A DNA stretch of 64,000 nucleotides, from contig CM065646.1 of assembly GCA_033220425.1 (NCBI GenBank), forward strand, positions 4,781,501 to 4,845,500. The letters run 5' to 3'. The number at the start of each line of letters is the position of its first letter. Position 1 is the first letter of the stretch. This document shows positions 1-64,000 of the stretch, piece after piece. The stretch is from Lepraria neglecta. Its lineage: Eukaryota > Ascomycota > Lecanoromycetes > Lecanorales > Stereocaulaceae. The translations under genes and the position numbers were made by a program. The notes beneath the pieces are model-generated. The model was not told the DNA's origin. It searched no databases and saw only the letters and a program-made list of their open reading frames with translations.

Positions 1-64
1 CGGCATAGGCAATTGTCTCATTCGATGATATCAATCTCAAGAAGCTTTCTAATGTGTCCTTCAA

Positions 65-1527
65 TTACCGTTTCACGCACAGGTCACTTCTAATCACCCA
101 CTTCTCCCCCTTCGTTACTTTCCTCCCCTCGTGAAGCAGACAGTCCTGGCCATGTTTATGTAGAAGAGCCATTCCCACCTCCAACTCGACAGCGATGAGC
201 GCAGTACCTTCGCTAGTCTTTCCAGAGAACTTCTTCGCAGGGCCGAGTTCGGGATAGAACACCGTTTCTCCTCCAACGCAACCTGTTGCCGGTCCCGTGA
301 GATAGATGAGTAAAGTCCAGGTCGTCTTTGCTGGCGTTGGTGGGCTTGTCGGGAAAATTGTGGTGTTTGATTCGTCATCTAGACAAAGCAGGTTAGTCAG
401 TACTTCTTCATATCGAAACCCAAATATTGTTGAACAAGCGCTATAACAGAACGTACAAATCCTCGTCCTCTCCCTAATCTTCGTCATCATCATCATCAAA
501 GACGCCCTCCGCAAGCTCTGCAACGCTGTTGGGAAGTGCAACTATGGTACGCATGACTACCGCCCTATGCCAGGATGAGAAGGGCAGAAATCACACCCAT
601 TCCGCACGGTGTGGTCCATCAAAGATCGATGGTGGATCGTAAAGGAGACCCATGTACCAGGCAAGGCTATCTAAAAACTCTGGCGGATTCTCTAAAGACC
701 AAGTGCATTCCAATACGGTCTGGTATAACATCCAGTCGATAACCCAAATGGGGACGAAGACATTCACGAAGACCGCCGCGAACCAGCTTGCAAGGTTGTT
801 TATTGCAGGATGGGTATTACTTGCGGCATACTCGAGCAGATATGTGCTGAGGGACATAGTGCATTGGTTGATCGTATCCCAAAACAGCATGGTAAAATTT
901 GTAGGAGCCATGGTTAAGTAAATAAAGGGTTTGCGTTGCAGACCAAAGAAAGAAAAGGAAAGTTGCGGATTGTGACAGAAAGATGTTTAGTAGCACCTAC
1001 AGTGTTGACCGAAGAATTGTCCAGGACCTGGCATATAGTCAAAAATTTGTTGAATATGGTATGGCAGAAACCCTACCGTAACGATATATTCGGATTCGTG
1101 GATTCAGGCCACAAACTTCGCCACCCCAGAGCTTCTTTAATCCATCGCGTGTCAAAATTTCGGGATCATTGCTCTCGTTTGCCCCATTTACTAATTGCTT
1201 GAGCGCGGTAGAACTCCAAAGTTGCTCAGCGAAGGCAGCATCATCAAATTGCAGGCGGTCATTAACCCTCACAGCATCACCGGCCTTGGGTTGCACCGGG
1301 GTTGTGACCAGCGGCAGTTGAGACAGAAATGAAACATATTTCTTGCACAGCGTAGAAGTGAATAGGTTATGGATGACTATTATCTGTTCTTCTAGCAATG
1401 TCTTTCGAGTGAGATCTGTCGTAGGTACCAAAGGCTGTAGTGCAGGCCAATCTGGCGCAGGGACAGGTGGCTCTGGATCTTTTCGTTTTGCATTTGATGC
1501 TGCTTTCGCCTGAGACCTTGGACCCAT
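65..1527 (-). CDS. 2-oxoglutarate/Fe(II)-dependent dioxygenase (prolyl 4-hydroxylase alpha-like)
   Basis: Three exons on the minus strand (1527-1077, 1027-1001, 378-65) join into a 263-residue protein. The 27-nt middle exon and the start of exon 3 together build the iron-binding HxD motif: the joined exons read GQFFGQHYDES, with H and D as ligands. The distal part carries LLHKHGQDCLLHEG, giving the second histidine ligand, followed by a basic stretch with the residue that should bind 2-oxoglutarate. This is the P4Hc-type fold; such proteins hydroxylate prolines or other protein side chains using 2-oxoglutarate and O2, and the substrate here is unknown. The N-terminus is basic (residues 1-20). 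The second intron (1000-379, 622 nt) is far longer than other introns in the window outside the repeat-array gene and contains a separate same-strand ORF. The gene is divergent from fhl1, 305 bp away. The family call is firm; the long intron is inferred from a good donor, a CTAAC branch site and a TAG acceptor. Confidence 0.88.
591..911 (-). CDS. Possible nested small gene inside the dioxygenase intron (106 aa, unknown)
   Basis: An ATG in a strong context (AACCATGG) opens a 106-residue frame lying wholly inside the 622-nt intron of the dioxygenase gene, on the same strand. The product is rich in Trp and aromatic residues with a hydrophobic centre (about residues 35-70), so it could be a small membrane or lipid-associated protein. 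Just downstream (about 544-480) another frame reads a short peptide ending in a run of five Asp, Glu, Asp and a stop. That looks like a genuine acidic C-terminus, and the ORF could reach it by a short intron. I do not recognise the family. It could equally be an alternative exon or chance. Confidence 0.35.
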   Translation of the reverse strand: MAPTNFTMLFWDTINQCTMSLSTYLLEYAASNTHPAINNLASWFAAVFVNVFVPIWVIDWMLYQTVLECTWSLENPPEFLDSLAWYMGLLYDPPSIFDGPHRAEWV

Positions 1528-1832
1528 TTTGGTCTTTTGAATAAAGGGCGATACAAGTGTCTAAGTAATAGCCATGAAGATGTTATGGCTAGCTAGATGA
1601 GTGAAGTTCCCGCTAGTCGGCTAAACTTCGCAGAAACGAAAGTCGCACTGGGATCGTTTGGCTCAGGTGCAATAATCTTGCTGAAATATATTACCATTTG
1701 CGAAGAGCTGTGTGGCACTTTCCACCCGTCTTAAAAATGTGAATTCTCGTCACGCCTGGCCAGTAACTTGTCATCATTCATCATTTTCCGTCATCCTTTA
1801 ACATTCCCAAAATGCGAAAGCGGCCTTGAGCC
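1528..1832. promoter_or_regulatory. Bidirectional promoter between the dioxygenase gene and fhl1
   Basis: These 305 bp separate the two divergent start codons and must hold both promoters. I see no strong TATA box or recognisable operator and no ORF. Confidence 0.5.
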
Positions 1833-4800
1833 ATGGCAGAGGATCGACTAGAGGGCGCCCAGGCTCCGCAACCTGATGCCGCCCAACTGGAAACCAATCA
1901 ACACACCGTGGGATCAGCACAACAGGATGATGCGCCTGCAAACGAAGTCGAGAGTCAGCTGGACCTGCAGCAACTTGCACAACAAGCCTCACAGATTGCG
2001 AATCTGACAAATGGGGTCATAAAGCACGATCCTGACGAACGTCCCCTCGAGGGTTCTACAGACTTAACCACAGCCATACATGACTCCGGTCTACGACACT
2101 TGGGAGATGCGAATTCCGGTACTGCTGCTCCCCCAGGGCGTGCTATAGACCCTTTCCAAACAATTGCAGAGATAAGTGGAGATGTGAATGGGAGTGACCC
2201 CGAAGGCATAATCCCATTTCCGGACCTCGGAGAGAACGACGATGCTTTCGATAATGGTGCATTATTCTGGGCTAGCGATCTGAACGGCGATGGCTCTTTC
2301 GGAGCTTCTCAGCTGAATACTGCTCCTTCTACTCCGGAGTCAGAAGAACACCAGATACAGGCCTTCGCGAAGCTCGAGTTCGATGATGGCGAATTCTATA
2401 TGAATACTTATGCGGTGGAACTTGGACGAGATATACATGCGGCCCGCGAGGCATTCGAGAGGGACCTTCAAGCACGTGAAGGAACGGATTCGACACCCAG
2501 GAAACGGAGTGACAGTCATGGACGGGGTTCAATTGCCTCGGAAAGAGTCAAGCGGGAAGATGGGGGAAACCAGCCAGGCAGTGTTGTCAGTGAGAGTGGT
2601 GGGGTCATTGCTGATCACAACGGACCGGAGCTTGGAAGAAAGTCGAGGCTGAAGAAGTACAAGTCTTCGACTCCTTCATCGCACCAACTATCTCGGAAAA
2701 GCTCAATGCAGTTTCCGGCCAAGAAAATCGACTACAACGCCCTGGCTATGGAATCACTCATGGAGCCTTCGAGCATGAATGGCTTCGGCCTGGACAACCT
2801 AATGCCATCACCAGATCTGACGCCTTTAATACCAATACACCCACCATCAGCGGCAGAAGGCGGGTCCACAGGTCATAAGAGTATCTCACGGAAGCACATA
2901 AGGATAGCATTCAACTTTGAAAAGCACTACTTTCAAGTGGAGATCACTGGACGCAATGGATGCTTCGTTGATGATGAATGGTACGCAACAGGGGTGGTGC
3001 AGCCGCTCGTGAATGGAAGTGTCATACAAATTGGTGGAGTTGGCATACGTTTCGTGCTGCCTGATGTCCCAGTAGGCGAGACGGGTGCTGAAATGGGCAT
3101 GGGTACGGATCTACTCGCTTCTAGTTTCGACCTGGCAGACAGCAGTGAGCGTGAGAGCCAGGAGGACGACGACGAGGACGCAGATGATGACGGGGATATC
3201 AAGGACGAGGATGAGGAAGAGCCGGAAATGGTGAAGACACGAGGGAAAGGCAAGAAGAAAGCGGACCCGCCTCCACCTCCACCAGTGCCGAAGCGCAAAG
3301 GTCCAGGGCGACCGCCGAAGAATGGTATCATTTCCAAGAGAGAGCAAGCGCTGCTCGCAAAGAAGGCCCGCGAAGAGGCTAAAGCTGCAGGAGAAAGGAA
3401 GGCTGGGAAAGGGAAGAGTAGTAAAGATGCAAAAGCTACGAAGTCTGATGATACGTCTCTGCAGCCGAATGGAAAGAGGAAATATACCAAACGGAAAAGA
3501 GCTGGGGGCATAGACGACCAACAAGGCGTTTGCGAGAGTACAGAGCATACAGATTCAGTGCCCCCAGAGCAGAATTACGCAGCTGCTCTTCCTAAGCCAG
3601 CTAAGGAGAAGAAGCCACCTAAACCACCAAGGTCACCATCGCCCGTGTTTGATGAGTCGACAATGACACCCGAGCAACTCGCCAAGCCCCAGTCGTCATA
3701 TGTTGTGCTGATTCACGAGGCACTTACAAACTCGAAGACGGGCCAAATGTCGCTGCCTCAGATTTACCGAGCTATCGAAAGACGGTACCCCTTTTACAAG
3801 CTCCGGGTGCAAACTCAAGGATGGCAAAGCAGTGTCCGCCACAACTTGTCTCAGCATCCAGCCTTCCGCAAGATCGAACGAGACGGTAAAGGCTGGATGT
3901 GGGGCTTGGTACCTGAGGTCTCGATTGAAAAAGAGAAGAAGAGAAGGGCAACACCTCCCCCAGTCTCTCAACAACATTACTACCAGGGTCCCCCTCCAAT
4001 GATGCAACGCCCATACCCCTATCATGGCATGCCTCCCATGAATGGGCAGATGCCACCCGTCCCTTATGGTATGCATCCTGGCATGCCTCCGCTAACTCCC
4101 TATGGACGTCCTGGCTTTCCATTACCCCTCGCTGCTCCGCAAGGTGAATCAACCTACCAATCCCCATATCAGTCTACTCCACCACCACCAGCTACGCAAC
4201 CAACACCGCAAACACAACAGCCACCTAACACCAATGGAGCTAATACGGTTAATGGCCACTACCCGACGTCCACGCCTCAGCCTCCACCACAGCAGTCAGA
4301 CAGTAATGTCAAGACGGCGGGCCCAAGTTCAATATCGTCTCCATCGCCTTACTCCCAGCAAACTAAACCTTCGACCGAAGTCCACCATGCTCCCAAAGAC
4401 ATAGATAACAATCTGGATGTTAGCCAAGCGATCGCCAGGTTCAAGAGCTCTCTCATCGACAACATGGACGATAAGGCCAAAGCGGAAAAATTGGTAACTT
4501 CAGCCGTGAATCGCACGCTCGGCATCCATGGTACCTCGAATGGCGAAAGCAAAGAGCAAGATCCGCAAGAAATTGCCATCATGAATGCACTGGCTAACAT
4601 GCTGGGCGAGCTCAGCAAGAAGAATATGGAAGCTAAAAACCAGGCCTCTAACACCCTTGCACCGCCAGCGAAGAACGAACCAACCTCCACGAGTGAGAAT
4701 GGCGCTTCACCAGAGAAGTCGGCGTCCGCAGTTGCTGCAGAAATTGCAGCCCAGACTGTTTTGACTAATGGGGATATTGCTCCCTCTGAGATCAAAATTG

Positions 4801-4901
4801 GAGGCAAAAGGTCGTTAGAGAATGGTGATAGCGGCGATGCTGATACTGGTCAGCCTGACGCAAAAAGGGTGGCCTCTGGGCAGGGGGTGACTTTGGACTA
4901 A
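1833..4901 (+). CDS. fhl1: Forkhead transcription factor with FHA domain, Fhl1 type
   Basis: Single-exon gene of 1022 residues. The FHA region starts near residue 174 (FAKLEFDDGEFYMNTYAVEL, then GRD), is interrupted by a long Ser-rich insert, and resumes near residue 350 with SISRKHIRIAF to about residue 411; this split arrangement is typical of Fhl1. An acidic block (about 440-460) is followed by an AT-hook-like KRKGPGRPPK (about 487-498). The forkhead winged helix spans about residues 617-695, with the recognition helix WQSSVRHNLSQHPAF. A Pro/Gln-rich tail follows. In yeast, Fhl1 sits on ribosomal-protein gene promoters and recruits Ifh1/Crf1 through its FHA domain under TOR control; a similar role is inferred here. 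The atypical start of the forkhead (KPQSSYVVLIHEAL) also favours Fhl1 over Fkh1/2. Confidence 0.9.
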   Translation: MAEDRLEGAQAPQPDAAQLETNQHTVGSAQQDDAPANEVESQLDLQQLAQQASQIANLTNGVIKHDPDERPLEGSTDLTTAIHDSGLRHLGDANSGTAAPPGRAIDPFQTIAEISGDVNGSDPEGIIPFPDLGENDDAFDNGALFWASDLNGDGSFGASQLNTAPSTPESEEHQIQAFAKLEFDDGEFYMNTYAVELGRDIHAAREAFERDLQAREGTDSTPRKRSDSHGRGSIASERVKREDGGNQPGSVVSESGGVIADHNGPELGRKSRLKKYKSSTPSSHQLSRKSSMQFPAKKIDYNALAMESLMEPSSMNGFGLDNLMPSPDLTPLIPIHPPSAAEGGSTGHKSISRKHIRIAFNFEKHYFQVEITGRNGCFVDDEWYATGVVQPLVNGSVIQIGGVGIRFVLPDVPVGETGAEMGMGTDLLASSFDLADSSERESQEDDDEDADDDGDIKDEDEEEPEMVKTRGKGKKKADPPPPPPVPKRKGPGRPPKNGIISKREQALLAKKAREEAKAAGERKAGKGKSSKDAKATKSDDTSLQPNGKRKYTKRKRAGGIDDQQGVCESTEHTDSVPPEQNYAAALPKPAKEKKPPKPPRSPSPVFDESTMTPEQLAKPQSSYVVLIHEALTNSKTGQMSLPQIYRAIERRYPFYKLRVQTQGWQSSVRHNLSQHPAFRKIERDGKGWMWGLVPEVSIEKEKKRRATPPPVSQQHYYQGPPPMMQRPYPYHGMPPMNGQMPPVPYGMHPGMPPLTPYGRPGFPLPLAAPQGESTYQSPYQSTPPPPATQPTPQTQQPPNTNGANTVNGHYPTSTPQPPPQQSDSNVKTAGPSSISSPSPYSQQTKPSTEVHHAPKDIDNNLDVSQAIARFKSSLIDNMDDKAKAEKLVTSAVNRTLGIHGTSNGESKEQDPQEIAIMNALANMLGELSKKNMEAKNQASNTLAPPAKNEPTSTSENGASPEKSASAVAAEIAAQTVLTNGDIAPSEIKIGGKRSLENGDSGDADTGQPDAKRVASGQGVTLD

Positions 4902-5555
4902 GGATTGGCATTCATGACGTGATGAAATATGATATTGCATGCGGGTTTAGTGAAGGTGGATTACATGTTGCTGCTTTTGCTCCAATGTATACGTGGTTAT
5001 GCAGCGATACCCCCAATTTTGGCACACTGGCAACACTGGCTTTTCAAGGGTATTTATGAGCATATTATGGGCATAGCCATTTGGTGGCATGGTGTACAAA
5101 TGGGCATCATCAATGGTTTGATGTCTGGGAATAGATCAGCATTATCTAGTTCATTGCCTATGCTACAGTACTTCAAGCGCCTGCTGTGCAACGCCTGAAA
5201 CACTACCTGACATTTCGGATTGCACTCAATTTAGGGTACAGTCCCGTAGGTGGAAAGATTGAAGGCTTGATATATGGAGATAGAATAGCTTAATATATTC
5301 TATTCTGGCCACTAAGGAAATATGTCTTCTCCAATCCATTGCATGTGCCCCAGTACTTGAAGTACGTATGCCCAACGCCTGACTTACTCCACCTCCACTC
5401 CGCAATGCATTCAGTAAATCATAAAGCACCTCAGAACCTTACGCCCAAAGCCTCCAGCGGGTGTAGTAGTGGACCAGCGAGGTGAAGAAGGTTGTAGGTA
5501 CGCGAATACAAGATCTAGGTAGGCAGGCAACCCATCCCCCCGGCTCAAACTTCTT
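4902..5555. other. Convergent spacer between fhl1 and snf7
   Basis: 654 bp holding the two 3' UTRs. The short ORFs here have no coding character that I can see. Confidence 0.5.
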
Positions 5556-6468
5556 TCACATAGCCATCTCAGCCTGCAACTTCCTCAACTCCTCTTCCTC
5601 ATCATCTTCCTGTGTTACTTTCGTCTTTCCTTTGACTAATTGCACTCGGTCAGCAAACCTTCTACTCCACCTAATTGCATGAAACAGGATAACACTTACT
5701 TTCCCCATTCGTGACCTTAGGCATCCGATTCAGCGTATCCTGTGGCACCGTCCCCGTCTTCAACATCTTCTCATCCAGATTCTCCTGCTCTAAGGCCGCG
5801 AGATCGGCTTCCAGTTCGTCTTCGTCGATGGGCTCGGTGATGGGCATGGAGGTGATGGCGTTGCCGATTTCCTGGGTTAGTTCGTGCTGCTCGCGGAGTT
5901 GTTCCCTATAAAGCCACAGCCATCAGCCCATCATGCAGAAGAGCAAAGTAAGAGAAAGTAGAGGAGAGCAAGATACGCACATTGTGACGTCTACATCCTC
6001 CATAGTCATCTTTCCGTGTATTTCTTTCATAGCTTTCCCGGCATTCTTCATAGCAACGAGAGTTTCTTGGTTGATGTTCGCGGATTCAATAGAGTATATC
6101 TGCTGCTCGAGCATAGATATCTGCCCATTCGTTTGTTCAAGGGAATGCTCGTGTTGCTTCTTGCGTTTGAGGGCGCTGCGGGCAGCTATGCCATACCAAT
6201 ATCAGCATCAAGCATCAAACTACACCCCCAAATACACTGTAATCCCCGCGTGGTTCCGTATCCTTGTAGCTTGATATGAAGGCGACCTACCAGTTTTATT
6301 GGTACTAACATTCTCCCTCGCAATCTCATCTTGCTTCGCCATCTGATTCTCCAAATGCCGTTCCCGCTTCTGCAGCATATCGAGCTGCTGCCGCAGATCG
6401 AGGATAGCTTTCTTCGGTGCATCTTTCCGCTTCTGCGTCGACTGGCCTCCAAACCAGGCTCCCCACAT
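5556..6468 (-). CDS. snf7: ESCRT-III subunit Snf7/Vps32
   Basis: Four exons (6468-6291, 6185-5981, 5905-5700, 5635-5556) sum to 669 nt, a 222-residue protein, the usual Snf7 length. The start MWGAWFGG is the conserved hydrophobic and Trp-bearing N-terminal anchor. Helices 1-2 follow (QLDMLQKRERHLENQMAKQD), basic on the membrane-binding face, then LEQQIYSIESANINQETL and an acidic C-terminal half ending in KLQAEMAM, where the last helix would be a MIM1-type motif for Vps4. Snf7 polymerises on endosomal membranes to drive inward budding and scission in the multivesicular body pathway. In filamentous fungi it also serves pH signalling through Rim20/PalA and Rim13/PalB. All splice sites are canonical and in phase. 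Confidence 0.95.
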
Positions 6469-6988
6469 CTTGGCGGTTGTGTTGTGTTTATTCCTTTAAA
6501 AACCCTACCCTAGAAGCCTTCGGAGCTGCAGAATCTGCCGGTATGAGCTCCGGGCTTTCGAAGGGAGGTTGACGATTAGAAGGGGACAAGGGCTGGTAGA
6601 GAGGCTTATCCGCTATCGCTGCCGCTGTCGCTGTAGGTGGAGCTGTGCTGACTTGCTTGGTCTAAAGAGCGTTTTCAGCTAGATAAAAGCTTAGAATGAA
6701 TAGACAGGTGCCTTGAGGGTGCGTGTGTGGTGGAGGTGAATTATATCGCTGCCTTGTGTATCCAGAAGGAAGCGGTCATGTAGAGCGCAGAGCAATGCCT
6801 ATGACATCGGCGCTAGTCCATATCTGGTTCGTCACGTGCTGTCCTTCATCCCAACATTGTTGACATCCCCAACATATCTCCCCACTCTACCATGATGAAA
6901 CCTGGCCAGCGAAGTTCCTCGAAATGGACTTCGCTCTGCCCTCAAGCCCACCCCGCCATTATCTACTGGCTTACTGTCTGCCGGGAGA
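6469..6988. promoter_or_regulatory. Bidirectional promoter between snf7 and ten1
   Basis: 520 bp between divergent starts; no ORF and no motif that I can name with confidence. Confidence 0.45.
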
Positions 6989-7444
6989 ATGAGCAACGGT
7001 CCCCTCCCCACAACCCTAACCTTCCTCTCCGCACTCCACACCCACCCTCCAGGCACAAAAATCCGCTTCCTAGGCTGCGTAACAAACTACACGCTCCACA
7101 AGGGTATTCTAGAGCTCCAGCACGCCTATCCACCTCCCCCTTCCCACAAGAGCATCCTTGCGCTCGTGGATGTAAATCTGCTTCTCGAAACATTGAAGAG
7201 GGAGGACACGCAGGTTGGGGCTTGGGTAAATATTGTAGGGTATGTGGAGGGGATAGTGAAGGAGAGGAAGAGAGGGGAAATAAGGGAAAAGGAGAGGGAT
7301 GTTGAGGTAGAGCAAGGGCATGGGGCGCCAGTGGTGTATGTGAGGGTGCAGGCGATTATGCTATGGTCTGCTGGCGGGGTGAAGATTGGGGAGTATGAGA
7401 AGGCTTTGGGGGAAAGGTTGAAGGTTTACGGGGACAGTCGTTAG
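6989..7444 (+). CDS. ten1: CST telomere-capping complex subunit Ten1
   Basis: Single-exon ORF of 151 residues. The first half has the signature spacing of fungal Ten1: LPTTLTFL near the start, then GTKIRFLGCVTNY (strand 1 of an OB fold), LELQHAYPP, LALVDVNLLLETL (about residues 57-69), and TQVGAWVNIVGYV, followed by a charged linker and a last strand VVYVRVQAIMLW. Ten1 is a small OB-fold protein that binds Stn1 in the Cdc13/CTC1-Stn1-Ten1 complex, protecting telomere 3' overhangs and promoting fill-in by polymerase alpha. The call rests on the motif pattern from memory. Ten1 diverges fast, so a profile search should confirm it. Confidence 0.82.
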   Translation: MSNGPLPTTLTFLSALHTHPPGTKIRFLGCVTNYTLHKGILELQHAYPPPPSHKSILALVDVNLLLETLKREDTQVGAWVNIVGYVEGIVKERKRGEIREKERDVEVEQGHGAPVVYVRVQAIMLWSAGGVKIGEYEKALGERLKVYGDSR

Positions 7445-8077
7445 GTGTGGGAGTATTGGGAATGTCTTGAAGCCCGCAGGAGGGATTCAGAAGGCTGATT
7501 GCGTGTAAGTATACGCACCCAGCTCCATAGACCGATGTTAATTACTGCCTCCTCAGAGCCTGTCTTTGTTGCAAATATGGACAAACGCTTCGGCCGCTCG
7601 CCTCGATGATAGCCGTTGTCTGTGAAGTCGAGTCGTAGACCTAGAAGATTTGATAGTAGGAAGAGGGTAACGCTCGGATGAGTGGAACAATGTCAAACAA
7701 GTCGGACTTGAAGGCATCTGCATTAGAATTTTTTTTGATGTGCTCAGCAAGTTCTGGCAGAAGTAAATGTACACTGAATGCCCATTCTCATAATAACCAT
7801 CGCATGCCCTCAAAGACATCGCTAGCATAGCGACTCTGCCACCAAGATATCCTCAAAGTTATAGCAGCGCTTGCTAAAAATTTCCACGTAGCATACATCT
7901 ACAGAGACGCCATCATGCCAGAGAATGGTAGTCGTTAATCTTGATATCCACATCTCAGACCGAACCGTCTAGCTCTTGTACAGTCATGCCCGGCCAATGC
8001 ATCCTGGGAACTCTAATTTAACTGCAGCGGAATCCATTATGTTCTTCTCCCACGACCTAACATATCGATGTTAGGTC
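7445..8077. other. Intergenic spacer between convergent ten1 and atf1
   Basis: 633 bp. Small ORFs occur but none shows a recognisable domain or codon pattern. Confidence 0.45.
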
Positions 8078-9990
8078 TTATCTTCGCTGGCTGGCCATGA
8101 CCTGCTGGCCGTTTTGCATACCCATGCCGTATGGGTTGGAATGTGGGTTGAAGTCTTGTTGTTGCTGTTGTTGTTGTTGGAAGTAGCCGCCAAGGCCCTG
8201 ACTTTGAGATACCGGGCAGTCTTTGTGCTGCAATAGTAGGGTCTTGAGGCCCACGATTTCTTCTCGGAGCGAGGACACCTGTGCTGAAAGTGAATCGTTT
8301 TCACTGCTGAATATTTCGACTTTAGCTTGCAGGTTAGCAAGCCATTGCTTTTTGCGCTGTCTGCATTTCAATGCTGCAACCCTATGCCAATGTTAGATCC
8401 AGCTCAAAGCAAGGAGCGAATCAGCAGCACACACCTATTGCGTTCGAGGAAATTCTTCCTCTTCTCCTCATCTGTCATCTTTTTTCCGTCCGCATGATAT
8501 TGTTCCTCTTTTATATTTACTTGTTCCTCATCCGAATCCATGCCTTCCATATCCATACTCAAATTCTTCTGCTTCTTCGCCGATGACTGCTTCACAGGTG
8601 TGTCGTCTGTCTTTCGTTTGCCGTTTGTTGATCCGTTCTTGCCAGTGGAGGTACGCTTGCCCCTGGACCGTGTAGCTGGTTTGCCTTGGTCTCCACTATC
8701 TGAGATATCACCACTCATTTCACTACGACCACCTATCGATCCATTGTTACGCGCGGCTTTAGCCATGTTGGGCGAGGTTTCGTGAGATCGGTTATTTGTC
8801 ATATTGGCGTTTGCTGTACTGTTCATAGCATACTGGTTGTTCGCTTGTGCCCCATTACCGGCTTGGGCAAGCAGGAATAAGCCATTGGCGGCATCATTAT
8901 CACGTTGACCAAAGGTAGGCTGTTGAGGCTGTTGCTGTAATGAAGGGTCCATGGGGGCGACAGGTGCTCGTTTATCCTCCTGTATATTGCCGTTTGTGTT
9001 TAGATTGCTTCCTCCTCGAGCTGCCTTTGCGTTCATCGCAGTCCGATGAAATTCTAGTGTACTTGGAGTGGCACCACCGCTGGCAAGTTGCTGATAGATT
9101 GCCTGTGAGTTCGGACTGGGCGCCGGGAACATAGAACCCCCACCACCAGGTGTGAGGCCTGTCCGAAGTGATGATTCGTTGGGGGTCACGCCCGAAGGAA
9201 AAGCACTTCCGCGCAGCGAAGGGTCAAAGTAGTCTCCTGGCCCAGCGCCAACAGGCCCACCTAACATAGCAGGACTCAGCGGTCCTGATCTTAACGAGCC
9301 TGGCCAGTTGTATCCGCCTGCAGAGGGTCCCTCACCTCCAAGTGGCGCAGGCGATGTAAGAGCTGCGACGGGTGGTAACAATGACTTGTTTGCCACCGGA
9401 GCTTCAGATGATGGGTTACCAAAGGACTGTTCGAAAGGGTTCGGTTCGCGAGAGAAATGGCTGTCGTGATGACCGGTGGAGAAATAATCTAAACCTTCCT
9501 CTGTGTTTTGCTTGGTTGGCGCAGGTCGTGGTGGAGGAGCAAGAGACTGTGTCGTCTCACCATTGGATGTACCCTTTATATTGTTCTTGTTATCTGCTTG
9601 GTCAGGAGGCTCCTTGACCGTTGGAGGATGATCTGATGAACGGTGAGCATAACGATGATGGTAAAGGCAGGAGCCGTCGGGTTCTTGGCGCAAGTCAGAC
9701 GTACCTGAACGAGGTGGCGTACTCTTGCCGGCCGACAATGTATTATCTTAGATGATATGTGTTAGTCATGTGATATCAATAGTTGCGATGCTCGAAGACA
9801 GTGGTCGTTGGTGTTGACAACGTGCAGCGCAGGGGTCAGTGGCAACAGCAGAGGTATCAATGAAATTATCGCGATAAGGCGACTAACCTTCGGTTTTGAT
9901 GAAGGCCTTCTTGCTATCCATGGGAGAATGAGCCCTAGTCGAGGTACGTGGCATATGTTGGGGGTTCCTGGGAGCGACGGCCACGGACAT
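8078..9990 (-). CDS. atf1: bZIP stress transcription factor, Atf1/AtfA type
   Basis: Three exons (9990-9888, 9746-8435, 8381-8078) sum to 1719 nt, 572 residues. The first intron has a clear ACTAAC branch site. The N-terminal half holds LDYFSTGHHDS and NPFEQSFG, then GVTPNESSLRTGLTPGGGG, the conserved Atf1 (OSA/HRA-type) blocks. The bZIP basic region is formed across intron 2: KRKNFLERNR joins VAALKCRQRKKQW, giving the N-x7-R DNA contact, followed by a leucine zipper (LQAKVEIFSSENDSLSAQV, then SSLREEIVGL). A Gln run ends the protein. Atf1/AtfA binds CRE sites and acts downstream of the Hog1/Sty1/SakA MAP kinase in oxidative, osmotic and spore stress responses. The upstream 450 bp contains several TGACG half-sites, compatible with autoregulation (inference). 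Confidence 0.93.
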
Positions 9991-12147
9991 CTGGGCTGGT
10001 GATGACGAAACCCTGAGAAGCCAACTTGCTTAGGTGGGGAAGGGTCCTAAGCACGCATTAAAACCGATAGAGTAGTAGATCTGCCCAGACTGAATGCAGG
10101 CCAGTAGGTTTTCGATAGGGGGCTGCTGCAAGTGTAGACGGGGTTGATGGAAATTGATGTATGACGCAGCGATGATGCAGTTTAGGGAGCATCGGGCGGC
10201 TTATTTGAAGGGCACTCGATTTTTCACCCTAAAATCGACACGGCTTTCCCCTCAACTTGCACGTGATCGAGATTAGATGTCCAGCACCGGACCAATCAGC
10301 GTCTTTCATCGCATGCATCAAATATCTTACATGTACTTACAATTAATGCGCCGACTTCCCCAATATGTGACGCGTCGAGGCGTTTTGCAGAATAGCACCG
10401 TGTTGACTCTCAAGTACAGGCCCGTCTCAAACGAATAATTGAGCAAGTATTTAACATGCTTTCTCCAAACCCAAAAATCAAGCTTCATACGTCACTTTCT
10501 CCCTATATTGCTCATCTAGAAGCCACTTCATATAACTCGACCCCTTCCAGTTCAACAACTTTCAATTATCGGATTACATCAATTCAAACCCACGATGCCT
10601 CCCCATACGGATTAGAGATTGCCGGTATCATATTCTGAAGTTGTTTTGGAAACCAACCAGGCTCGCCAGGCAACAAAAAAAGGTCAAAGAAGAGCATATG
10701 AGCTCATCGAACTGGTAGGATCCTTCTCACCGTACATGCGCGTCTTTCTGTGACCCAGTACCAAGCACATATAGGGCTGAGGGTTCTCCTGAACAAAGGA
10801 ACTAGATGTACCCACGGTGGCGCCTCCTAACCAAGTGCGCGGACTACCAGGTGAAACTTTACCAAATCCGGCCTTTGGTTTGAGATTTCGAGTCCCTATA
10901 TTAGTGATGCTTGGAATGAAAACCTGAGCTCTTTGGTTTTCTTGTTGGCCACGATGCTTATGATGAGAATTCTTCGCAAAAAAAATTCGCTGGGCAGTGG
11001 TCAAGTAATGCTTCGTTTTCATATCGAATCTATGCAGCATAGGAGATATCGGCGTGCATGGTAACCTCAATGGAGTCTTCTCTTGTGTCCTAGCACTCAA
11101 ACACATCGTAAAGGGTGACATGCCGTAAGCATCGTCACTACGAGCACCAAGGGTCTTCGGCTGCTATCCAATCCATCGGCCTTAAGAATGGTAAATAGGT
11201 GGAGCGTATGTAGGATGGACATCCGAGGGCCAACATTAAATTCCGTATGGGATACTAGACCATGCATTGGCAATCTTAATGGGTGCCATTTGGGAAAGAC
11301 GGGGGTTGCAGGTTCCGCTGCAGATTGCCATATATTTTAGACTGTATGGCCCTCCATGCCGTTCTGGCGTGAGAGAGGGTTGTTCGTATGTGTAGGGGGT
11401 GTCTGAACGTATTCAAGGGTTTCTTGCCGATATTCAAAAGTGGAAAGTTTAAGGACAGGCATATCATCTCTATTGGGAGAGCAATTAAGGCTGCTATTCC
11501 GGTATGTGTAACAAAATGCTCGAATCATATCCTGTCTTTAATGACCAATCATGTACCTGAAACTTGGAGCTCTTGTATGAGATATAATTCTTTTATGGGT
11601 GGATGCTCCGCTCTCCGAAAAGCCTTCTGTGCTTGCCATAGGATTGCTTTCCCAAATTGTACCACCTAGGATCTAGTGAGAACGAAATGTGGTCCGTAAC
11701 ACTAAGCACCTTGCATGGTATCGACCTCCGCGGGAGGGATTAGATTTTCCATCTCTTACACGATATTCGGCTATGCCTTATGGTAATATAACACTTTAGT
11801 AAATACATGATGCACAATTTTGAGGTACTCACAAAGGGAATCCATGCAATCTGCTACCGTCTGGCTACGTGGCAAGACAATTGGTACAGGTTTCTTTAAA
11901 TTGTCCAACCATTTCCTGGAATTCTTGTTAGCCTTAGTGTACACAGATTATGTATATCAGTACGCACTTACCAATTCTTTTCTGCTCTTCTTCTTTCACT
12001 GGTTCTGGCTCATTCTGTCTGTTACTAGACGCTAGACGCCAACTCACAACAACACTCCATTCCAACATAATGAACCTTGAACTACTTTATCTTAGTATGG
12101 TCTCTTCTTGCGATCCGGCCGTGCCTATCCTTTGTCATAATGCCGGT
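9991..12147. other. 2.2-kb region without a recognised gene
   Basis: The first 450 bp should contain the atf1 promoter, including TGACGCAG, GTGACGCG and an E-box CACGTG at about 10260. The largest ORF (10684-11121, minus, 145 codons) has no family I can recognise. I found no repeat structure in 11.2-12.1 kb. Confidence 0.4.
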
Positions 12148-12889
12148 TCATCTCCAACTCAACCCATTCCACTCGCGCTCCCTGCCTATGAGACCATTCG
12201 CTTCGCGCAATGCTTCATCCCGCGCCGCATCTTCTTTAAACTCCTCGTCCTTCTCTATCGCGTCTCTACTCCGGCCGAACCGTCCTGTCGCCCAAGTTCA
12301 CCCGCTGCACCCGTTGCATTACTAGGTGTCGCTTGAAAGTCAACCAAACTTTCGCCCATTCTCGCTCTTCAACATCGTCTTCCTCGCACCACTCTTTAAA
12401 TGGAATACCCAGCTTTCTAGACCCACGTGAGAAATCGTAAGGATTCTCCAGATCCTCGTCCTTCCGTATAGTGCACCGACCGAGGACCTCTTCGCTCCTC
12501 CCAAACGACCGCATGCTCGCCCGCCGGTACACCCACGCCCGCACCTTGAACGGTACCGATCCCGGCTCCTCCAACGCCGGTCCCACCACACTGCAATCGC
12601 AGGGGGAGCCCATTCTCTCCTTCACTTCATCATGATTGGCGCAATCTTTATGACATGTCCGGTAGGCGATCCTCCACAACGTCTTCGCCCGGATGTTCGC
12701 ACACATCGATGCCATACGCCGGTTCGTCAACCACAACGTCCCCAGGTCGTCCAATGACGATAAGTTCTCCATTACCATGTCAGAAATCTCTGGAGGAAGG
12801 GCATCCATATTTGGAATGGACATATACATGATTCGATCAATTTTTCCATTATATTCCATACTATTCCATATCGTTTGATGTGCAAACAA
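12148..12889 (-). CDS. F-box protein, reading frame broken near its C-terminus
   Basis: An open frame of 207 residues runs from 12889 to a stop at 12266. An F-box lies near the N-terminus: SIPNMDALPPEISDMVMENL, then LGTLWLTNRRM and IRAKTLWRIA. F-box proteins link substrates to SCF ubiquitin ligases through Skp1; the substrate is unknown. The downstream part is rich in Cys, Arg and acid residues. A different frame stays open just past the stop and reads a highly charged helical stretch (DEEFKEDAARDEALREANGL) to a stop at 12148, which looks like the true C-terminus displaced by one frame near 12270. No intron of normal size can bridge the two frames. It is therefore a recent one-base frameshift or a sequencing error. 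The true start may be an internal Met near 12826, closer to the F-box. Confidence 0.7.
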
Positions 12890-13313
12890 TGTGCAATCAA
12901 CCTGCCAATGACAGTGATGATGGTAACGTAGGATAGAAAACCGGGAAGGGTGTTCCCTTTATCTAATCGTTACGGCTAAATACACTACCCTACGCATTTG
13001 GAGTATTTTAGTTCCAGCGCTAGGCCTTATCTGACATCCCTTCATCCATTGCATTCAATTTCGCTCACGTTCCAGCGTTCCAGAGGAATCATATAGAAAA
13101 GGGCTGTTACCTTTTCCTCTGGAACGCCTGTATTCCCTCGCTGTGCTCACTCATGGGTCTTCGACCCCCTCACTTCGTGGGTCCCCCCATTGCTCACGCA
13201 CTACAACCTCACTCTCCCTTTGAACCACTCCCTCTTTTTTAGCGGTTCACTTCTTTTACTGCCCATCTCTTCCATTCTACCTATTCCCAACTAACTCCAA
13301 CTCCAACTCCAAC
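12890..13313. other. Spacer with a hairpin and a dispersed repeat
   Basis: No gene seen. A perfect 14-bp inverted repeat, GCGTTCCAGAGGAA at 13075-13088 and its complement at 13114-13127, encloses a 25-nt loop. Sequence at 13158-13220 recurs in diverged form at 24785-24850. Confidence 0.6.
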
Positions 13314-13425
13314 TCCCTCGTTCAGTCTCCCTCGTTCAGTCTCCCTCGTTCAGTCTCCCTCGTTCAGTCTCCCTCGTTCAGTCTCCCTCGTTCAGTCTCC
13401 CTCGTTCAGTCTCCCTCGTTCAGTC
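13314..13425. repeat. 14-bp minisatellite, eight copies
   Basis: Eight perfect head-to-tail copies of TCCCTCGTTCAGTC, preceded by a short CTCCAA run. No coding frame is associated with it. Confidence 0.97.
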
Positions 13426-13689
13426 TCTCTCTAATGTTTATCTCCTGATCTCTACCCTCTTACAAATCCACAAATAATGGTCCTCTCCCAGCAGACATCT
13501 ACCTCATATCGCTCTGCCGTTGCACTTGTTTAACAAATGACTCTCCTTTCCATCACTCGTCTTTGCCCCTTGTCTTTCCAATTCCTAGCTACTCCCGTCT
13601 TCCATTGCTACCAGGTTGCTACCGCACAACATGCACGTCAACCGCCGACACCGTTCTTCCTTGCTACTCGTCACTCCTGCCGAACACGT

Positions 13690-14300
13690 CGGGAACTTTG
13701 AGGGTTAAGACCGTAGGGCAGTAAAAAGTGTAGGGTCTGGCTGTAAGGGAGAGTAGGGCAGCAAAATGTATAGGGACTTCTGGAGCTAAGACCGTAGAGC
13801 AGTAAAGAGAGTAGGGAACTCCCGGGCAAAGACCTTAGGAAAGAGAGAGTATAGGGACTTTTATTCCCTAGGAGAACCGCCAGTGCAAGGCGTGTAGGGA
13901 AATTCTAGCCTTGGGGTTGTAGGACAGCAAAAAGTATGGGGACTTTTAGGTACTTTTAAAAATAGATGTCTCCTACACTTTTTACTACCCTACGTCCTCC
14001 TGAGGATAGAAGTCCCTATACTTTCCGCTTCCCTGCGGTCTTACTTTACGGCCAGCATCGGACGGTTGGCGCAGCCGCTCATAGCGCCAAAGCCCCGCTA
14101 TTCCACCGGGTATTCCTCCTTTCGATCAAATCGAATGCGAAATATGAAAAGTTCACTGGGGAGACCAAAAGTTGAGGGCTGGGGGGAGTACTCGCCGGGG
14201 GAGCACTCGCTGGGGGAGTACTCTCCACGGGTAGTCCAAAAACTGAGGGTTCACTGGGAGGAATACTCCGCCGTCGAGTGCTCCCCTCAATATACTCCAC
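13690..14300. repeat. Degenerate TAGGG-containing repeats with an inverted partner
   Basis: Variants of TAGGGCAGTAAAAAGTGTAGG and TAGGGACTTTT recur five to six times between 13700 and 13955, and reverse-complement versions follow at 13970-14045, giving a large imperfect palindrome centred near 13965. A second cluster at 14165-14290 has repeated GGGGGAGTACTC / GGGGGAGCACTC blocks and an inverted copy, GAGTGCTCCCC. This is not a telomere repeat: the spacing is irregular and the motif differs. Confidence 0.7.
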
Positions 14301-14839
14301 ATTCCTTCCGTAAGAATGGTCGTTTCGTGTTGCCGGATCATCAGAGGCCACGACATCGTCTGATGAGAGGTGGCGGACGTTCCTCTTCTGCGGACAAATA
14401 GACAATGAATGAATTGGGTAAATGCATTACCAATTACTAGGCTGTACAAAAAATCTGCTGAGCCTCTCGCCGATGGTAAATTGCAGGTCTGTCTTCTGAC
14501 CATCTCCAAGTGGTCGAAGAGTGTGGCTCGTGCAGCTCATCTTTTTCCTGTCATACAATTTCAGCTTCCAATGCTCAAAGTATTGTTCCATTTCATAGTG
14601 TTGTTCCAGGGCTTACCGCGAACTACAGCGAGCCCTTGCTCTCTATTTAAGCAACATCGTCTTCTGAGTCAGTCTAATGACTTCGGTCTCGAAAGCGAGT
14701 ATTTAAGTACCTGAATTAATGTTAAGGGTGTGATCTCATAGCTTGTAACATGTGTTGCCTTATCTATCTTGAACTTTTTAATTCTGTTCACAGTCATCAA
14801 CCTATCCCCTAACTAGCTACAATCTACAACCTAAATGAG

Positions 14840-15085
14840 CCGATTCATCGTCTCCATGGCACTTCTAACTCTTCGGCCTCTTTCCACCGCCCTTAATTCC
14901 AGTATGTTGACGCCAAGTTGGTTATGCTAATCAGCGTGTCTGGATGTTCCACCCCGAGTACCCTCTTTGTCGTCTCCATGACTTGCACTTGCAACTCTTC
15001 AGCCTCTTTCCAACGCCCTTGATTCCAGTATGTTGACGCCAAGTTGGCTATGCTGATCAGCGTGTTTGGGTGGAAGCTCGTAACC
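14840..15085 (-). pseudogene. TPR-repeat relic (kinesin-light-chain-type TPR, probably from an NLR-like protein)
   Basis: On the minus strand two successive 42-residue TPR units are readable, with LISIANLASTYWNQGRWKEA in the first and HPDTLISITNLASTYWN in the second. These are the hallmark of TPR arrays in fungal NB-ARC/NACHT proteins. The second unit is cut by an in-frame TAA where the first has CAA, and coding character stops soon after (EAEELEVPWRR then stop). No nucleotide-binding domain is present nearby. The differences between the two units are mostly transitions, as repeat-induced point mutation would leave. Confidence 0.8.
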
Positions 15086-15137
15086 GGGACGCTTGCACAC
15101 GGGAGACGGCAGCTCCAATGTAGCGTCAGTGTTGGGG

Positions 15138-15291
15138 GGAGCCAAAACGGGCTCCTAAGGCGCCGGCGTGCGTAAGTCGCTAGCGTAAGGCGAACGCTAG
15201 TATTGAGAGGAGCCAAAACGGGCTCCCAGAGTATGGGAGACGCCAGCGCAAATGCAACGCCAAAGTTGAGAGGGGAGCCAGAACCGGCTCT
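15138..15291. repeat. Three-copy repeat with a GGAGCC/GGCTCC hairpin
   Basis: Three copies at 15138-15155, 15209-15226 and 15274-15291 of a small palindrome (GGAGCC, a spacer near AAAACG, GGCTCC), spaced 71 and 65 bp. The third copy has a changed spacer and an imperfect right arm. Each is preceded by a TTGAGAGG-like block and by related GACGCCAGCG / GCGAACGCTAG sequence. Confidence 0.75.
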
Positions 15292-15862
15292 TAAGACCTC
15301 AACGTTTCCATAGCAGTAACGTGCAGAAGACGTGGCTGGTTCTGGGGTTGAATATCATAAAGGAGCCCTTCTCCAAAATAGGTGGTCAAAATCAAAGTGT
15401 GCTGTGGCAAGATAAGGGTCTCCACTGGATCAGTACAGTGGTAGGGACACCACAACACCTGTTACCTTCCAACTTCCTGACATGTTGACCTCCAATTGAC
15501 GTATTGAACGTCGATTTATCTCACCAATATCAAGCAGCCAGTAGAAATATCGTTGTTGTCCTCGGCATAAGGGATCATCGTATTCGCAGCATAGAAAATG
15601 GATTTAGCCTCAGTAGCGATGAGTCGACAAGTACGGAGAAATTTAGCATTTGTAGGACCGTGCGGTTAATGTCGCTATGGCCTAAGTCTTCCTCAGGTTG
15701 GTCTGCAGTCAAGTTATCCAGTCGACCAGTACTATAGTCATGCTGGTGCTCTCTTGAGATTGCAAGGATTGTGCCGTTTGACTGCTCGAATACCTGTTCA
15801 TAAATCATGATACGGATTGCGTAGGATAAAGCGAAGAAGCTGGCCTGACTTTTATGTTAGAC

Positions 15863-15938
15863 AGATATCAACGAACAGCAGTGTACTGGGCATCCAAGGG
15901 TGGACATAAAGAGGCAGTAGCGGAGCTACTTTTGCAGG
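15863..15938 (+). pseudogene. Single ankyrin-repeat relic
   Basis: The plus strand reads RTAVYWASKGGHKEAVAELL then LQ, a near-consensus ankyrin repeat (TALHWAAxxGHxxVVxLLL). I found no open frame linking it to other repeats. It probably comes from an ankyrin-repeat protein now lost, like the TPR relic 0.8 kb away. Confidence 0.7.
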
Positions 15939-16328
15939 TTAGCTTCTCTTCGGGCACCAACGGCAATAAAGCCACTTTTGACCCCGCTGTTCACATGATG
16001 CTCAGGCTTCAAACTCGACTATTCTAGAAACTTCGTAATCGAATCTAGCATGTGTGCTCCAGTTCTGATACTCTCGTGCTCCAACTTACTCCTTTCCCAC
16101 TAGCCCTCTATGTCCCCTATCTTTTCTCAGAGGGAGAAGGCTTGGGGCAAAGCGGCTGAGCGCACGACTTAAACTTCACCTGTCCACATTAGTTATCCAG
16201 AGTTCACGCACATGCTATTTCCCGCCTAGATAAGATGCCGGGGTGGAAGAGGAGAATGCATCGTGTCCTGTCTTGATTCGCTCAGACAACACCTTTAATC
16301 TTCTACTAGTAAATAATCTGATCTTCCG

Positions 16329-16498
16329 GTGCTGGCTATTGGCTATCGGGCTCTACTTCGTGGTAGGAAGAAGTAATCCTAGTGCGATTTGCAAAAGCCG
16401 GGTTTTTGATTGGTGCTTTCATACCAAAAAGTCCCTGTTTCTAAATTACCGCTAGGATTACTTTTCCCTACCACAAAGTATATACGATAGCCAAGCAC
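16329..16498. mobile_element. Foldback (MITE-like) element of about 170 bp
   Basis: A long imperfect palindrome. The left arm (16329-16382) and the right arm (16452-16498) share GTGCT, TGGCTATCG, then TACTTxGTGGTAGG and AAGTAATCCTAG in inverse orientation, about 26 of 29 positions in the best block, with a 6-nt insertion in the left arm. The region between also pairs loosely. No coding capacity. The arm structure fits a non-autonomous DNA transposon; I could not define a target-site duplication. Confidence 0.75.
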
Positions 16499-16517
16499 AT
16501 GTATTCATCGAAATCAA

Positions 16518-16666
16518 ATGTTCAAGCCTTGGCAGAGCAGCGTCTTAGTTCGATGCTGCTCTAACAGATTCCATGCCAAGAACCTCGCCCTATCGAATCT
16601 TTTCGCGCTACGTACCTTTCTTACCTAGTAAAACGGCAAGAGATCGACATGCCAAGGCTTGAACAT
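16518..16666. mobile_element. Second small terminal-inverted-repeat element (about 150 bp)
   Basis: A perfect 17-bp inverted repeat, ATGTTCAAGCCTTGGCA at 16518-16534 and its complement at 16650-16666, bounds about 115 bp of non-coding sequence. It lies 20 bp from the foldback element and 0.4 kb upstream of the micro-exon gene. It is MITE-like in form; family unknown. Confidence 0.7.
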
Positions 16667-17024
16667 TCTTTACGAATGTAGGCGCCCAAGGATATGAGGC
16701 AACCAATCGCTCAGCAATTGCGGGGTATAATCACTCCTTTGACTCTTAGAAATGTGAATAACATCACACGAACCACCAGCGCAACCTGTTCGCTTGTCAG
16801 CTGACACTTGACCCTAGGATATATGGTTCTATGCATGGCCGGATATTGAGCGTATTCCCATTAGATACAAGAGAGCTTTAATTCTGACAGCTAGGGTTGT
16901 TTAGGACTCGAGGATAATACTTCCTTTATACTGAGCTTGCACTGTAATTCTCATCAGCGACATTGGAGTGTTATATTGTTAAATTTCTAGCGTCGAACAA
17001 TCGTTGTGATTGGTAATTCTCAAG

Positions 17025-20000
17025 ATGAGTGTAAGTGAACCTGGCTGGAGCAGAGGATATCTCTTGGTCGAACTGATAGCTAATTACTGGATGATTATAG
17101 CGAGTACGTAAATTTAGCCTGAGCAGAGGATATCTCTTTGGTTAAACTGATGGCTAATTATATTTTCTTAATAATTATAGGAAGTAAGTAAATTTGGCCT
17201 GAGTAGAGGATATCTTTTGGTTGAGCTGATAGCTAATTCTATTTTCTGGATAACTATAGGCAGTAAGTAAATTTGGCCTGAGCATAGGATATCTCTTAGT
17301 CGACCTGGTAGCTAATTCTGTTTTCTGGATAATTATAGGCAGTAAGTAAATTTGCCCTGAGCAGAGGATATCTCTTGGTCGAACTGATAGCTAATTACTA
17401 GATGATTATAGCTTGTAAGTAAATTAGGCCTGAGCATAGGATATCTCTTAGTCGACCTGGTAGCTAATTCTGTTTTCTGGATAATTATAGGCAGTAAGTA
17501 AATTTGCCCTGAGCAGAGGATATCTTTTGGTCGAACTGATAGCTAATTACTAGATGATTATAGCTTGTAAGTAAATTTGGCCTGAGCAGAGGGTATCTCT
17601 TGGTCGAACTGATAGCTAATTACTAGATGATTATAGCTTGTAAGTAAATTTGGCCTGAGCAGAGGATATCTCTTGGTCGAACTGATAGCTAATTCTGTTT
17701 CCTGGATGATTATAGCGAGTACGTAAATTTAGCCTGAGCAGAGGATATCTCTTGGTCGAACTGATAGCTAATTCTATTTCCTGGATGATTATAGCGAGTA
17801 AGTAAATTTGGCCTAAGCAGAGGATATCTCTTGGTCGAACTGATAGCTAATTATATTTTCTGGATAACTATAGGAAGTAAGTAAATTTGGCCTGAGCAGA
17901 GGATATCTCTTAGTCGAACTAATAGCTAATTCTATTTTCTGAATGATTATAGATAGTAAGTAAATTTGGCCTAAGCAGAGGATATCTCTTGGTCGAACTG
18001 ATAGCTAATTATATTTTCTGGATAACTATAGGAAGTAAGTAAATTTGGCCTGAGCAGAGGATATCTTTTGGTCGAACTGATAGCTAATTACTAGATGATT
18101 ATAGCTGGTAAGTAAATTTGGCCTGAGCAGAGGGTATCTCTTGGTTGAACTGATAGCTAATTCTATCTCCTGGATGATTATAGGAAGTAAGTAAATTTGG
18201 CCTAAGCAGAGGATATCTCTTGGTTGAACTGATAGCTAATTATGTTTCCTGGATGATTATAGTTTGTAAGTAAATTCGGCCTGAGCAGAGGATATCTCTT
18301 GGTTGAACTGATAGCTAATTATGTTTCCTGGATGATTATAGCTTGTAAGTAAATTTAGCCTGAGCAGAGGATATCTCTTGGTTAAACTGATAGCTAATTC
18401 TGTTTCCTGGATGATTATAGCGAGTACGTAAATTTAGCCTGAGCAGAGGATATCTCTTGGTTGAACTGATAGCTAATTCTGTTTCCTGGATAACTATAGG
18501 AAGTAAGTAAATTTGGCCTGAGCAGAGGATATCTCTTGGTTAAACTGATAGCTAATTACTGGATGATTATAGCGAGTACGTAAATTTAGCCTGAGCAGAG
18601 GATATCTCTTGGTTGAACTGATAGCTAATTCTGTTTCCTGGATAATTATAGGCAGTAAGTAAATTTGGCCTGAGCAGAGGATATCTCTTGGTTGAACTGA
18701 TAGCTAATTCTGTTTCCTGGATGATTATAGCGAGTACGTAAATTTGGCCTGAGCAGAGGATATCTCTTGGTTGAAATGATAGCTAATTCTGTTTCCTGGA
18801 TGATTATAGGAAGTAAGTAAATTCGGCCTGAGCAGAGGATATCTCTTGGTCGAACTGATAGCTAATTACTAGATGATTATAGCGAGTACGTAAATTTAGC
18901 CTGAGCAGAGGATATCTCTTGGTTGAACTGATAGCTAATTCTGTTTCCTGGATAATTATAGGCAGTAAGTAAATTAGGCCTGAGCAGAGGATATCTCTTG
19001 GTTGAACTGATAGCTAATTCTGTTTCCTGGATGATTATAGCTTGTAAGTAAACCTGGCTGGAGCAGAGGATATCTCTTGGTTGAACTGATAGCTAATTCT
19101 ATTTTCTGGATAACTATAGGAAGTAAGTAAATTTAGCCTGAGCAGAGGATATCTCTTGGTTAAACTGATAGCTAATTACTGGATGATTATAGCGAGTACG
19201 TAAATTAGGCCTGAGCAGAGGATATCTCTTGGTTGAACTGATAGCTAATTCTGTTTCCTGGATAATTATAGGCAGTAAGTAAATTAGGCCTGAGCAGAGG
19301 ATATCTCTTGGTTGAACTGATAGCTAATTCTATTTCCTGGATGATTATAGTTTGTAAGTAAATTCGGCCTAAGCAGAGGATATCTCTTGGTTAAACTGAT
19401 AGCTAATTACTGGATGATTATAGCGAGTACGTAAATTTAGCCTGAGCAGAGGATATCTCTTGGTTGAACTAATAGCTAATTCTGTTTTCTGGATAATTAT
19501 AGGCAGTAAGTAAATTTAGCCTGAGCAGAGGATATCTCTTGGTTGAACTGATAGCTAATTCTGTTTCCTGGATGATTATAGCTTGTAAGTAAACCTGACT
19601 GGAGCAGAGGATATCTCTTGGTTGAACTGATAGCTAATTCTATTTTCTGGATAACTATAGGAAGTAAGTAAATTTAGCCTGAGCAGAGGATATCTCTTGG
19701 TCGAACTAATAGCTAATTCTGTTTTCTGGATAACTATAGAAAGTAAGTAAATCTAATTAAAGCAGAGAATATCTCTTGATTAAACTGATAGCTAATTATT
19801 TTTTCTTGATGATTATAGGCGGTAAGTAAATCTAGTCGGAGCAGAAAATATTCTTTATTAAACTGATAGCTAATCCCTCTTTCTCGATTAAAGGATGTAA
19901 GCTATTATAGCTATAGTAGAGTGTACTTCTTGATTAAATTAATAGCTGACGTAGCCCTCTTAATGGTTATAGGAGGTAAGAGTCTTTTTCAGTGTAGTGA

Positions 20001-22244
20001 AATATCCATCTTCGCGTTTTCAAGTCACTAACGCAAGCATCTTTAATAGAGAACTCCAGCTTTTCAGTATGAATCACCAGATCTTTCAGAACTTTGTGGA
20101 AGCACAAAAGAGTTCGGGACGAAATTGGGCATTGCTAGGTCTATACCTCGTGATGGTAGAATTAGACTCGCATTCGACCTGCCCTGGCTCTGGGAATATG
20201 AAGCCAGTATGATGTCCCTTGGCCCAGAGGAAAGATTTACGTCAGAAGGGAAAGAAAAGTTACAAAAGGCCTTGAAATCCAAGATGCGGACGATTGAAAT
20301 GCTTCACGAAAAATTCCCACCATCCAGTGATTTCTGCATTTTGGATAGCGATCTCACGAACCGAGACCCTATTCTGGCAGTGTACAGACCTGGATCCAAA
20401 GACATTCAGATGCATTCAACCCAGAATGAAAGGTTAGTTCTCATGATTGCTCCGCTATAGCAAATTCTCGGTCTAGATCGGTCTAATTCACGTTGGATTT
20501 AGAGAGACACAAGACCAGAGGACTCCCAAGTCATCAAGTAATAAATGGGAAAGAGTTATGTACGTAGTACTTCAGAGGATTAAGTGATAACCATGTCACC
20601 ATCCTGACTCACCATCCTGACTTTGAATAGCTTTTGCCAAGGCCTTTCGTCGGTACTAGCTGCGGGTGGTCTTGCTCCTGAGAGACCGTTCTCTTACTTG
20701 TCTTACCTGATTGTGGGAAACTATTACAATTCGATTGACGAGACAATCAAACTTCACCTCTCTTGCTCGCGAAGGGTAGGTAGCAAGTTAGCAAATCCAT
20801 ACCACAACGTCGACAATGGTTTTCACATTACTTTTTATGAAAAGATGGAGCGGTCATCTGATAATGAAAGCTGGAAAACCGGTTACCTTTACGAGAAGGC
20901 GGATGACCCAAAAGGCACTAAGCACAATTTTCGACAGAGCGCCTTCACCGTAAGCCCCTTGCCATCAATGAATCAAACAAGTAATCACAACTAGACAGAT
21001 GTTTGCAACATCGAAAGATCTGAAGAGCGCACCCGATTCCGGCCGACAACAAACACTCGACTGCCATTGCTGGACGATTTTGCTCCTAACTCCTCCTGAT
21101 TTCTTTGCAAAGCCACTGCAGGACTCAAGAGAGGCCGACCTAGTCTGGAAGGAGATTGGGAAGCATCAGTATAAGCCTATTGCCGAGTTAACCTGCATCG
21201 TGCATGCTCTAAAAGGTGCTGTAGATCGATGGACAATACTGTATCAGTATATTGGAAACCTGCTACGTGAAGACTTCATGGACCCTAAAGCTTACGTCAA
21301 ACTCCTATTCGACGACGAGACTTTCAGTCAATCAAGGCTTTATTTCTGGGTCATTGGGTGTCTCAACGAATTTGACATTAGCATCGAAGACAATATTAAG
21401 CAATGGACACTGTTTCGAGAGGCGCGTGTTACACCATTTTTGGAAAAAGACCTGGGAGACACATCTCAGAACGGAGATTCATCTCCTGCCCCTGATGCAG
21501 AGAAAATAGAATGCCAGAAGCAGTTTCGAGCTCTCGATAAAGAAGCCGATGACCTTCGTGAGACCTTGGAGAACTGGCGACTGCAATTTCAAAACCAACA
21601 GAGAACCGTGCTAGCATTGCGTGATGGAGTGAGTTGTGTCCTGACCATCTCGTTTCTGTGTTCTCCATATCCCTCATCCATTACCAAACAAGGTCCATCG
21701 TTGACAATTCTCTTGCTGCTCAGTTATTCAATGCTAGTGCTCTCATGGAGAGCAGAGCGTCGACAAGATTGGGACAAAACGTCAAGCTGCTGACTTATGT
21801 CAGCATCTTCTATTTACCGTTGGCATTCTGCGCGGTGAGTACCTTATAATACGCTGACAATCACCCTATCCTATTTCGTTTACTCGCAAGCGCCGCGATC
21901 CGCAATATAGACCTGCCCAGATGCTGATGGACCTATAGGCACTCTGGGCCATTCCCAATATCACCGGCAGTGGTACAAGAAACCCCTTCATCATTACTGC
22001 TATCATTGTTGGCTTTGTAACATACATAACCGTCTTCAACCTCGGGAACATCGCGGAACTTTCCAGCAGAACATATCATAACCGTAGAACGAAGTTGTTG
22101 ACAGCTATGCGGAAGGACTCAGGTTGTTGGAAAGAACGGGGAGAGAAGTTTGGAGAATTCCGTCCGGATAACGATCGCAAGACACCATCTGAGTGGTGGA
22201 TAATGGTGTACCAGATACGGACATTAGTCTCGAAGATGCGGTAA
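17025..22244 (+). CDS. CorA-like two-TM membrane protein with a predicted chain of 38 one-codon micro-exons
   Basis: Predicted structure: exon 1 is ATG AGT (17025-17030); 39 introns and 38 three-nucleotide exons fill 17031-20049; the long exons are 20050-20432, 20503-20559, 20631-20949, 20999-21628, 21724-21834 and 21939-22244 (641 residues in total). The one-codon exons are all phase 0 and enter exon 20050 in the frame that stays open from there; the genomic triplet just before that exon is the TAG of the acceptor. The C-terminal part carries LFNASALMESRASTRLGQNV, a first TM (LLTYVSIFYLPLAFCAALW) and a second TM (FIITAIIVGFVTYITVF), the arrangement of fungal CorA-like proteins. The GMN selectivity motif of true Mg channels is missing after TM1, so ion transport is doubtful. 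The start of the exon at 20999 is the least certain splice site. The N-terminal chain is an inference from sequence; the CorA-like body is solid. Confidence 0.72.
17031..20049 (+). repeat. Tandem array of 39 intron-like units, each ending in a 3-nt micro-exon
   Basis: Every unit begins GTAAG or GTACG, contains GAGCAGAGGATATCTCTTGG-like sequence, a branch-like AGCTAAT (CTGAC in unit 38), and ends TATAG (AAAG in unit 37, AATAG in unit 39). Exactly three nucleotides then precede the next GTAAG/GTACG. Unit lengths without the triplet are 70 nt (9 units), 76 nt (26 units), and 77, 71, 77 and 74 nt for units 2, 37, 38 and 39. The triplets are CGA x9, GAA x8, GCA x7, CTT x6, TTT x2, and one each of ATA, CTG, AAA, GCG, GAT and GAG. 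Units 36-39 are strongly diverged inside yet keep donor, branch site, acceptor and the 3-nt spacing. Intron retention would be read for about 26 codons and hit a stop in the next unit. Confidence 0.95.
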
Positions 22245-22462
22245 TTGCCGTCGGACATAGGTAGTGTTTAACCAAATCCTTATTTCAGTCTTGGGTCAAT
22301 TGCTTTCCATTTCCAGGCTCTGATGCGGATGACCGCAGTAGCCATGTTTGGAAAGCATCATTCATATCAATCCCAAGCAGGACGTAGGATATACTGGAAG
22401 AATGAAACTTGTAGACCGAACAGGAAATAAATTGTAGTCGCTATTCCAGATCGAGACAGTTT

Positions 22463-22587
22463 GAGCAAATGAAGAGAGGGTTGACTGCTTGCATCCGAAT
22501 TGTAAGGCGAAGGGCGTGGTTGTGACAAACATGATGCATTTCAAGAACCACGTGCAGAAAGTTCACGGGATCACATTGCGGGCTTAG
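22463..22587 (+). pseudogene. Orphan C2H2 zinc-finger relic
   Basis: The plus strand reads DCLHPNCKAKGVVVTNMMHF then KNHVQKVHG and a stop: two Cys and two His with finger-like spacing (C-x4-C, then H-x4-H). It lies 220 bp past the stop of the CorA-like gene, with no open frame upstream. It could be the tail of a decayed zinc-finger gene, or less likely an alternative last exon of the CorA-like gene. Confidence 0.45.
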
Positions 22588-22844
22588 AGGTATATGGTCG
22601 GTAGCATTATATTTTTATTTTGTCATTTGAGTGGATCGAATTTGAGCCAACGTCGGCTAATGTAGGTACGGGACCTAAAACGAAGACGGCCTTGAGGATA
22701 TTTTTTACCCTAGGACAGGAGCCACCTTTTCAGGAGTAATAGGTCACGGGTAGAGTAGTCAGTCACCTGAGATCATTTCAGCCTTGAGGATATTCTTATC
22801 CCAGGGCAATAGCCTTTTCGGGAGATATCTACGTAGGACAGACT

Positions 22845-24560
22845 TGACCATCATCATCATCATCATCTCAATTTAACGTCCCTCCCAGCCATATAGCCAT
22901 GCAGACGATGAGCTAACTACTTATGTACATCTACCGTTTAAGTGATACTGGAATCAGGATCCTCTAGTGGGTTTTCCCAATCCCTATTCGTACTCTAATA
23001 CCCAAAGAACTCAGTGCTCGCCTTGACTTATCTCGTTCTCCGATACCGCTCCATATTGCCTGAGGAGTCTTGTTAGGATCATGAAACATGCTGCTTTCTT
23101 GGCCAATCTAGGCGTATTAAGTATTTTCTTAAGGCCCATTCTTTCCCTTCTACAGTAATTTCCTTCCCAAATGTCCCGTCTAAGATTGTGGAACCTAGGA
23201 CATGCCAGGAGAACATGTTGCACTGATTCATTGCCTCGGCTGCGGTTTTAGGTCTCTGAAACTTTTCAATATAGTTTAGTTATCTGTAAAGTCTGCTGTT
23301 CTGCATTGGTTTGATCTTATAGCAATGTTAAGTCCCATCTAGATGCCAAGTAACTCGGTTGCATAAACAGTAGTAGTGGAATCCCTACCCAAAAAGGCCT
23401 GGCTTTGAATGCCAAGGTTTGGCACCACTGCAGAAGCTCCTACTTTCCCATTGATCCCGCTGCCGTCAGTATAGGCAGCCAAGGGCCGTTCTCGACCAGT
23501 AGTAATTCGTGTATGTTGTTGTTCAGCTGTCTTCCGGCTTTCCTCTATGGTAATGGGGGGAGGTATCTATCATGGTTCTGCTTTAAAATTTTCTTGGACT
23601 TCAAGGTTATTGAGCGTTTCTGTGCTGAGCTTCTTTTTCAGGCTGTTATGAAAGCAGCTCAGAGGACTCATATGGGTTATGCTGGGCCAGGGCCAGTCCC
23701 TTGTGGGTGGCAAGGTGGATGGTAATAGGTATATGAATAGGTTGCCAGGACTTAGATTCATTAAGCCTGATCAGATGTTAATTACTGCATTTTTCTCCAG
23801 TTGTTGCCGCATAGGGAGGATGAAGAGCTCCATATCCAATGCTCCAGCTGATGTTACCTGATATGTGCTTGCTATGATCCTGGCTGCTCTGAGTTATATC
23901 CTGCTTAAGTTGGTACACATTTTGGCTGTGTGCCCTTTCTTGCCTTGGGGCATATACTAGACTGAGTAGCCGTAGGTAATTTGTGGGACAACCATAGCCA
24001 GGTACATATGTCGGAGTGTTACCAAACTGGAACCCAAGCATATCCGGCGAGGGATCATAAGGCTTGGAGTGTAGAAGTTGCTTGTCCTTAGATACATCAT
24101 ATATGTAGCCATCATCTGAGCTGCTGGTCCATCATAATTCCAAGGTAGTATACTGATGTCGACGGTTTAATCATTATGTTATGTAGTGTTAATGCTTCTT
24201 TTATGTCATATCTGCTTGCATTCCTCGTAAGATAGAGCGGTTGGTACTTTTGCTGGTTAAACTTGGAGCCATATATGCTGGACCACCTTTCAGTGTTGTG
24301 GTGCATTCGGCGGAATATTCTATGGTTTTATTCTGTAGTTTAGCTGTAGGTAAAGAAGTATATATTGTTGATCTATCCCCTGGTTGATGTTCCAGGATCC
24401 TCCTACATGGCGTCTTTTAAAATGTCCACGTTATAGAATAGATAAAGGATTGGTGATATTAGGGAGCCCTATATGCGGTCTGGGAATATGTAGTGAGCTA
24501 TCTGAGCATCGATTCAGGCGCTATGGATGGGTGGGTTCATTTATTCTAACCCTGTCGGGT
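22845..24560 (-). mobile_element. Decayed non-LTR retrotransposon (LINE, Tad-like)
   Basis: Minus strand, read 5' to 3' from about 24560: reverse-transcriptase pieces (HIGLPN, LSILYNVDIL, then HHNTERWSSIYGSKFNQQKY and SVYYLGIMMDQQL, the usual YLGxxxD motif), an RNase H piece near 23470 (YTDGSGINGKVGASAVVP), and a C-terminal His/Cys segment near 23200 (QHVLLACPRFHNLRRDIW). The 3' end on that strand falls at a (GAT)n tract near 22850. The frame is cut by many stops and shifts and the sequence is AT-enriched, consistent with RIP decay. The 5' part with the endonuclease is missing. The domain order is that of the fungal Tad clade. Confidence 0.85.
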
Positions 24561-24599
24561 GTTAGGCTTCAATATCCAGTTCTGTGTGCCTGTCTCTGA

Positions 24600-25306
24600 A
24601 TCCAGAAACATGCTCAACGTCGCACAGCTGGAATAAGCTCGAGGCGCTTTGCACGAGCCTTTCTCGGTTCGAAGTAGGGCCGACGATGATCGGTTATACT
24701 TAGAAACATCTACCGGGGCGGGCCGAGCCCACCCAAATTACCTGCAGTTGCGAGCACCTTTTCTCTCGCTTCCATCCCACAAGATCTTCGACACCTCCAC
24801 TGCCGTGGGTCCTCCCCTTGCCCACGCACATCTAACCATACTCTCCTTTTCCGTGGGATCTACTCTACTCTCGTGTTGGTCTGCTTCTCCCGTCATCCTC
24901 TCCTTTTCTTGGGGACTTCTTTTCTAGTGGCTTCTGTTTTCCTGGTGGTCTAGTCTACTATTTTTTTTTGATGTTTTTCTTTTCCGTGAGGCCTACCTCA
25001 TCTCGGTGGTTTACTCTCTGTCTGGCGTGGAAGGAGATCGTCGGAGAGGTTGGGAGGAAACTCTTTCGTTGGCATTGGATCACGTACGGGCACAGTGGAT
25101 TGAGTGAAAAAATATAGAATTGACAAGGCCTTGTCTTTGAAGAGCCTTTGTGCATCAAATATGCAAATGCATTTGCTAAACCCGTACTCCTCTATGTCGT
25201 CGCTCCCCGGTGCAACTCTAGCACATGAATTCTCTTTCCATAGCCTAGCCCTTAATGACCGCATGATGAATTGCCGTCTGTGATGAGACACATTATGGGA
25301 GCAGCG
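24600..25306. other. Non-coding region with a dispersed repeat copy
   Basis: 24785-24850 is a diverged copy of 13158-13220. A pyrimidine-rich stretch runs from about 24850 to 24960. No gene seen. Confidence 0.5.
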
Positions 25307-25744
25307 TCACCGGAGCGTCGCCGTTCCATGACGAGCTCGCTGCTGCACTGGGATTGGTTTGTTGATGTACAGGTCGGCAGCGCTCATAGCACCCGAGGCG
25401 CGAATCATTCTCTCGGCCTCTTGTTGCTCGTATTGTTCAGACAGATACTGCAAGTCTTCGATTTGGCTCTGTGAAATGTGTTAGTAAAGCTGTCGAAGTC
25501 CTATGGCCGCCTTAAAGACGGAACTTGTCATTTGCCATTTGCTCACTTTGGTCAATGGTGTACCAGGGTTGCTGACAAGATAGCCTTCGCGCTGCTGGTA
25601 CGAAAAAGGTCTGACGGTGGCGCAGGGTCCTAAGTAATAGTGGATGTTGGTGAACATCACGTGCCGGGAGATGCGGTAGCCGGGCACAAAGTAGCAGCTG
25701 TATACGTTGCCGGATGAAACTGATGATGACGATGATCGTGACAT
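25307..25744 (-). CDS. Small conserved fungal protein of unknown function (119 aa)
   Basis: Two exons (25744-25547, 25468-25307) sum to 120 codons with a stop. The intron has a GTGAGC donor, an ACTAAC branch site and a CACAG acceptor, so it is very likely a real gene. The protein starts with a Ser-rich segment, followed by GNVYSCYFVPGYRISRHVM, NIHYYLGPCATVRPF, and GYLVSNPGTPLT. I recall similar short proteins with a YLGxxATVRP...GYL.xxPGxPLT pattern from many ascomycetes, without an assigned function. The second exon is a Glu/Gln-rich helix (LQYLSEQYEQQEAERMI). No signal peptide or TM segment. Confidence 0.8.
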
Positions 25745-27438
25745 TGTCCAAATAGAAGGCAAGATATAAATTAAGGAACAAGGCAGATTGTGAGGAAGGC
25801 TTGTTTGAGAGACACTTGCCCTGAGAGAATGCCGCAAAGCATTATATAGTTTCAGGCAGTCAACAGGGCAGCCTGTCTTGCGTTCATGATGAAATTGATC
25901 CTTTCTTGCATTGTTGTTTCTAGCAATCGGTGCCTTCTTTGCTCAGAAGTCGAATAGTTTGTTATCAGGCCGATGATTTCCAGCGAGTTGAGTCATGTCA
26001 CTTTCTCGCCCTGCGCACATGGACACCGCTCATCAAATATAAAATCGCAGCTTACTGCCCCTACTGCCACGCACTTCAAAAAATTGAGGCTGAAGGCTTC
26101 GCGATGCAGTCAGACGAAGCGAGTTTCGGCGTACTAGCAGATCCATCCGAGGTGGGCCAGGACACTAGTGGGTCTTGATTTGATTGGTAGCCTTGCGAAC
26201 GCCGTCCGCATTGGTTGCCTTGCTTCTTTATCTTCAACGCGCCCAGGTTTTCTGTAAAACGAAAAGAACAGATGGATTTGATAAGACGAGGTTTAAATTG
26301 ACTTTGCCCCCGCAACTGAATATTGCAGTGAATGCGCTAGTGCTGTGCAATCCTTGCTTTTACGCCCTGCTTCTATTATCACGGCGGATGTCCCTGAATC
26401 CACATCTGGATCCGGATTGCTCTCCGCCGTGAAGATCTCGTTGCCTCGTTGCCTTAAAATCCAAAAGAGGAGTCGCACATGTCTCAATGATACTCGCCAC
26501 CGCATGTACGGTGAGTTGACAACGCATAATTGGGCTTGACCGAAAGTTTGACGATCAGCATCAATATAGCTGTCAGCGAATTACCCTGACGCTCATCAAG
26601 ACTAGAAAAGAATGTGGCGCCCTTTTATACTCTGCCACAGCTTGTGAGGCTCTATCTTTTTTTTTGGTGCACGCCGAGATCACTGCAATGTAACATGAGA
26701 GCAATAGGCCGGAAAAAATGCCCGAGTCAAAGGATACCATGAGACACTCTTGCGAGACAAAACGAAACTCTTTGCTCGATAATCGACGATCTCCACCCAA
26801 AACAAGAAAGAGAAAGGAGCCGAGTGACCTACCTCTTCAGATATTCAGGGCAGGCTTTTGCAAGGACGACCCATTCTCACAACGCAACAACCGAGGCTGT
26901 TATCTGCTTTCAAAAGTACTTCATTGTTGAATTTAACTTAAGAATTGGGTATCGAAATCCACGAGCCGAACCGACGCAGAGCTTGGAGTATAAACGCCCT
27001 GGTTGAGTGGTGCATGTGAAACAATCCTGGAGCCGCAACGCCTTTCGAGGACAAGGCTTGGATGTCTTGTAGCCTTGTACGCGAAAAACACAGCATCGGT
27101 TTTTAGCTTCGGCGCATTCCCGGCGCCACGCTATTGCAAGGTTAACGACATTTATAGTATCTCCAAAAGAAAAAAAGAACACAGCATTGTTGACAAGCAG
27201 GGATCCTAAGGCTCACGCGGAGCTCAACAGAGTGTATCTGCCTGATTGCAGGAGCCCTGGCTCACTGGAAAATGGTTCCCGGTATTTGAATAGATATCCA
27301 GAGTATGAGAAGGAGAAAAGCTCCCTTGTATACGCCTTCCAAAGCACCGCCACTCCTTAACACCGCATAATCGTTCCTGTGTAGAAATATCCCCACTGCC
27401 AATTGAGACTTCAGGCGATCTTCCCCAACAAACACTAT
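25745..27438. other. 1.7-kb region without a recognised gene
   Basis: Several ORFs of 60-90 codons overlap on both strands but none shows a domain or matched splice sites. I see nothing I can name here. Confidence 0.4.
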
Positions 27439-27873
27439 TCAGCTTCCCCTGTAGGTCGTATAGCTCCATGGACCCAACAACAACGGGACATGGTAATGTC
27501 CTTCCTTCGGAATGACGAAAAACCGCACCTCCACCTCCGGAAAGAATGTATTCCCCTCACCCCAGTATTGCCCCGTCTCAAACTTCAACACCCATACCAT
27601 TCGGCCGCTAGGGTGCTCGTCTAGGTTATCGAGCATGTCCTGCAGGGAGGGACCCTCTTGAGCTTGCCATTTCGTGATGCGGCCGTCCTTGTTGGTGATA
27701 CCTTTAAAAGGTGTAGAGGGACCGAGAGGGCGGAGGAGGGTAAGAGATACGGACAGAGAGGGTGCGGGGAGGCCAGTGGTTTGATCGAGGACGTGGCAGG
27801 TTATGGGATCTTTAGGTGGGGCTGTTGGGAGGGTCGAGGAAGGCTGCGGTGAAGCTAGTCCGGCGTTCTCCAT
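27439..27873 (-). CDS. 5-hydroxyisourate hydrolase (transthyretin-like)
   Basis: Single exon, 144 residues. The N-terminal motif ITCHVLDQTTGLPA has the catalytic His (residue 27), and the C-terminus ends in the HIU-hydrolase signature YRGS, preceded by HYHVPLLLGPWSY, with the second conserved His. These features separate the enzyme from vertebrate transthyretin. It converts 5-hydroxyisourate, the urate oxidase product, to OHCU in purine degradation. No peroxisomal targeting signal is visible: the last residues are needed for the active site and are not SKL-like. The first 20 residues are a Ser/Pro-rich extension. Divergent from get3. Confidence 0.96.
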   Translation of the reverse strand: MENAGLASPQPSSTLPTAPPKDPITCHVLDQTTGLPAPSLSVSLTLLRPLGPSTPFKGITNKDGRITKWQAQEGPSLQDMLDNLDEHPSGRMVWVLKFETGQYWGEGNTFFPEVEVRFFVIPKEGHYHVPLLLGPWSYTTYRGS

Positions 27874-28247
27874 CTTCAGTTGGGCGGGTGAGAGTGTGTT
27901 GGAGTCTGTAACATTTCATGTAGGACAGGTCCTTCAGGACCCTTATAATTGCTCATTAAAGTTGCCTTGGCCTGTGAAGGCTGGCTGCGGCACGTTTTGT
28001 GACAAAATTTGGGAGGGGCGGAGTCTTCCTTCAGGGCCCAGATCAGGAGATCTCCGCGATCCGGGCTTTGAGATGGGCCGCCGAGGCTACGTCAGGGTGT
28101 TCAACTTCTGCAGGCTCCAATAACACGAACCAACTTTCAAGTTTCTTCTATGGAACGGACGCTATAGATCAAGACACCTTGAGCAAACGCAGTCTCCATT
28201 CACATCCACAAACACCCACCCCTATCTGCAAGAGACATTTCCCCACC
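27874..28247. promoter_or_regulatory. Bidirectional promoter between HIU hydrolase and get3
   Basis: 374 bp between divergent start codons. No clear motif beyond pyrimidine-rich stretches just upstream of the get3 start. Confidence 0.45.
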
Positions 28248-29380
28248 ATGTCCGCAACAGTCGACGCCGATGCCGAAGACCTCGAGCCCACGCTCGAGTC
28301 CATAATACAACAGAGGACCCTTCGCTGGATCTTTGTTGGTGGCAAAGGTGGTGTTGGCAAAACTACAACCTCCTGCTCCCTCGCCATCCAACTCGCCCGC
28401 GTCCGTAAATCCGTTCTTCTCATCTCGACAGACCCAGCGCACAATCTCAGCGATGCTTTCAGCCAGAAGTTTGGCAAGGAAGCGAGGCTCATCGATGGCT
28501 TCACGAATCTGAGTGCCATGGAAATTGACCCCAATGGCAGCATACAAGATCTACTCAAGGAGGGAGGAGATGGGGTGGAGGAGATGATGGCACAGAGTGG
28601 GGGAATGGGGGGCATGATGCAGGATTTGGCCTTCAGTGTAAGTGCTGGCCCATGGGTAAAGGCCTTCTGGGCTTGAAGTTGACTGGTCATAGATACCTGG
28701 TGTCGATGAAGCTATGTCTTTCGCAGAAGTGCTTAAGCAAGTCAAATCGCTCTCCTACGAAACAATTATCTTCGACACCGCACCCACAGGCCATACTCTA
28801 CGCTTCCTACAATTCCCCACCGTTATGGAGAAAGCACTCGCAAAGATATCACAGCTATCTACCCAATTCGGACCCATGCTCAACTCGGTCATTGGGGCAC
28901 GAGGAGGTCTGCCTGGCGGTCAAAATCTCGATGAAATCATAGCTAAGATGGAGAATCTTCGTGAGACGATTGGAGAAGTTAACACGCAGTTCAAGAACCC
29001 GGACATGACGACGTTCGTGTGTGTCTGCATACCAGAATTCTTGTCGCTATACGAAACGGAGAGAATGATCCAGGAGCTTGCGTCATACCAGATCGATACA
29101 CACGCCATTGTGGTAAATCAGCTGCTATTCCCGAAGAAGGATAACCCCTGCGAGCAGTGTAACGCAAGGAGAAAGATGCAAAAGAAGTACCTTGAGCAGA
29201 TCGAGGAGCTTTACGATGAGTTCAACGTGGTAAAGATGCCATTGCTGGTAGAAGAAGTTAGGGGGAAGGAGAAACTGGAAAGGTATGTTTCTAATCTAAT
29301 TTTCGGAATCCTCACTGACTTATTGCCGCATGCACAGCTTCAGCGAGATGCTTGTTAAGCCTTATGAGCCACCAGAGTGA
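28248..29380 (+). CDS. get3: Get3/Arsa1 tail-anchored protein targeting ATPase
   Basis: Three exons (28248-28637, 28693-29282, 29338-29380) give 340 residues, the normal Get3 length. The deviant Walker A P-loop [10 protein letters not shown] lies at residues 31-40; [12 protein letters not shown] and [16 protein letters not shown] are the switch motifs; the Met-rich and hydrophobic middle ([15 protein letters not shown]) belongs to the client-binding groove; CEQC near residue 285 is the zinc-binding CxxC that holds the dimer together; the protein ends [12 protein letters not shown]. Get3 receives tail-anchored proteins from Sgt2/Get4/Get5 in the cytosol and delivers them to Get1/Get2 at the ER. 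The start at 28248 has ACC before the ATG; the longer open frame upstream is 5' UTR. Confidence 0.97.
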
Positions 29381-29871
29381 GCTCACGTTCTAGACTTTGA
29401 GAACAACACATGATGAGAACAGCTACGACGGCATTACGAATGCATTATTGTTAGCGCTTTTCGTATTATGAGCATCTAGAGATGACTAGGGAATCCAACG
29501 ATAGACGTCTCCCCTGTCAGATCTTCGCCCGTCAGACTATGCTTTCCCTACTCGTTCTTTCGAGCAACAGGCCTTGCCTTAGTGGTAAGCTAGCAGCGCT
29601 CATCTCATTCTCTCAGCCTGCATGGTCTAGAAAACGCCACACTGCACTATCTTACTCATCCTCGAAGCTTTGATGACTGCCGCTGAAAGCTGAAAAATGA
29701 TAATACGCCACTGTTCAGCACTGACCAAACTCGTCTTTCCCTTTTCAAATCTATTTATCACTCTCCAATTTCTATGTATTGACTTACAGAGCTGCCTCCT
29801 GAATTACGAACGGCCGTCTACATAATCTACTCTCTTCCTTTGACTACCCAGAATCCACCCTACAATCCACA
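29381..29871. other. Spacer between get3 and the prion-like gene
   Basis: 491 bp. Nothing recognised; the last 150 bp are pyrimidine-rich, as expected for a fungal promoter. Confidence 0.45.
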
Positions 29872-30599
29872 ATGGCAGGAATCTTCGGCGGCATCGCGAG
29901 CGCCTTTGCCGGCCCACTCATAGGCGGTCTCTTGGGTCCTCCACCCGCACCTCCTGCGCCCCCTCCAGCAGCGGCTCCACCGGCTCCACCACCATCAACC
30001 AACAACAATATAACAATCAGCAATCCCACTCCAGCTCCCGCTCCAGCGGCTCCCTCTCCAGCACTTGGTGGGCCTGGCTTAGGAATGGGTCCTGGCTCAG
30101 GATTCCAGCCTCGAATTGGGACCGTGATACCCCAAGGCCAGATTCAAAATGGTCCTCAGCAGAACGGCAGTTTCGGACAAGATCAGGATAGCCAGTACGG
30201 GCAAAATTACCAAGGAAACCAGGGCGGTTACGGCCAAGATCAAGGTGAGGAAGGCGGCTTCTCTCAGGGTCAGGACGACCAAAGCCAACAAGGGTTCCAA
30301 GGCAGCTTCGGCGAGAACCAGAATGGCGGATATGGCCAGAGCGTCATCTCCGAGGCTCAGGGCGGGTTTGGCCAGAACCAGAACCAGAGCCAGAGTCAGG
30401 GTCAGGGTCAGAATAGTTTTGGCCAAGGACAAGGACAATCTGGTCGGCGGACTCCTCTGGGGAAGACTCCTGCCCCGCAAGGCGCTCACCGGGGACTGGT
30501 AAGTTATAACAGCTTGATGCGATAGAAAGTTGCTTATGAGAATAGGTCGCCCCGAGTAAGGCACCGCTTCAGCGCGGTATTAAAAGTCATCCACGGTAG
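29872..30599 (+). CDS. Q/G-rich prion-like protein with a glycine-zipper N-terminus
   Basis: Exon 1 (29872-30498) and a short exon 2 (30546-30599) encode 226 residues. The intron has GTAAGT and AATAG; reading through it instead would add only nine codons. Residues 1-22 (MAGIFGGIASAFAGPLIGGL then LG) form a Gly/Ala hydrophobic segment with small-xxx-small spacing, plausible as a membrane-inserting helix. A Pro/Ala-rich linker follows, then about 110 residues of Gln, Gly, Asn and Ser repeats (GQDQ, GQNQ, FGQ), and a basic tail. The composition is that of prion-like, phase-separating domains. Function unknown. Its convergent neighbour is a second Q/G-rich gene. Confidence 0.8.
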
Positions 30600-31667
30600 A
30601 TCTGAGCGTGGGGTGCTTGAGATGATTGGGGTAGAAGGATATCAGCGGGCGTTTCTTGGGTTATTGGTTTTCGAAGTGCTTAGATTCGATTTGTGTTGTT
30701 CTAGCATAAAATGTGTCCCTATCATCCATCCCTTTCCTCTGCCTTAACATGAAATACCTTGACCCACTCGTATCGTATCCCCTCCCCCCATTCGTTATGC
30801 AAACAAACTCACCATTCTCAATCTCCCTTATCCCCGTAACTTTCAGTCGTAAGCACTATTCTCCATTTCAGCCACGCCAACGCCAACCCCAATACCCCGC
30901 TCCAGACACTTCTGCCCCTTCGGCTGCACTGCATATAAGATCCACTACAGCTTCTCTCCGAAGGTCTCTCCGAGGCAACAGTAAGCTTACAGCATTAACA
31001 TTAAGTAGCCCGGGTCCTGGGAGGCGTAGTCGCTTATCAGATATCAGATTAGTGTTTACTCGCTTAAGTGGAATGTAAGCCCTAACAAAGCGAAAGCAGT
31101 CAGCCATCCCATTACTTAAGCGTAAATTGGAGCTTATACCTGCCTTAAATTGACAACGCTCTTTAACGGTTTTATGATGTGGCTGCTGATAGCCCCGTGG
31201 GGTGAGGGCGTTGTTTAGTATTCAGTCGGTGAGATCGTGGCGAGGGCACTGTACGCTGGAGTGGGGTTGATTTCGAGTGAGTGCGATGGGATTTCGTTGT
31301 ATGAGGCAAATCTTTGGCAAGAGCGAAGGTATCATGAACAGGATCAGGAAATCAAGAGGCATGGCAAGATATCGTTGAAGGACCATTGATGAAGCAGAGC
31401 AATTCTATTATTCCACCACCGATCTACTACTCCCCCCTTTCTCCTCCCCACCCACCTCCCACCCCTCAACCACGTCACCCCCACAACCCCCAGCAGAACC
31501 ATATGCGCAGTAAACAGCAACGTCAAAAGCAACACCGTCGCCAAACTAAGTCCAAAAACCATCATCGCCCACGCAATAACCACCTGTCTAGCCGTCCATC
31601 CCTCTCCCTTAAAACGCTCAGAACGTATGAAGGTGAAGAGACGAAACAGGCCAAGCCTACGGAGCAG
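30600..31667. other. Convergent spacer with an open hydrophobic frame on the minus strand
   Basis: The plus strand shows no gene. On the minus strand the frame of the next Q-rich gene stays open after its TGA for another 107 codons (31667-31344), with two hydrophobic segments (WAMMVFGLSLATVLLLTLLF and the following AHMVLLGVVGVTW). This is discussed as a finding; it may be chance in a 3' UTR. Confidence 0.4.
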
Positions 31668-32382
31668 TCATGCTGTAGCGCTTTGGTCGTCGTCACCAGG
31701 GTAAGGCGCATCGGGAGCGAGACCGTGCTGGTTGGAGAGGGCGCCGAGAGCGTAGGTGCCGAGGTGGATGAAGGATTCCATGTGCTCTTTTGTGAAGCCG
31801 CCGGCGGCTGTTTTGGCTTGGTGGTACCTAAAGTTTCACTCGTTAATTTCCCTTTACTTTGGGGTTTTGACTGGTTATAATTGAATGTACGTACATAGCA
31901 TTGTGGTGGTTGGCATCCCATTTTCTGCTAGGTCCTGACTTCTGGCCCTGTTGCCCTTTGCTCATTTGGCCCCCTTTGCTTGGATCTGCCTTGGTCATGG
32001 CGTGTCTGGATGGCTTGTTCATTTGCTGGCCTTGGCCGTAGCCTTGCTGTTGGCCCTGGCCCATTTGAGAGGGATCTTGCTGCTGGCTTGGGTTGGCTTG
32101 ATCATCGCCACCGGCTGGGTAGCCATTGGACTGGGCCCCGTACTGGGACTGGGACGGGTCTTGCTGCTGGCTAGGGTCTTGCTGGCTAGGGTCTTGCTGG
32201 CTAGGGTTCTGCTGGCTAGGATCCTGTTGTTGTTGGTCATAGCCGCCCTGGCCTTGTTGTGCGCCGTATTGGGACTGGGAGGGATCTTGTTGGCTGGGGT
32301 TTTGCTGGCCGCCGTAGCCACCTTGACCGCCCTGACCGCCTTGAGCGCCGCCGTACTGTTGTTGTCCGCCGTATTGAGACAT
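31668..32382 (-). CDS. Gln-rich prion-like protein with QQDPSQ repeats
   Basis: Two exons (32382-31895, 31827-31668) give 215 residues. Residues 1-120 are low complexity: an opening MSQYGGQQQYGGAQ, then Gly/Gln blocks and about a dozen QQDPSQ/QQNPSQ/QSQYGAQ units. The second part is ordered and basic, with KSGPSRKWDANHHNAMYHQA, then a short helical region HMESFIHLGTYALGALS. The ordered C-terminus is spliced with canonical sites and looks conserved, so the gene is likely real and expressed. I do not recognise a named family. Prion-like N-terminal domains of this kind often drive condensates or serve as aggregation switches, but no such role is shown here. Confidence 0.8.
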
Positions 32383-33113
32383 TCTTTTTGAGAGTTGGGA
32401 TTGGAGGATCAGATGTTGTGCTAATGAGTTACGTGAAGTAGATCTTCTATGAGAAAGTGTTCTTGGTGGTGAAAGGTGGGCTGAAGAGTCCGTAGTGGAT
32501 AATCTATAAAGTCTGAGGCTCTGAGGTGAAGATGCAAGGAACTGACTTGGAGGTTCTTCTTTAAATGTAGAGAAATGGCTGAAATTCGACCAAGCTCTGA
32601 GGTTATAATGCTTGCCGGCGCGAGGGGCTTACTACGCACTTCCAGGAGATCGCTTTGGGATAGTGATCAGTCTTACCTACATGCTGACACTGCAAGCCAT
32701 CGGCTAAATTCTCGGTGGTGCCGCGAAGCTGAACCATAGTTACTCTCAGCTTACTCACCCGAAATGGGCATTAGTCGAACAAATGAAAACATAATGTGTT
32801 AGAACATGGTTCTAGATGCTAAGGTGGCTAAAAAAGCGCGAACGCGCATTTGAGTAAGCTTACCTGCAAGCCTACAACGCGCCGCCTGACATAAGCATCG
32901 CACAACGACCACTAATGCCGACGGTAGGAGCTTCTCCATGAAGTATAGTCGAATGGTCGACGGTACATCCGTGCCTATTTTCAGAGGCAGTGTTGAGTAA
33001 TGTCCTGGCGAATTCCTCTGGCCAAAGACGCCAATCTCGAATTTGACTACAATCCAAACTCTTCCTTCATTTTGTCTTTTTAGAATTCTAGGTGCACCAA
33101 GGATCAGTGAACT
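32383..33113. promoter_or_regulatory. Divergent promoter region
   Basis: 731 bp between the Gln-rich gene and the 1125-residue repeat-protein gene. No ORF of note. Confidence 0.4.
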
Positions 33114-36100
33114 ATGGAGCTTGCTACTCCTGTTGATTCACGAACCAAAGAGCCTTTCGCTATGGATGATCAGAGCTCTGTAACCAGCCACATCACTTAC
33201 CAAGCGACATTCGACGAGAAAGCAGACATCGAGTCTTCAGGAAGATCGACACCAAAGAACAGCCCAAGTGCCAAGGGCCCGAGAGACTCCTATGTCAGTG
33301 AGCGAGAATCCAGGACCTATGAGAAGAATAGTATTTCAGAACAACAGCAAGATTCGACCGAGAAGTCAGTTTTGGCCAACTTAATGCCAACGCCGAGAAA
33401 CAATGCCCGTGGGAGATCGAAGAGCCCTAGACCGACCGTCAGCGCCGAAACCAAGGCTCGATGGGCAATGTTAAAGTCACTGGCAGGCGTGTCCAAGGAA
33501 GAAGATGTACCTGAGACGGAGGCAGACGAAGAGAAGATTGACGTCAGTTCCGACCGTCAGCGCAGAGAACAACAATCGGAGAGCCGGGTTTTTAATGACA
33601 CAGAACAATTCGAGGGTGTGCCTAAAGACCTTCATGACACGTCCCGTGCTCAAGAGGCCGAACCCGAGCCTTCCAAAAATGCTGGACTCATCCCGCTTCA
33701 TCTTGGCGATAACTCCGATTCAGCGAGCGTGGAACGATACCTAGAGAGCCTGAAAAGAAACCCTCACATAGACAACCGAGGCCTTCAAGAAGGTCTCCAA
33801 GCGTCCAAAAGGCTATCGAGTGACTACACCAAAGTTCAGCTAAACAGGACGCGGAGCCGTGGGCGTAGTTCTGCAAAGGACTCAACTCCGAAAGCCGACC
33901 GTGTTCTTGAATCGGGTCTCGCAGCCAATGAGCGGGTCGCAAGAGGAGAAATTAGAACGGAAGGCCATGACCTCGAATATGGTCTCAGAGAGGCCAAAAT
34001 GGATATCGAAGGAGACTTCCACAAAGATTCTCGAAAAGCAGAGGCAGATTTGCATAAGCTCGGCCATCAAGACGTAGCTAAAGTCACTGAACACGGCGAA
34101 CGTGGTCTTGAAGGTGTTGCACGTTTTGTGGGCAGCGAGCTGCATGGCCCTGACGTCCGGCATGACACTCGGAGGGGCGAGCGGGATTTGAAGGAAGGCT
34201 TGCAAAAGCTGGAGGGTAACGAGGTGGTAAGGGACTTTCAAAAAGGCAGACATGATCTCGATGCTGGCTTTAAAGATGCCGAGAGAGCGGTTGAGAGCAT
34301 AATACCAGGCCTCAATGTTGGACAAGACATTCGGCGAGGCGAGCATGACTTGAAGGAAGGCCTTCAGGGGTTGGAAGGCGAAAGGCTGAGGCGAGATATC
34401 AAAAAAGGCACAATCGACCTGGAGCACGACATCAAAGGCGCTGAAAGGGCTGTCGAAAGGACATCGCCTGGCCATAATATCCTACAGGAGGTCCGGAGAG
34501 ACGATCATGATCTTGACGTTGGTTTCAAAGTTGCGGAGGAGGCTGTAGAGGGAATGTTGAACGGCTCTAACCTTCGACAAGATCTTCGAAGAGGCGAGCA
34601 TGAGCTGGGAGCCGGCATTAACAGCATCGTAAAGAGCGCAGAAGACATGTTGCCTGGTTTCAATATCGAAAGAGACATTCGAGAAGGCGAGCATGTTCTG
34701 AAAGATGGCCTGCTCGGAGAAGTGAGAAAGGTCGAAAACATGTTGCCTGGCCATGATTTATATCGAGACATCAGCAGGGCCGAACGGGAATTAACGAACA
34801 GTCTCCACGATGGTGTAAAATTAGCCGAACGAGAAGGCCGCACATTTGAAGATAATGGTCTGCGACAGGAATTAGGAAGAGATGGTCGATCAATCGAGCA
34901 TAGCTTAGGAAGTTTAGGTAGATCAGCGCTGGGCCAAGTTCGAAAGGATGACCAGATCCTAGGCAGAGAGGCTCGAGGAATAGGTCACCCCGCTGAGAAC
35001 ATGGCAAAGGACGTGAGAGGATTCGCTAACGAGGGTGTTCGAAAGGGCGAAAATGCTATCAATCAGGCTACGAAAGCGGTACCAGACTTGAGATCATCGA
35101 ACAATCGGGAAATGCAGGACCGTGAGAGAGCTGGACGCAATGCGCCTTCCAAATGGTCAAACGTTCCAGCCGCTGGCCATAACTTTGGTCAACCTTCTGC
35201 CAGCAATCTCCCGATGAATACCAGCCAACCTAGCATGTCTCACCCACTAGGCTTGCCTGCACAGCATTCGAACCCAGGTGTTCGCAGAGCTGACGAAAGA
35301 GGCGACAACCAGCTTCAGGATCACAGAATCAGCCCTTTGCCTTCTCATCAATCTCCCAATCACATGATGGCGCAGCCTGGCCAGGCTCGACCGCCCACAA
35401 AGACTCAGCAACTACCTCCATCACCATTTCCAGCAGCCTCGCGTGCTCCTTTTTCGGCTGCGAACGAGAGCGCTCGAAGACACATGCCAACCATACCGAA
35501 CCAAAGTCGAGATCCAGGTCAGAGGAGCCAGATACCGACCCAGGGCACGATTGGGCATACTCAGCCTCTAAGACCGAACGATGTCAGGCCTGGCCCCGAC
35601 CAACCGGCTGTTCGACCAGTAGGATCCAATACTTTCCGGCCTCCTCAGCAGAGGCGTGGCGAGGGTTCCATCGAAAATCAAAACTCTGCGTCATCGCCAG
35701 CGAACCCACATGGTGACAGGCACCAGTCCTCGTCGAATGATCAGCCACCTCAGCTACGGCAGCCTAGTGGACTCACTCCATCTACATCGAAAGCTCAAGC
35801 TCCGAACGAAACCCCTCCTCCTCATGTTGATCCTCGAAACGCTGCGTCTCAACACCGTCAAGATGCCCCAAAGCCAGGGCATACTAACGAGCAACAATTC
35901 AATAGAGCCCTCCAACAACAAGCAGTAAAGCCCAGCGAGAACGTACAACAATTTGGGCAAAAGGACTCAGCTCATTTTAGTCAAGAAAACCATAGGTCAC
36001 AGGCTGAGTTGCGTAATAGCGAGCAACGGGAGCAGCAAACGAACAGTGCAGAGCATCTAGGAAATCGACAAGAGGTGCTAAAACATAATCAAAAAGAAGG

Positions 36101-36564
36101 AAACATGAAGGAAGCTCAACGCCCTTCGACTCAGAAGCAGGCCCCACCACTCGAACAGAACTCCACTCTTCGCGCACCTCAGGTCCAGAAGCAACAAGCT
36201 AAGCCTCCTTGCAGGCATGAAGCACACGAAGCCAATGCATGCCCTCATCGAGAACAAGGCAATGCAACGGTGAAGCGACAGCAGATGACAGCAGAGCCTC
36301 CAAGCGCCGTCAGTGGTCCGCAACAGATGCTTAACATCTTCAAGGCCCGCAGTGATGCGTCAATAGACGCGGCAGGAGGATGCCCCGGATTTACAGATCG
36401 TGAGTCTGCTTGGCTGCCAATTGAGTATTTAGCGGATCGGAACGTCTAGCTGACTCGCGTGTGACAATTTAGAAATGATCCAGTTGCTTTGCACTATGGC
36501 GCAAGACGCCTTGCCGGAGGTAGAACGCAGACTAGGCGAGAATCAGAAGCAAGCAGGCCGCTGA
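33114..36564 (+). CDS. Large disordered protein with about 35-residue helical repeats (1125 aa)
   Basis: Exon 1 (33114-36399) and exon 2 (36473-36564) with a 73-nt intron (GTGAGT, CTGAC branch site, TTTAG). Splicing replaces a 16-codon read-through tail with 31 residues ending in EVERRLGENQKQAGR. The N-terminal 220 residues are charged and Ser-rich. Roughly residues 270-575 hold six to eight imperfect units of about 35 residues around DIRRGEHDLKEGLQ and AERAVExMLPGxN, probably long amphipathic helices. The C-terminal half is rich in Pro, Gln, Ser and His and likely disordered, with a few Cys/His near the end (PPCRHEAHEANACPHRE). An internal ATG 16 codons in (MDDQSSV) is an alternative start. 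I do not know the family. Confidence 0.75.
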
Positions 36565-37502
36565 GCTTGAGAGGCTTCGCGGAATCTTGCAGAGCAGGGC
36601 CTAAATAGAAGAACTGGTGGCAGGACCCTAGGAAGACTCCATATAAAGTGACCATTTGAGAAATCGGTCTCAACTCACAGCTTCATCCGGCCATGCCAGA
36701 GGAAAGCTGGGATCTGCGGGTACGACCAGCCGCCGCGTGCGTGCAATATGGTATGCCTGCCTGTACGACACATGCCGACTGATTGTGACACGACGTTGAA
36801 ACGAAGGCCTCGTGGCTCCATAAGCGTGGACGATGGCCAGATATTTCCGTGGCTAACAGCTTACTAAAACGTTTGTTTGGTTGCTTCCCGACTTTTGCGG
36901 GAATCTTTTGAGGGGATTCTACCGGGAAGTCTGGGTGGCCAATAGAGAGAGTTATTATAATTAAGCGGGGTCGTTGATGATTGCATCGTGTACCGTATGT
37001 CGTGGGCTGTTGCTCGATCCAGACTGGACAGATGCGAGCAAGCGTCATTGGAGCCACACCGTATCTGCAGGCGCACATTCAAGTATGAAGTTTTATAGCG
37101 TTTGGCGTATGCGAGCTTGCTAGTCCTCTTTCATTAGACGCAATGACGATGATTGAGTACACCACATTGGACGTGCTGTCGTCCTGCAATGATTAACGAG
37201 CCTATCGAGAGAGCCGCTTGAGTAGAGTAGATCTTGAAGATCTTGAACCATACTAATTACGTAGCTATCTGTAGTTATTGCAAATTGTGAGAAGAATGCA
37301 CCGCGTTGCCAATGAAGATTCGAGAAGTGCCTGAGTAGTGGCTACAGGTCAATCTTTAGGGAGCACTTTTTAGGGTTTCGGGCAATCTTCGATCCTATTG
37401 GCCGCCAAGCGAGGTCACTATTTATGTACAAACGGCCCGCGTCTTCAAGCCCTGAAGGTCGCGCGCTGAGCAGACTGCACTTGGCTCTCAGGCAATGCGC
37501 AT
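36565..37502. other. Spacer between the repeat protein and GCP3
   Basis: 938 bp without a supported gene; overlapping small ORFs on the minus strand have no domain. Confidence 0.45.
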
Positions 37503-40463
37503 ATGGGTGATGAAAAGGCCCAGCGCCTTGACGACGCGTTGTCGTCTCTTGTCGATATACTGATACCCATTTCACCTGACAAAGATGAAGCCACAGCAGA
37601 CGAGAGGCATGACGATGCCCTAGACTTGGCCAGGAGCATCATTGAGGGGTATGTCCTTCTCTACAGCTCGCACAAAAGTCGCTGACATGACGTATAGCCA
37701 TGACAGTCCCGCCGTTGTATCAGACGTCAATCACGCCGCCGACTTAATCAAGAAGAAGTGTGAGTGGCTTTCCCAGACATGCCCCGCTTCAATACAGTAA
37801 AGCTGATAGATCAAGTGCTGCGCGAGAATGACTCGCCGGATAAAGCCGTCCAATTCTCCAACCTCTATGCCCGCCTTCTTACCCAGCCAGTGCTCTCCCA
37901 GAAATGGTCAATTCTCTATCTCCTCCACCAGCTAGGAGATTCGAACCTCGAAGATGACGACCCCACACCAGATACAGTCCGACGTCCAGACAGTCGAGGC
38001 GCAGGATTGGGGAGTCCAGGGGATGGCCAAGTCTTCAAGGACGCGTTCGCTTCAGCTGGACTTCCTCGTCTACCACTCCAAAAGACCCAACCAAAACCCA
38101 GATCAGGCAGTGAAGCACCTACCGAACGAAGGATCCAAACAAGGGCTAGTAAGAAGCCGGAGACTGCTCAAGATGGCGACACAGAAACGGAGAACATCAA
38201 CGCCGCTGGTCCCACGGAATCTGCTCTCTTGCGCGATCTTCCATTCACCCTCCAGGGCTTGTCATCAACCAATTTACATTTTTCTTCCCTTACGACGCTT
38301 GACCTCCCACCAACTCTACCTCTACCGATCGTGTCGTTACTTCATACATTAGCAGAGCCTTCGCTGTTATACAGGAGCCTTTCTAAGTTTGTAGAGTCTC
38401 GTAATGAGGGGCTGATCGGACAGAGCTTGCGTTCCGCGATTGGCAGCGAATTACGGTCATATCTTGGTCTAATTGCTACATTAGAAGGTGAGATCCGACG
38501 AGCAATTACATCTCTGGACGTCAATGAGGCACAAGGCCGAGTCGGAAAGGCAGGCGTTACGCTCAAGAGATGTGTCATTTGGACAAGGGAAGCTACTATG
38601 GGATTACGATTAATGAGTTTAATGGTTGACGAGTCTACAAGCAGAAAAGGTGGCCAGCTCATCTCTATGATTCATCGATTCTCGACTTCTCACGGTGATC
38701 CTTTTGTTGGCGCTTTTGCAGAGCGCATGCTATCTCATGTGACACGACCCTTTTACGACATGCTACGCCAATGGATTTATGACGGAGAGCTGTCTGATCC
38801 TTACCATGAATTCTTTGTCATTGAGCAGGACTCTCATGATAGTGCCGAGGATCCTCGAAGACCTCCTGCAACGAGCGTATGGGAAGAGAAATACAAGCTG
38901 GATGAAGGAATGATTCCCAGCATCGTGACCGAGGAGTTTGCGAGGAAAGTGTTTCTCATCGGAAAGAGCTTGAACTTCATTCGCTACGGCTGTGGCGATT
39001 CCGCTTGGGTAGAAGCTTACTGTAAGGAGGCTTCGAGAGAGCTGCGGTATGGGGACACTGCTACGCTTGAGACTTCCATCGACAAGGCATACAAAGCCAC
39101 CATGGCCCGCCTTATATACCTAATAGACGACAAGTTCCAGCTGTTCAAGCATCTTAACGCTTTGAAGAGATACCTCCTCCTTGGCCAAGGCGACTTCATC
39201 GCTCTCCTAATGGAATCGCTCTCTACGAACTTGGACAGGCCGGCCGGTAGTCAATATCGACATACCTTGACTGCGCAATTGGAGCACGCCATCCGGGGTT
39301 CGAATGCTCAATTCGACTCTCCCGACATCCTGCGTCGCCTCGATGCCAGGCTTACGGAAATGGAAAAAGGAGACACAGGCTGGGACGTCTTCACCCTCGA
39401 GTACAAAGTCGACGCTCCAGTAGACGTCATTATCACACCCTGGGCCAACCGCCAGTACCTCAAAATCTTCAACCTCCTCTGGCGTGTCAAGCGCGTTGAA
39501 TTCGCCCTCGGCAGCACCTGGCGACGCTGCATGACGGGCGCCCGTGGCGTCCTAGCCGTCGTCGACGCAAAAATGAGCAGAGACTGGAAAACAGCCCGCT
39601 GTGCCATAGCAGAGATGATCCACTTCGTCAACCAACTCCAATACTACATCCTGTTCGAAGTCATTGAAGCCTCCTGGGACCAGCTACACTCCACCATCCA
39701 TAAACAAGACTGTACACTTGACGATCTCATCGAAGCACACACTAAATACCTCAAAGCTATCACGCATAAAGGTCTCCTAGGCTCAACGCGCCACAATAGT
39801 ACCACAGGCCACCGCGAAGATGTATTCACCACCCAACTGCACGAGCTTTTGAAAATCATGCTCGCCTACAAAGAAGCAGTAGATGGCCTCTACTCCTTCT
39901 CCGTCGCAGAGTTCACCCGCCGTCAAGAACTCTCCGCGAAAATTGAAACACGCACCGCACAAGGAAAATGGGGCCTAACAGAAAAAGACGAAGAAGATCT
40001 CAACTTGCCCAACCCCTTCTACAAAAACCAATCTTCCAACCAAGCAGGGGGCTCTGACTCCCCCTTCCCCATTTCCGGCCTTACCCTCACCGCAAACAAC
40101 GACGACGCTATGCTCCCGGCCCTGCGTAAACGCCTCACAGACCTCTCCGCAGATTTCAAAACGCGGGTTAATAATTTATTGGGCGATTTGATCGTGCAAC
40201 CGGATGTGGATATGAAGTTTCTCGCTGTGGTGATGAATTTCAATGATGTTTATACGCCGAGGAAGAGGCGGAGGGAAGGGCATAGGGGCGAGAAGAAGAC
40301 GCCTGGGCAGGGTGGGGAAATGAGCAAGGCGGCGAGTAGGACTGTTTCTGCTGCTGAACAGACTGGGAAGGGGAAGGAGAAGGAGAATGGGAAGCCTGGT
40401 GGTGGTGGTGGGGCGATTGGGGCGGCGACGAAGATGGCTGAGAAGAAGGTGCCTATGAAATGA
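37503..40463 (+). CDS. Gamma-tubulin complex component 3 (GCP3/Spc98/Alp6)
   Basis: Three exons (37503-37648, 37698-37759, 37798-40463) give 957 residues, the usual size of fungal GCP3. The N-terminal 100 residues hold the helical region that binds partner microproteins (LIDQVLRENDSPDKAVQFSN and LYARLLTQPVL). The GRIP1 domain begins near residue 210 with LLRDLPFTLQGLSS and PIVSLLHTLAEPSLLYRSLS; it includes FVIEQD and MIPSIVTEEFARKVFLIGKS. GRIP2 follows with YLLLGQGDFIALLMES and VDVIITPWANRQYLKIFNLL. GCP3 joins GCP2 and gamma-tubulin in the small complex that nucleates microtubules at the spindle pole body. The C-terminus is a basic, Gly-rich tail. Only 170 bp separate it from the convergent WKF gene. 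Confidence 0.94.
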
Positions 40464-40633
40464 GAGGTATGGATTTAAATGTTCGGCGTTGAGGACAAAG
40501 GGAGGAGGGTTTGGATGGTCTGTTAGGTGTCTGGCGCAGGGTGCAGGACGTACGATGCGCGTCCTAGGGAGATCTCGTCAACGTCACGTGAATCGTATCG
40601 TGCAAATGTTGCTAATGCTTTGATTGAGATTTC

Positions 40634-42223
40634 TTATTCCGATTCCGAATCCTCGCTTGAGCCACTCTCTGAATGGGAATCAGAGTCAGAGCCTGAGCTC
40701 GACGTCTGCCCATCATTCGATATCACCTTGCCGTTCACTTGCTTCCCCGCAGCTGGCTTATGCCCCTCCTCCTCGCTCTCCTCACTGCTACTACTGCTGC
40801 TACTCTCACTACTACTCTCATCATCCGGCACGCCCGTCCTCCTCTTCCTCTTCCGCTTTCTCTTCGCCTGGCCCTCATTGCCACCAATCTTGCCATTCAT
40901 CTTTTGCACTCCAATAGGCCCATTAGCTTGCTTGACCCCAGCTCCCTCGTCCCCAAACACGATCTTCTCCCCCTGACTCGCCCTCGCTATCCCACCTGCA
41001 CTGATTTCTTCGACTCCACCCATTCCTCTGCCCCTGCCTCTAGGAAATTCTGGTTCTCCACCACCACCACCACTATCTTTCTTGGGAAGAGCTTGCTGTG
41101 GCAGCGCAACCTTATCTTCAACAACCTCCTCATCCTCGCCAACACCCCACAGCACGACCTCTGCCCTCCTCCTCTTCCTCAATCGTTCCTCCCACTCCGC
41201 TTTCTCCCCACCCAACTCCCATTCCCGCTCTTCCTTCTCCTCTTCCTTGGCTCTCAGCCTCTCCTTAACCCTCTTAACAGCCGCTTCGTAATCCCTTTTC
41301 TTCCTCTCCTTACATTGTTCATACGTCTCATTATCCATCTTTTCGGCGTCTGTTGGTTCAGCAGCGAGCCAATCTTCGTCTTCTGAGCGTATAGCGAGCG
41401 CTTGTTTGCGGATGCGAGAGCGGGCCGACGTCCCTTGGAGTCCGTGGAGATATGATAGGAGTGCTGGATCGTGGGTGGATGGGATGTGAGTGAGGGAGAA
41501 GAGGTGTTTAAGCAGATGATTTTGGTGGGGTTTGGAAAATTTCCAGGTGGTGGGGGTGGTGTAGTGGGTTGTGAGGTATGTTAGAGCTGGATGTTCTAAA
41601 TGTGGTTCGGAGGTTTGTGAAGTTTGTGCCGGTTTGCCTTTTGTCTTCTTTTTCTGTTTAGGTTTCTTGGGTTTCGCTTTCGAGTCTGAGGGCGATGGTG
41701 AGGATTTCGTGATTTCTGAGGTTGGAGAGTCTGGGATAGTGACGGTTGGAGGTGTAATCGTTTTCAGAGCTGGGCTGATGGATGAAGGGTCGAAGAACGG
41801 ATCGTTAGCTAATTGGGTGGAGTACCAAGTCTTGTAGAGCTGTTTGACGCTATCGCCGTCTTCGGTTTTGGTCTCTGGGGTGAATGCTACGGACTTGCGT
41901 TTGTTAACTGGCGTAGCTTCGATTGCTGAAGGAGAAGACTCCTTAAATTCTGAGGGAGTAGCTATAGTAGACTCGCCATTGACTGATTCAGAAGGTCCGT
42001 GTTTGTGTGACTTAGATTTCTTGGGCTTCTTTGTGGGCCTGTCCATAGCTGAAGACTCGGCCGTGAATTCACTCTCGGCAGGCACCTTTCTCTTCTGGAT
42101 TTTGGAAGTCTCATGCTGGCCCCCATGGAGGTCTTCCGGCTCTTCTTTGGCGTACTTGAGCTTCAAGCCTAATTTCTTCCACGCGGGTATATGTTTTGGA
42201 GCAGGCTCCATCATGGGAGCCAT
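40634..42223 (-). CDS. WKF-domain protein (C7orf50-like)
   Basis: Single exon, 529 residues. A lysine-rich N-terminal part with several basic, nuclear-localisation-like clusters (RPTKKPKKSKSHKHG; KPKKPKQKKKTKGKP) precedes the WKF domain at about residues 210-275 (ALTYLTTHYTTPTTWKFSKP, then HQNHLLKHLF). The domain is known from human C7orf50, a nucleolar protein linked to ribosome biogenesis. After it come a long Arg/Glu/Lys helix (about 300-350) and a C-terminal tail of Ser and acidic residues, typical of nucleolar proteins. The molecular role is unknown. Confidence 0.85.
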   Translation of the reverse strand: MAPMMEPAPKHIPAWKKLGLKLKYAKEEPEDLHGGQHETSKIQKRKVPAESEFTAESSAMDRPTKKPKKSKSHKHGPSESVNGESTIATPSEFKESSPSAIEATPVNKRKSVAFTPETKTEDGDSVKQLYKTWYSTQLANDPFFDPSSISPALKTITPPTVTIPDSPTSEITKSSPSPSDSKAKPKKPKQKKKTKGKPAQTSQTSEPHLEHPALTYLTTHYTTPTTWKFSKPHQNHLLKHLFSLTHIPSTHDPALLSYLHGLQGTSARSRIRKQALAIRSEDEDWLAAEPTDAEKMDNETYEQCKERKKRDYEAAVKRVKERLRAKEEEKEEREWELGGEKAEWEERLRKRRRAEVVLWGVGEDEEVVEDKVALPQQALPKKDSGGGGGEPEFPRGRGRGMGGVEEISAGGIARASQGEKIVFGDEGAGVKQANGPIGVQKMNGKIGGNEGQAKRKRKRKRRTGVPDDESSSESSSSSSSEESEEEGHKPAAGKQVNGKVISNDGQTSSSGSDSDSHSESGSSEDSESE

Positions 42224-42633
42224 TGTGGAGTTTTAGCCTTGTTCCGGGGCCATCAGCATGCGTCCCTCAGTCCTGGTCTTTGAGGTCTCCTATAGACAGA
42301 TTTAGAGGCGCTATCGAGCAATACAGAACAGTCAAGAGAATCTTAAGACTTGCGCGAAAGTTTTGGAGCTGTGCACGGAACTATTCCGCCACCAAAGCCT
42401 TAGCCCTAACTCGACGGCTCGATGATAACGCTGAGAGATCGGCTCAAGCAATCTGCTTTGCTTTCTAACAAAGATGGAGAGTAAGAAGTACTTGTCTACT
42501 AGAATAAGAGTATCCTGATCCATGCCATCGTGCCAGTCCTAGTTTCGTCTGGTGTCCTCATCTATGCATATGCCGCTTGAACGCCCTGACCGTCACGCTC
42601 CAACGCCTATGTATGGACATGTCTTGGGACCCT
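42224..42633. other. Spacer upstream of the WKF gene and downstream of ubc12
   Basis: 410 bp; nothing recognised. Confidence 0.4.
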
Positions 42634-43494
42634 CTATCGACCGATGACCCTCTCGTACTGCTCGTTCTTTACTGCCCCTCCGCTCATCGACGTGCGCACA
42701 TTTCTCTTGAAGCCTTCCCTGTTCGATCGTAGATCCTCCGCTGCTTCTTTGTTCAAGGGATCTGAGGCGTTGGGCTCGAGGAAGAGGAACTGTAGAAAGC
42801 ACACGTTAGCAGCTATTCCTCCCGCAGACCACGTAGAGTCTTCGCTGTAATACACGCGAAGCTACCTCACTCCCACCCCGCGAGCAACGTACCTGCAACC
42901 CAACAATAACAGCATTCAAATTTAGCACCGGCTTCCAATCCTCTCTCAAAATATTCAAACACACATTCCCCTCCAAATCAATATTCGGATGATAGATCTT
43001 TTGCGTGCATTTCACTTTCGGTGGATCATGAGGGAAGTTCTGGTTGATGGCGAAGTTGAAGTAGAAGGACCCGCCTTTGTACATGCCCTCGTCGGGCTCG
43101 ATCGTGAGTGTGAAGTTGAGGATGTCGTTGGGGTCGGGGAAGGATGTCTTCATCGTTTTGCCTAGGGTACCTTCGAGTTCTGCGAGATCTGGGAGTTGAA
43201 GGGAGGGTCAACGGGGGACTTGTGAGGGGGAAAGTGGAGGGGGGGGGCAAGGAGAAGGAGGGGGGTGGAGGAGGATAAGGAGGAGGAGGAGGAGGAATAC
43301 CTTTCTGGACTCGGAGTTGCGCTGCTGTGACTTTCTTCTTCTTTGTACCGGCGGCGCCCTCAGCGTTCGCGTCTTTCTGCTGCTGTTGTTTCTGTACTGG
43401 GACGTCAGCATAGTCTCCGTAGAAAGATTGTAGTGATAGCATGGACATATGAGCCTATGCTCAAGACACGTACCATAGACCATATTTTCAACAT
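42634..43494 (-). CDS. ubc12: NEDD8-conjugating enzyme Ubc12
   Basis: Four exons (43494-43474, 43391-43301, 43188-42893, 42789-42634) give 187 residues. The first exon is only 21 nt (MLKIWSM), the N-terminal extension that binds the NEDD8 E1 and Dcn1. A basic linker ([14 protein letters not shown]) leads into the UBC fold: [38 protein letters not shown], and the active-site Cys, about residue 114, in [20 protein letters not shown]. The end [20 protein letters not shown], followed by RTSMSGG, is characteristic of Ubc12, not of other E2s. It transfers NEDD8/Rub1 to cullins and so activates SCF ligases. Intron 2 (43300-43189) is extremely purine-rich on the plus strand. Confidence 0.95.
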
Positions 43495-44334
43495 ATTGGC
43501 GACTCTCGAAATGTGCGTTGGTCAGGTAGGAGCGGAGTAGCTTATCGTAGAAGCCGGTATGGAGGTTGAGAAAGCGCCCCACAGGTAGCAAATTGCGCCG
43601 TTTCGACTGCACAAGGTCTGAAGAGGATTTAAAGCAAGCTAGGTTAGGTTGAATTTATCCGGCACTGTGTGAAAGTACGTGTTAGTGAAATGAGTGAGTG
43701 TGAAGATCAGACGTAAGGAAGCAGGAAGCATCGGAGATATCCAAAGGTAATCCGCCATGCGATCTTGCATGACTCGCGTAGTTTGTATACTCTACAGGTG
43801 AGTAACCACTTGCGGTAAGGCGTGCCGCATCCGGCCAGCTTCGACCTCGCCGCCCTTCACTTCCTGCTGCCCTCCCCTCGGTTTTTAGCTGCCGCCACAA
43901 CTCTTGGATGCTTTCTCCCCGTCAGTGTGAAGTGTGAATACGCCTCTGTACCCTGCTCTTCTTACAATTTAGTCAATGTTTGCATCCTTACCAGACCTCG
44001 ATCAGGCAGCAAGACGGTGCAATTGTTCATGATAATACCTCACGGACACTAGTAGATGTTCGTACTATTTATCTAGGGTTTGATAGCCTTTCAACACGTC
44101 TTTTCATCGGCGGAAAATCTTGCTCTTGAGTTCAGAAGAACGCACTGTAACAACTCCAGACTCTCTTTTCGACCTCGTGATCGCTACGTAGCGATGGCTG
44201 GAGCAACAATGCTAACGATGGGTAAGTTTGAATACATCGAATCCCATCATTATCGGGTCGGTGGCTAAGATCATTGCATACTTCGAGAGCTGGAGTTCGA
44301 TTCCAATGATGAAGGTGAACAGGAAGTGGTGATA
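43495..44334. other. Spacer between ubc12 and the first HET-domain relic
   Basis: 840 bp with the ubc12 promoter. No supported gene. Confidence 0.4.
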
Positions 44335-46572
44335 ATGTCTTCTCTCCAGGATCTCAGCAACGAGAAATTGTCCTCTCCCGCTATCCCGAATTCCGGTATC
44401 CAAGGCTTCAATGCCTCGGAGGTTTGGGAGAGGGTAGAATACGCTGCTCCTGATATTGCCAGAGACCTCGCCTTTAAGGTGGATGCTAGGTCGAAAGACC
44501 CATTCCGATTGATAAAGGAAGTCAAAATCAAAAGGGTTGGACTTCTACCCGCTCAATTGGAACCTTTTATTGCGCTATTGCTAGCATGACATTTCTTGGT
44601 GTTTGAGAGAGTTTTCCGATGATGATTGCATAAAGGCCAAAAATTTCTCCTGGCCCATTTCAAAATACATGACTAAATCCTTGCTCTCGGAACGAGCATC
44701 CTCAAATGAAGGCATATAGGTCGATCAATTTTGCATAGACCAAGCCAATAATGACGAAAAACTCCGCACAATTGGCTTCATGGATGCGATTTACAGACAG
44801 GCTCGCCTTGTTGTTGTAGTATTGGAGGATATCGCGATTAATGAAATAGAAGAAACTTTTTTGGAAGATCTTATGGGAAATTACAACCACGGACCAGCTA
44901 AGGATCTCCGTGTACACGCTGGCTCGGCCTGCGACGCTGCAGCTCTGTTCATGAAGATCTTATCTGCCAGGTGGTTTTCTCGCACCTGGTGCAGTCACGA
45001 ATTTTTGGTCAGTGGAAATCATATATTTCTTATAAGAGTCAAACCTCGAGGCTTGGTTCCCGTTAGAGTACTCAGAATCACTGGAGCTTTCTTAGTCAGC
45101 TTAATTAGCGTTACCTTGTCATATACAAGTGTGCCTGACATCGAGGATGAGTGCCATGCTATTCTTGCAACGCGATATCACGAATCGCTGGAAACAGGCC
45201 TCCTGCGTAAATTGATGGAGCACTTGAGTCTGAATGCCCGTCTCTATCATGATGAGGGCGATTATCAAACCCTAGGATCAAGCGATATCAAGAGCTTCCT
45301 GGATGTTTTCTCCACTGCTCCAGGTTGGGAGCTTCTGTGGAAGTTGACAGGCTTATCATGACGCTCAATATTATCGGTTGTGAGCTACAGTGGCCCCGGA
45401 TACGGGATTTTGATGGGGCCTACCGCCGACGAATGAGTTTTCGCCACCTTGACTATGTTCCCAACATTTCACAAGAACAGGTGAAGCTAGACCTCTTCGT
45501 CTTTGGCAACGATACGACCGTATATAAAGCATCCAAGCTCTTAATCGCATAAGCTACTTGGTTTATTGATGGACGCATCGAGTTTTTTAAAGAGGAATCT
45601 TTCGCAATATATAAGTCAGAGGGAAGAGCATTCATTCTGCGAAGGGAAATAAATATTAAGATCGGGGCTTGTGTACTGGAGTGCGGGCGGGAATGGATTG
45701 AAAGCGGAAACACATCGAAAGGGTTTTCCTATCCTGGGCTAAGAGAAGCCTCACATACGTTTTTCTCCTATGACGCTGCGAGGTATAACTCCAAAGAGCT
45801 TTGCAGACAGAATCGAGATCAGTGCAACATTGTGACCCAAACTATTGGTAGCATGACCGAAATATATCTAGATTCATCAGACCCTGCTTGCATTCCGGTA
45901 TGGATCAAAATAGGTGCCAGTGAGACGGACAAAAGATTGATCATGTGCCCTGAGCACAGGAGGTTTACGACAGCTATTCCGGCACTTTTGTTACATAAGG
46001 AATACACCAATTGCAAGCGCATATTTCTGCTGGATTCAGTACCCGGGAGGACAGAATGCTGGAAGGTTCTCGGGAAAATAACAGCCTTTGGGGCAGATCT
46101 CATTAGTCTCATACAACACGGGCCGTTACGAAGGAGCCAGCTGCTCATGGGATAGATTTCAATGAGTTCTTACCGCCTCCAATCGCAAAAGATCATGGTC
46201 GGCATGAGTTGAATCGGAAAGTACTATTTTCCTTCGCCAATGCCTTTTCTCACCCTCCTTGGATTCAGTAACATAACTTATTTTATGGGCACTGTATCGA
46301 CAGCCTCTATCCCTTTACTCAGCTTTACCTCTCATAGCCTACGCTGGACTCTGTTTCTTTGGCTCATTCGTCGTACTGCTGGGATTTGAAACAATCGATG
46401 AAGTGCTAAAATTAGTGGCTGGAGAAGTCGACGAAGTATTTGAAATATTACTAGAAAATACAGGACTTGATGTAAAGATTGATCCTACTGTTGATGTTGA
46501 ATACGACATTGAAATGATTTCTCCCACGGGTTTCCTCAACATGGCGACTCACAACCGTGCAAAGTCGATTTA
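44335..46572 (+). pseudogene. Fossil HET-domain (heterokaryon incompatibility) gene
   Basis: Pieces of one gene are readable in order on the plus strand: the segment leading into the HET core (LLPAQLEPFIAL), the core motif DQFCIDQANNDEKLRTIGF and MDAIYRQARLVVVVLEDIAI, then RWFSRTWCSHEF, a long C-terminal region and a last acidic stretch to about 46570. It is broken by several changes, with a transition-rich pattern like RIP. HET domains trigger cell death after fusion of genetically different hyphae. The relic lies next to a Zn2Cys6 regulator gene. Confidence 0.8.
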
Positions 46573-46699
46573 AGGCGTGATCTATGCCTGGAAAATCAGC
46601 ACCAATGCTACGGGGTTGTCTGTTACATGCTGATGAGGGACCCACCATATTCATAGCGTTTCAATCATCGTCCCACAGGTCTACGGCCTTGGCAGTACT

Positions 46700-48325
46700 T
46701 TACTCAAACATCAGTAAATCCGTGAGCTCCTGCTCCTGGGACGTAATCTCAGCCAGAACTATTGGTTGCTGAACTCCCGTTTTCAGGCCAAGGGTCTTCA
46801 ACTGGTCCACGATCCACGCCCGCGTCATCTGTGGACAAAGATTTGCATCCCCAGCAACAAAGAGCGGCCACATGATGGCGTTGACTGCTGCAACGCATGG
46901 TTGTCTGGGATCAGGAGAGCACAGAGATGTATGGTACGACACGCTTCCGCAAATGCCACTGATCATTGAGAGAGTCGATGCCCGTGATTTCTGGATCTGC
47001 GCTTGATCTCGGGCAGTGCATCTGTCTTGGACGGCGATCTGGCTGAGAATGACCCAATGGACGAGGATAAGGAGCATGCGGTAATTATTGTGGAAGACTG
47101 CAGAGCACAGGTCCCGGTAACAGTGGTTCCCAAGGTGGCCCAGGAGATTTGAGGAAAGAGTGCCGGCCCAAAGTTCGAGATCGTTGGCGAGGGAAACGGC
47201 TTGTGGGATGACTTGTGCTAATACAAAGGGGGAAGATGCTATCGCTAACAAGGCTCTAAGTTCACAGAAGGAGGCAACAAAGGCCAGAAACCTCGTATAA
47301 GCGGTGACTTGTTCCCCATTAGCAGTAGAACCGTAGATTCCATTCAGCTTGTGAACTATTCCGGGCACTGGTATCCGGTTTGTGATGCAGTGAAGCTGCT
47401 ACAGAGGTATTAGATGCAATTTTTAGGATGAGAAAATGACGCTGTTGAACATACGATCTGAATGCGCAGCTGTACGAACAGGCGTCTTCCAATCTCGGTT
47501 CGCAGCTGCTGTTCGCCGCGAAGTTGCAATAAAACAATGGCTCCCTTGACATGACTGCACCAAGCCTTCATAGATTGAATGGTGCTGCATGTGTTCGTCT
47601 GACATCCGGTCAGCTGACAGCCGACCAGCATCCGGAAAGGAGTTTCATACCTCGTAGAGTCCCAAGAGGTAGACGCTGAGTAAAGTCTGGTCTGTTTTCA
47701 CAGCCACGGGGTCCTGCAAATCAGCGCGGATCTGGCGCAGAGCGGTATGATAATTCGACGTTGCAAGCGACATCATGTCAGGGGCATTCCCATAACGAGA
47801 CAGGCCTGCGAGGCCGAGAGCCGTGATGACTGAAGACAAAGCGGAATCTTGGAAGGTATCAAACAGATACGGTATATACTTGTAGACGCTTTTCACAGAT
47901 TCTGCTGCCTCGGAATCATAGGTTTTGAAGAAGAAGCCGGCTGCCTGATCTACATATGGCACATGTATGGGCTTCGCCGGAGCAACGGCAATTTGGACGC
48001 GCTCTAGTGGCCCCGACCGGGCCAATACTTTGTGCGTAGGAGCAGCGCGCTTGGGATATTTCCCCACGCCTGAGCTCGCTTGTTGCACCTTGTAAGCCAC
48101 AACATCGCTCTGGTCACGAAAGACCAGATCGAGCTGGTCTCTGTATCCGGCGCATGTTTGATTCGCTCTGCGGCACTGGCTACATGATGGCTGCACCAAG
48201 TCACACTGTGAGTGGTCAGTAGGAGCAATGAGTGACAATCTCTGCGGATATTGATGAAGTTTCACCTTGATTCGTCTCGTACGACAGCGCTGACAAGCTT
48301 TACTAGGAGGACCACAGTATACCAT
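46700..48325 (-). CDS. Zn2Cys6 (Gal4-type) fungal transcription factor
   Basis: Four exons (48325-48266, 48205-47651, 47598-47455, 47398-46700) sum to 486 codons, 485 residues. The binuclear cluster sits at the N-terminus and is split by intron 1: KACQRCRTRRIK joins CDLVQPSCSQCRRANQTC, giving six Cys at normal spacing. The rest is the fungal-specific activator region, with AAGFFFKTYDSEAAESVKSV and YIPYLF, SALSSVITALGLAGLSR, and MKAWCSHVKGAIVLLQLRG, typical of regulators in which a metabolite-response domain covers most of the protein. The start is only 13 residues before the first Cys, as usual. No biosynthetic cluster lies beside it; its target is unknown. Confidence 0.88.
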
Positions 48326-49229
48326 TGCTTAATGTAGATTTGGACTCTTTTTAGAGTTAGGAGATTTGTAAGTCAACATGTTCAAGCACTCCAAGCAAAT
48401 CTTTAGATATGTATTGTAATATGCGCTTCAGTTGGCAGCAAAACAAATCTTCAAGCTTCAATGAGATCTTTGTGGGTCATCCGCGAGAACACGATTTTCC
48501 CAGTGAGCTGCCAACGAAGACTGTAACCCCAGAATAGGTGGCGAAGCTGACTCAGTGATGATGTCTGGTGGCCGGTCCGGTATCGTTGGGAGAGGGCATT
48601 GCCATTTGCCAATGGATACGGTCGTTTCCACTCGCGACACGCATGGATGAGTCACGAAGCGGCGGCTCCGGAGCGATGAGCATGCAGCAAAGCAGGACCA
48701 CACATTAAGGTATTCTTACCTAAGATATCGTACTAAATCGCAAAATGCACTACCGCCGAAGTGCATTCCCAATAGAGTTAGACGGCTTGGCAGTGTCTGG
48801 ATCTCAATCGTTGCGCCTTCATTTGCCTCACCTCACAATTTCGTTGCGATGCATACGTGCGATTGCGGCCATATAGACCGCAGCTGTTTGCTGTGTCTGG
48901 GAAAAGACCCTGACTCACCTGAGTCCCTCACTAACGGGCCCTACGCCGGAAAAGGCATGTTGCTCATTTTTGATATATACGAGCATGGGGACCATTGGGC
49001 GACATGGTTACCCCATCAAGGTAGGCATGCGCAAGCGGATTTATAAGGTAAGTTTCCAATGAGTGTCCCACTTGAATCAATATGGCTTGAAAAAGGCTCT
49101 CAATCATGTATCTTATTATAAAGGAACGGTATTCCCAACTCCTCCTTCCCACCGCTATCATCCTCATCGTGCCTCGTCGTACCGCGCTTGACTCGCCTTC
49201 CTTGGAGAATCAGCTTGCACTCCAGAGCC
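48326..49229. promoter_or_regulatory. Divergent promoter region
   Basis: 904 bp between the Zn2Cys6 gene and the membrane-protein gene. No supported ORF. Confidence 0.4.
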
Positions 49230-50214
49230 ATGAAGTTTAATGCTCATGGTGGGATTTCCATCCTCGAATTGTTCCTTTACTTCCCTTCTTTCTTAGTTGC
49301 AGTCTACATCTGCTACCGTCATGGCTTCGGCCGCTCCTCGGGTTGGATCTTCACACTCATCCTCTGCCTTATCCGTATCATAGGGGCATGTTGCCAGCTC
49401 GCCACCTACCACAGCGAATCGCAAGGTCTCTTCGAAACCACCATTATCCTAGACTCTGTGGGCGTTTCACCCTTGCTTCTAGCAACACTTGGCCTTCTTT
49501 CCCGATGGTAATACTCTCCATCCAGAAACGGCCCCTTCCCCTCTCCCCTTTCCCTTTCCGTTTCCCTTTACAAGAGACTGATAGAACTCTCCCAGCATCG
49601 ACTCAATCAAAGAAACCAGCACCTTTCCCCTCAGCGCCATCCACTTCCGCCTAATCCAACTCCTCATCACCATCGGCCTGATCCTCAGCATAGCCGGCGG
49701 CAGCAACGGCACCAGCTCAGATGGCACCTTCAAAGTGCAAACCACCTCCAAAGTCGGCATCATCCTCTACATCGTCGCCTACGTCGCCCTCGCCCTCACC
49801 GCCCTCCTAACCAGCTTCAAGCTCTCCCACGCCGAAAGCGGCGAAAAGCGGCTCCTCCTAGCAGTGATCCTTGCCCTGCCCTTCATCCTCGTCAGACTCG
49901 TCTACTCCACCCTCGCTGCCCTGACGCACTTCCATGATTTCAACCTCCTGACGGGTTCGGTTGCCATCTTCGCCATCATGGCCGTCGCCATGGAATTTGC
50001 CGTCATCCTAATCTACCTCGTCATCGGGTGGAGGACCAACGTGATCCCTGCTTCTCAGCGTGGCCCGATCATGTCTCGCCCGTGGAAGGGAAACTTGGAT
50101 GGCGCTATCTCTCGGCCCGGGGGGCGTAGAGGTCGTAGGCAGGGCCCTATTCACGGCTTGGTTAGTGCAGCTGTCGCCGCCGCGCAACAGCAACCTGCTC
50201 AACAGAGCCGCTAG
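49230..50214 (+). CDS. Seven-TM fungal membrane protein (DUF7702-like)
   Basis: Two exons (49230-49507, 49596-50214) give 298 residues. Hydrophobic segments occur at about residues 8-28 (ILELFLYFPSFLVAVYIC), 38-58, 70-90, 105-125, 142-165 (GIILYIVAYVALALTALL), 178-200 and 212-235, so about seven TM helices, with an Arg/Gln-rich cytoplasmic tail. The pattern GISILELFLY at the start, RHGFGRSSGWIF and a late FILVRLVYSTLAAL fits the family of fungal integral membrane proteins now called DUF7702, of unknown function. Codon use in exon 2 is strongly C-ending and differs from the adjacent decayed genes, so the gene is likely functional. Confidence 0.82.
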
Positions 50215-50866
50215 TGAGGGAGGTCCGGCATGCGTTAATGATGCTTTCGCATTGCAACACAGCGCAGTATTTGGTTGAATTTCAGGTGTTGAACCTACGT
50301 AATCGAGCAATTTGTGATTCATAATCAGCGTTGGCTGCGGGAGGAAGGGAGATGCGTTCTTGTGTAGGACACTGTGGGGAAAACTCTGGCTTTTTTTAAT
50401 GAATTTCAGAATATTCAGTGCTTTTTTCAGTCTGCTCTCACGAAAAAAGTTTCATCTGAACTCAAAGAATTACAAAAGCGACTGGCGATTTCCACCATCG
50501 AGATCAAGTCCTTTAGCCCAAGGTTGTCTGCGACAAGGAGAAGGAATTCGTTTGGAAGGTCAGAAAGAATCGTCGTCAAGGTTGGTGATTATATAAGGTG
50601 ATATTAAACAACGTTAGAGTTGAGGTCAGAAGTTCAGATCGGCGTCATGACCACCTCCAATAAGACGCGTTCTCACCTTCAATCAAAGTATCCGCGGGTT
50701 AGGCGTCGTTTGGCGACATTGGAACGTCTCCGCATGCATTAAAGCCGTTAACTATTCAGCACCAATCTACTCATGTGTACGTCTTCTGTTTGAGAATATA
50801 CGTGGCTTGCTTCATAGACTCTTGATCCTGCTTCGTTGGTCTGTGTAGAGGGTTGATTGCGAAAAC
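50215..50866. other. Spacer upstream of the decayed acyltransferase
   Basis: 652 bp; small ORFs only, nothing recognised. Confidence 0.4.
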
Positions 50867-51770
50867 ATGGAGAAGTACTCGCAATTCCGAGATCGAGGTA
50901 CCATGAATCTACATTGCTTTTTCTGCTACATGTGAACTAATGTCCTCTAGGCTCTGAGATCGCACCCTGCTTCCCCATACAGACCGAAGCTTCGGGGATT
51001 TATCTGGCCCTCCTCGTGTTCTTATTCCTCATCCGCCTACCTATATTACTTATGGTGACCTTGAGCCAACTTTTCGTTCTACAATGGCTTCCGATTGGAT
51101 CTTTGGGGAAAAGGCTTCGCTATAGGTCATACTTGGTGTTCCAGGAATCTGGTGGAACGACCTCCAAATTAATGGAGTTAGGAAAGGGTATACACAGTTG
51201 GTCAAACTACCTTGACTCGACCCGTGCAATGCTGACCGTATTCAGTTCCCTGGCGAAGCACCATAATGCACTACTACCGCAACCGGGCTCCATCATCGCC
51301 TCTTCGCATATTTCTCCCATCGATTCATTGTATCTTATCACGACTTTCAACCCTGTATTCACAGCTTTACACCTTCCGATTCGGCTCGTCCAACGCATTT
51401 CCCTCTTCCATGCTATTTCCCGCGCTTTCCAATATTCTTAATACGACCCCTCCTCCGAATACGAAGTTAACCGATCTTAAAATTCTAATCGAAAAACACC
51501 GGCATCAGGCCATAGTCCTTTTCCCGGAATACATGAACAACGAATGGCAAGGGTGTCTTTTTTTAGAACATCACTCCTTACGGCCCCATCCACAGCGAAG
51601 ATATTCCTAATTAGCTTTAGACATACCGCAGCAGATATAACCACGCCTGTTCTGGAATATGTATCTCTTTTCTCTGGAATCTCTTTAGCAAATCCCACGC
51701 ATTGCATACATGTAAGGATCGCCGAAAGCGTCTACAATACGTCTCAATCACCAGCGAATATTAGTACGCG
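50867..51770 (+). pseudogene. Decayed phospholipid/glycerol acyltransferase (Vps66/Loa1-like)
   Basis: The start is intact: MEKYSQFRDR in a short first exon (50867-50897), a normal intron, then GSEIAPCFPIQTEASGIYLA and a hydrophobic segment to LQWLPIGSLGK (exon from 50951). After that the coding sequence jumps between frames. PGIWWNDLQINGVRKGYTQL is read in one frame, QPGSIIASSHISPIDSLYLI in another, and the acyltransferase parts NTKLTDLKILIEKHRHQAIV with LFPE and then SLLTAPSTAKIF in further frames, ending THCIHVRIAESVYNTSQ. At least three frame breaks are needed, so it is a pseudogene. Living relatives acylate lysophospholipids at ER and lipid-droplet membranes. The end runs into a degenerate tandem repeat. 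Confidence 0.78.
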
Positions 51771-51960
51771 ATTTTGCAGTGCGGTTTTGCAGAGCGGTTG
51801 GTTTCAGAGAGCATTTTTGCAGTGCGGTTTTAGTACTTAATTCTAGTACGCGCAGTACGGTTTTGCAGTGTGATTTTATAGTGCGATTTTGTGGTGGCTT
51901 CATTTGTGGTGGCCTCATTTGCAGTACGATTTTGCAGTGCGATTTTACAGTTCCTAATTT
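51770..51960. repeat. Degenerate tandem repeat around TTTTGCAGTGCGG
   Basis: About a dozen imperfect copies of a 12-13-bp unit (TTTTGCAGTGCGG, TTTTGCAGTGCGA, CATTTGTGGTGGC variants) begin where the acyltransferase relic ends. They may have formed by slippage after the gene died. Confidence 0.8.
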
Positions 51961-52525
51961 GTCAGTGCCAGAGCTGCCATGGATCCCAACCGTCAATGAT
52001 AATGAACATGCAACGTACTCGAAGTAGCATGGGAGGTCACAATTATTTGAACAGCCGTAGAACCACGGGATTCGCTCTCGGGCAGCTTATTTCCGGTGGT
52101 GAAATTATGAGATCGCAGTGTGAGCAGGCTGTATACTGAGACTTCCTTGTCATGCGAATAACGCTTGGTAAGGTATTTACCTTCAGGGCTAAGGCAACCT
52201 TAAGCTTTACCTACAAGCACTCAAGACGTTGTCGACTACCTACAGTACATTCGGGATCTATATGAGCTTGACCAAGTTCTGCAAATACTTGATGTGCCTT
52301 TCCTAGCGTAAAGGTATGTCCAATCATGATTGAGCATCAAAAGTGAGGCTACTGCACACTAATCAGGACCGCGACCGCCCCCCACGAGCATCCCCGCTTC
52401 GCCTCGCATCGTTGTCTTCCAGGCAGCAAATTCCAATCCGTGAGGCTATGAAGGAACTCGGCATGAAGTTTTAAATTATCCACATACATCCAGCACCATC
52501 ATCGATTGACAGAGACTGCTTAGAT
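51961..52525. other. Spacer between the repeat and the second HET relic
   Basis: 565 bp; nothing recognised. Confidence 0.4.
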
Positions 52526-54304
52526 ATGGACGTCTCAATAAAGACCAGAGACAACTCGCCCTTTCGACCACCTCCATCTTCGGCAGAGCTTTATCGATAA
52601 CATTCCCTAGAGCATGACCGTGACATCCGGCTCCTCTTTCTGGACCCGGGATCTGGCCAGGACACATTAACCTGCTCTCTTAAAACGGGATCGTTATCTA
52701 AAACTCCCGACTACGAAGCTATCTCTTACACTTGGGGCGAATCGATCTTTCCAAAGTCTATCCGATATTCTCGAAAGGCGCATCTTGCCCTAACAGACAA
52801 TCTCAGTGCCCCGCTGTATCATCTGAGATATCCGGACCACGTGCGCGTACTCTGGGCAGACGCTATCTGCATCAACCATTAGGATGTACACGAACGCAAT
52901 AGTCAAGTGCTATTGATGGGTGATATCTATGAAGGAGCTGAACAAGTACTCATCTGGCTGGGTGAAGACACTGGCGACGCACAGCAAGCATTCGAAGTTC
53001 TTCAGGATTTGGAACCCTACTTATCGCAACCAGAATTAGACATTGCAAATACCCTTAATCTCATCGAATCAGAGAGCGGAAATGCCTTAGGAAAGCTCCT
53101 GGGACGTAGCTGGTTCCTCAGGGTGTGGGTCGTTCAAGAGGCTTCTTGTGCTCGAAGAGCTACTGTAGTCTGTGGCAAGCATTCAACGGATTGGAAGGTT
53201 TTCTTGGAAGTCGCAGAAAATTTTAATTCATTTAAGAGGGCTATCTTCCGGGTTTAGAAATCTAGGCTTGATCAATGTTGCTGCAGTTCTGAGTAATATC
53301 CACATCGAACAAAGGCACCGAAGTAACGGGCGGAAGAATACTCTAGCAAATTTGCTGTATGACTACCGTCTATGCCAGGCCTCTGACCCTCGAGATAGAG
53401 TTTTTGCTCTGGTAGGCATTGCAAGGGAGCAAGGTGAGGCCGCGTATACTCCGGATTGTTCTAAGAACGTTCTAGAAGTCTATCGTGGCTTGGCATCTCA
53501 CCTCATAATCCATGAACGGAACCCTAATGTTCTGACTGTTTGTGCGCTGCCTATTGCTGGCGTGTCCCTCCACCTTCTGTCCTGGGTGCCGGACTGGTCG
53601 CGGCCGCTAGAGATAAATGCTACTCCATACACAGACCACAAGGCGTACCGAGCATCAGCCGGAAGATCATTCAGTGGAAAACTGAGCAAGGACCGGGACG
53701 TTCTCATGTTGGATGGAGTATGCCTAAGTAAGGTAGTAGTGCTGGGCCGTCCTTGGAGCCTGGTGTTCCAAGAGCAACGGAGTTCCGGGGAGTGGTTCAA
53801 GAGGAGATTAGACCTCACGGAAGAGTATTCTAATATCTTTAGACAGTCACAGCGGTATGGAAGAGGATATTGGACTGCCTTCATCCACGCGTTGGTAGCT
53901 GACAAAGATCAATTTGGAAATCGGATGACAGGGCGAGACCTCGTTCCTCTGTACGATAGTTACCAGGGTATAACTCGGTCTGTCTCTGGGTGAAGGCTAC
54001 CGGGCGAACCTTCAATCATCCAGTGGAAGACACTCCGGAGAGGTTCGAATTCCAAACAGCAGTGGAAATCCTCGCCTGTGGCCGTACATTCTGTCTCTTC
54101 AATGACGGCCGAGTAGGGTGGGTGCCAGAGCAAGCACAAGTGGGATACCAAGTCGTAATATTCTTGGGCGCATCTACTCCAATCTTGCTTCGGCCCAAGG
54201 GCAACGACTATATCGTCGTTGGTGATGCCTACGTACACGGAATGATGGACAGACAGGCATTTGAAGATCCGGATGTCAAGATTGAGACGATTACTTTGAT
54301 CTGA
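52526..54304 (+). pseudogene. Second fossil HET-domain gene
   Basis: Readable pieces in order: DYEAISYTWGES (the HET opening), HVRVLWADAICIN, MGDIYEGAEQVLIWLGEDTG, GRSWFLRVWVVQEASCARRA (the core ending), DYRLCQASDPRDRVFALVGI, a long middle part, and the standard C-terminus GWVPEQAQVGYQVVIFLGAS with GDAYVHGMMD. It differs from the first HET relic in subtype: this one has the SYTWG ... ADAICIN ... VQEA form with the C-terminal block. It is broken by a few changes but is still largely readable, so it probably decayed later than the first relic. Confidence 0.85.
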
Positions 54305-54568
54305 GACCATCACCCACAAGTAAAGAACCTGATCATTCGCAAGGAAGACCATTCGCAGACGCCTCACGCCTATGGTGGTTCGAACTGATTTGGATTTAAA
54401 AAGGTAAAGAATCTCGGTTTCACGTGCCCTTCGATTCGCACTCCTCAGCCTGGAGATCATGACGAGCGGCACCGCAACTTTGACCGGCACGCCAGTGTTC
54501 TACCCATATCGTCCAAACGTCGATGCCACCTTTTACGCCTGTGATTTCGGATCCAGGTTCTTAGGCTG
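54305..54568. other. Short convergent spacer
   Basis: 264 bp between the HET relic and the MFS stop. It may contain decayed remains of the missing MFS C-terminus, but I cannot read them. Confidence 0.4.
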
Positions 54569-55442
54569 CTATCTATCCGACAGTATCCCGCCGAACACGT
54601 ACACCAGAGATGTGAGAAGTGGTGTGGCGACTGTTCCATAGCCGGGCGTCTTCACAATACTGGGAGAGAAGGAGGTCCATGTCTGGGAAGAAAGGAAGCA
54701 GACGTTGACGAGAAACAATGCCCAAACTTTGGGATCGGTTACGGCGTCTTTAAGAGTTTCCTTGACGGTCCCGAGTTCATCGACTTGGTTGTTCACGGAA
54801 ATGGTGAGACGGAACTCGGCGTATCGTCGTTCTTGCTCGGTGAGCCAGCTCTTCTCCCCCGAGCGAGGGAAGTCGGGCAGTACAAAAAAAGCCATTATAC
54901 CAATCAGCGTTGTTGTAGCACCTTCGATGATATAGAGCCATCTAATATATATGCCAGTAATGCTCTCCAAAAACGGAGGATATATATCACCAGCTACTCA
55001 CCGCCATCCAGATAGGCGCCGGCGCAATTGAGTCCACCTAAAATCCCAGCGGCCAAAACACCACCGAAGCCATTCGCTACGATGTTACCGCAATACATCA
55101 AAGTAACCCGAGGCGCGATTACGCTTAGCTTGTACCACGAACTAATGAGAAGTCTGCGGAGTGTTAGGCACAGAGTTCTGATGACGTGGTCGAAATAAAC
55201 TAACAAAGCACCCGCGAAGAAAGGAGACTCGGCGAAGCCAAGGAAGAACCGCACGAGAAATATTCCAGCAAAATTATGCGTCGCAATTGTGCAAAGCGAG
55301 ATCCTGTCCCAGAGAAGGATGGCACAGGGTATATATCGCGACGGGCGAAGTCGAGTGAGAACTATGTTGCTCGGGATCTCGCCGAGAAGATATCCAACGA
55401 ACTGTAATCATGGGTTCAGAGAAGATTCTTCCTGAACACAGA

Positions 55443-55487
<45 letters not shown>

Positions 55488-55963
55488 ACAGGCCCCGGAT
55501 TCAACTCACCATAATGGAGACTGCGGTTTGATATTGCGTATCCGTGAGGTGCGGATCCTTCTGCATTCCACCGAGTCGTGCATTGGCAATGTTGGATCTA
55601 TCCAGGATATTGAAAATGAAAAGGCCAAAAAGGGCCAAGATCAGGTGCAAGTCTATCTTTCGAAGCACTAAAGGGGCCTATCAGCAAACGGCGAGATGAT
55701 GGAATTAGAGTTGTACTGTAGGAAATACGGCGTTTCTCGAAAGACTTCAGAGCTGTTTCGCTCAGGCCATCAAAGCTTTCTTCCCCTGAGTCTGACTCTG
55801 ACTTGCCCAAAGTCTCGGATCCGTTACCGACATTTTCGACTGTGGCAATGTCTACAGTTTTCTTGTCGTTGCCATAGCTGGATAGAGTGGGGTCAGTGGA
55901 TGATCGGTTTGAGGCGCGGGCTTGATCAACACACGGTCTGAAGTTGAATTTGGAGCGGTCCAT
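54569..55963 (-). CDS. MFS transporter (Dal5/Tna1-like anion:cation symporter), C-terminally truncated
   Basis: Five exons (55963-55729, 55667-55510, 55401-55205, 55153-54998, 54941-54569) join in frame to 372 residues. A polar N-terminus leads to LRKIDLHLILALFGLFIFNI and LDRSNIANARLGG, then GYLLGEIPSNIVLTRLRPSR (the loop between TM2 and TM3 with the MFS motif), GFAESPFFAGAL, ISSWYKLSVIAPR and the second-half start WLYIIEGATTTLIGIMAFF. These are hallmarks of the allantoate/nicotinate permease family, normally about 480-520 residues. The frame stops after VYVFGGILSDR, so roughly the last 110-150 residues (about three TM helices) are absent. A functional transporter is unlikely. Intron 2 carries a long CA/TG dinucleotide tract. 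Confidence 0.75.
55444..55490. repeat. (AC)n microsatellite in an MFS intron
   Basis: About 20 CA dinucleotides with one interruption near the right end, located inside intron 2 of the MFS gene. Likely length-polymorphic. Confidence 0.97.
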
Positions 55964-56687
55964 TTGTAAGATGTATAGTGTAGTTATGTAGTGAGAGAAC
56001 GCCGACAGCTTCAGTTCAGTTGATGGCGTTGCATATCGGATAGGTGCTCTGTATGCTAGCTCATTCTTGCACCGTGGTGGTCTTTTCCGCGCCTCACCAA
56101 ACCTTTCCCGTAACCTACTCCTACCGCAAGAACGGTGGCGTTTTCCGCATTATAGTGAGCTAGAGCAGTCTAGAAGGAACGCATCAATCGACACTCGAGA
56201 CCACTAGCCGAGACCTTTGGTGCGGAATTGACACAATACCGCGTAGTGTATTGTGGGCTATTACACTGCCTCGACTGCCACGGCATCGCCAAAATAAAAT
56301 TCAATGAGAGGAGTCCTAAGCGAGACCCCTAAAGCGCCCCTAAGTGACCCCACAACCCTGGTTGGTCGGATTATTATCGATCACTATGTGAGACTGTGTC
56401 CATGAAATGAAGTTGTGAATATCAGATGTGGGGAAGCAGGAGCTTTAGAGATATCCATGACACAAAAGCATTCACTTAACACTTGATGGGTTTGAGGACT
56501 ATGGTAAAGCTTGATATGCTCGTCATGATATTGCACGCGCTAATTTCTTCAGTTTGACCTGGCTTGAATGTGTGCAAGGCTACTTTTTACAATATGCAAG
56601 ACTCCAATGTAGCCCATCACGGTAGCGCTAGAGTCCCAAAGGAAGAACAGATCGCCCGCAATGCTCGCTAGTCATCATAATGTATGT
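55964..56687. other. Spacer between the MFS and chitin synthase genes
   Basis: 724 bp; promoter side of the MFS gene and 3' end of the chitin synthase. Nothing else recognised. Confidence 0.4.
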
Positions 56688-59600
56688 CTACCTCCGGTTG
56701 AAGCAGCATAGCAGGCCCGATTTACCTAGGAACCAGCAGCATCCCATGAATCGGATCAAGGATAGAGCCGCTGTTGCCCACAGCAGGGCCTGGAAGAAGT
56801 GTTGGGTCCGACTATTGGCTCCGCTCTGAGCATTGAATCGTCAGCAAGCCCTCAAGAATATTGTTCGGTTTTGGGAGGAAACTCACGGATAATCCAAATT
56901 TATCGAAATTGTCGCTTGTAATAACAATAGCAAGCAAAGAGTTCGAAAAGATCCACGCTGTGACCAGTTTCGTTCTGAAGCTCTTGTATGAATCCTCCAA
57001 AGTCTTCTTTTCAACAACCACCGGTTCAAAGTAAGGAGTCAAAGCACGTTTGACCGTCACCTCGAATTGGCTATCAATATCAGCCTGGGGTTTGTCAGGC
57101 TCCTCGATAACGGCAGCTTTCCCGTCTCCTGTTTTGGTCGTCTGCGCTGACGGTAGAACATCTGCCTTGTCGGACCCCTTGGTGCCCCACGAAACGTCGT
57201 GCCAGTTGCTGAAGGCGTAAACGTTCAGAATATTGACATAGGAGGACATGGTCAACATATATTGCGGGAAGGAAGTGAACATGTGCCACGGATCCAAGTA
57301 CATGAACGAGGCGACGAAGTAGAGCCCAAAGGTAGCTGCCACAGCAATGAGGATGATACCGGAACTATTGGACGAGAAGAAAGTCCTGAAGAACTCGTCG
57401 GCCCCCCCATTGGTTTTGATTTGTTCTTGAGTTTTCCCTGTGAGAGCTCGAATAACCAGGAACAGCGAGAGCACTATCAAGTACAACTGAATGATACCGA
57501 AGACGATAAAGGAGGTGATGTAGGTCCATCTCGATCTAGACTAATCATGAATGGAAGGTTATCAACGGGTGATGATTTCGACTTACCCTTTAGGCCGATT
57601 TCCCAAGGCAAGAATAAATTGCAGTAGGACGAAAGCCAAGTAAATGTACTTGAGGACTATGTTGACGATCGGAGTAGCAACATTGCCGAAAGGGAATGCT
57701 CGCTGGCCGTTAGCCTGTCCAGGTGTACCGACGAGATCCATGATTACGCTAGTCGTGAGCCAGAATGATGCTGCCATAAGTCAGCCCCAAAAATCATGGT
57801 ACAAGAATGGTTGAATCAACTTACCGAGTGCGAACCATGCAAGGATTACCGAGAAGATGTTGTATATCAGCTGGATGTGGAAAAAGAACATGCGTATCAA
57901 GTTGTGACTGCTCTTGTACATCCTGCTGAAATGCATCAATGAGTAGATGCTGGCTGCGAAGGAACCATTCAGCCATCTTCGTCGTTGCCCAATGAACTCA
58001 GGTGCACCCTCGGGAACATCAGTCTCTCCCTTTGAGGCTTTCACATAGGTCAGGTGCCACTTTGATCCCGCTTTTGCGACGAGTTCGAAACAGAGAATCC
58101 GGTCCTCGGCTAAGAACATGTTCTTTTTAAAAATGTTCATGTTTTCAATGCCTTTGCCCGCATTCAGCTTTGAGGCAGTATGATCTCCGTGGAAGTACTG
58201 CCCCAAGGGTCGGCCCATGATAGCACGGAAGCGGTAAGCCGAGAAAGCACCTGGAAGCACACTGACATATCCAAAAGAGCTCTCTAACGGTTTATCTAGA
58301 ATATTGCTGATCTTGTATTCGAAATTCTGGGCGGCAACAAGCGGATTGAGGAGATTCTTCCAGCCTCGACCCAACATAGCGTGGATTTCTCCACAAGCTC
58401 CACCGAGATCTTTGTCATTGTAAAAGGCTTCCCATAGAGCGAGGAGAGATTTCGGTCCTGGCTTAGTCCCGGCATCCAGCAATATGCAAACCTCGGGGTT
58501 CAATATGCGGCCGAAAGCATTGAAAAGCCATCTGTGAGAGTTGATCTTCTTGCTGTTCTTCTGTTTCAGGCAGAAGATCATTTGGACTGGAGGAAGGGTA
58601 CTGGGACCATCGTCTTGCGGCTGGATCAGCTTTTGGTTGGCAGTAACTGAAAGCTGTGTGGTGTATTCGAACTGCTATGTGTTAGAAAGGTCCGTAGAAA
58701 CCTGTGCAAAGCATCTTACAATATGAGCAACTGTTTCCTTGCCATCCACGTCTTTCTTCATTATCCCATCTTGATATATCCCGACTGTTGCCAGTACATC
58801 TAGTGTTTCTTTATCGCAAGGATCGATTCCATCGAAGACAAGGCAAACAACAATCTTCTGCCAAGCAGGGCCACCTTTGTTCCAGAATTCCGTCTTCTTG
58901 ATATTGACAATATCTCGAACGTTTTGCATAACACCGTGCAGAGTACGTGCAGTCAACACCTTGTCTTCATTGTAATATGTGATGGCGATGAGGAGCTCTG
59001 TGTGGCGATTGTACATAGCTGGGCGGAGGTTGTAACCGTTTTTCAACGTAAACTCGTTGGGATCGCATGTAGCCGCGGTATCTGCATCAAGTCAACCACA
59101 AAGCTTCACTAACATTCGGACGACATGTGCTCACATCTCAAGTGCGTGAACTCTTCACTGCCGCCCTCCAAGTCATTTCTGTATTTTGCCTGTATAGCGT
59201 TTTGGATAGCGCTAGGTACTGGGTAGTCGACGCTAAGCAAACCCTGGACAAGTTTCACCTTTCGTGTAGCATATCGCCTCAGATTATTCGCTCCAGGCAC
59301 CTGCCTTTGCTTCCATGCCTCTGTTGAGCTCGTCTCACTCCTCTCGTATGGTGATGGTGTTCGCCCCGGCACCCCGAAGGCCGCTGTAGGATCCTCAAGG
59401 GTAGAGCTGTATCCATCTCGACCGTAACCATTATATGGAGGAGCGGATCCTTTCCCCCCGACATACGATTCGGTCAAGCTGTAATTTGACGCAGGTCGGA
59501 TAGGAGGAGTGGCAGTACCGGCGTGAGGCTCATCGAAGGGCCCATTGAATGGGCCCGAGCCATGCTCCAGGAGGCCTCGCTCATCTTCATCGTCAGAGCC

Positions 59601-59755
59601 ATCTCCATTGTGTGGAGGTAGATGGTACTGCTAAAGCAACACGTTAATTAAGGGTTGAAGAATCGGAGATGGATAGAACATACGTTGCCCTGAGGGAGGT
59701 CATGCAGCCGGTGTTCTTCGTACCCGCGAGCTCCACCAGCGCCGTGGTAAGCCAT
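56688..59755 (-). CDS. Chitin synthase, division 1 (class I-III)
   Basis: Seven exons (59755-59684, 59630-59135, 59081-58720, 58674-57825, 57770-57587, 57535-56887, 56825-56688) sum to 917 codons, 916 residues. A cytosolic N-terminus rich in Gly, Pro and Ser (about 1-150) precedes the chitin synthase N-terminal domain ([20 protein letters not shown]). The GT2 core follows: [39 protein letters not shown] (UDP-GlcNAc-binding Asp), [20 protein letters not shown] (catalytic EDR) and [13 protein letters not shown], the diagnostic QRRRW product-channel motif. Then come five to seven TM helices and a Cys-rich end ([19 protein letters not shown]). It makes chitin from UDP-GlcNAc at the plasma membrane for the cell wall. 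There is no myosin head, so it is not class V or VII. The exact class within I-III needs a tree. Confidence 0.95.
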
Positions 59756-62683
59756 TCTGGCCCGATGGCAGTAAATGTATAGAATGAAAGGCGAATGTTC
59801 GTAGAGTTAGATGAGATTTGAGTGCGTCCCTAGAAGGATATAGGGGTTCGGTTTGTTGACGTTTTGCGGAGACAGAGTTAAACGCTATTAACGGCCGCCA
59901 GGGCTAAGGATTCAGGTGTCAGCTGAGTATGATTTTGACAGTCTTAGGTCCTGCTCCCCCTCTGAGCCTTGAGGCAGATGCTGAATACGGATAGTCAAGT
60001 TGACGTTGAGTTGTGTGAAATGTTGATTTTAGGGGTTGCTCGGAGCGGTTTCAAGTCAGCACTTTCTTTAATTGTCGCTGATTGGTTGAGCCACACGGCC
60101 GCGTCTTTCAGGGCCGAGGGGTAGGATTCAGGAACAGGGAAGTACAAGACTCTTCCTTGCCAAACAAATTCGTAGACAGTTTAGAAAACCTGTTTAAAGA
60201 TGTCTACGACGGTGTTTATGCCATCCGGCTATAATGTCTCAATCCGGCCCACCGAAAGATTTTCTTTATGCTTACTGCAGCTGTGGCGCCCGTATTCTAA
60301 AAGTCGGTTCTGAATTCTTAAAATAGAAACGCTGATGCTAGAGGCTGTGTACGACGTAAGCAATCTATCCTCAAAATTCCTCGGACCACACTATCTTTGC
60401 AGGATTGACTCCTTGTGCTGCGAACATCTCACTTTTCTCGTTGTTTCAGATCATATTGCAACTTTTATCCGCCGACATCTTAATCCTAATGGCTATTCCT
60501 AGGCGTATCAATGTTGGACTGCCATCAATCGTGTCATAAATCAGCCTCTTCCAAATAAATACATCATTGCCTACTTCTTGTGATTCCATTCACCAGCGAG
60601 CTGTACACCAGTTCGCTGCAATCGGATATCTATCTACCGTGAGGGGACCATTGATTAAAAGACTAAGACGTCCATCAGAATAGTCTAAGTTATTGGTGTA
60701 GTAGTAGTGGTAGTAATAGTAGTCAATAAGGCTTTTACCTCTTTGCCCAACAATATGACCCTCCCAGTGCTTTGAGGCGAATCAAAAACAATCTCTGTTG
60801 ACTCTTTACAGACGGAAGCTTGAAGGTAATACCCCCAATGAGCGACACAGTCATTCATCAAATTGGCCCATCCTCGTATGTCGATCCCTCGTTCGATGAT
60901 CCTCGGCGCTTTCTGTTGTATCTTTCCGATGCCTTATGTGTCTGTTGAATTTCAAGTCTGATGATGACGTTCGGAAGATACCCTAGGCTAACCTTTGTCG
61001 TCACTGTCAAGGAAAGTAAGTGTCGGCAGCTTGTGGGACTGTGCAGGACATTCTCGAGTCCATCAACGGCAACCCGCCTTAGAAACGTCCGTCTGTGTTC
61101 TCGGAGCTTGACTCGAACGCAATCACGGTTTGACGCGTGAGATGCTGATACGCCAGACGAGCAGAGGACCGATTTCGTATGCGAGAAAGCGACAACAGCA
61201 TCGGGATTTCTACAGAGTGGAACACCTGGCAGCGGACACCTGGCAGCAAGGCTTTGCGCATCAGAGGTATGAGAACAAGCAGGAACTTTGCTTGGAAGAT
61301 AAGAGCGCTTTCATTCAGCCTTCCGCGCATAAGGTTCGAACAGCGTGAGGAGAGGCGCAAGGCACAATCGACAACGAGCGGATCCGAACAAACAATTCTC
61401 CTACGATATTGAACTCTGGCAAGTCTGCTTTGCGTCTCCACATCTGCAAAGAGCCGTGTGAAACATGTTGGACATAATTTCCAGAGAATTGGAACAAGGG
61501 AGAAAGAGGACGGAGGCTCATGGTTGGCCGGAAACGGTGAGAATGTGCGAATGATTTTGGCGACAAGAAACACCACGTCTAGAAAGGAAGAGAGCCCAAT
61601 ACTACATTGCACCGAGATGGGGCATGCACCTCGAAACTTTGGGACACGGCCAGGCCCACGTGCATTCAGTTTGCGGGAAATAAGTATTGCATAAAGGCGT
61701 GCCTGCTTTGATCTGTTTCTTTGCCCCAACGTACCAGGCTTGAACGTTTTGTGCCGATCTAGATCTTGCAGGATTTTTTAAGCCGAGCAAGCGCTCGTGT
61801 TGGGCTTTACTGAGCGCCCTCGTGCGGAGATATATGTGGGGAGTGTACTTGTGCCGCTACGTGCGGCTGTAGGCACGAAGAATGCGCATGTAAGTGCGGT
61901 GAATATGCATCGAATCACACACAATAATATCCGAGCGGGAGGACCTTTGGCTGGCTTTGAGGTGTGCCACACACTAGTCAGGGCACCTACCCTTGGAGGC
62001 TCTTAGGGCATGTAATTTCGGCTCATACGGAGTAGCCCCTTTGTTGATTAGTTAGCGCGAACGGAAAGAGACCCTCGTATTGCCGTTCAATTGGCCAGAC
62101 TAAATCGCCCAGTCTCTTCCGTCCCTCCACCTTCCATGTCAGCACCAACATCAGTACCTTAAACATAGTCAGGATTCCAGGGTTCATTATAGAGACCACC
62201 GTCGACGTAAAACTTCGCAATCAATACGTCGCAGCGATACCAGGTCAAATGTTGTCTTCGCCGTACTGATCAGGCCGATCGTTGGCTGGAAAGGGGTTCT
62301 TGCGACTGACAATACGCCGCAAATCGACTTTTACACTTCACCCTTGCCTTATTACAACTCGACAACAACACCACATTCCATGGGGAGAGAACAGGACGAC
62401 GCTCGATGGTCACTCGTTAATTTCCAGATTGAGCTCATTGTGCCGTAGGACTGAAAGGATACATTACGCCCGTCGAACCTCTTTGTCCCCTCATCTCCTA
62501 CTACGACCGAAGAACACCGCGACAACCTCTTTGAGGCCCATACACTCGTTTTATCAACCTCAATCAAGCCACGTTGCAAAACTTTACATTCTGTGGCTTT
62601 CTTCAAACAAGTCGCCATTCCTCCTCCTTCGCAGTCTTCAGCCAACCGACTTTTGGATACAACCCTTTCAGCTCACAGCAAAC
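59756..62683. other. 2.9-kb intergenic region between chs and opy2
   Basis: Divergent promoters of the chitin synthase and opy2. A short (TAG)n run sits at about 60705-60730. A 216-codon ORF on the minus strand (61079-61729) overlaps shorter ORFs on the plus strand; its composition (many Arg, Ser, Leu) and lack of any domain make me treat it as chance. The last 300 bp before opy2 are pyrimidine-rich, as in long fungal 5' leaders. Confidence 0.45.
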
Positions 62684-64000
62684 ATGGATCTTGGCAGTAT
62701 GGGTCGGTTTGGTAGGTTCTCACAAAAAAAACTTCAATTCCTAAGCTATACTAATGACGGCCTTGCAGAGCTTGACCTCAACAAACCTACCCTCTTCCGG
62801 AGATGCGCTGCTTGCCCTCCAACACCTCCACCTTGCCCAGCATGTGATTCAAACGAGGTCTGTTCACTCATAGCTACGGGTTGTAACAATTGCGCAAAGA
62901 CTATGTGCGTGAAGGTTGGAGCTCAACCTACACAAGGTGCATCATCAGGTTCTGGTGGAACAGCTGCCGGTCCTATAGCAGGAGGAGTCATCGGTGGTGT
63001 TGCTGTGGTCTGCATAATGACATACCTAGTCTGGAGGTTCTGCATCAAAAAGAGAAGGCAAGCATACAGCGAAAGCGACTGGCCGGAAACCGAGATAATG
63101 GAGAAGAGCGGAGGCGACTTCGCAATGCAAAGAGATGCTCGTGCATCGATGCACTCCGTACGGTCGATAGCTTCCACGGTCCTCACGAGAGCCTCCAACG
63201 TCATCCAAATCGCCTACATACCCGGCGTTACCAACCGATCCGTCGAATCAACACCAGACCTCATCCCGCCTGTCCCTCCAATACCAGCTGCTTCACCCGC
63301 AAACTCAACTGCAACGACACCACAACCTGGCCAAGACCAGCACTTCTTCATGCCAAGCGACCTCCGTGACTCTACCTACTCTGACTACACAGTTGACCGA
63401 ACCTCGTATGCTAGATCAAGCATGACCCCAAGTATGGCTAGGGGAAGCGTGCCCTCAACAGCTTACCGAGGCAGTGCGGTCGTCAATGCCCTACCAGCAC
63501 AAACCGCTATACGTGGTAAAGCTCAGCCTGTGGCCGTTAGGTCAGGTGGCAAGAACAGTCCATCCGCTACCCCGAGGACGAATACACCACCTGTTCCAAT
63601 GATAGACCGCAAACGACATGCTCCACGGCAGGACCAAATACAGGCGAACACCAACAGTCCAATAGTGGCTCGGTTAGGTGTTCCGAAAGCTGTCAATGTC
63701 AAGAAGGCCGAATCACACAACAATATCGCGGCAGCCGCGAGCATTATCAGAGATCCCAGTCCAGTCATCAGCGAAATAACAGAAAAGTCTTTGAATATAC
63801 CTGCCCGAGGGCCGTCCGTTGCATCATTGCGGCACAATGGCGACTTATCAACCTTCGACGACGTTTCGAGTAGTGACGAAGAGTCACCAGCAGACGCAAG
63901 CTTAATGGGCTACGACAAACTTCCGCAATTCGCCAAAGCCCACTCACTATCGTCGAGATCGAAAGACTCGCCGTTCAGATCGCCATCCTCTGCGCCTAAT
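62684..64000 (+). CDS. opy2: Opy2 membrane anchor of the HOG pathway (partial, runs off the window)
   Basis: Exon 1 (62684-62711) and exon 2 from 62769, open to the end of the window. The extracellular part has the Opy2 cysteine cluster: RRCAACPPTPPPCPACDSNE and VCSLIATGCNNCAKTMCV, eight Cys in about 40 residues. A Gly-rich stalk leads to one TM segment (GGVIGGVAVVCIMTYLVWRF) with a stop-transfer KKRR. The cytoplasmic tail is long, Ser/Pro-rich and likely disordered, with DLRDSTYSDYTVDRTSYARS matching the conserved Opy2 tail block. In yeast, Opy2 binds Ste50 and so brings the MAPKKK Ste11 to the plasma membrane for Hog1 activation. The C-terminus is missing from the window. Confidence 0.9.
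   Translation, partial: MDLGSMGRFGRFSQKKLQFLSYTNDGLAELDLNKPTLFRRCAACPPTPPPCPACDSNEVCSLIATGCNNCAKTMCVKVGAQPTQGASSGSGGTAAGPIAGGVIGGVAVVCIMTYLVWRFCIKKRRQAYSESDWPETEIMEKSGGDFAMQRDARASMHSVRSIASTVLTRASNVIQIAYIPGVTNRSVESTPDLIPPVPPIPAASPANSTATTPQPGQDQHFFMPSDLRDSTYSDYTVDRTSYARSSMTPSMARGSVPSTAYRGSAVVNALPAQTAIRGKAQPVAVRSGGKNSPSATPRTNTPPVPMIDRKRHAPRQDQIQANTNSPIVARLGVPKAVNVKKAESHNNIAAAASIIRDPSPVISEITEKSLNIPARGPSVASLRHNGDLSTFDDVSSSDEESPADASLMGYDKLPQFAKAHSLSSRSKDSPFRSPSSAPN

Follow-up and report, generated by a model that had tools for sequence, protein, structure and literature searches.

A candidate one-codon microexon array heading a CorA-like gene in the fungus Lepraria neglecta

The window of Lepraria neglecta DNA considered here, by which is meant the whole analysed stretch of 64,000 nucleotides (64 kb), carries a repeat array that is probably a genuine chain of one-codon microexons heading a CorA-like fungal gene. 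The anatomy of the array, the closure of its frame, its near-invariant splice signals and its hypervariable codons can all be read in the DNA, and the array appears to carry to an extreme a peculiarity of splicing known from the immune-receptor genes of the black truffle.

The chain opens with an exon made of the start codon and one further codon, ATG AGT (17025..17030, plus strand), whose AGT runs straight into GTAAGT, and an in-frame TGA starts 18 nt 5' of this ATG. There follow 38 units, each composed of an intron of 70-77 nt and a one-codon microexon (17031..19975, plus strand), and the joined triplets of the array read REAALALLRREIELEFLRERARERALERAFRALEKADE. Donors matching the search pattern GTA[AC]G number 39, from 17031 to 19976, and AG plus exactly 3 nt precedes the next donor in 38/38 units; a broken donor would have given a unit of double length, and none appeared. 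An earlier note on this DNA had described 38 triplets between 39 intron-like stretches at an exact 3-nt spacing, which held for every unit (38/38) and every donor (39/39), as did its reading of the triplets, all 38 of which are sense codons in phase 0 that join the open frame beginning at 20050.

The 38 repeat introns measure 76 nt (n=27), 70 nt (n=9), 77 nt (n=1) or 72 nt (n=1), with donors GTAAGT in 29, GTACGT in eight and GTAAGC in one, and with the acceptor TAG in 37. The intron of unit 9 (17640..17715, plus strand) is typical, having the donor GTAAGT, a branch-like GCTAAT and the acceptor TATAG; the branch heptamer of the array is TAGCTAA, and the branch of the last unit is AGCTGAC. The one AAG acceptor belongs to the diverged intron 37 (19822..19893, plus strand) and counts against the reading of the array as microexons. 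Intron 39 (GTAAG...CACTAAC...AATAG; 19976..20049, plus strand) has no detectable kinship with the repeats, and the idea that it is a decayed repeat was rejected (similarity p 0.26). The array is made up of 38 repeat introns and one ordinary intron, and the 39 tandem repeat introns proposed earlier are to be reduced by this last one. The 5' flank is not claimed as a repeat remnant (p 0.087).

The first long exon (20050..20432, plus strand) is open from 20050, with TAA TAG in frame immediately 5' of it. It is followed on the same strand by a second (20631..20949), whose splice sites are inferred from motif and frame, by a third (20999..21628) and a penultimate exon (21724..21834, within the CorA-like C-terminal region), both likewise with inferred splice sites, and by a last exon ending in TAA (21939..22244). 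ATG-AGT, the triplets and the long exons form one frame of 623 codons, stop included, that runs to 22244, and the retention of any single one of the 39 introns would cut the frame off at a stop, leaving 16 to 118 residues. Searching the spliced protein against Pfam at E values up to 1 returned only CorA, DUF2177 and DGF-1, all below their cut-offs, and no NACHT or ankyrin domain; the CorA match (PF01544) covers residues 454-552 and scores 25 bits, the cut-off being 27 (E 1.4e-5). The protein minus its array part had no match in NCBIfam and no relative better than E 0.24 among solved structures.

A scan of the window with a relaxed intron grammar gave, as its longest chain at 3-nt spacing, 37 intron-like stretches, which lay in this array, the only other chain of at least two being introns 38-39 of the same array; all the remaining stretches in the 3-nt scan were single (41 on the plus strand, 58 on the minus strand). 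With other spacers, from 0 to 15 nt, the longest chain in the 64-kb window had three members. The 3-nt-spaced chain is not the product of chance, because chains of at least two at this spacing occur nowhere else in the window. The intron core had all of its 36 matches in the window inside the array (36/36). Viral contigs held no match to the intron core and no run of three donor motifs at 3-nt spacing. In prokaryote contigs, such runs were found in 25 stretches (21 cyanobacterial by title), which, judged by their regular spacing, are probably CRISPR-like arrays, so that a hit to the motif pattern does not by itself establish an intron.

Introns and triplets differ in the columns of the aligned units. 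Departures from the consensus occur in 0/228 cells at GTAxG and AG, in 0.75% at the branch, in 8.6% in the other intron columns and in 52% in the triplets, and the mean pairwise difference among units 1-34 is 0.594 for the triplet versus 0.083 for the intron. The triplet columns hold entropy ranks 1, 3 and 5, the triplet leads in diversity when 78 three-column windows are compared, and only 5/82,160 column triples, the triplet itself included, are as diverse. On a tree built from the introns, which favours the introns, Fitch changes in units 1-35 number 9 at codon position 1, 15 at position 2 and 5 at position 3, whereas the 60 intron columns outside the signals average 1.17 and no triple of them (0/34,220) reaches the triplet sum; the array units are kin by descent and exchange, so these counts are not independent. 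Codon variability is highest at codon position 2. Taken as a whole, these comparisons of columns suggest an exonic nature for the triplets. Allele changes, which are not weighed as evidence, comprise 25 transitions and 10 transversions in the introns and three and five, respectively, in the triplets.

Codon identity is associated with variation in the flanking ends of the introns, most strongly at columns 63 and 70 before the codon and column 4 after it (p 0.001, the lowest value that the test can return). Against the microexon reading, in both pairs of units whose introns are identical the codons are identical too. Introns are most alike at a distance of seven units (p 0.002, with 15 lags tested). 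In the edge units 36, 37 and 38, differences in the 13 signal columns amount to 0/14, 1/22 and 2/29 (P 0.057, 0.060 and 0.062), and signal retention there is only suggestive. The absence of stops among the triplets is weak evidence, because 37% of column-shuffled triplet sets are also stop-free.

The 11 distinct codons are biased towards helix formers (p 0.004 in 20,000 draws, using Pace-Scholtz values, with proline and stop capped). A residue-class result of 0 in 20,000 and a hypergeometric value computed on the residues observed are not counted as evidence, given that this residue set was chosen after the data had been seen. An amphipathic helix encoded in the order of the residues was also considered and set aside, as the hydrophobic moment compared with shuffled orders gave p values from 0.036 to 0.65 over five window sizes and two measures, a pattern that is not robust; the salt-bridge count is -2, below the shuffle mean of 1.06.

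These features are consistent with a mechanism in which every short intron would be recognised by itself, through intron definition, and the introns would be removed in turn, in a manner resembling recursive splicing, but with each step leaving one codon behind. Duplication of the units and recombination between them are proposed to keep the introns alike, and selection for varied, helix-forming residues would diversify the codons. Since the exons are 3 nt long and in phase 0, the frame is kept at any number of units and at any skip that joins an upstream donor with an acceptor further downstream. We infer from the sequence that the introns are spliced, that codons are variably included, that the array arose by tandem duplication, that codon variety is selected, and that the product is an N-terminal helical segment. 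The earlier suggestion that the array is itself the coding device is supported by the same kind of reasoning, from the hypervariable, helix-biased triplets, the near-invariant splice signals and the closure of the frame.

The most direct challenge to the inclusion of the codons accepts the repeat introns as real and supposes that the first donor is joined to a late acceptor, most microexons being skipped, so that the triplets would hardly enter the protein. In favour of skipping, other systems readily pass over very small exons. The 3-bp exon of RPS24 is described as included in only part of the transcripts, which also speaks for skipping, as does the survival of the frame through every skip, ATGAGT being joined to 20050 in frame. 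Skipping is nonetheless unlikely, for it leaves the hypervariability of the triplets and their helix-former bias unexplained, and a fungal intron of 3.0 kb that contained 38 complete sites would be unusual. Very unlikely is a merely intron-like minisatellite in a promoter or 5' UTR, with translation starting, for example, at the in-frame ATG at 20209: a chance AGNNNGTAAGT gets copied along with a tandem unit, such a motif pattern also matches the regular prokaryote arrays, and the edge units retain their signals only suggestively, but GTAxG and AG are unchanged where 8.6% of cells elsewhere in the intron depart, the triplets are hypervariable, and the frame is closed at either end, in-frame stops lying immediately 5'.

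A different origin with the same present function, in which a mobile intron entered the exon of a helical segment codon by codon and the variety is ancestral, would account for diverse codons amid similar introns, and the codon variety may indeed partly predate the introns. Introner-like elements are known from ascomycetes, and in Zymoseptoria tritici less than 1% of single gains are attributed to intron duplication of other types, the tandem type among them, a rarity that favours insertion. This origin is quite unlikely, as it requires an insertion at each codon boundary, always in phase 0, and as codons track the variants at adjoining intron ends and introns seven units apart are the most alike. 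Extremely improbable is a role of the introns as the product, a series of small RNAs processed out of them as in the SNORD115/116 host gene. The intron centres are well conserved, mammals have tandem snoRNA introns, and a weak hairpin is predicted (at about 17649-17681 on the plus strand in the intron of unit 9), with 93.8% of cells paired versus at most 56.9% when slid and with covariation matched by 9/500 shuffles. Only one of its pairs is changed on both sides and its variety of pair types is not above that of shuffles (483/500 reach the same), leaving its support mixed; ten folded introns (nine repeats and intron 39) included none that was notably stable (z -0.80 to +1.77), and the variable codons would go unexplained. 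The sole Rfam match over 16900-20200 reached 20.1 bits (E 2.8), far short of its gathering score of 70, and introns hosting snoRNAs were rejected, no snoRNA being found there at the Rfam level. A stwintron reading was likewise discarded, the units being complete introns 3 nt apart and not nested in a splice signal.

Many short exons per gene, as here, are also found in schistosome micro-exon genes and aphid bicycle genes, whose exons are longer and whose introns are not one uniform tandem repeat. The source cited for 3-bp microexons in Tuber melanosporum is reportedly Iotti et al. 2012, Fungal Biol 116:261. The earlier view that dozens of one-codon exons were undescribed in fungi gives way to the NACHT-ANK (nank) genes of this truffle, for which passages in the literature mention alternatively spliced 3-bp microexons by the "tens" (PMC3689799) and "dozens of 3 bp mini-exons" (PMC9815663), or describe them with no count given (PMC4986451, PMC10197012). 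In both ascomycetes tens of codon-sized exons would lie between short introns, as judged here from DNA; the nank genes are described as an NLR family in which splicing is said to diversify the protein by varying its C-terminal recognition domain, whereas the present gene is CorA-like, has no NACHT or ankyrin match and carries its array at the N-terminus. Compared with what those passages describe, what seems to be new is the other protein class, the N-terminal array and the near-identical introns around hypervariable codons.

Podospora WD-repeat NLRs and PRDM9 zinc fingers also consist of tandem units that are nearly identical except for a few rapidly changing codons in each, but there the whole unit is coding, whereas here splicing would leave only 3 nt of it. 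The introner-like elements and sister stwintrons of ascomycetes, as described, form families of near-identical introns scattered over unrelated genes, in contrast to 38 in tandem in one gene. Xlr2 of Trichoderma virens has a functional microexon in a filamentous fungus, a single alternatively spliced one with no array, and the abstract of that paper states that no earlier microexon had been described in filamentous fungi. The 3-bp exon of RPS24 and the 1-nt exon of Arabidopsis APC11 show splicing to be possible for exons of 1-3 nt, although these are lone tiny exons and not dozens in a chain.

If the microexon chain is genuine, the device could give the fungus a protein with one end variable codon by codon. 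It is possible, as a tentative extension, that the array is a two-level diversity generator for the N-terminal helical segment of a membrane protein, in which recombination between introns would shuffle, add and remove single codons in the genome with the frame intact, and alternative splicing would read out different subsets of the 38 codons in the RNA; one gene would then yield a very large set of N-terminal helices in a protein that is not an immune receptor. With its 38 one-codon exons and uniform introns, the array would lend itself to studying how the spliceosome deals with exons below its own footprint and whether introns leave in a fixed order. Standard annotation and read aligners readily overlook such genes; the contrast of frozen splice signals with fast-changing codons suggests that they may be recognised from DNA alone. 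Finally, if confirmed beyond the truffle immune receptors, arrays of codon-sized exons would be a recurring fungal device and not the curiosity of one family.

The array consists of 38 units arranged head to tail between 17031 and 19975, each of which opens with GTAAG or GTACG, contains the branch-like motif GCTAAT, which reads GCTGAC in the final unit, and closes with AG, and the interval of exactly 3 nt between this AG and the next donor, as claimed in the earlier note, is present in all 38. The note had counted 39 tandem introns, which is right for the 38 repeat introns, but the last one, running from the 39th donor at 19976 to 20049, has no detectable relatedness to them (p 0.26, shuffles with fixed signals). 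The array is preceded by ATG AGT at 17025, and a TGA in this frame starts 18 nt 5' of the ATG. It is followed by an exon that is open from 20050, with TAA TAG directly 5' of it in the same frame. The chain does reach this open frame. Exon 1 joined to all 38 triplets and to five more exons gives 1,869 nt, or 623 codons with the stop counted, and closes at 22244; four introns beyond the array, of 198, 49, 95 and 104 nt, are predicted from motifs and frame. At 20596-20622, a 13-bp sequence with a branch-like CTGAC is duplicated, shortly 5' of the acceptor of the 198-nt intron. The unspliced ATG frame (17025-17111) runs for 28 codons, through intron 1, and then meets a TAA at 17109. Some 360 nt 5' of the ATG there is a MITE-like, perfect 18-nt inverted repeat (AATGTTCAAGCCTTGGCA; 16517-16667) with 115 nt between its arms, adjoined by a long imperfect hairpin (16354-16480; 54-nt arms, 72% complementarity).

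When introns satisfying a relaxed donor, branch and acceptor grammar were chained at fixed spacing across the whole window, the longest chain at 3 nt comprised 37 introns, inside the array, and the sole other chain was the pair of introns 38-39, presumably separated from the rest by intron 37, whose acceptor is AAG and not CAG or TAG. All other intron-like stretches at this spacing were single (41 on the plus strand, 58 on the minus), and among the remaining spacings between 0 and 15 the longest chain had three members, at 13 nt. All 36 matches to the intron core in the 64 kb, with up to three mismatches, fell within the array. A near-perfect minisatellite of 8.5 copies of CTCCCTCGTTCAGT lies at 13313-13431. 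The 3-nt-spaced GTAAGT pattern was also matched by 25 stretches of prokaryote contigs, 21 of them cyanobacterial, which, by their regular spacing, are probably CRISPR-like repeats.

Regularity alone is no proof of splicing, because a tandem repeat copies any content. Differences from the unit consensus were found in none of the 228 cells of GTAxG and AG, in 0.75% of the branch heptamer, in 8.6% of the other intron columns and in 52% of the triplet; as the units were located by their donors, a broken donor would appear as a double-length unit, and none is present. Among units 1-34 the mean pairwise difference was 0.083 for introns and 0.594 for triplets, which still differed by 0.456 in the 49 pairs whose non-identical introns diverged by less than 3%; in the two pairs with identical introns, the triplets were also identical. 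Codon position 2 is the most variable column (its four bases occur 11, 10, 9 and 8 times; entropy 1.99 of 2 bits), with positions 1 and 3 ranking third and fifth, and among 78 windows of three columns diversity is highest in the triplet. Its diversity is reached by 5 of 82,160 column triples, itself counted, or 5 of 39,711 without splice-signal columns. On a neighbour-joining tree of units 1-35 built from the introns, 9, 15 and 5 changes fall on the three codon positions and a mean of 1.17 on the 60 non-signal intron columns, and none of 34,220 triples of the latter reaches the codon sum, although these counts are rankings rather than exact probabilities, since such a tree favours introns and the units recombine. 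Independently of any tree, the codon positions carry 3, 3 and 2 extra states, against an intron mean of 0.55. Differences between units, as non-independent counts, comprised 2,836 transitions and 1,041 transversions in introns, and 239 and 828, respectively, in triplets.

Divergence from the consensus is highest in units 37 (0.17) and 38 (0.32), that of unit 36 (0.11) being no higher than in, for example, units 2 and 34. Of 14, 22 and 29 differing columns in units 36, 37 and 38, only 0, 1 and 2 fall in the 13 signal columns (GTAAG, CTAAT, TAG), with chances of so few of 0.057, 0.060 and 0.062, so the retention of the signals here is suggestive only. In unit 38 the branch CTAAT has become CTGAC, a usual fungal branch sequence, and in unit 37 the acceptor TAG has become AAG, which weakens the microexon chain.

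Triplet identity is associated with 3'-end variants of the preceding intron (columns 55-63, 70 and 72, of which 55-60 reflect one shared length difference) and with columns at the start of the following one (4, 11, 14, 16 and 17), most strongly with 63 and 70 of the former and 4 of the latter (p 0.001, the test floor; uncorrected p values, about 25 columns tested on each side). Few associations involve the intron centre (37 and 46 before), and the distant column 57 after also fell below 0.05. Intron similarity peaks at a lag of seven units (p 0.002, 500 shuffles, 15 lags tested), and triplets seven units apart show no extra likeness (0.14 identical, 0.17 expected). These patterns would fit a history in which blocks of intron plus codon were duplicated and exchange took place within the conserved central parts of the introns. 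An origin through 38 independent intron insertions into a pre-existing exon accounts less readily for codons linked to the adjoining intron ends and for introns most alike seven units apart. For Zymoseptoria tritici, less than 1% of single gains are described as intron duplications of kinds that are not introner-like elements, with tandem duplications counted among them.

The predicted protein of 622 residues matches PF01544 (CorA) at 25 bits (cut-off 27; E 1.4e-5; residues 454-552), with no match to NACHT or ankyrin. Without its array part, it has zero matches in NCBIfam and three among solved structures, all at E 0.24 or worse. The 11 distinct codons of the array encode R, E, A, L, F, I, K and D, and their mean helix penalty, on Pace-Scholtz values, is low relative to 11 codons drawn at random from the 48 that the bases seen at each position allow (p 0.004, 20,000 draws, Pro and stop penalty capped). 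The lack of stops is a weak sign alone, as 37% of shuffles are also stop-free, and no convincing amphipathic pattern was seen in the residue order. Elsewhere in the window, Pfam matches of 11 other ORFs include forkhead, gamma-tubulin complex, Aft1, chitin synthase and HET, a fungal non-self recognition domain (44720-45358, E 3.4e-11), families that would suit a filamentous ascomycete.

Since a single retained intron, whichever of the 39 it is, would end the protein after 16 to 118 residues, intron removal must be exact, and the skipping of any run of microexons leaves the frame intact. The introns may be removed one after another, as has been discussed for Arabidopsis APC11, where the two introns around a 1-nt exon would be removed in succession, and the outcome would be a mixed mRNA pool with a varying number of codons; the 3-bp exon of human RPS24 is described as present in part of the transcripts.

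The earlier suggestion that such a run is undescribed in fungi fails, given that the NACHT-ANK genes of Tuber melanosporum are described as having 3-bp microexons, in tens (PMC3689799) or dozens (PMC9815663). Codon-sized or 3-bp microexons in Tuber genes are mentioned without a number in PMC4986451 and PMC10197012, and the Tuber papers all cite Iotti et al. 2012; a passage of PMC11121469 nonetheless considers functional microexons undescribed in filamentous fungi before. Compared with the Tuber genes, as the citing papers describe them, the present gene lacks a NACHT or ankyrin match and carries its array N-terminally. The open-access literature searched, with queries not aimed at CorA, yielded no such array outside Tuber. 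The WD repeats of Podospora, as described, are similar in their uniform repeats with few fast codons, but here splicing would leave nothing of each unit except its fast codon.

We consider it rather likely that the array is real and probably functional, with one-codon exons. It is another form of an oddity already described in fungi, still surprising in its length, its uniform introns, its location and its frozen splice signals set against variable codons.
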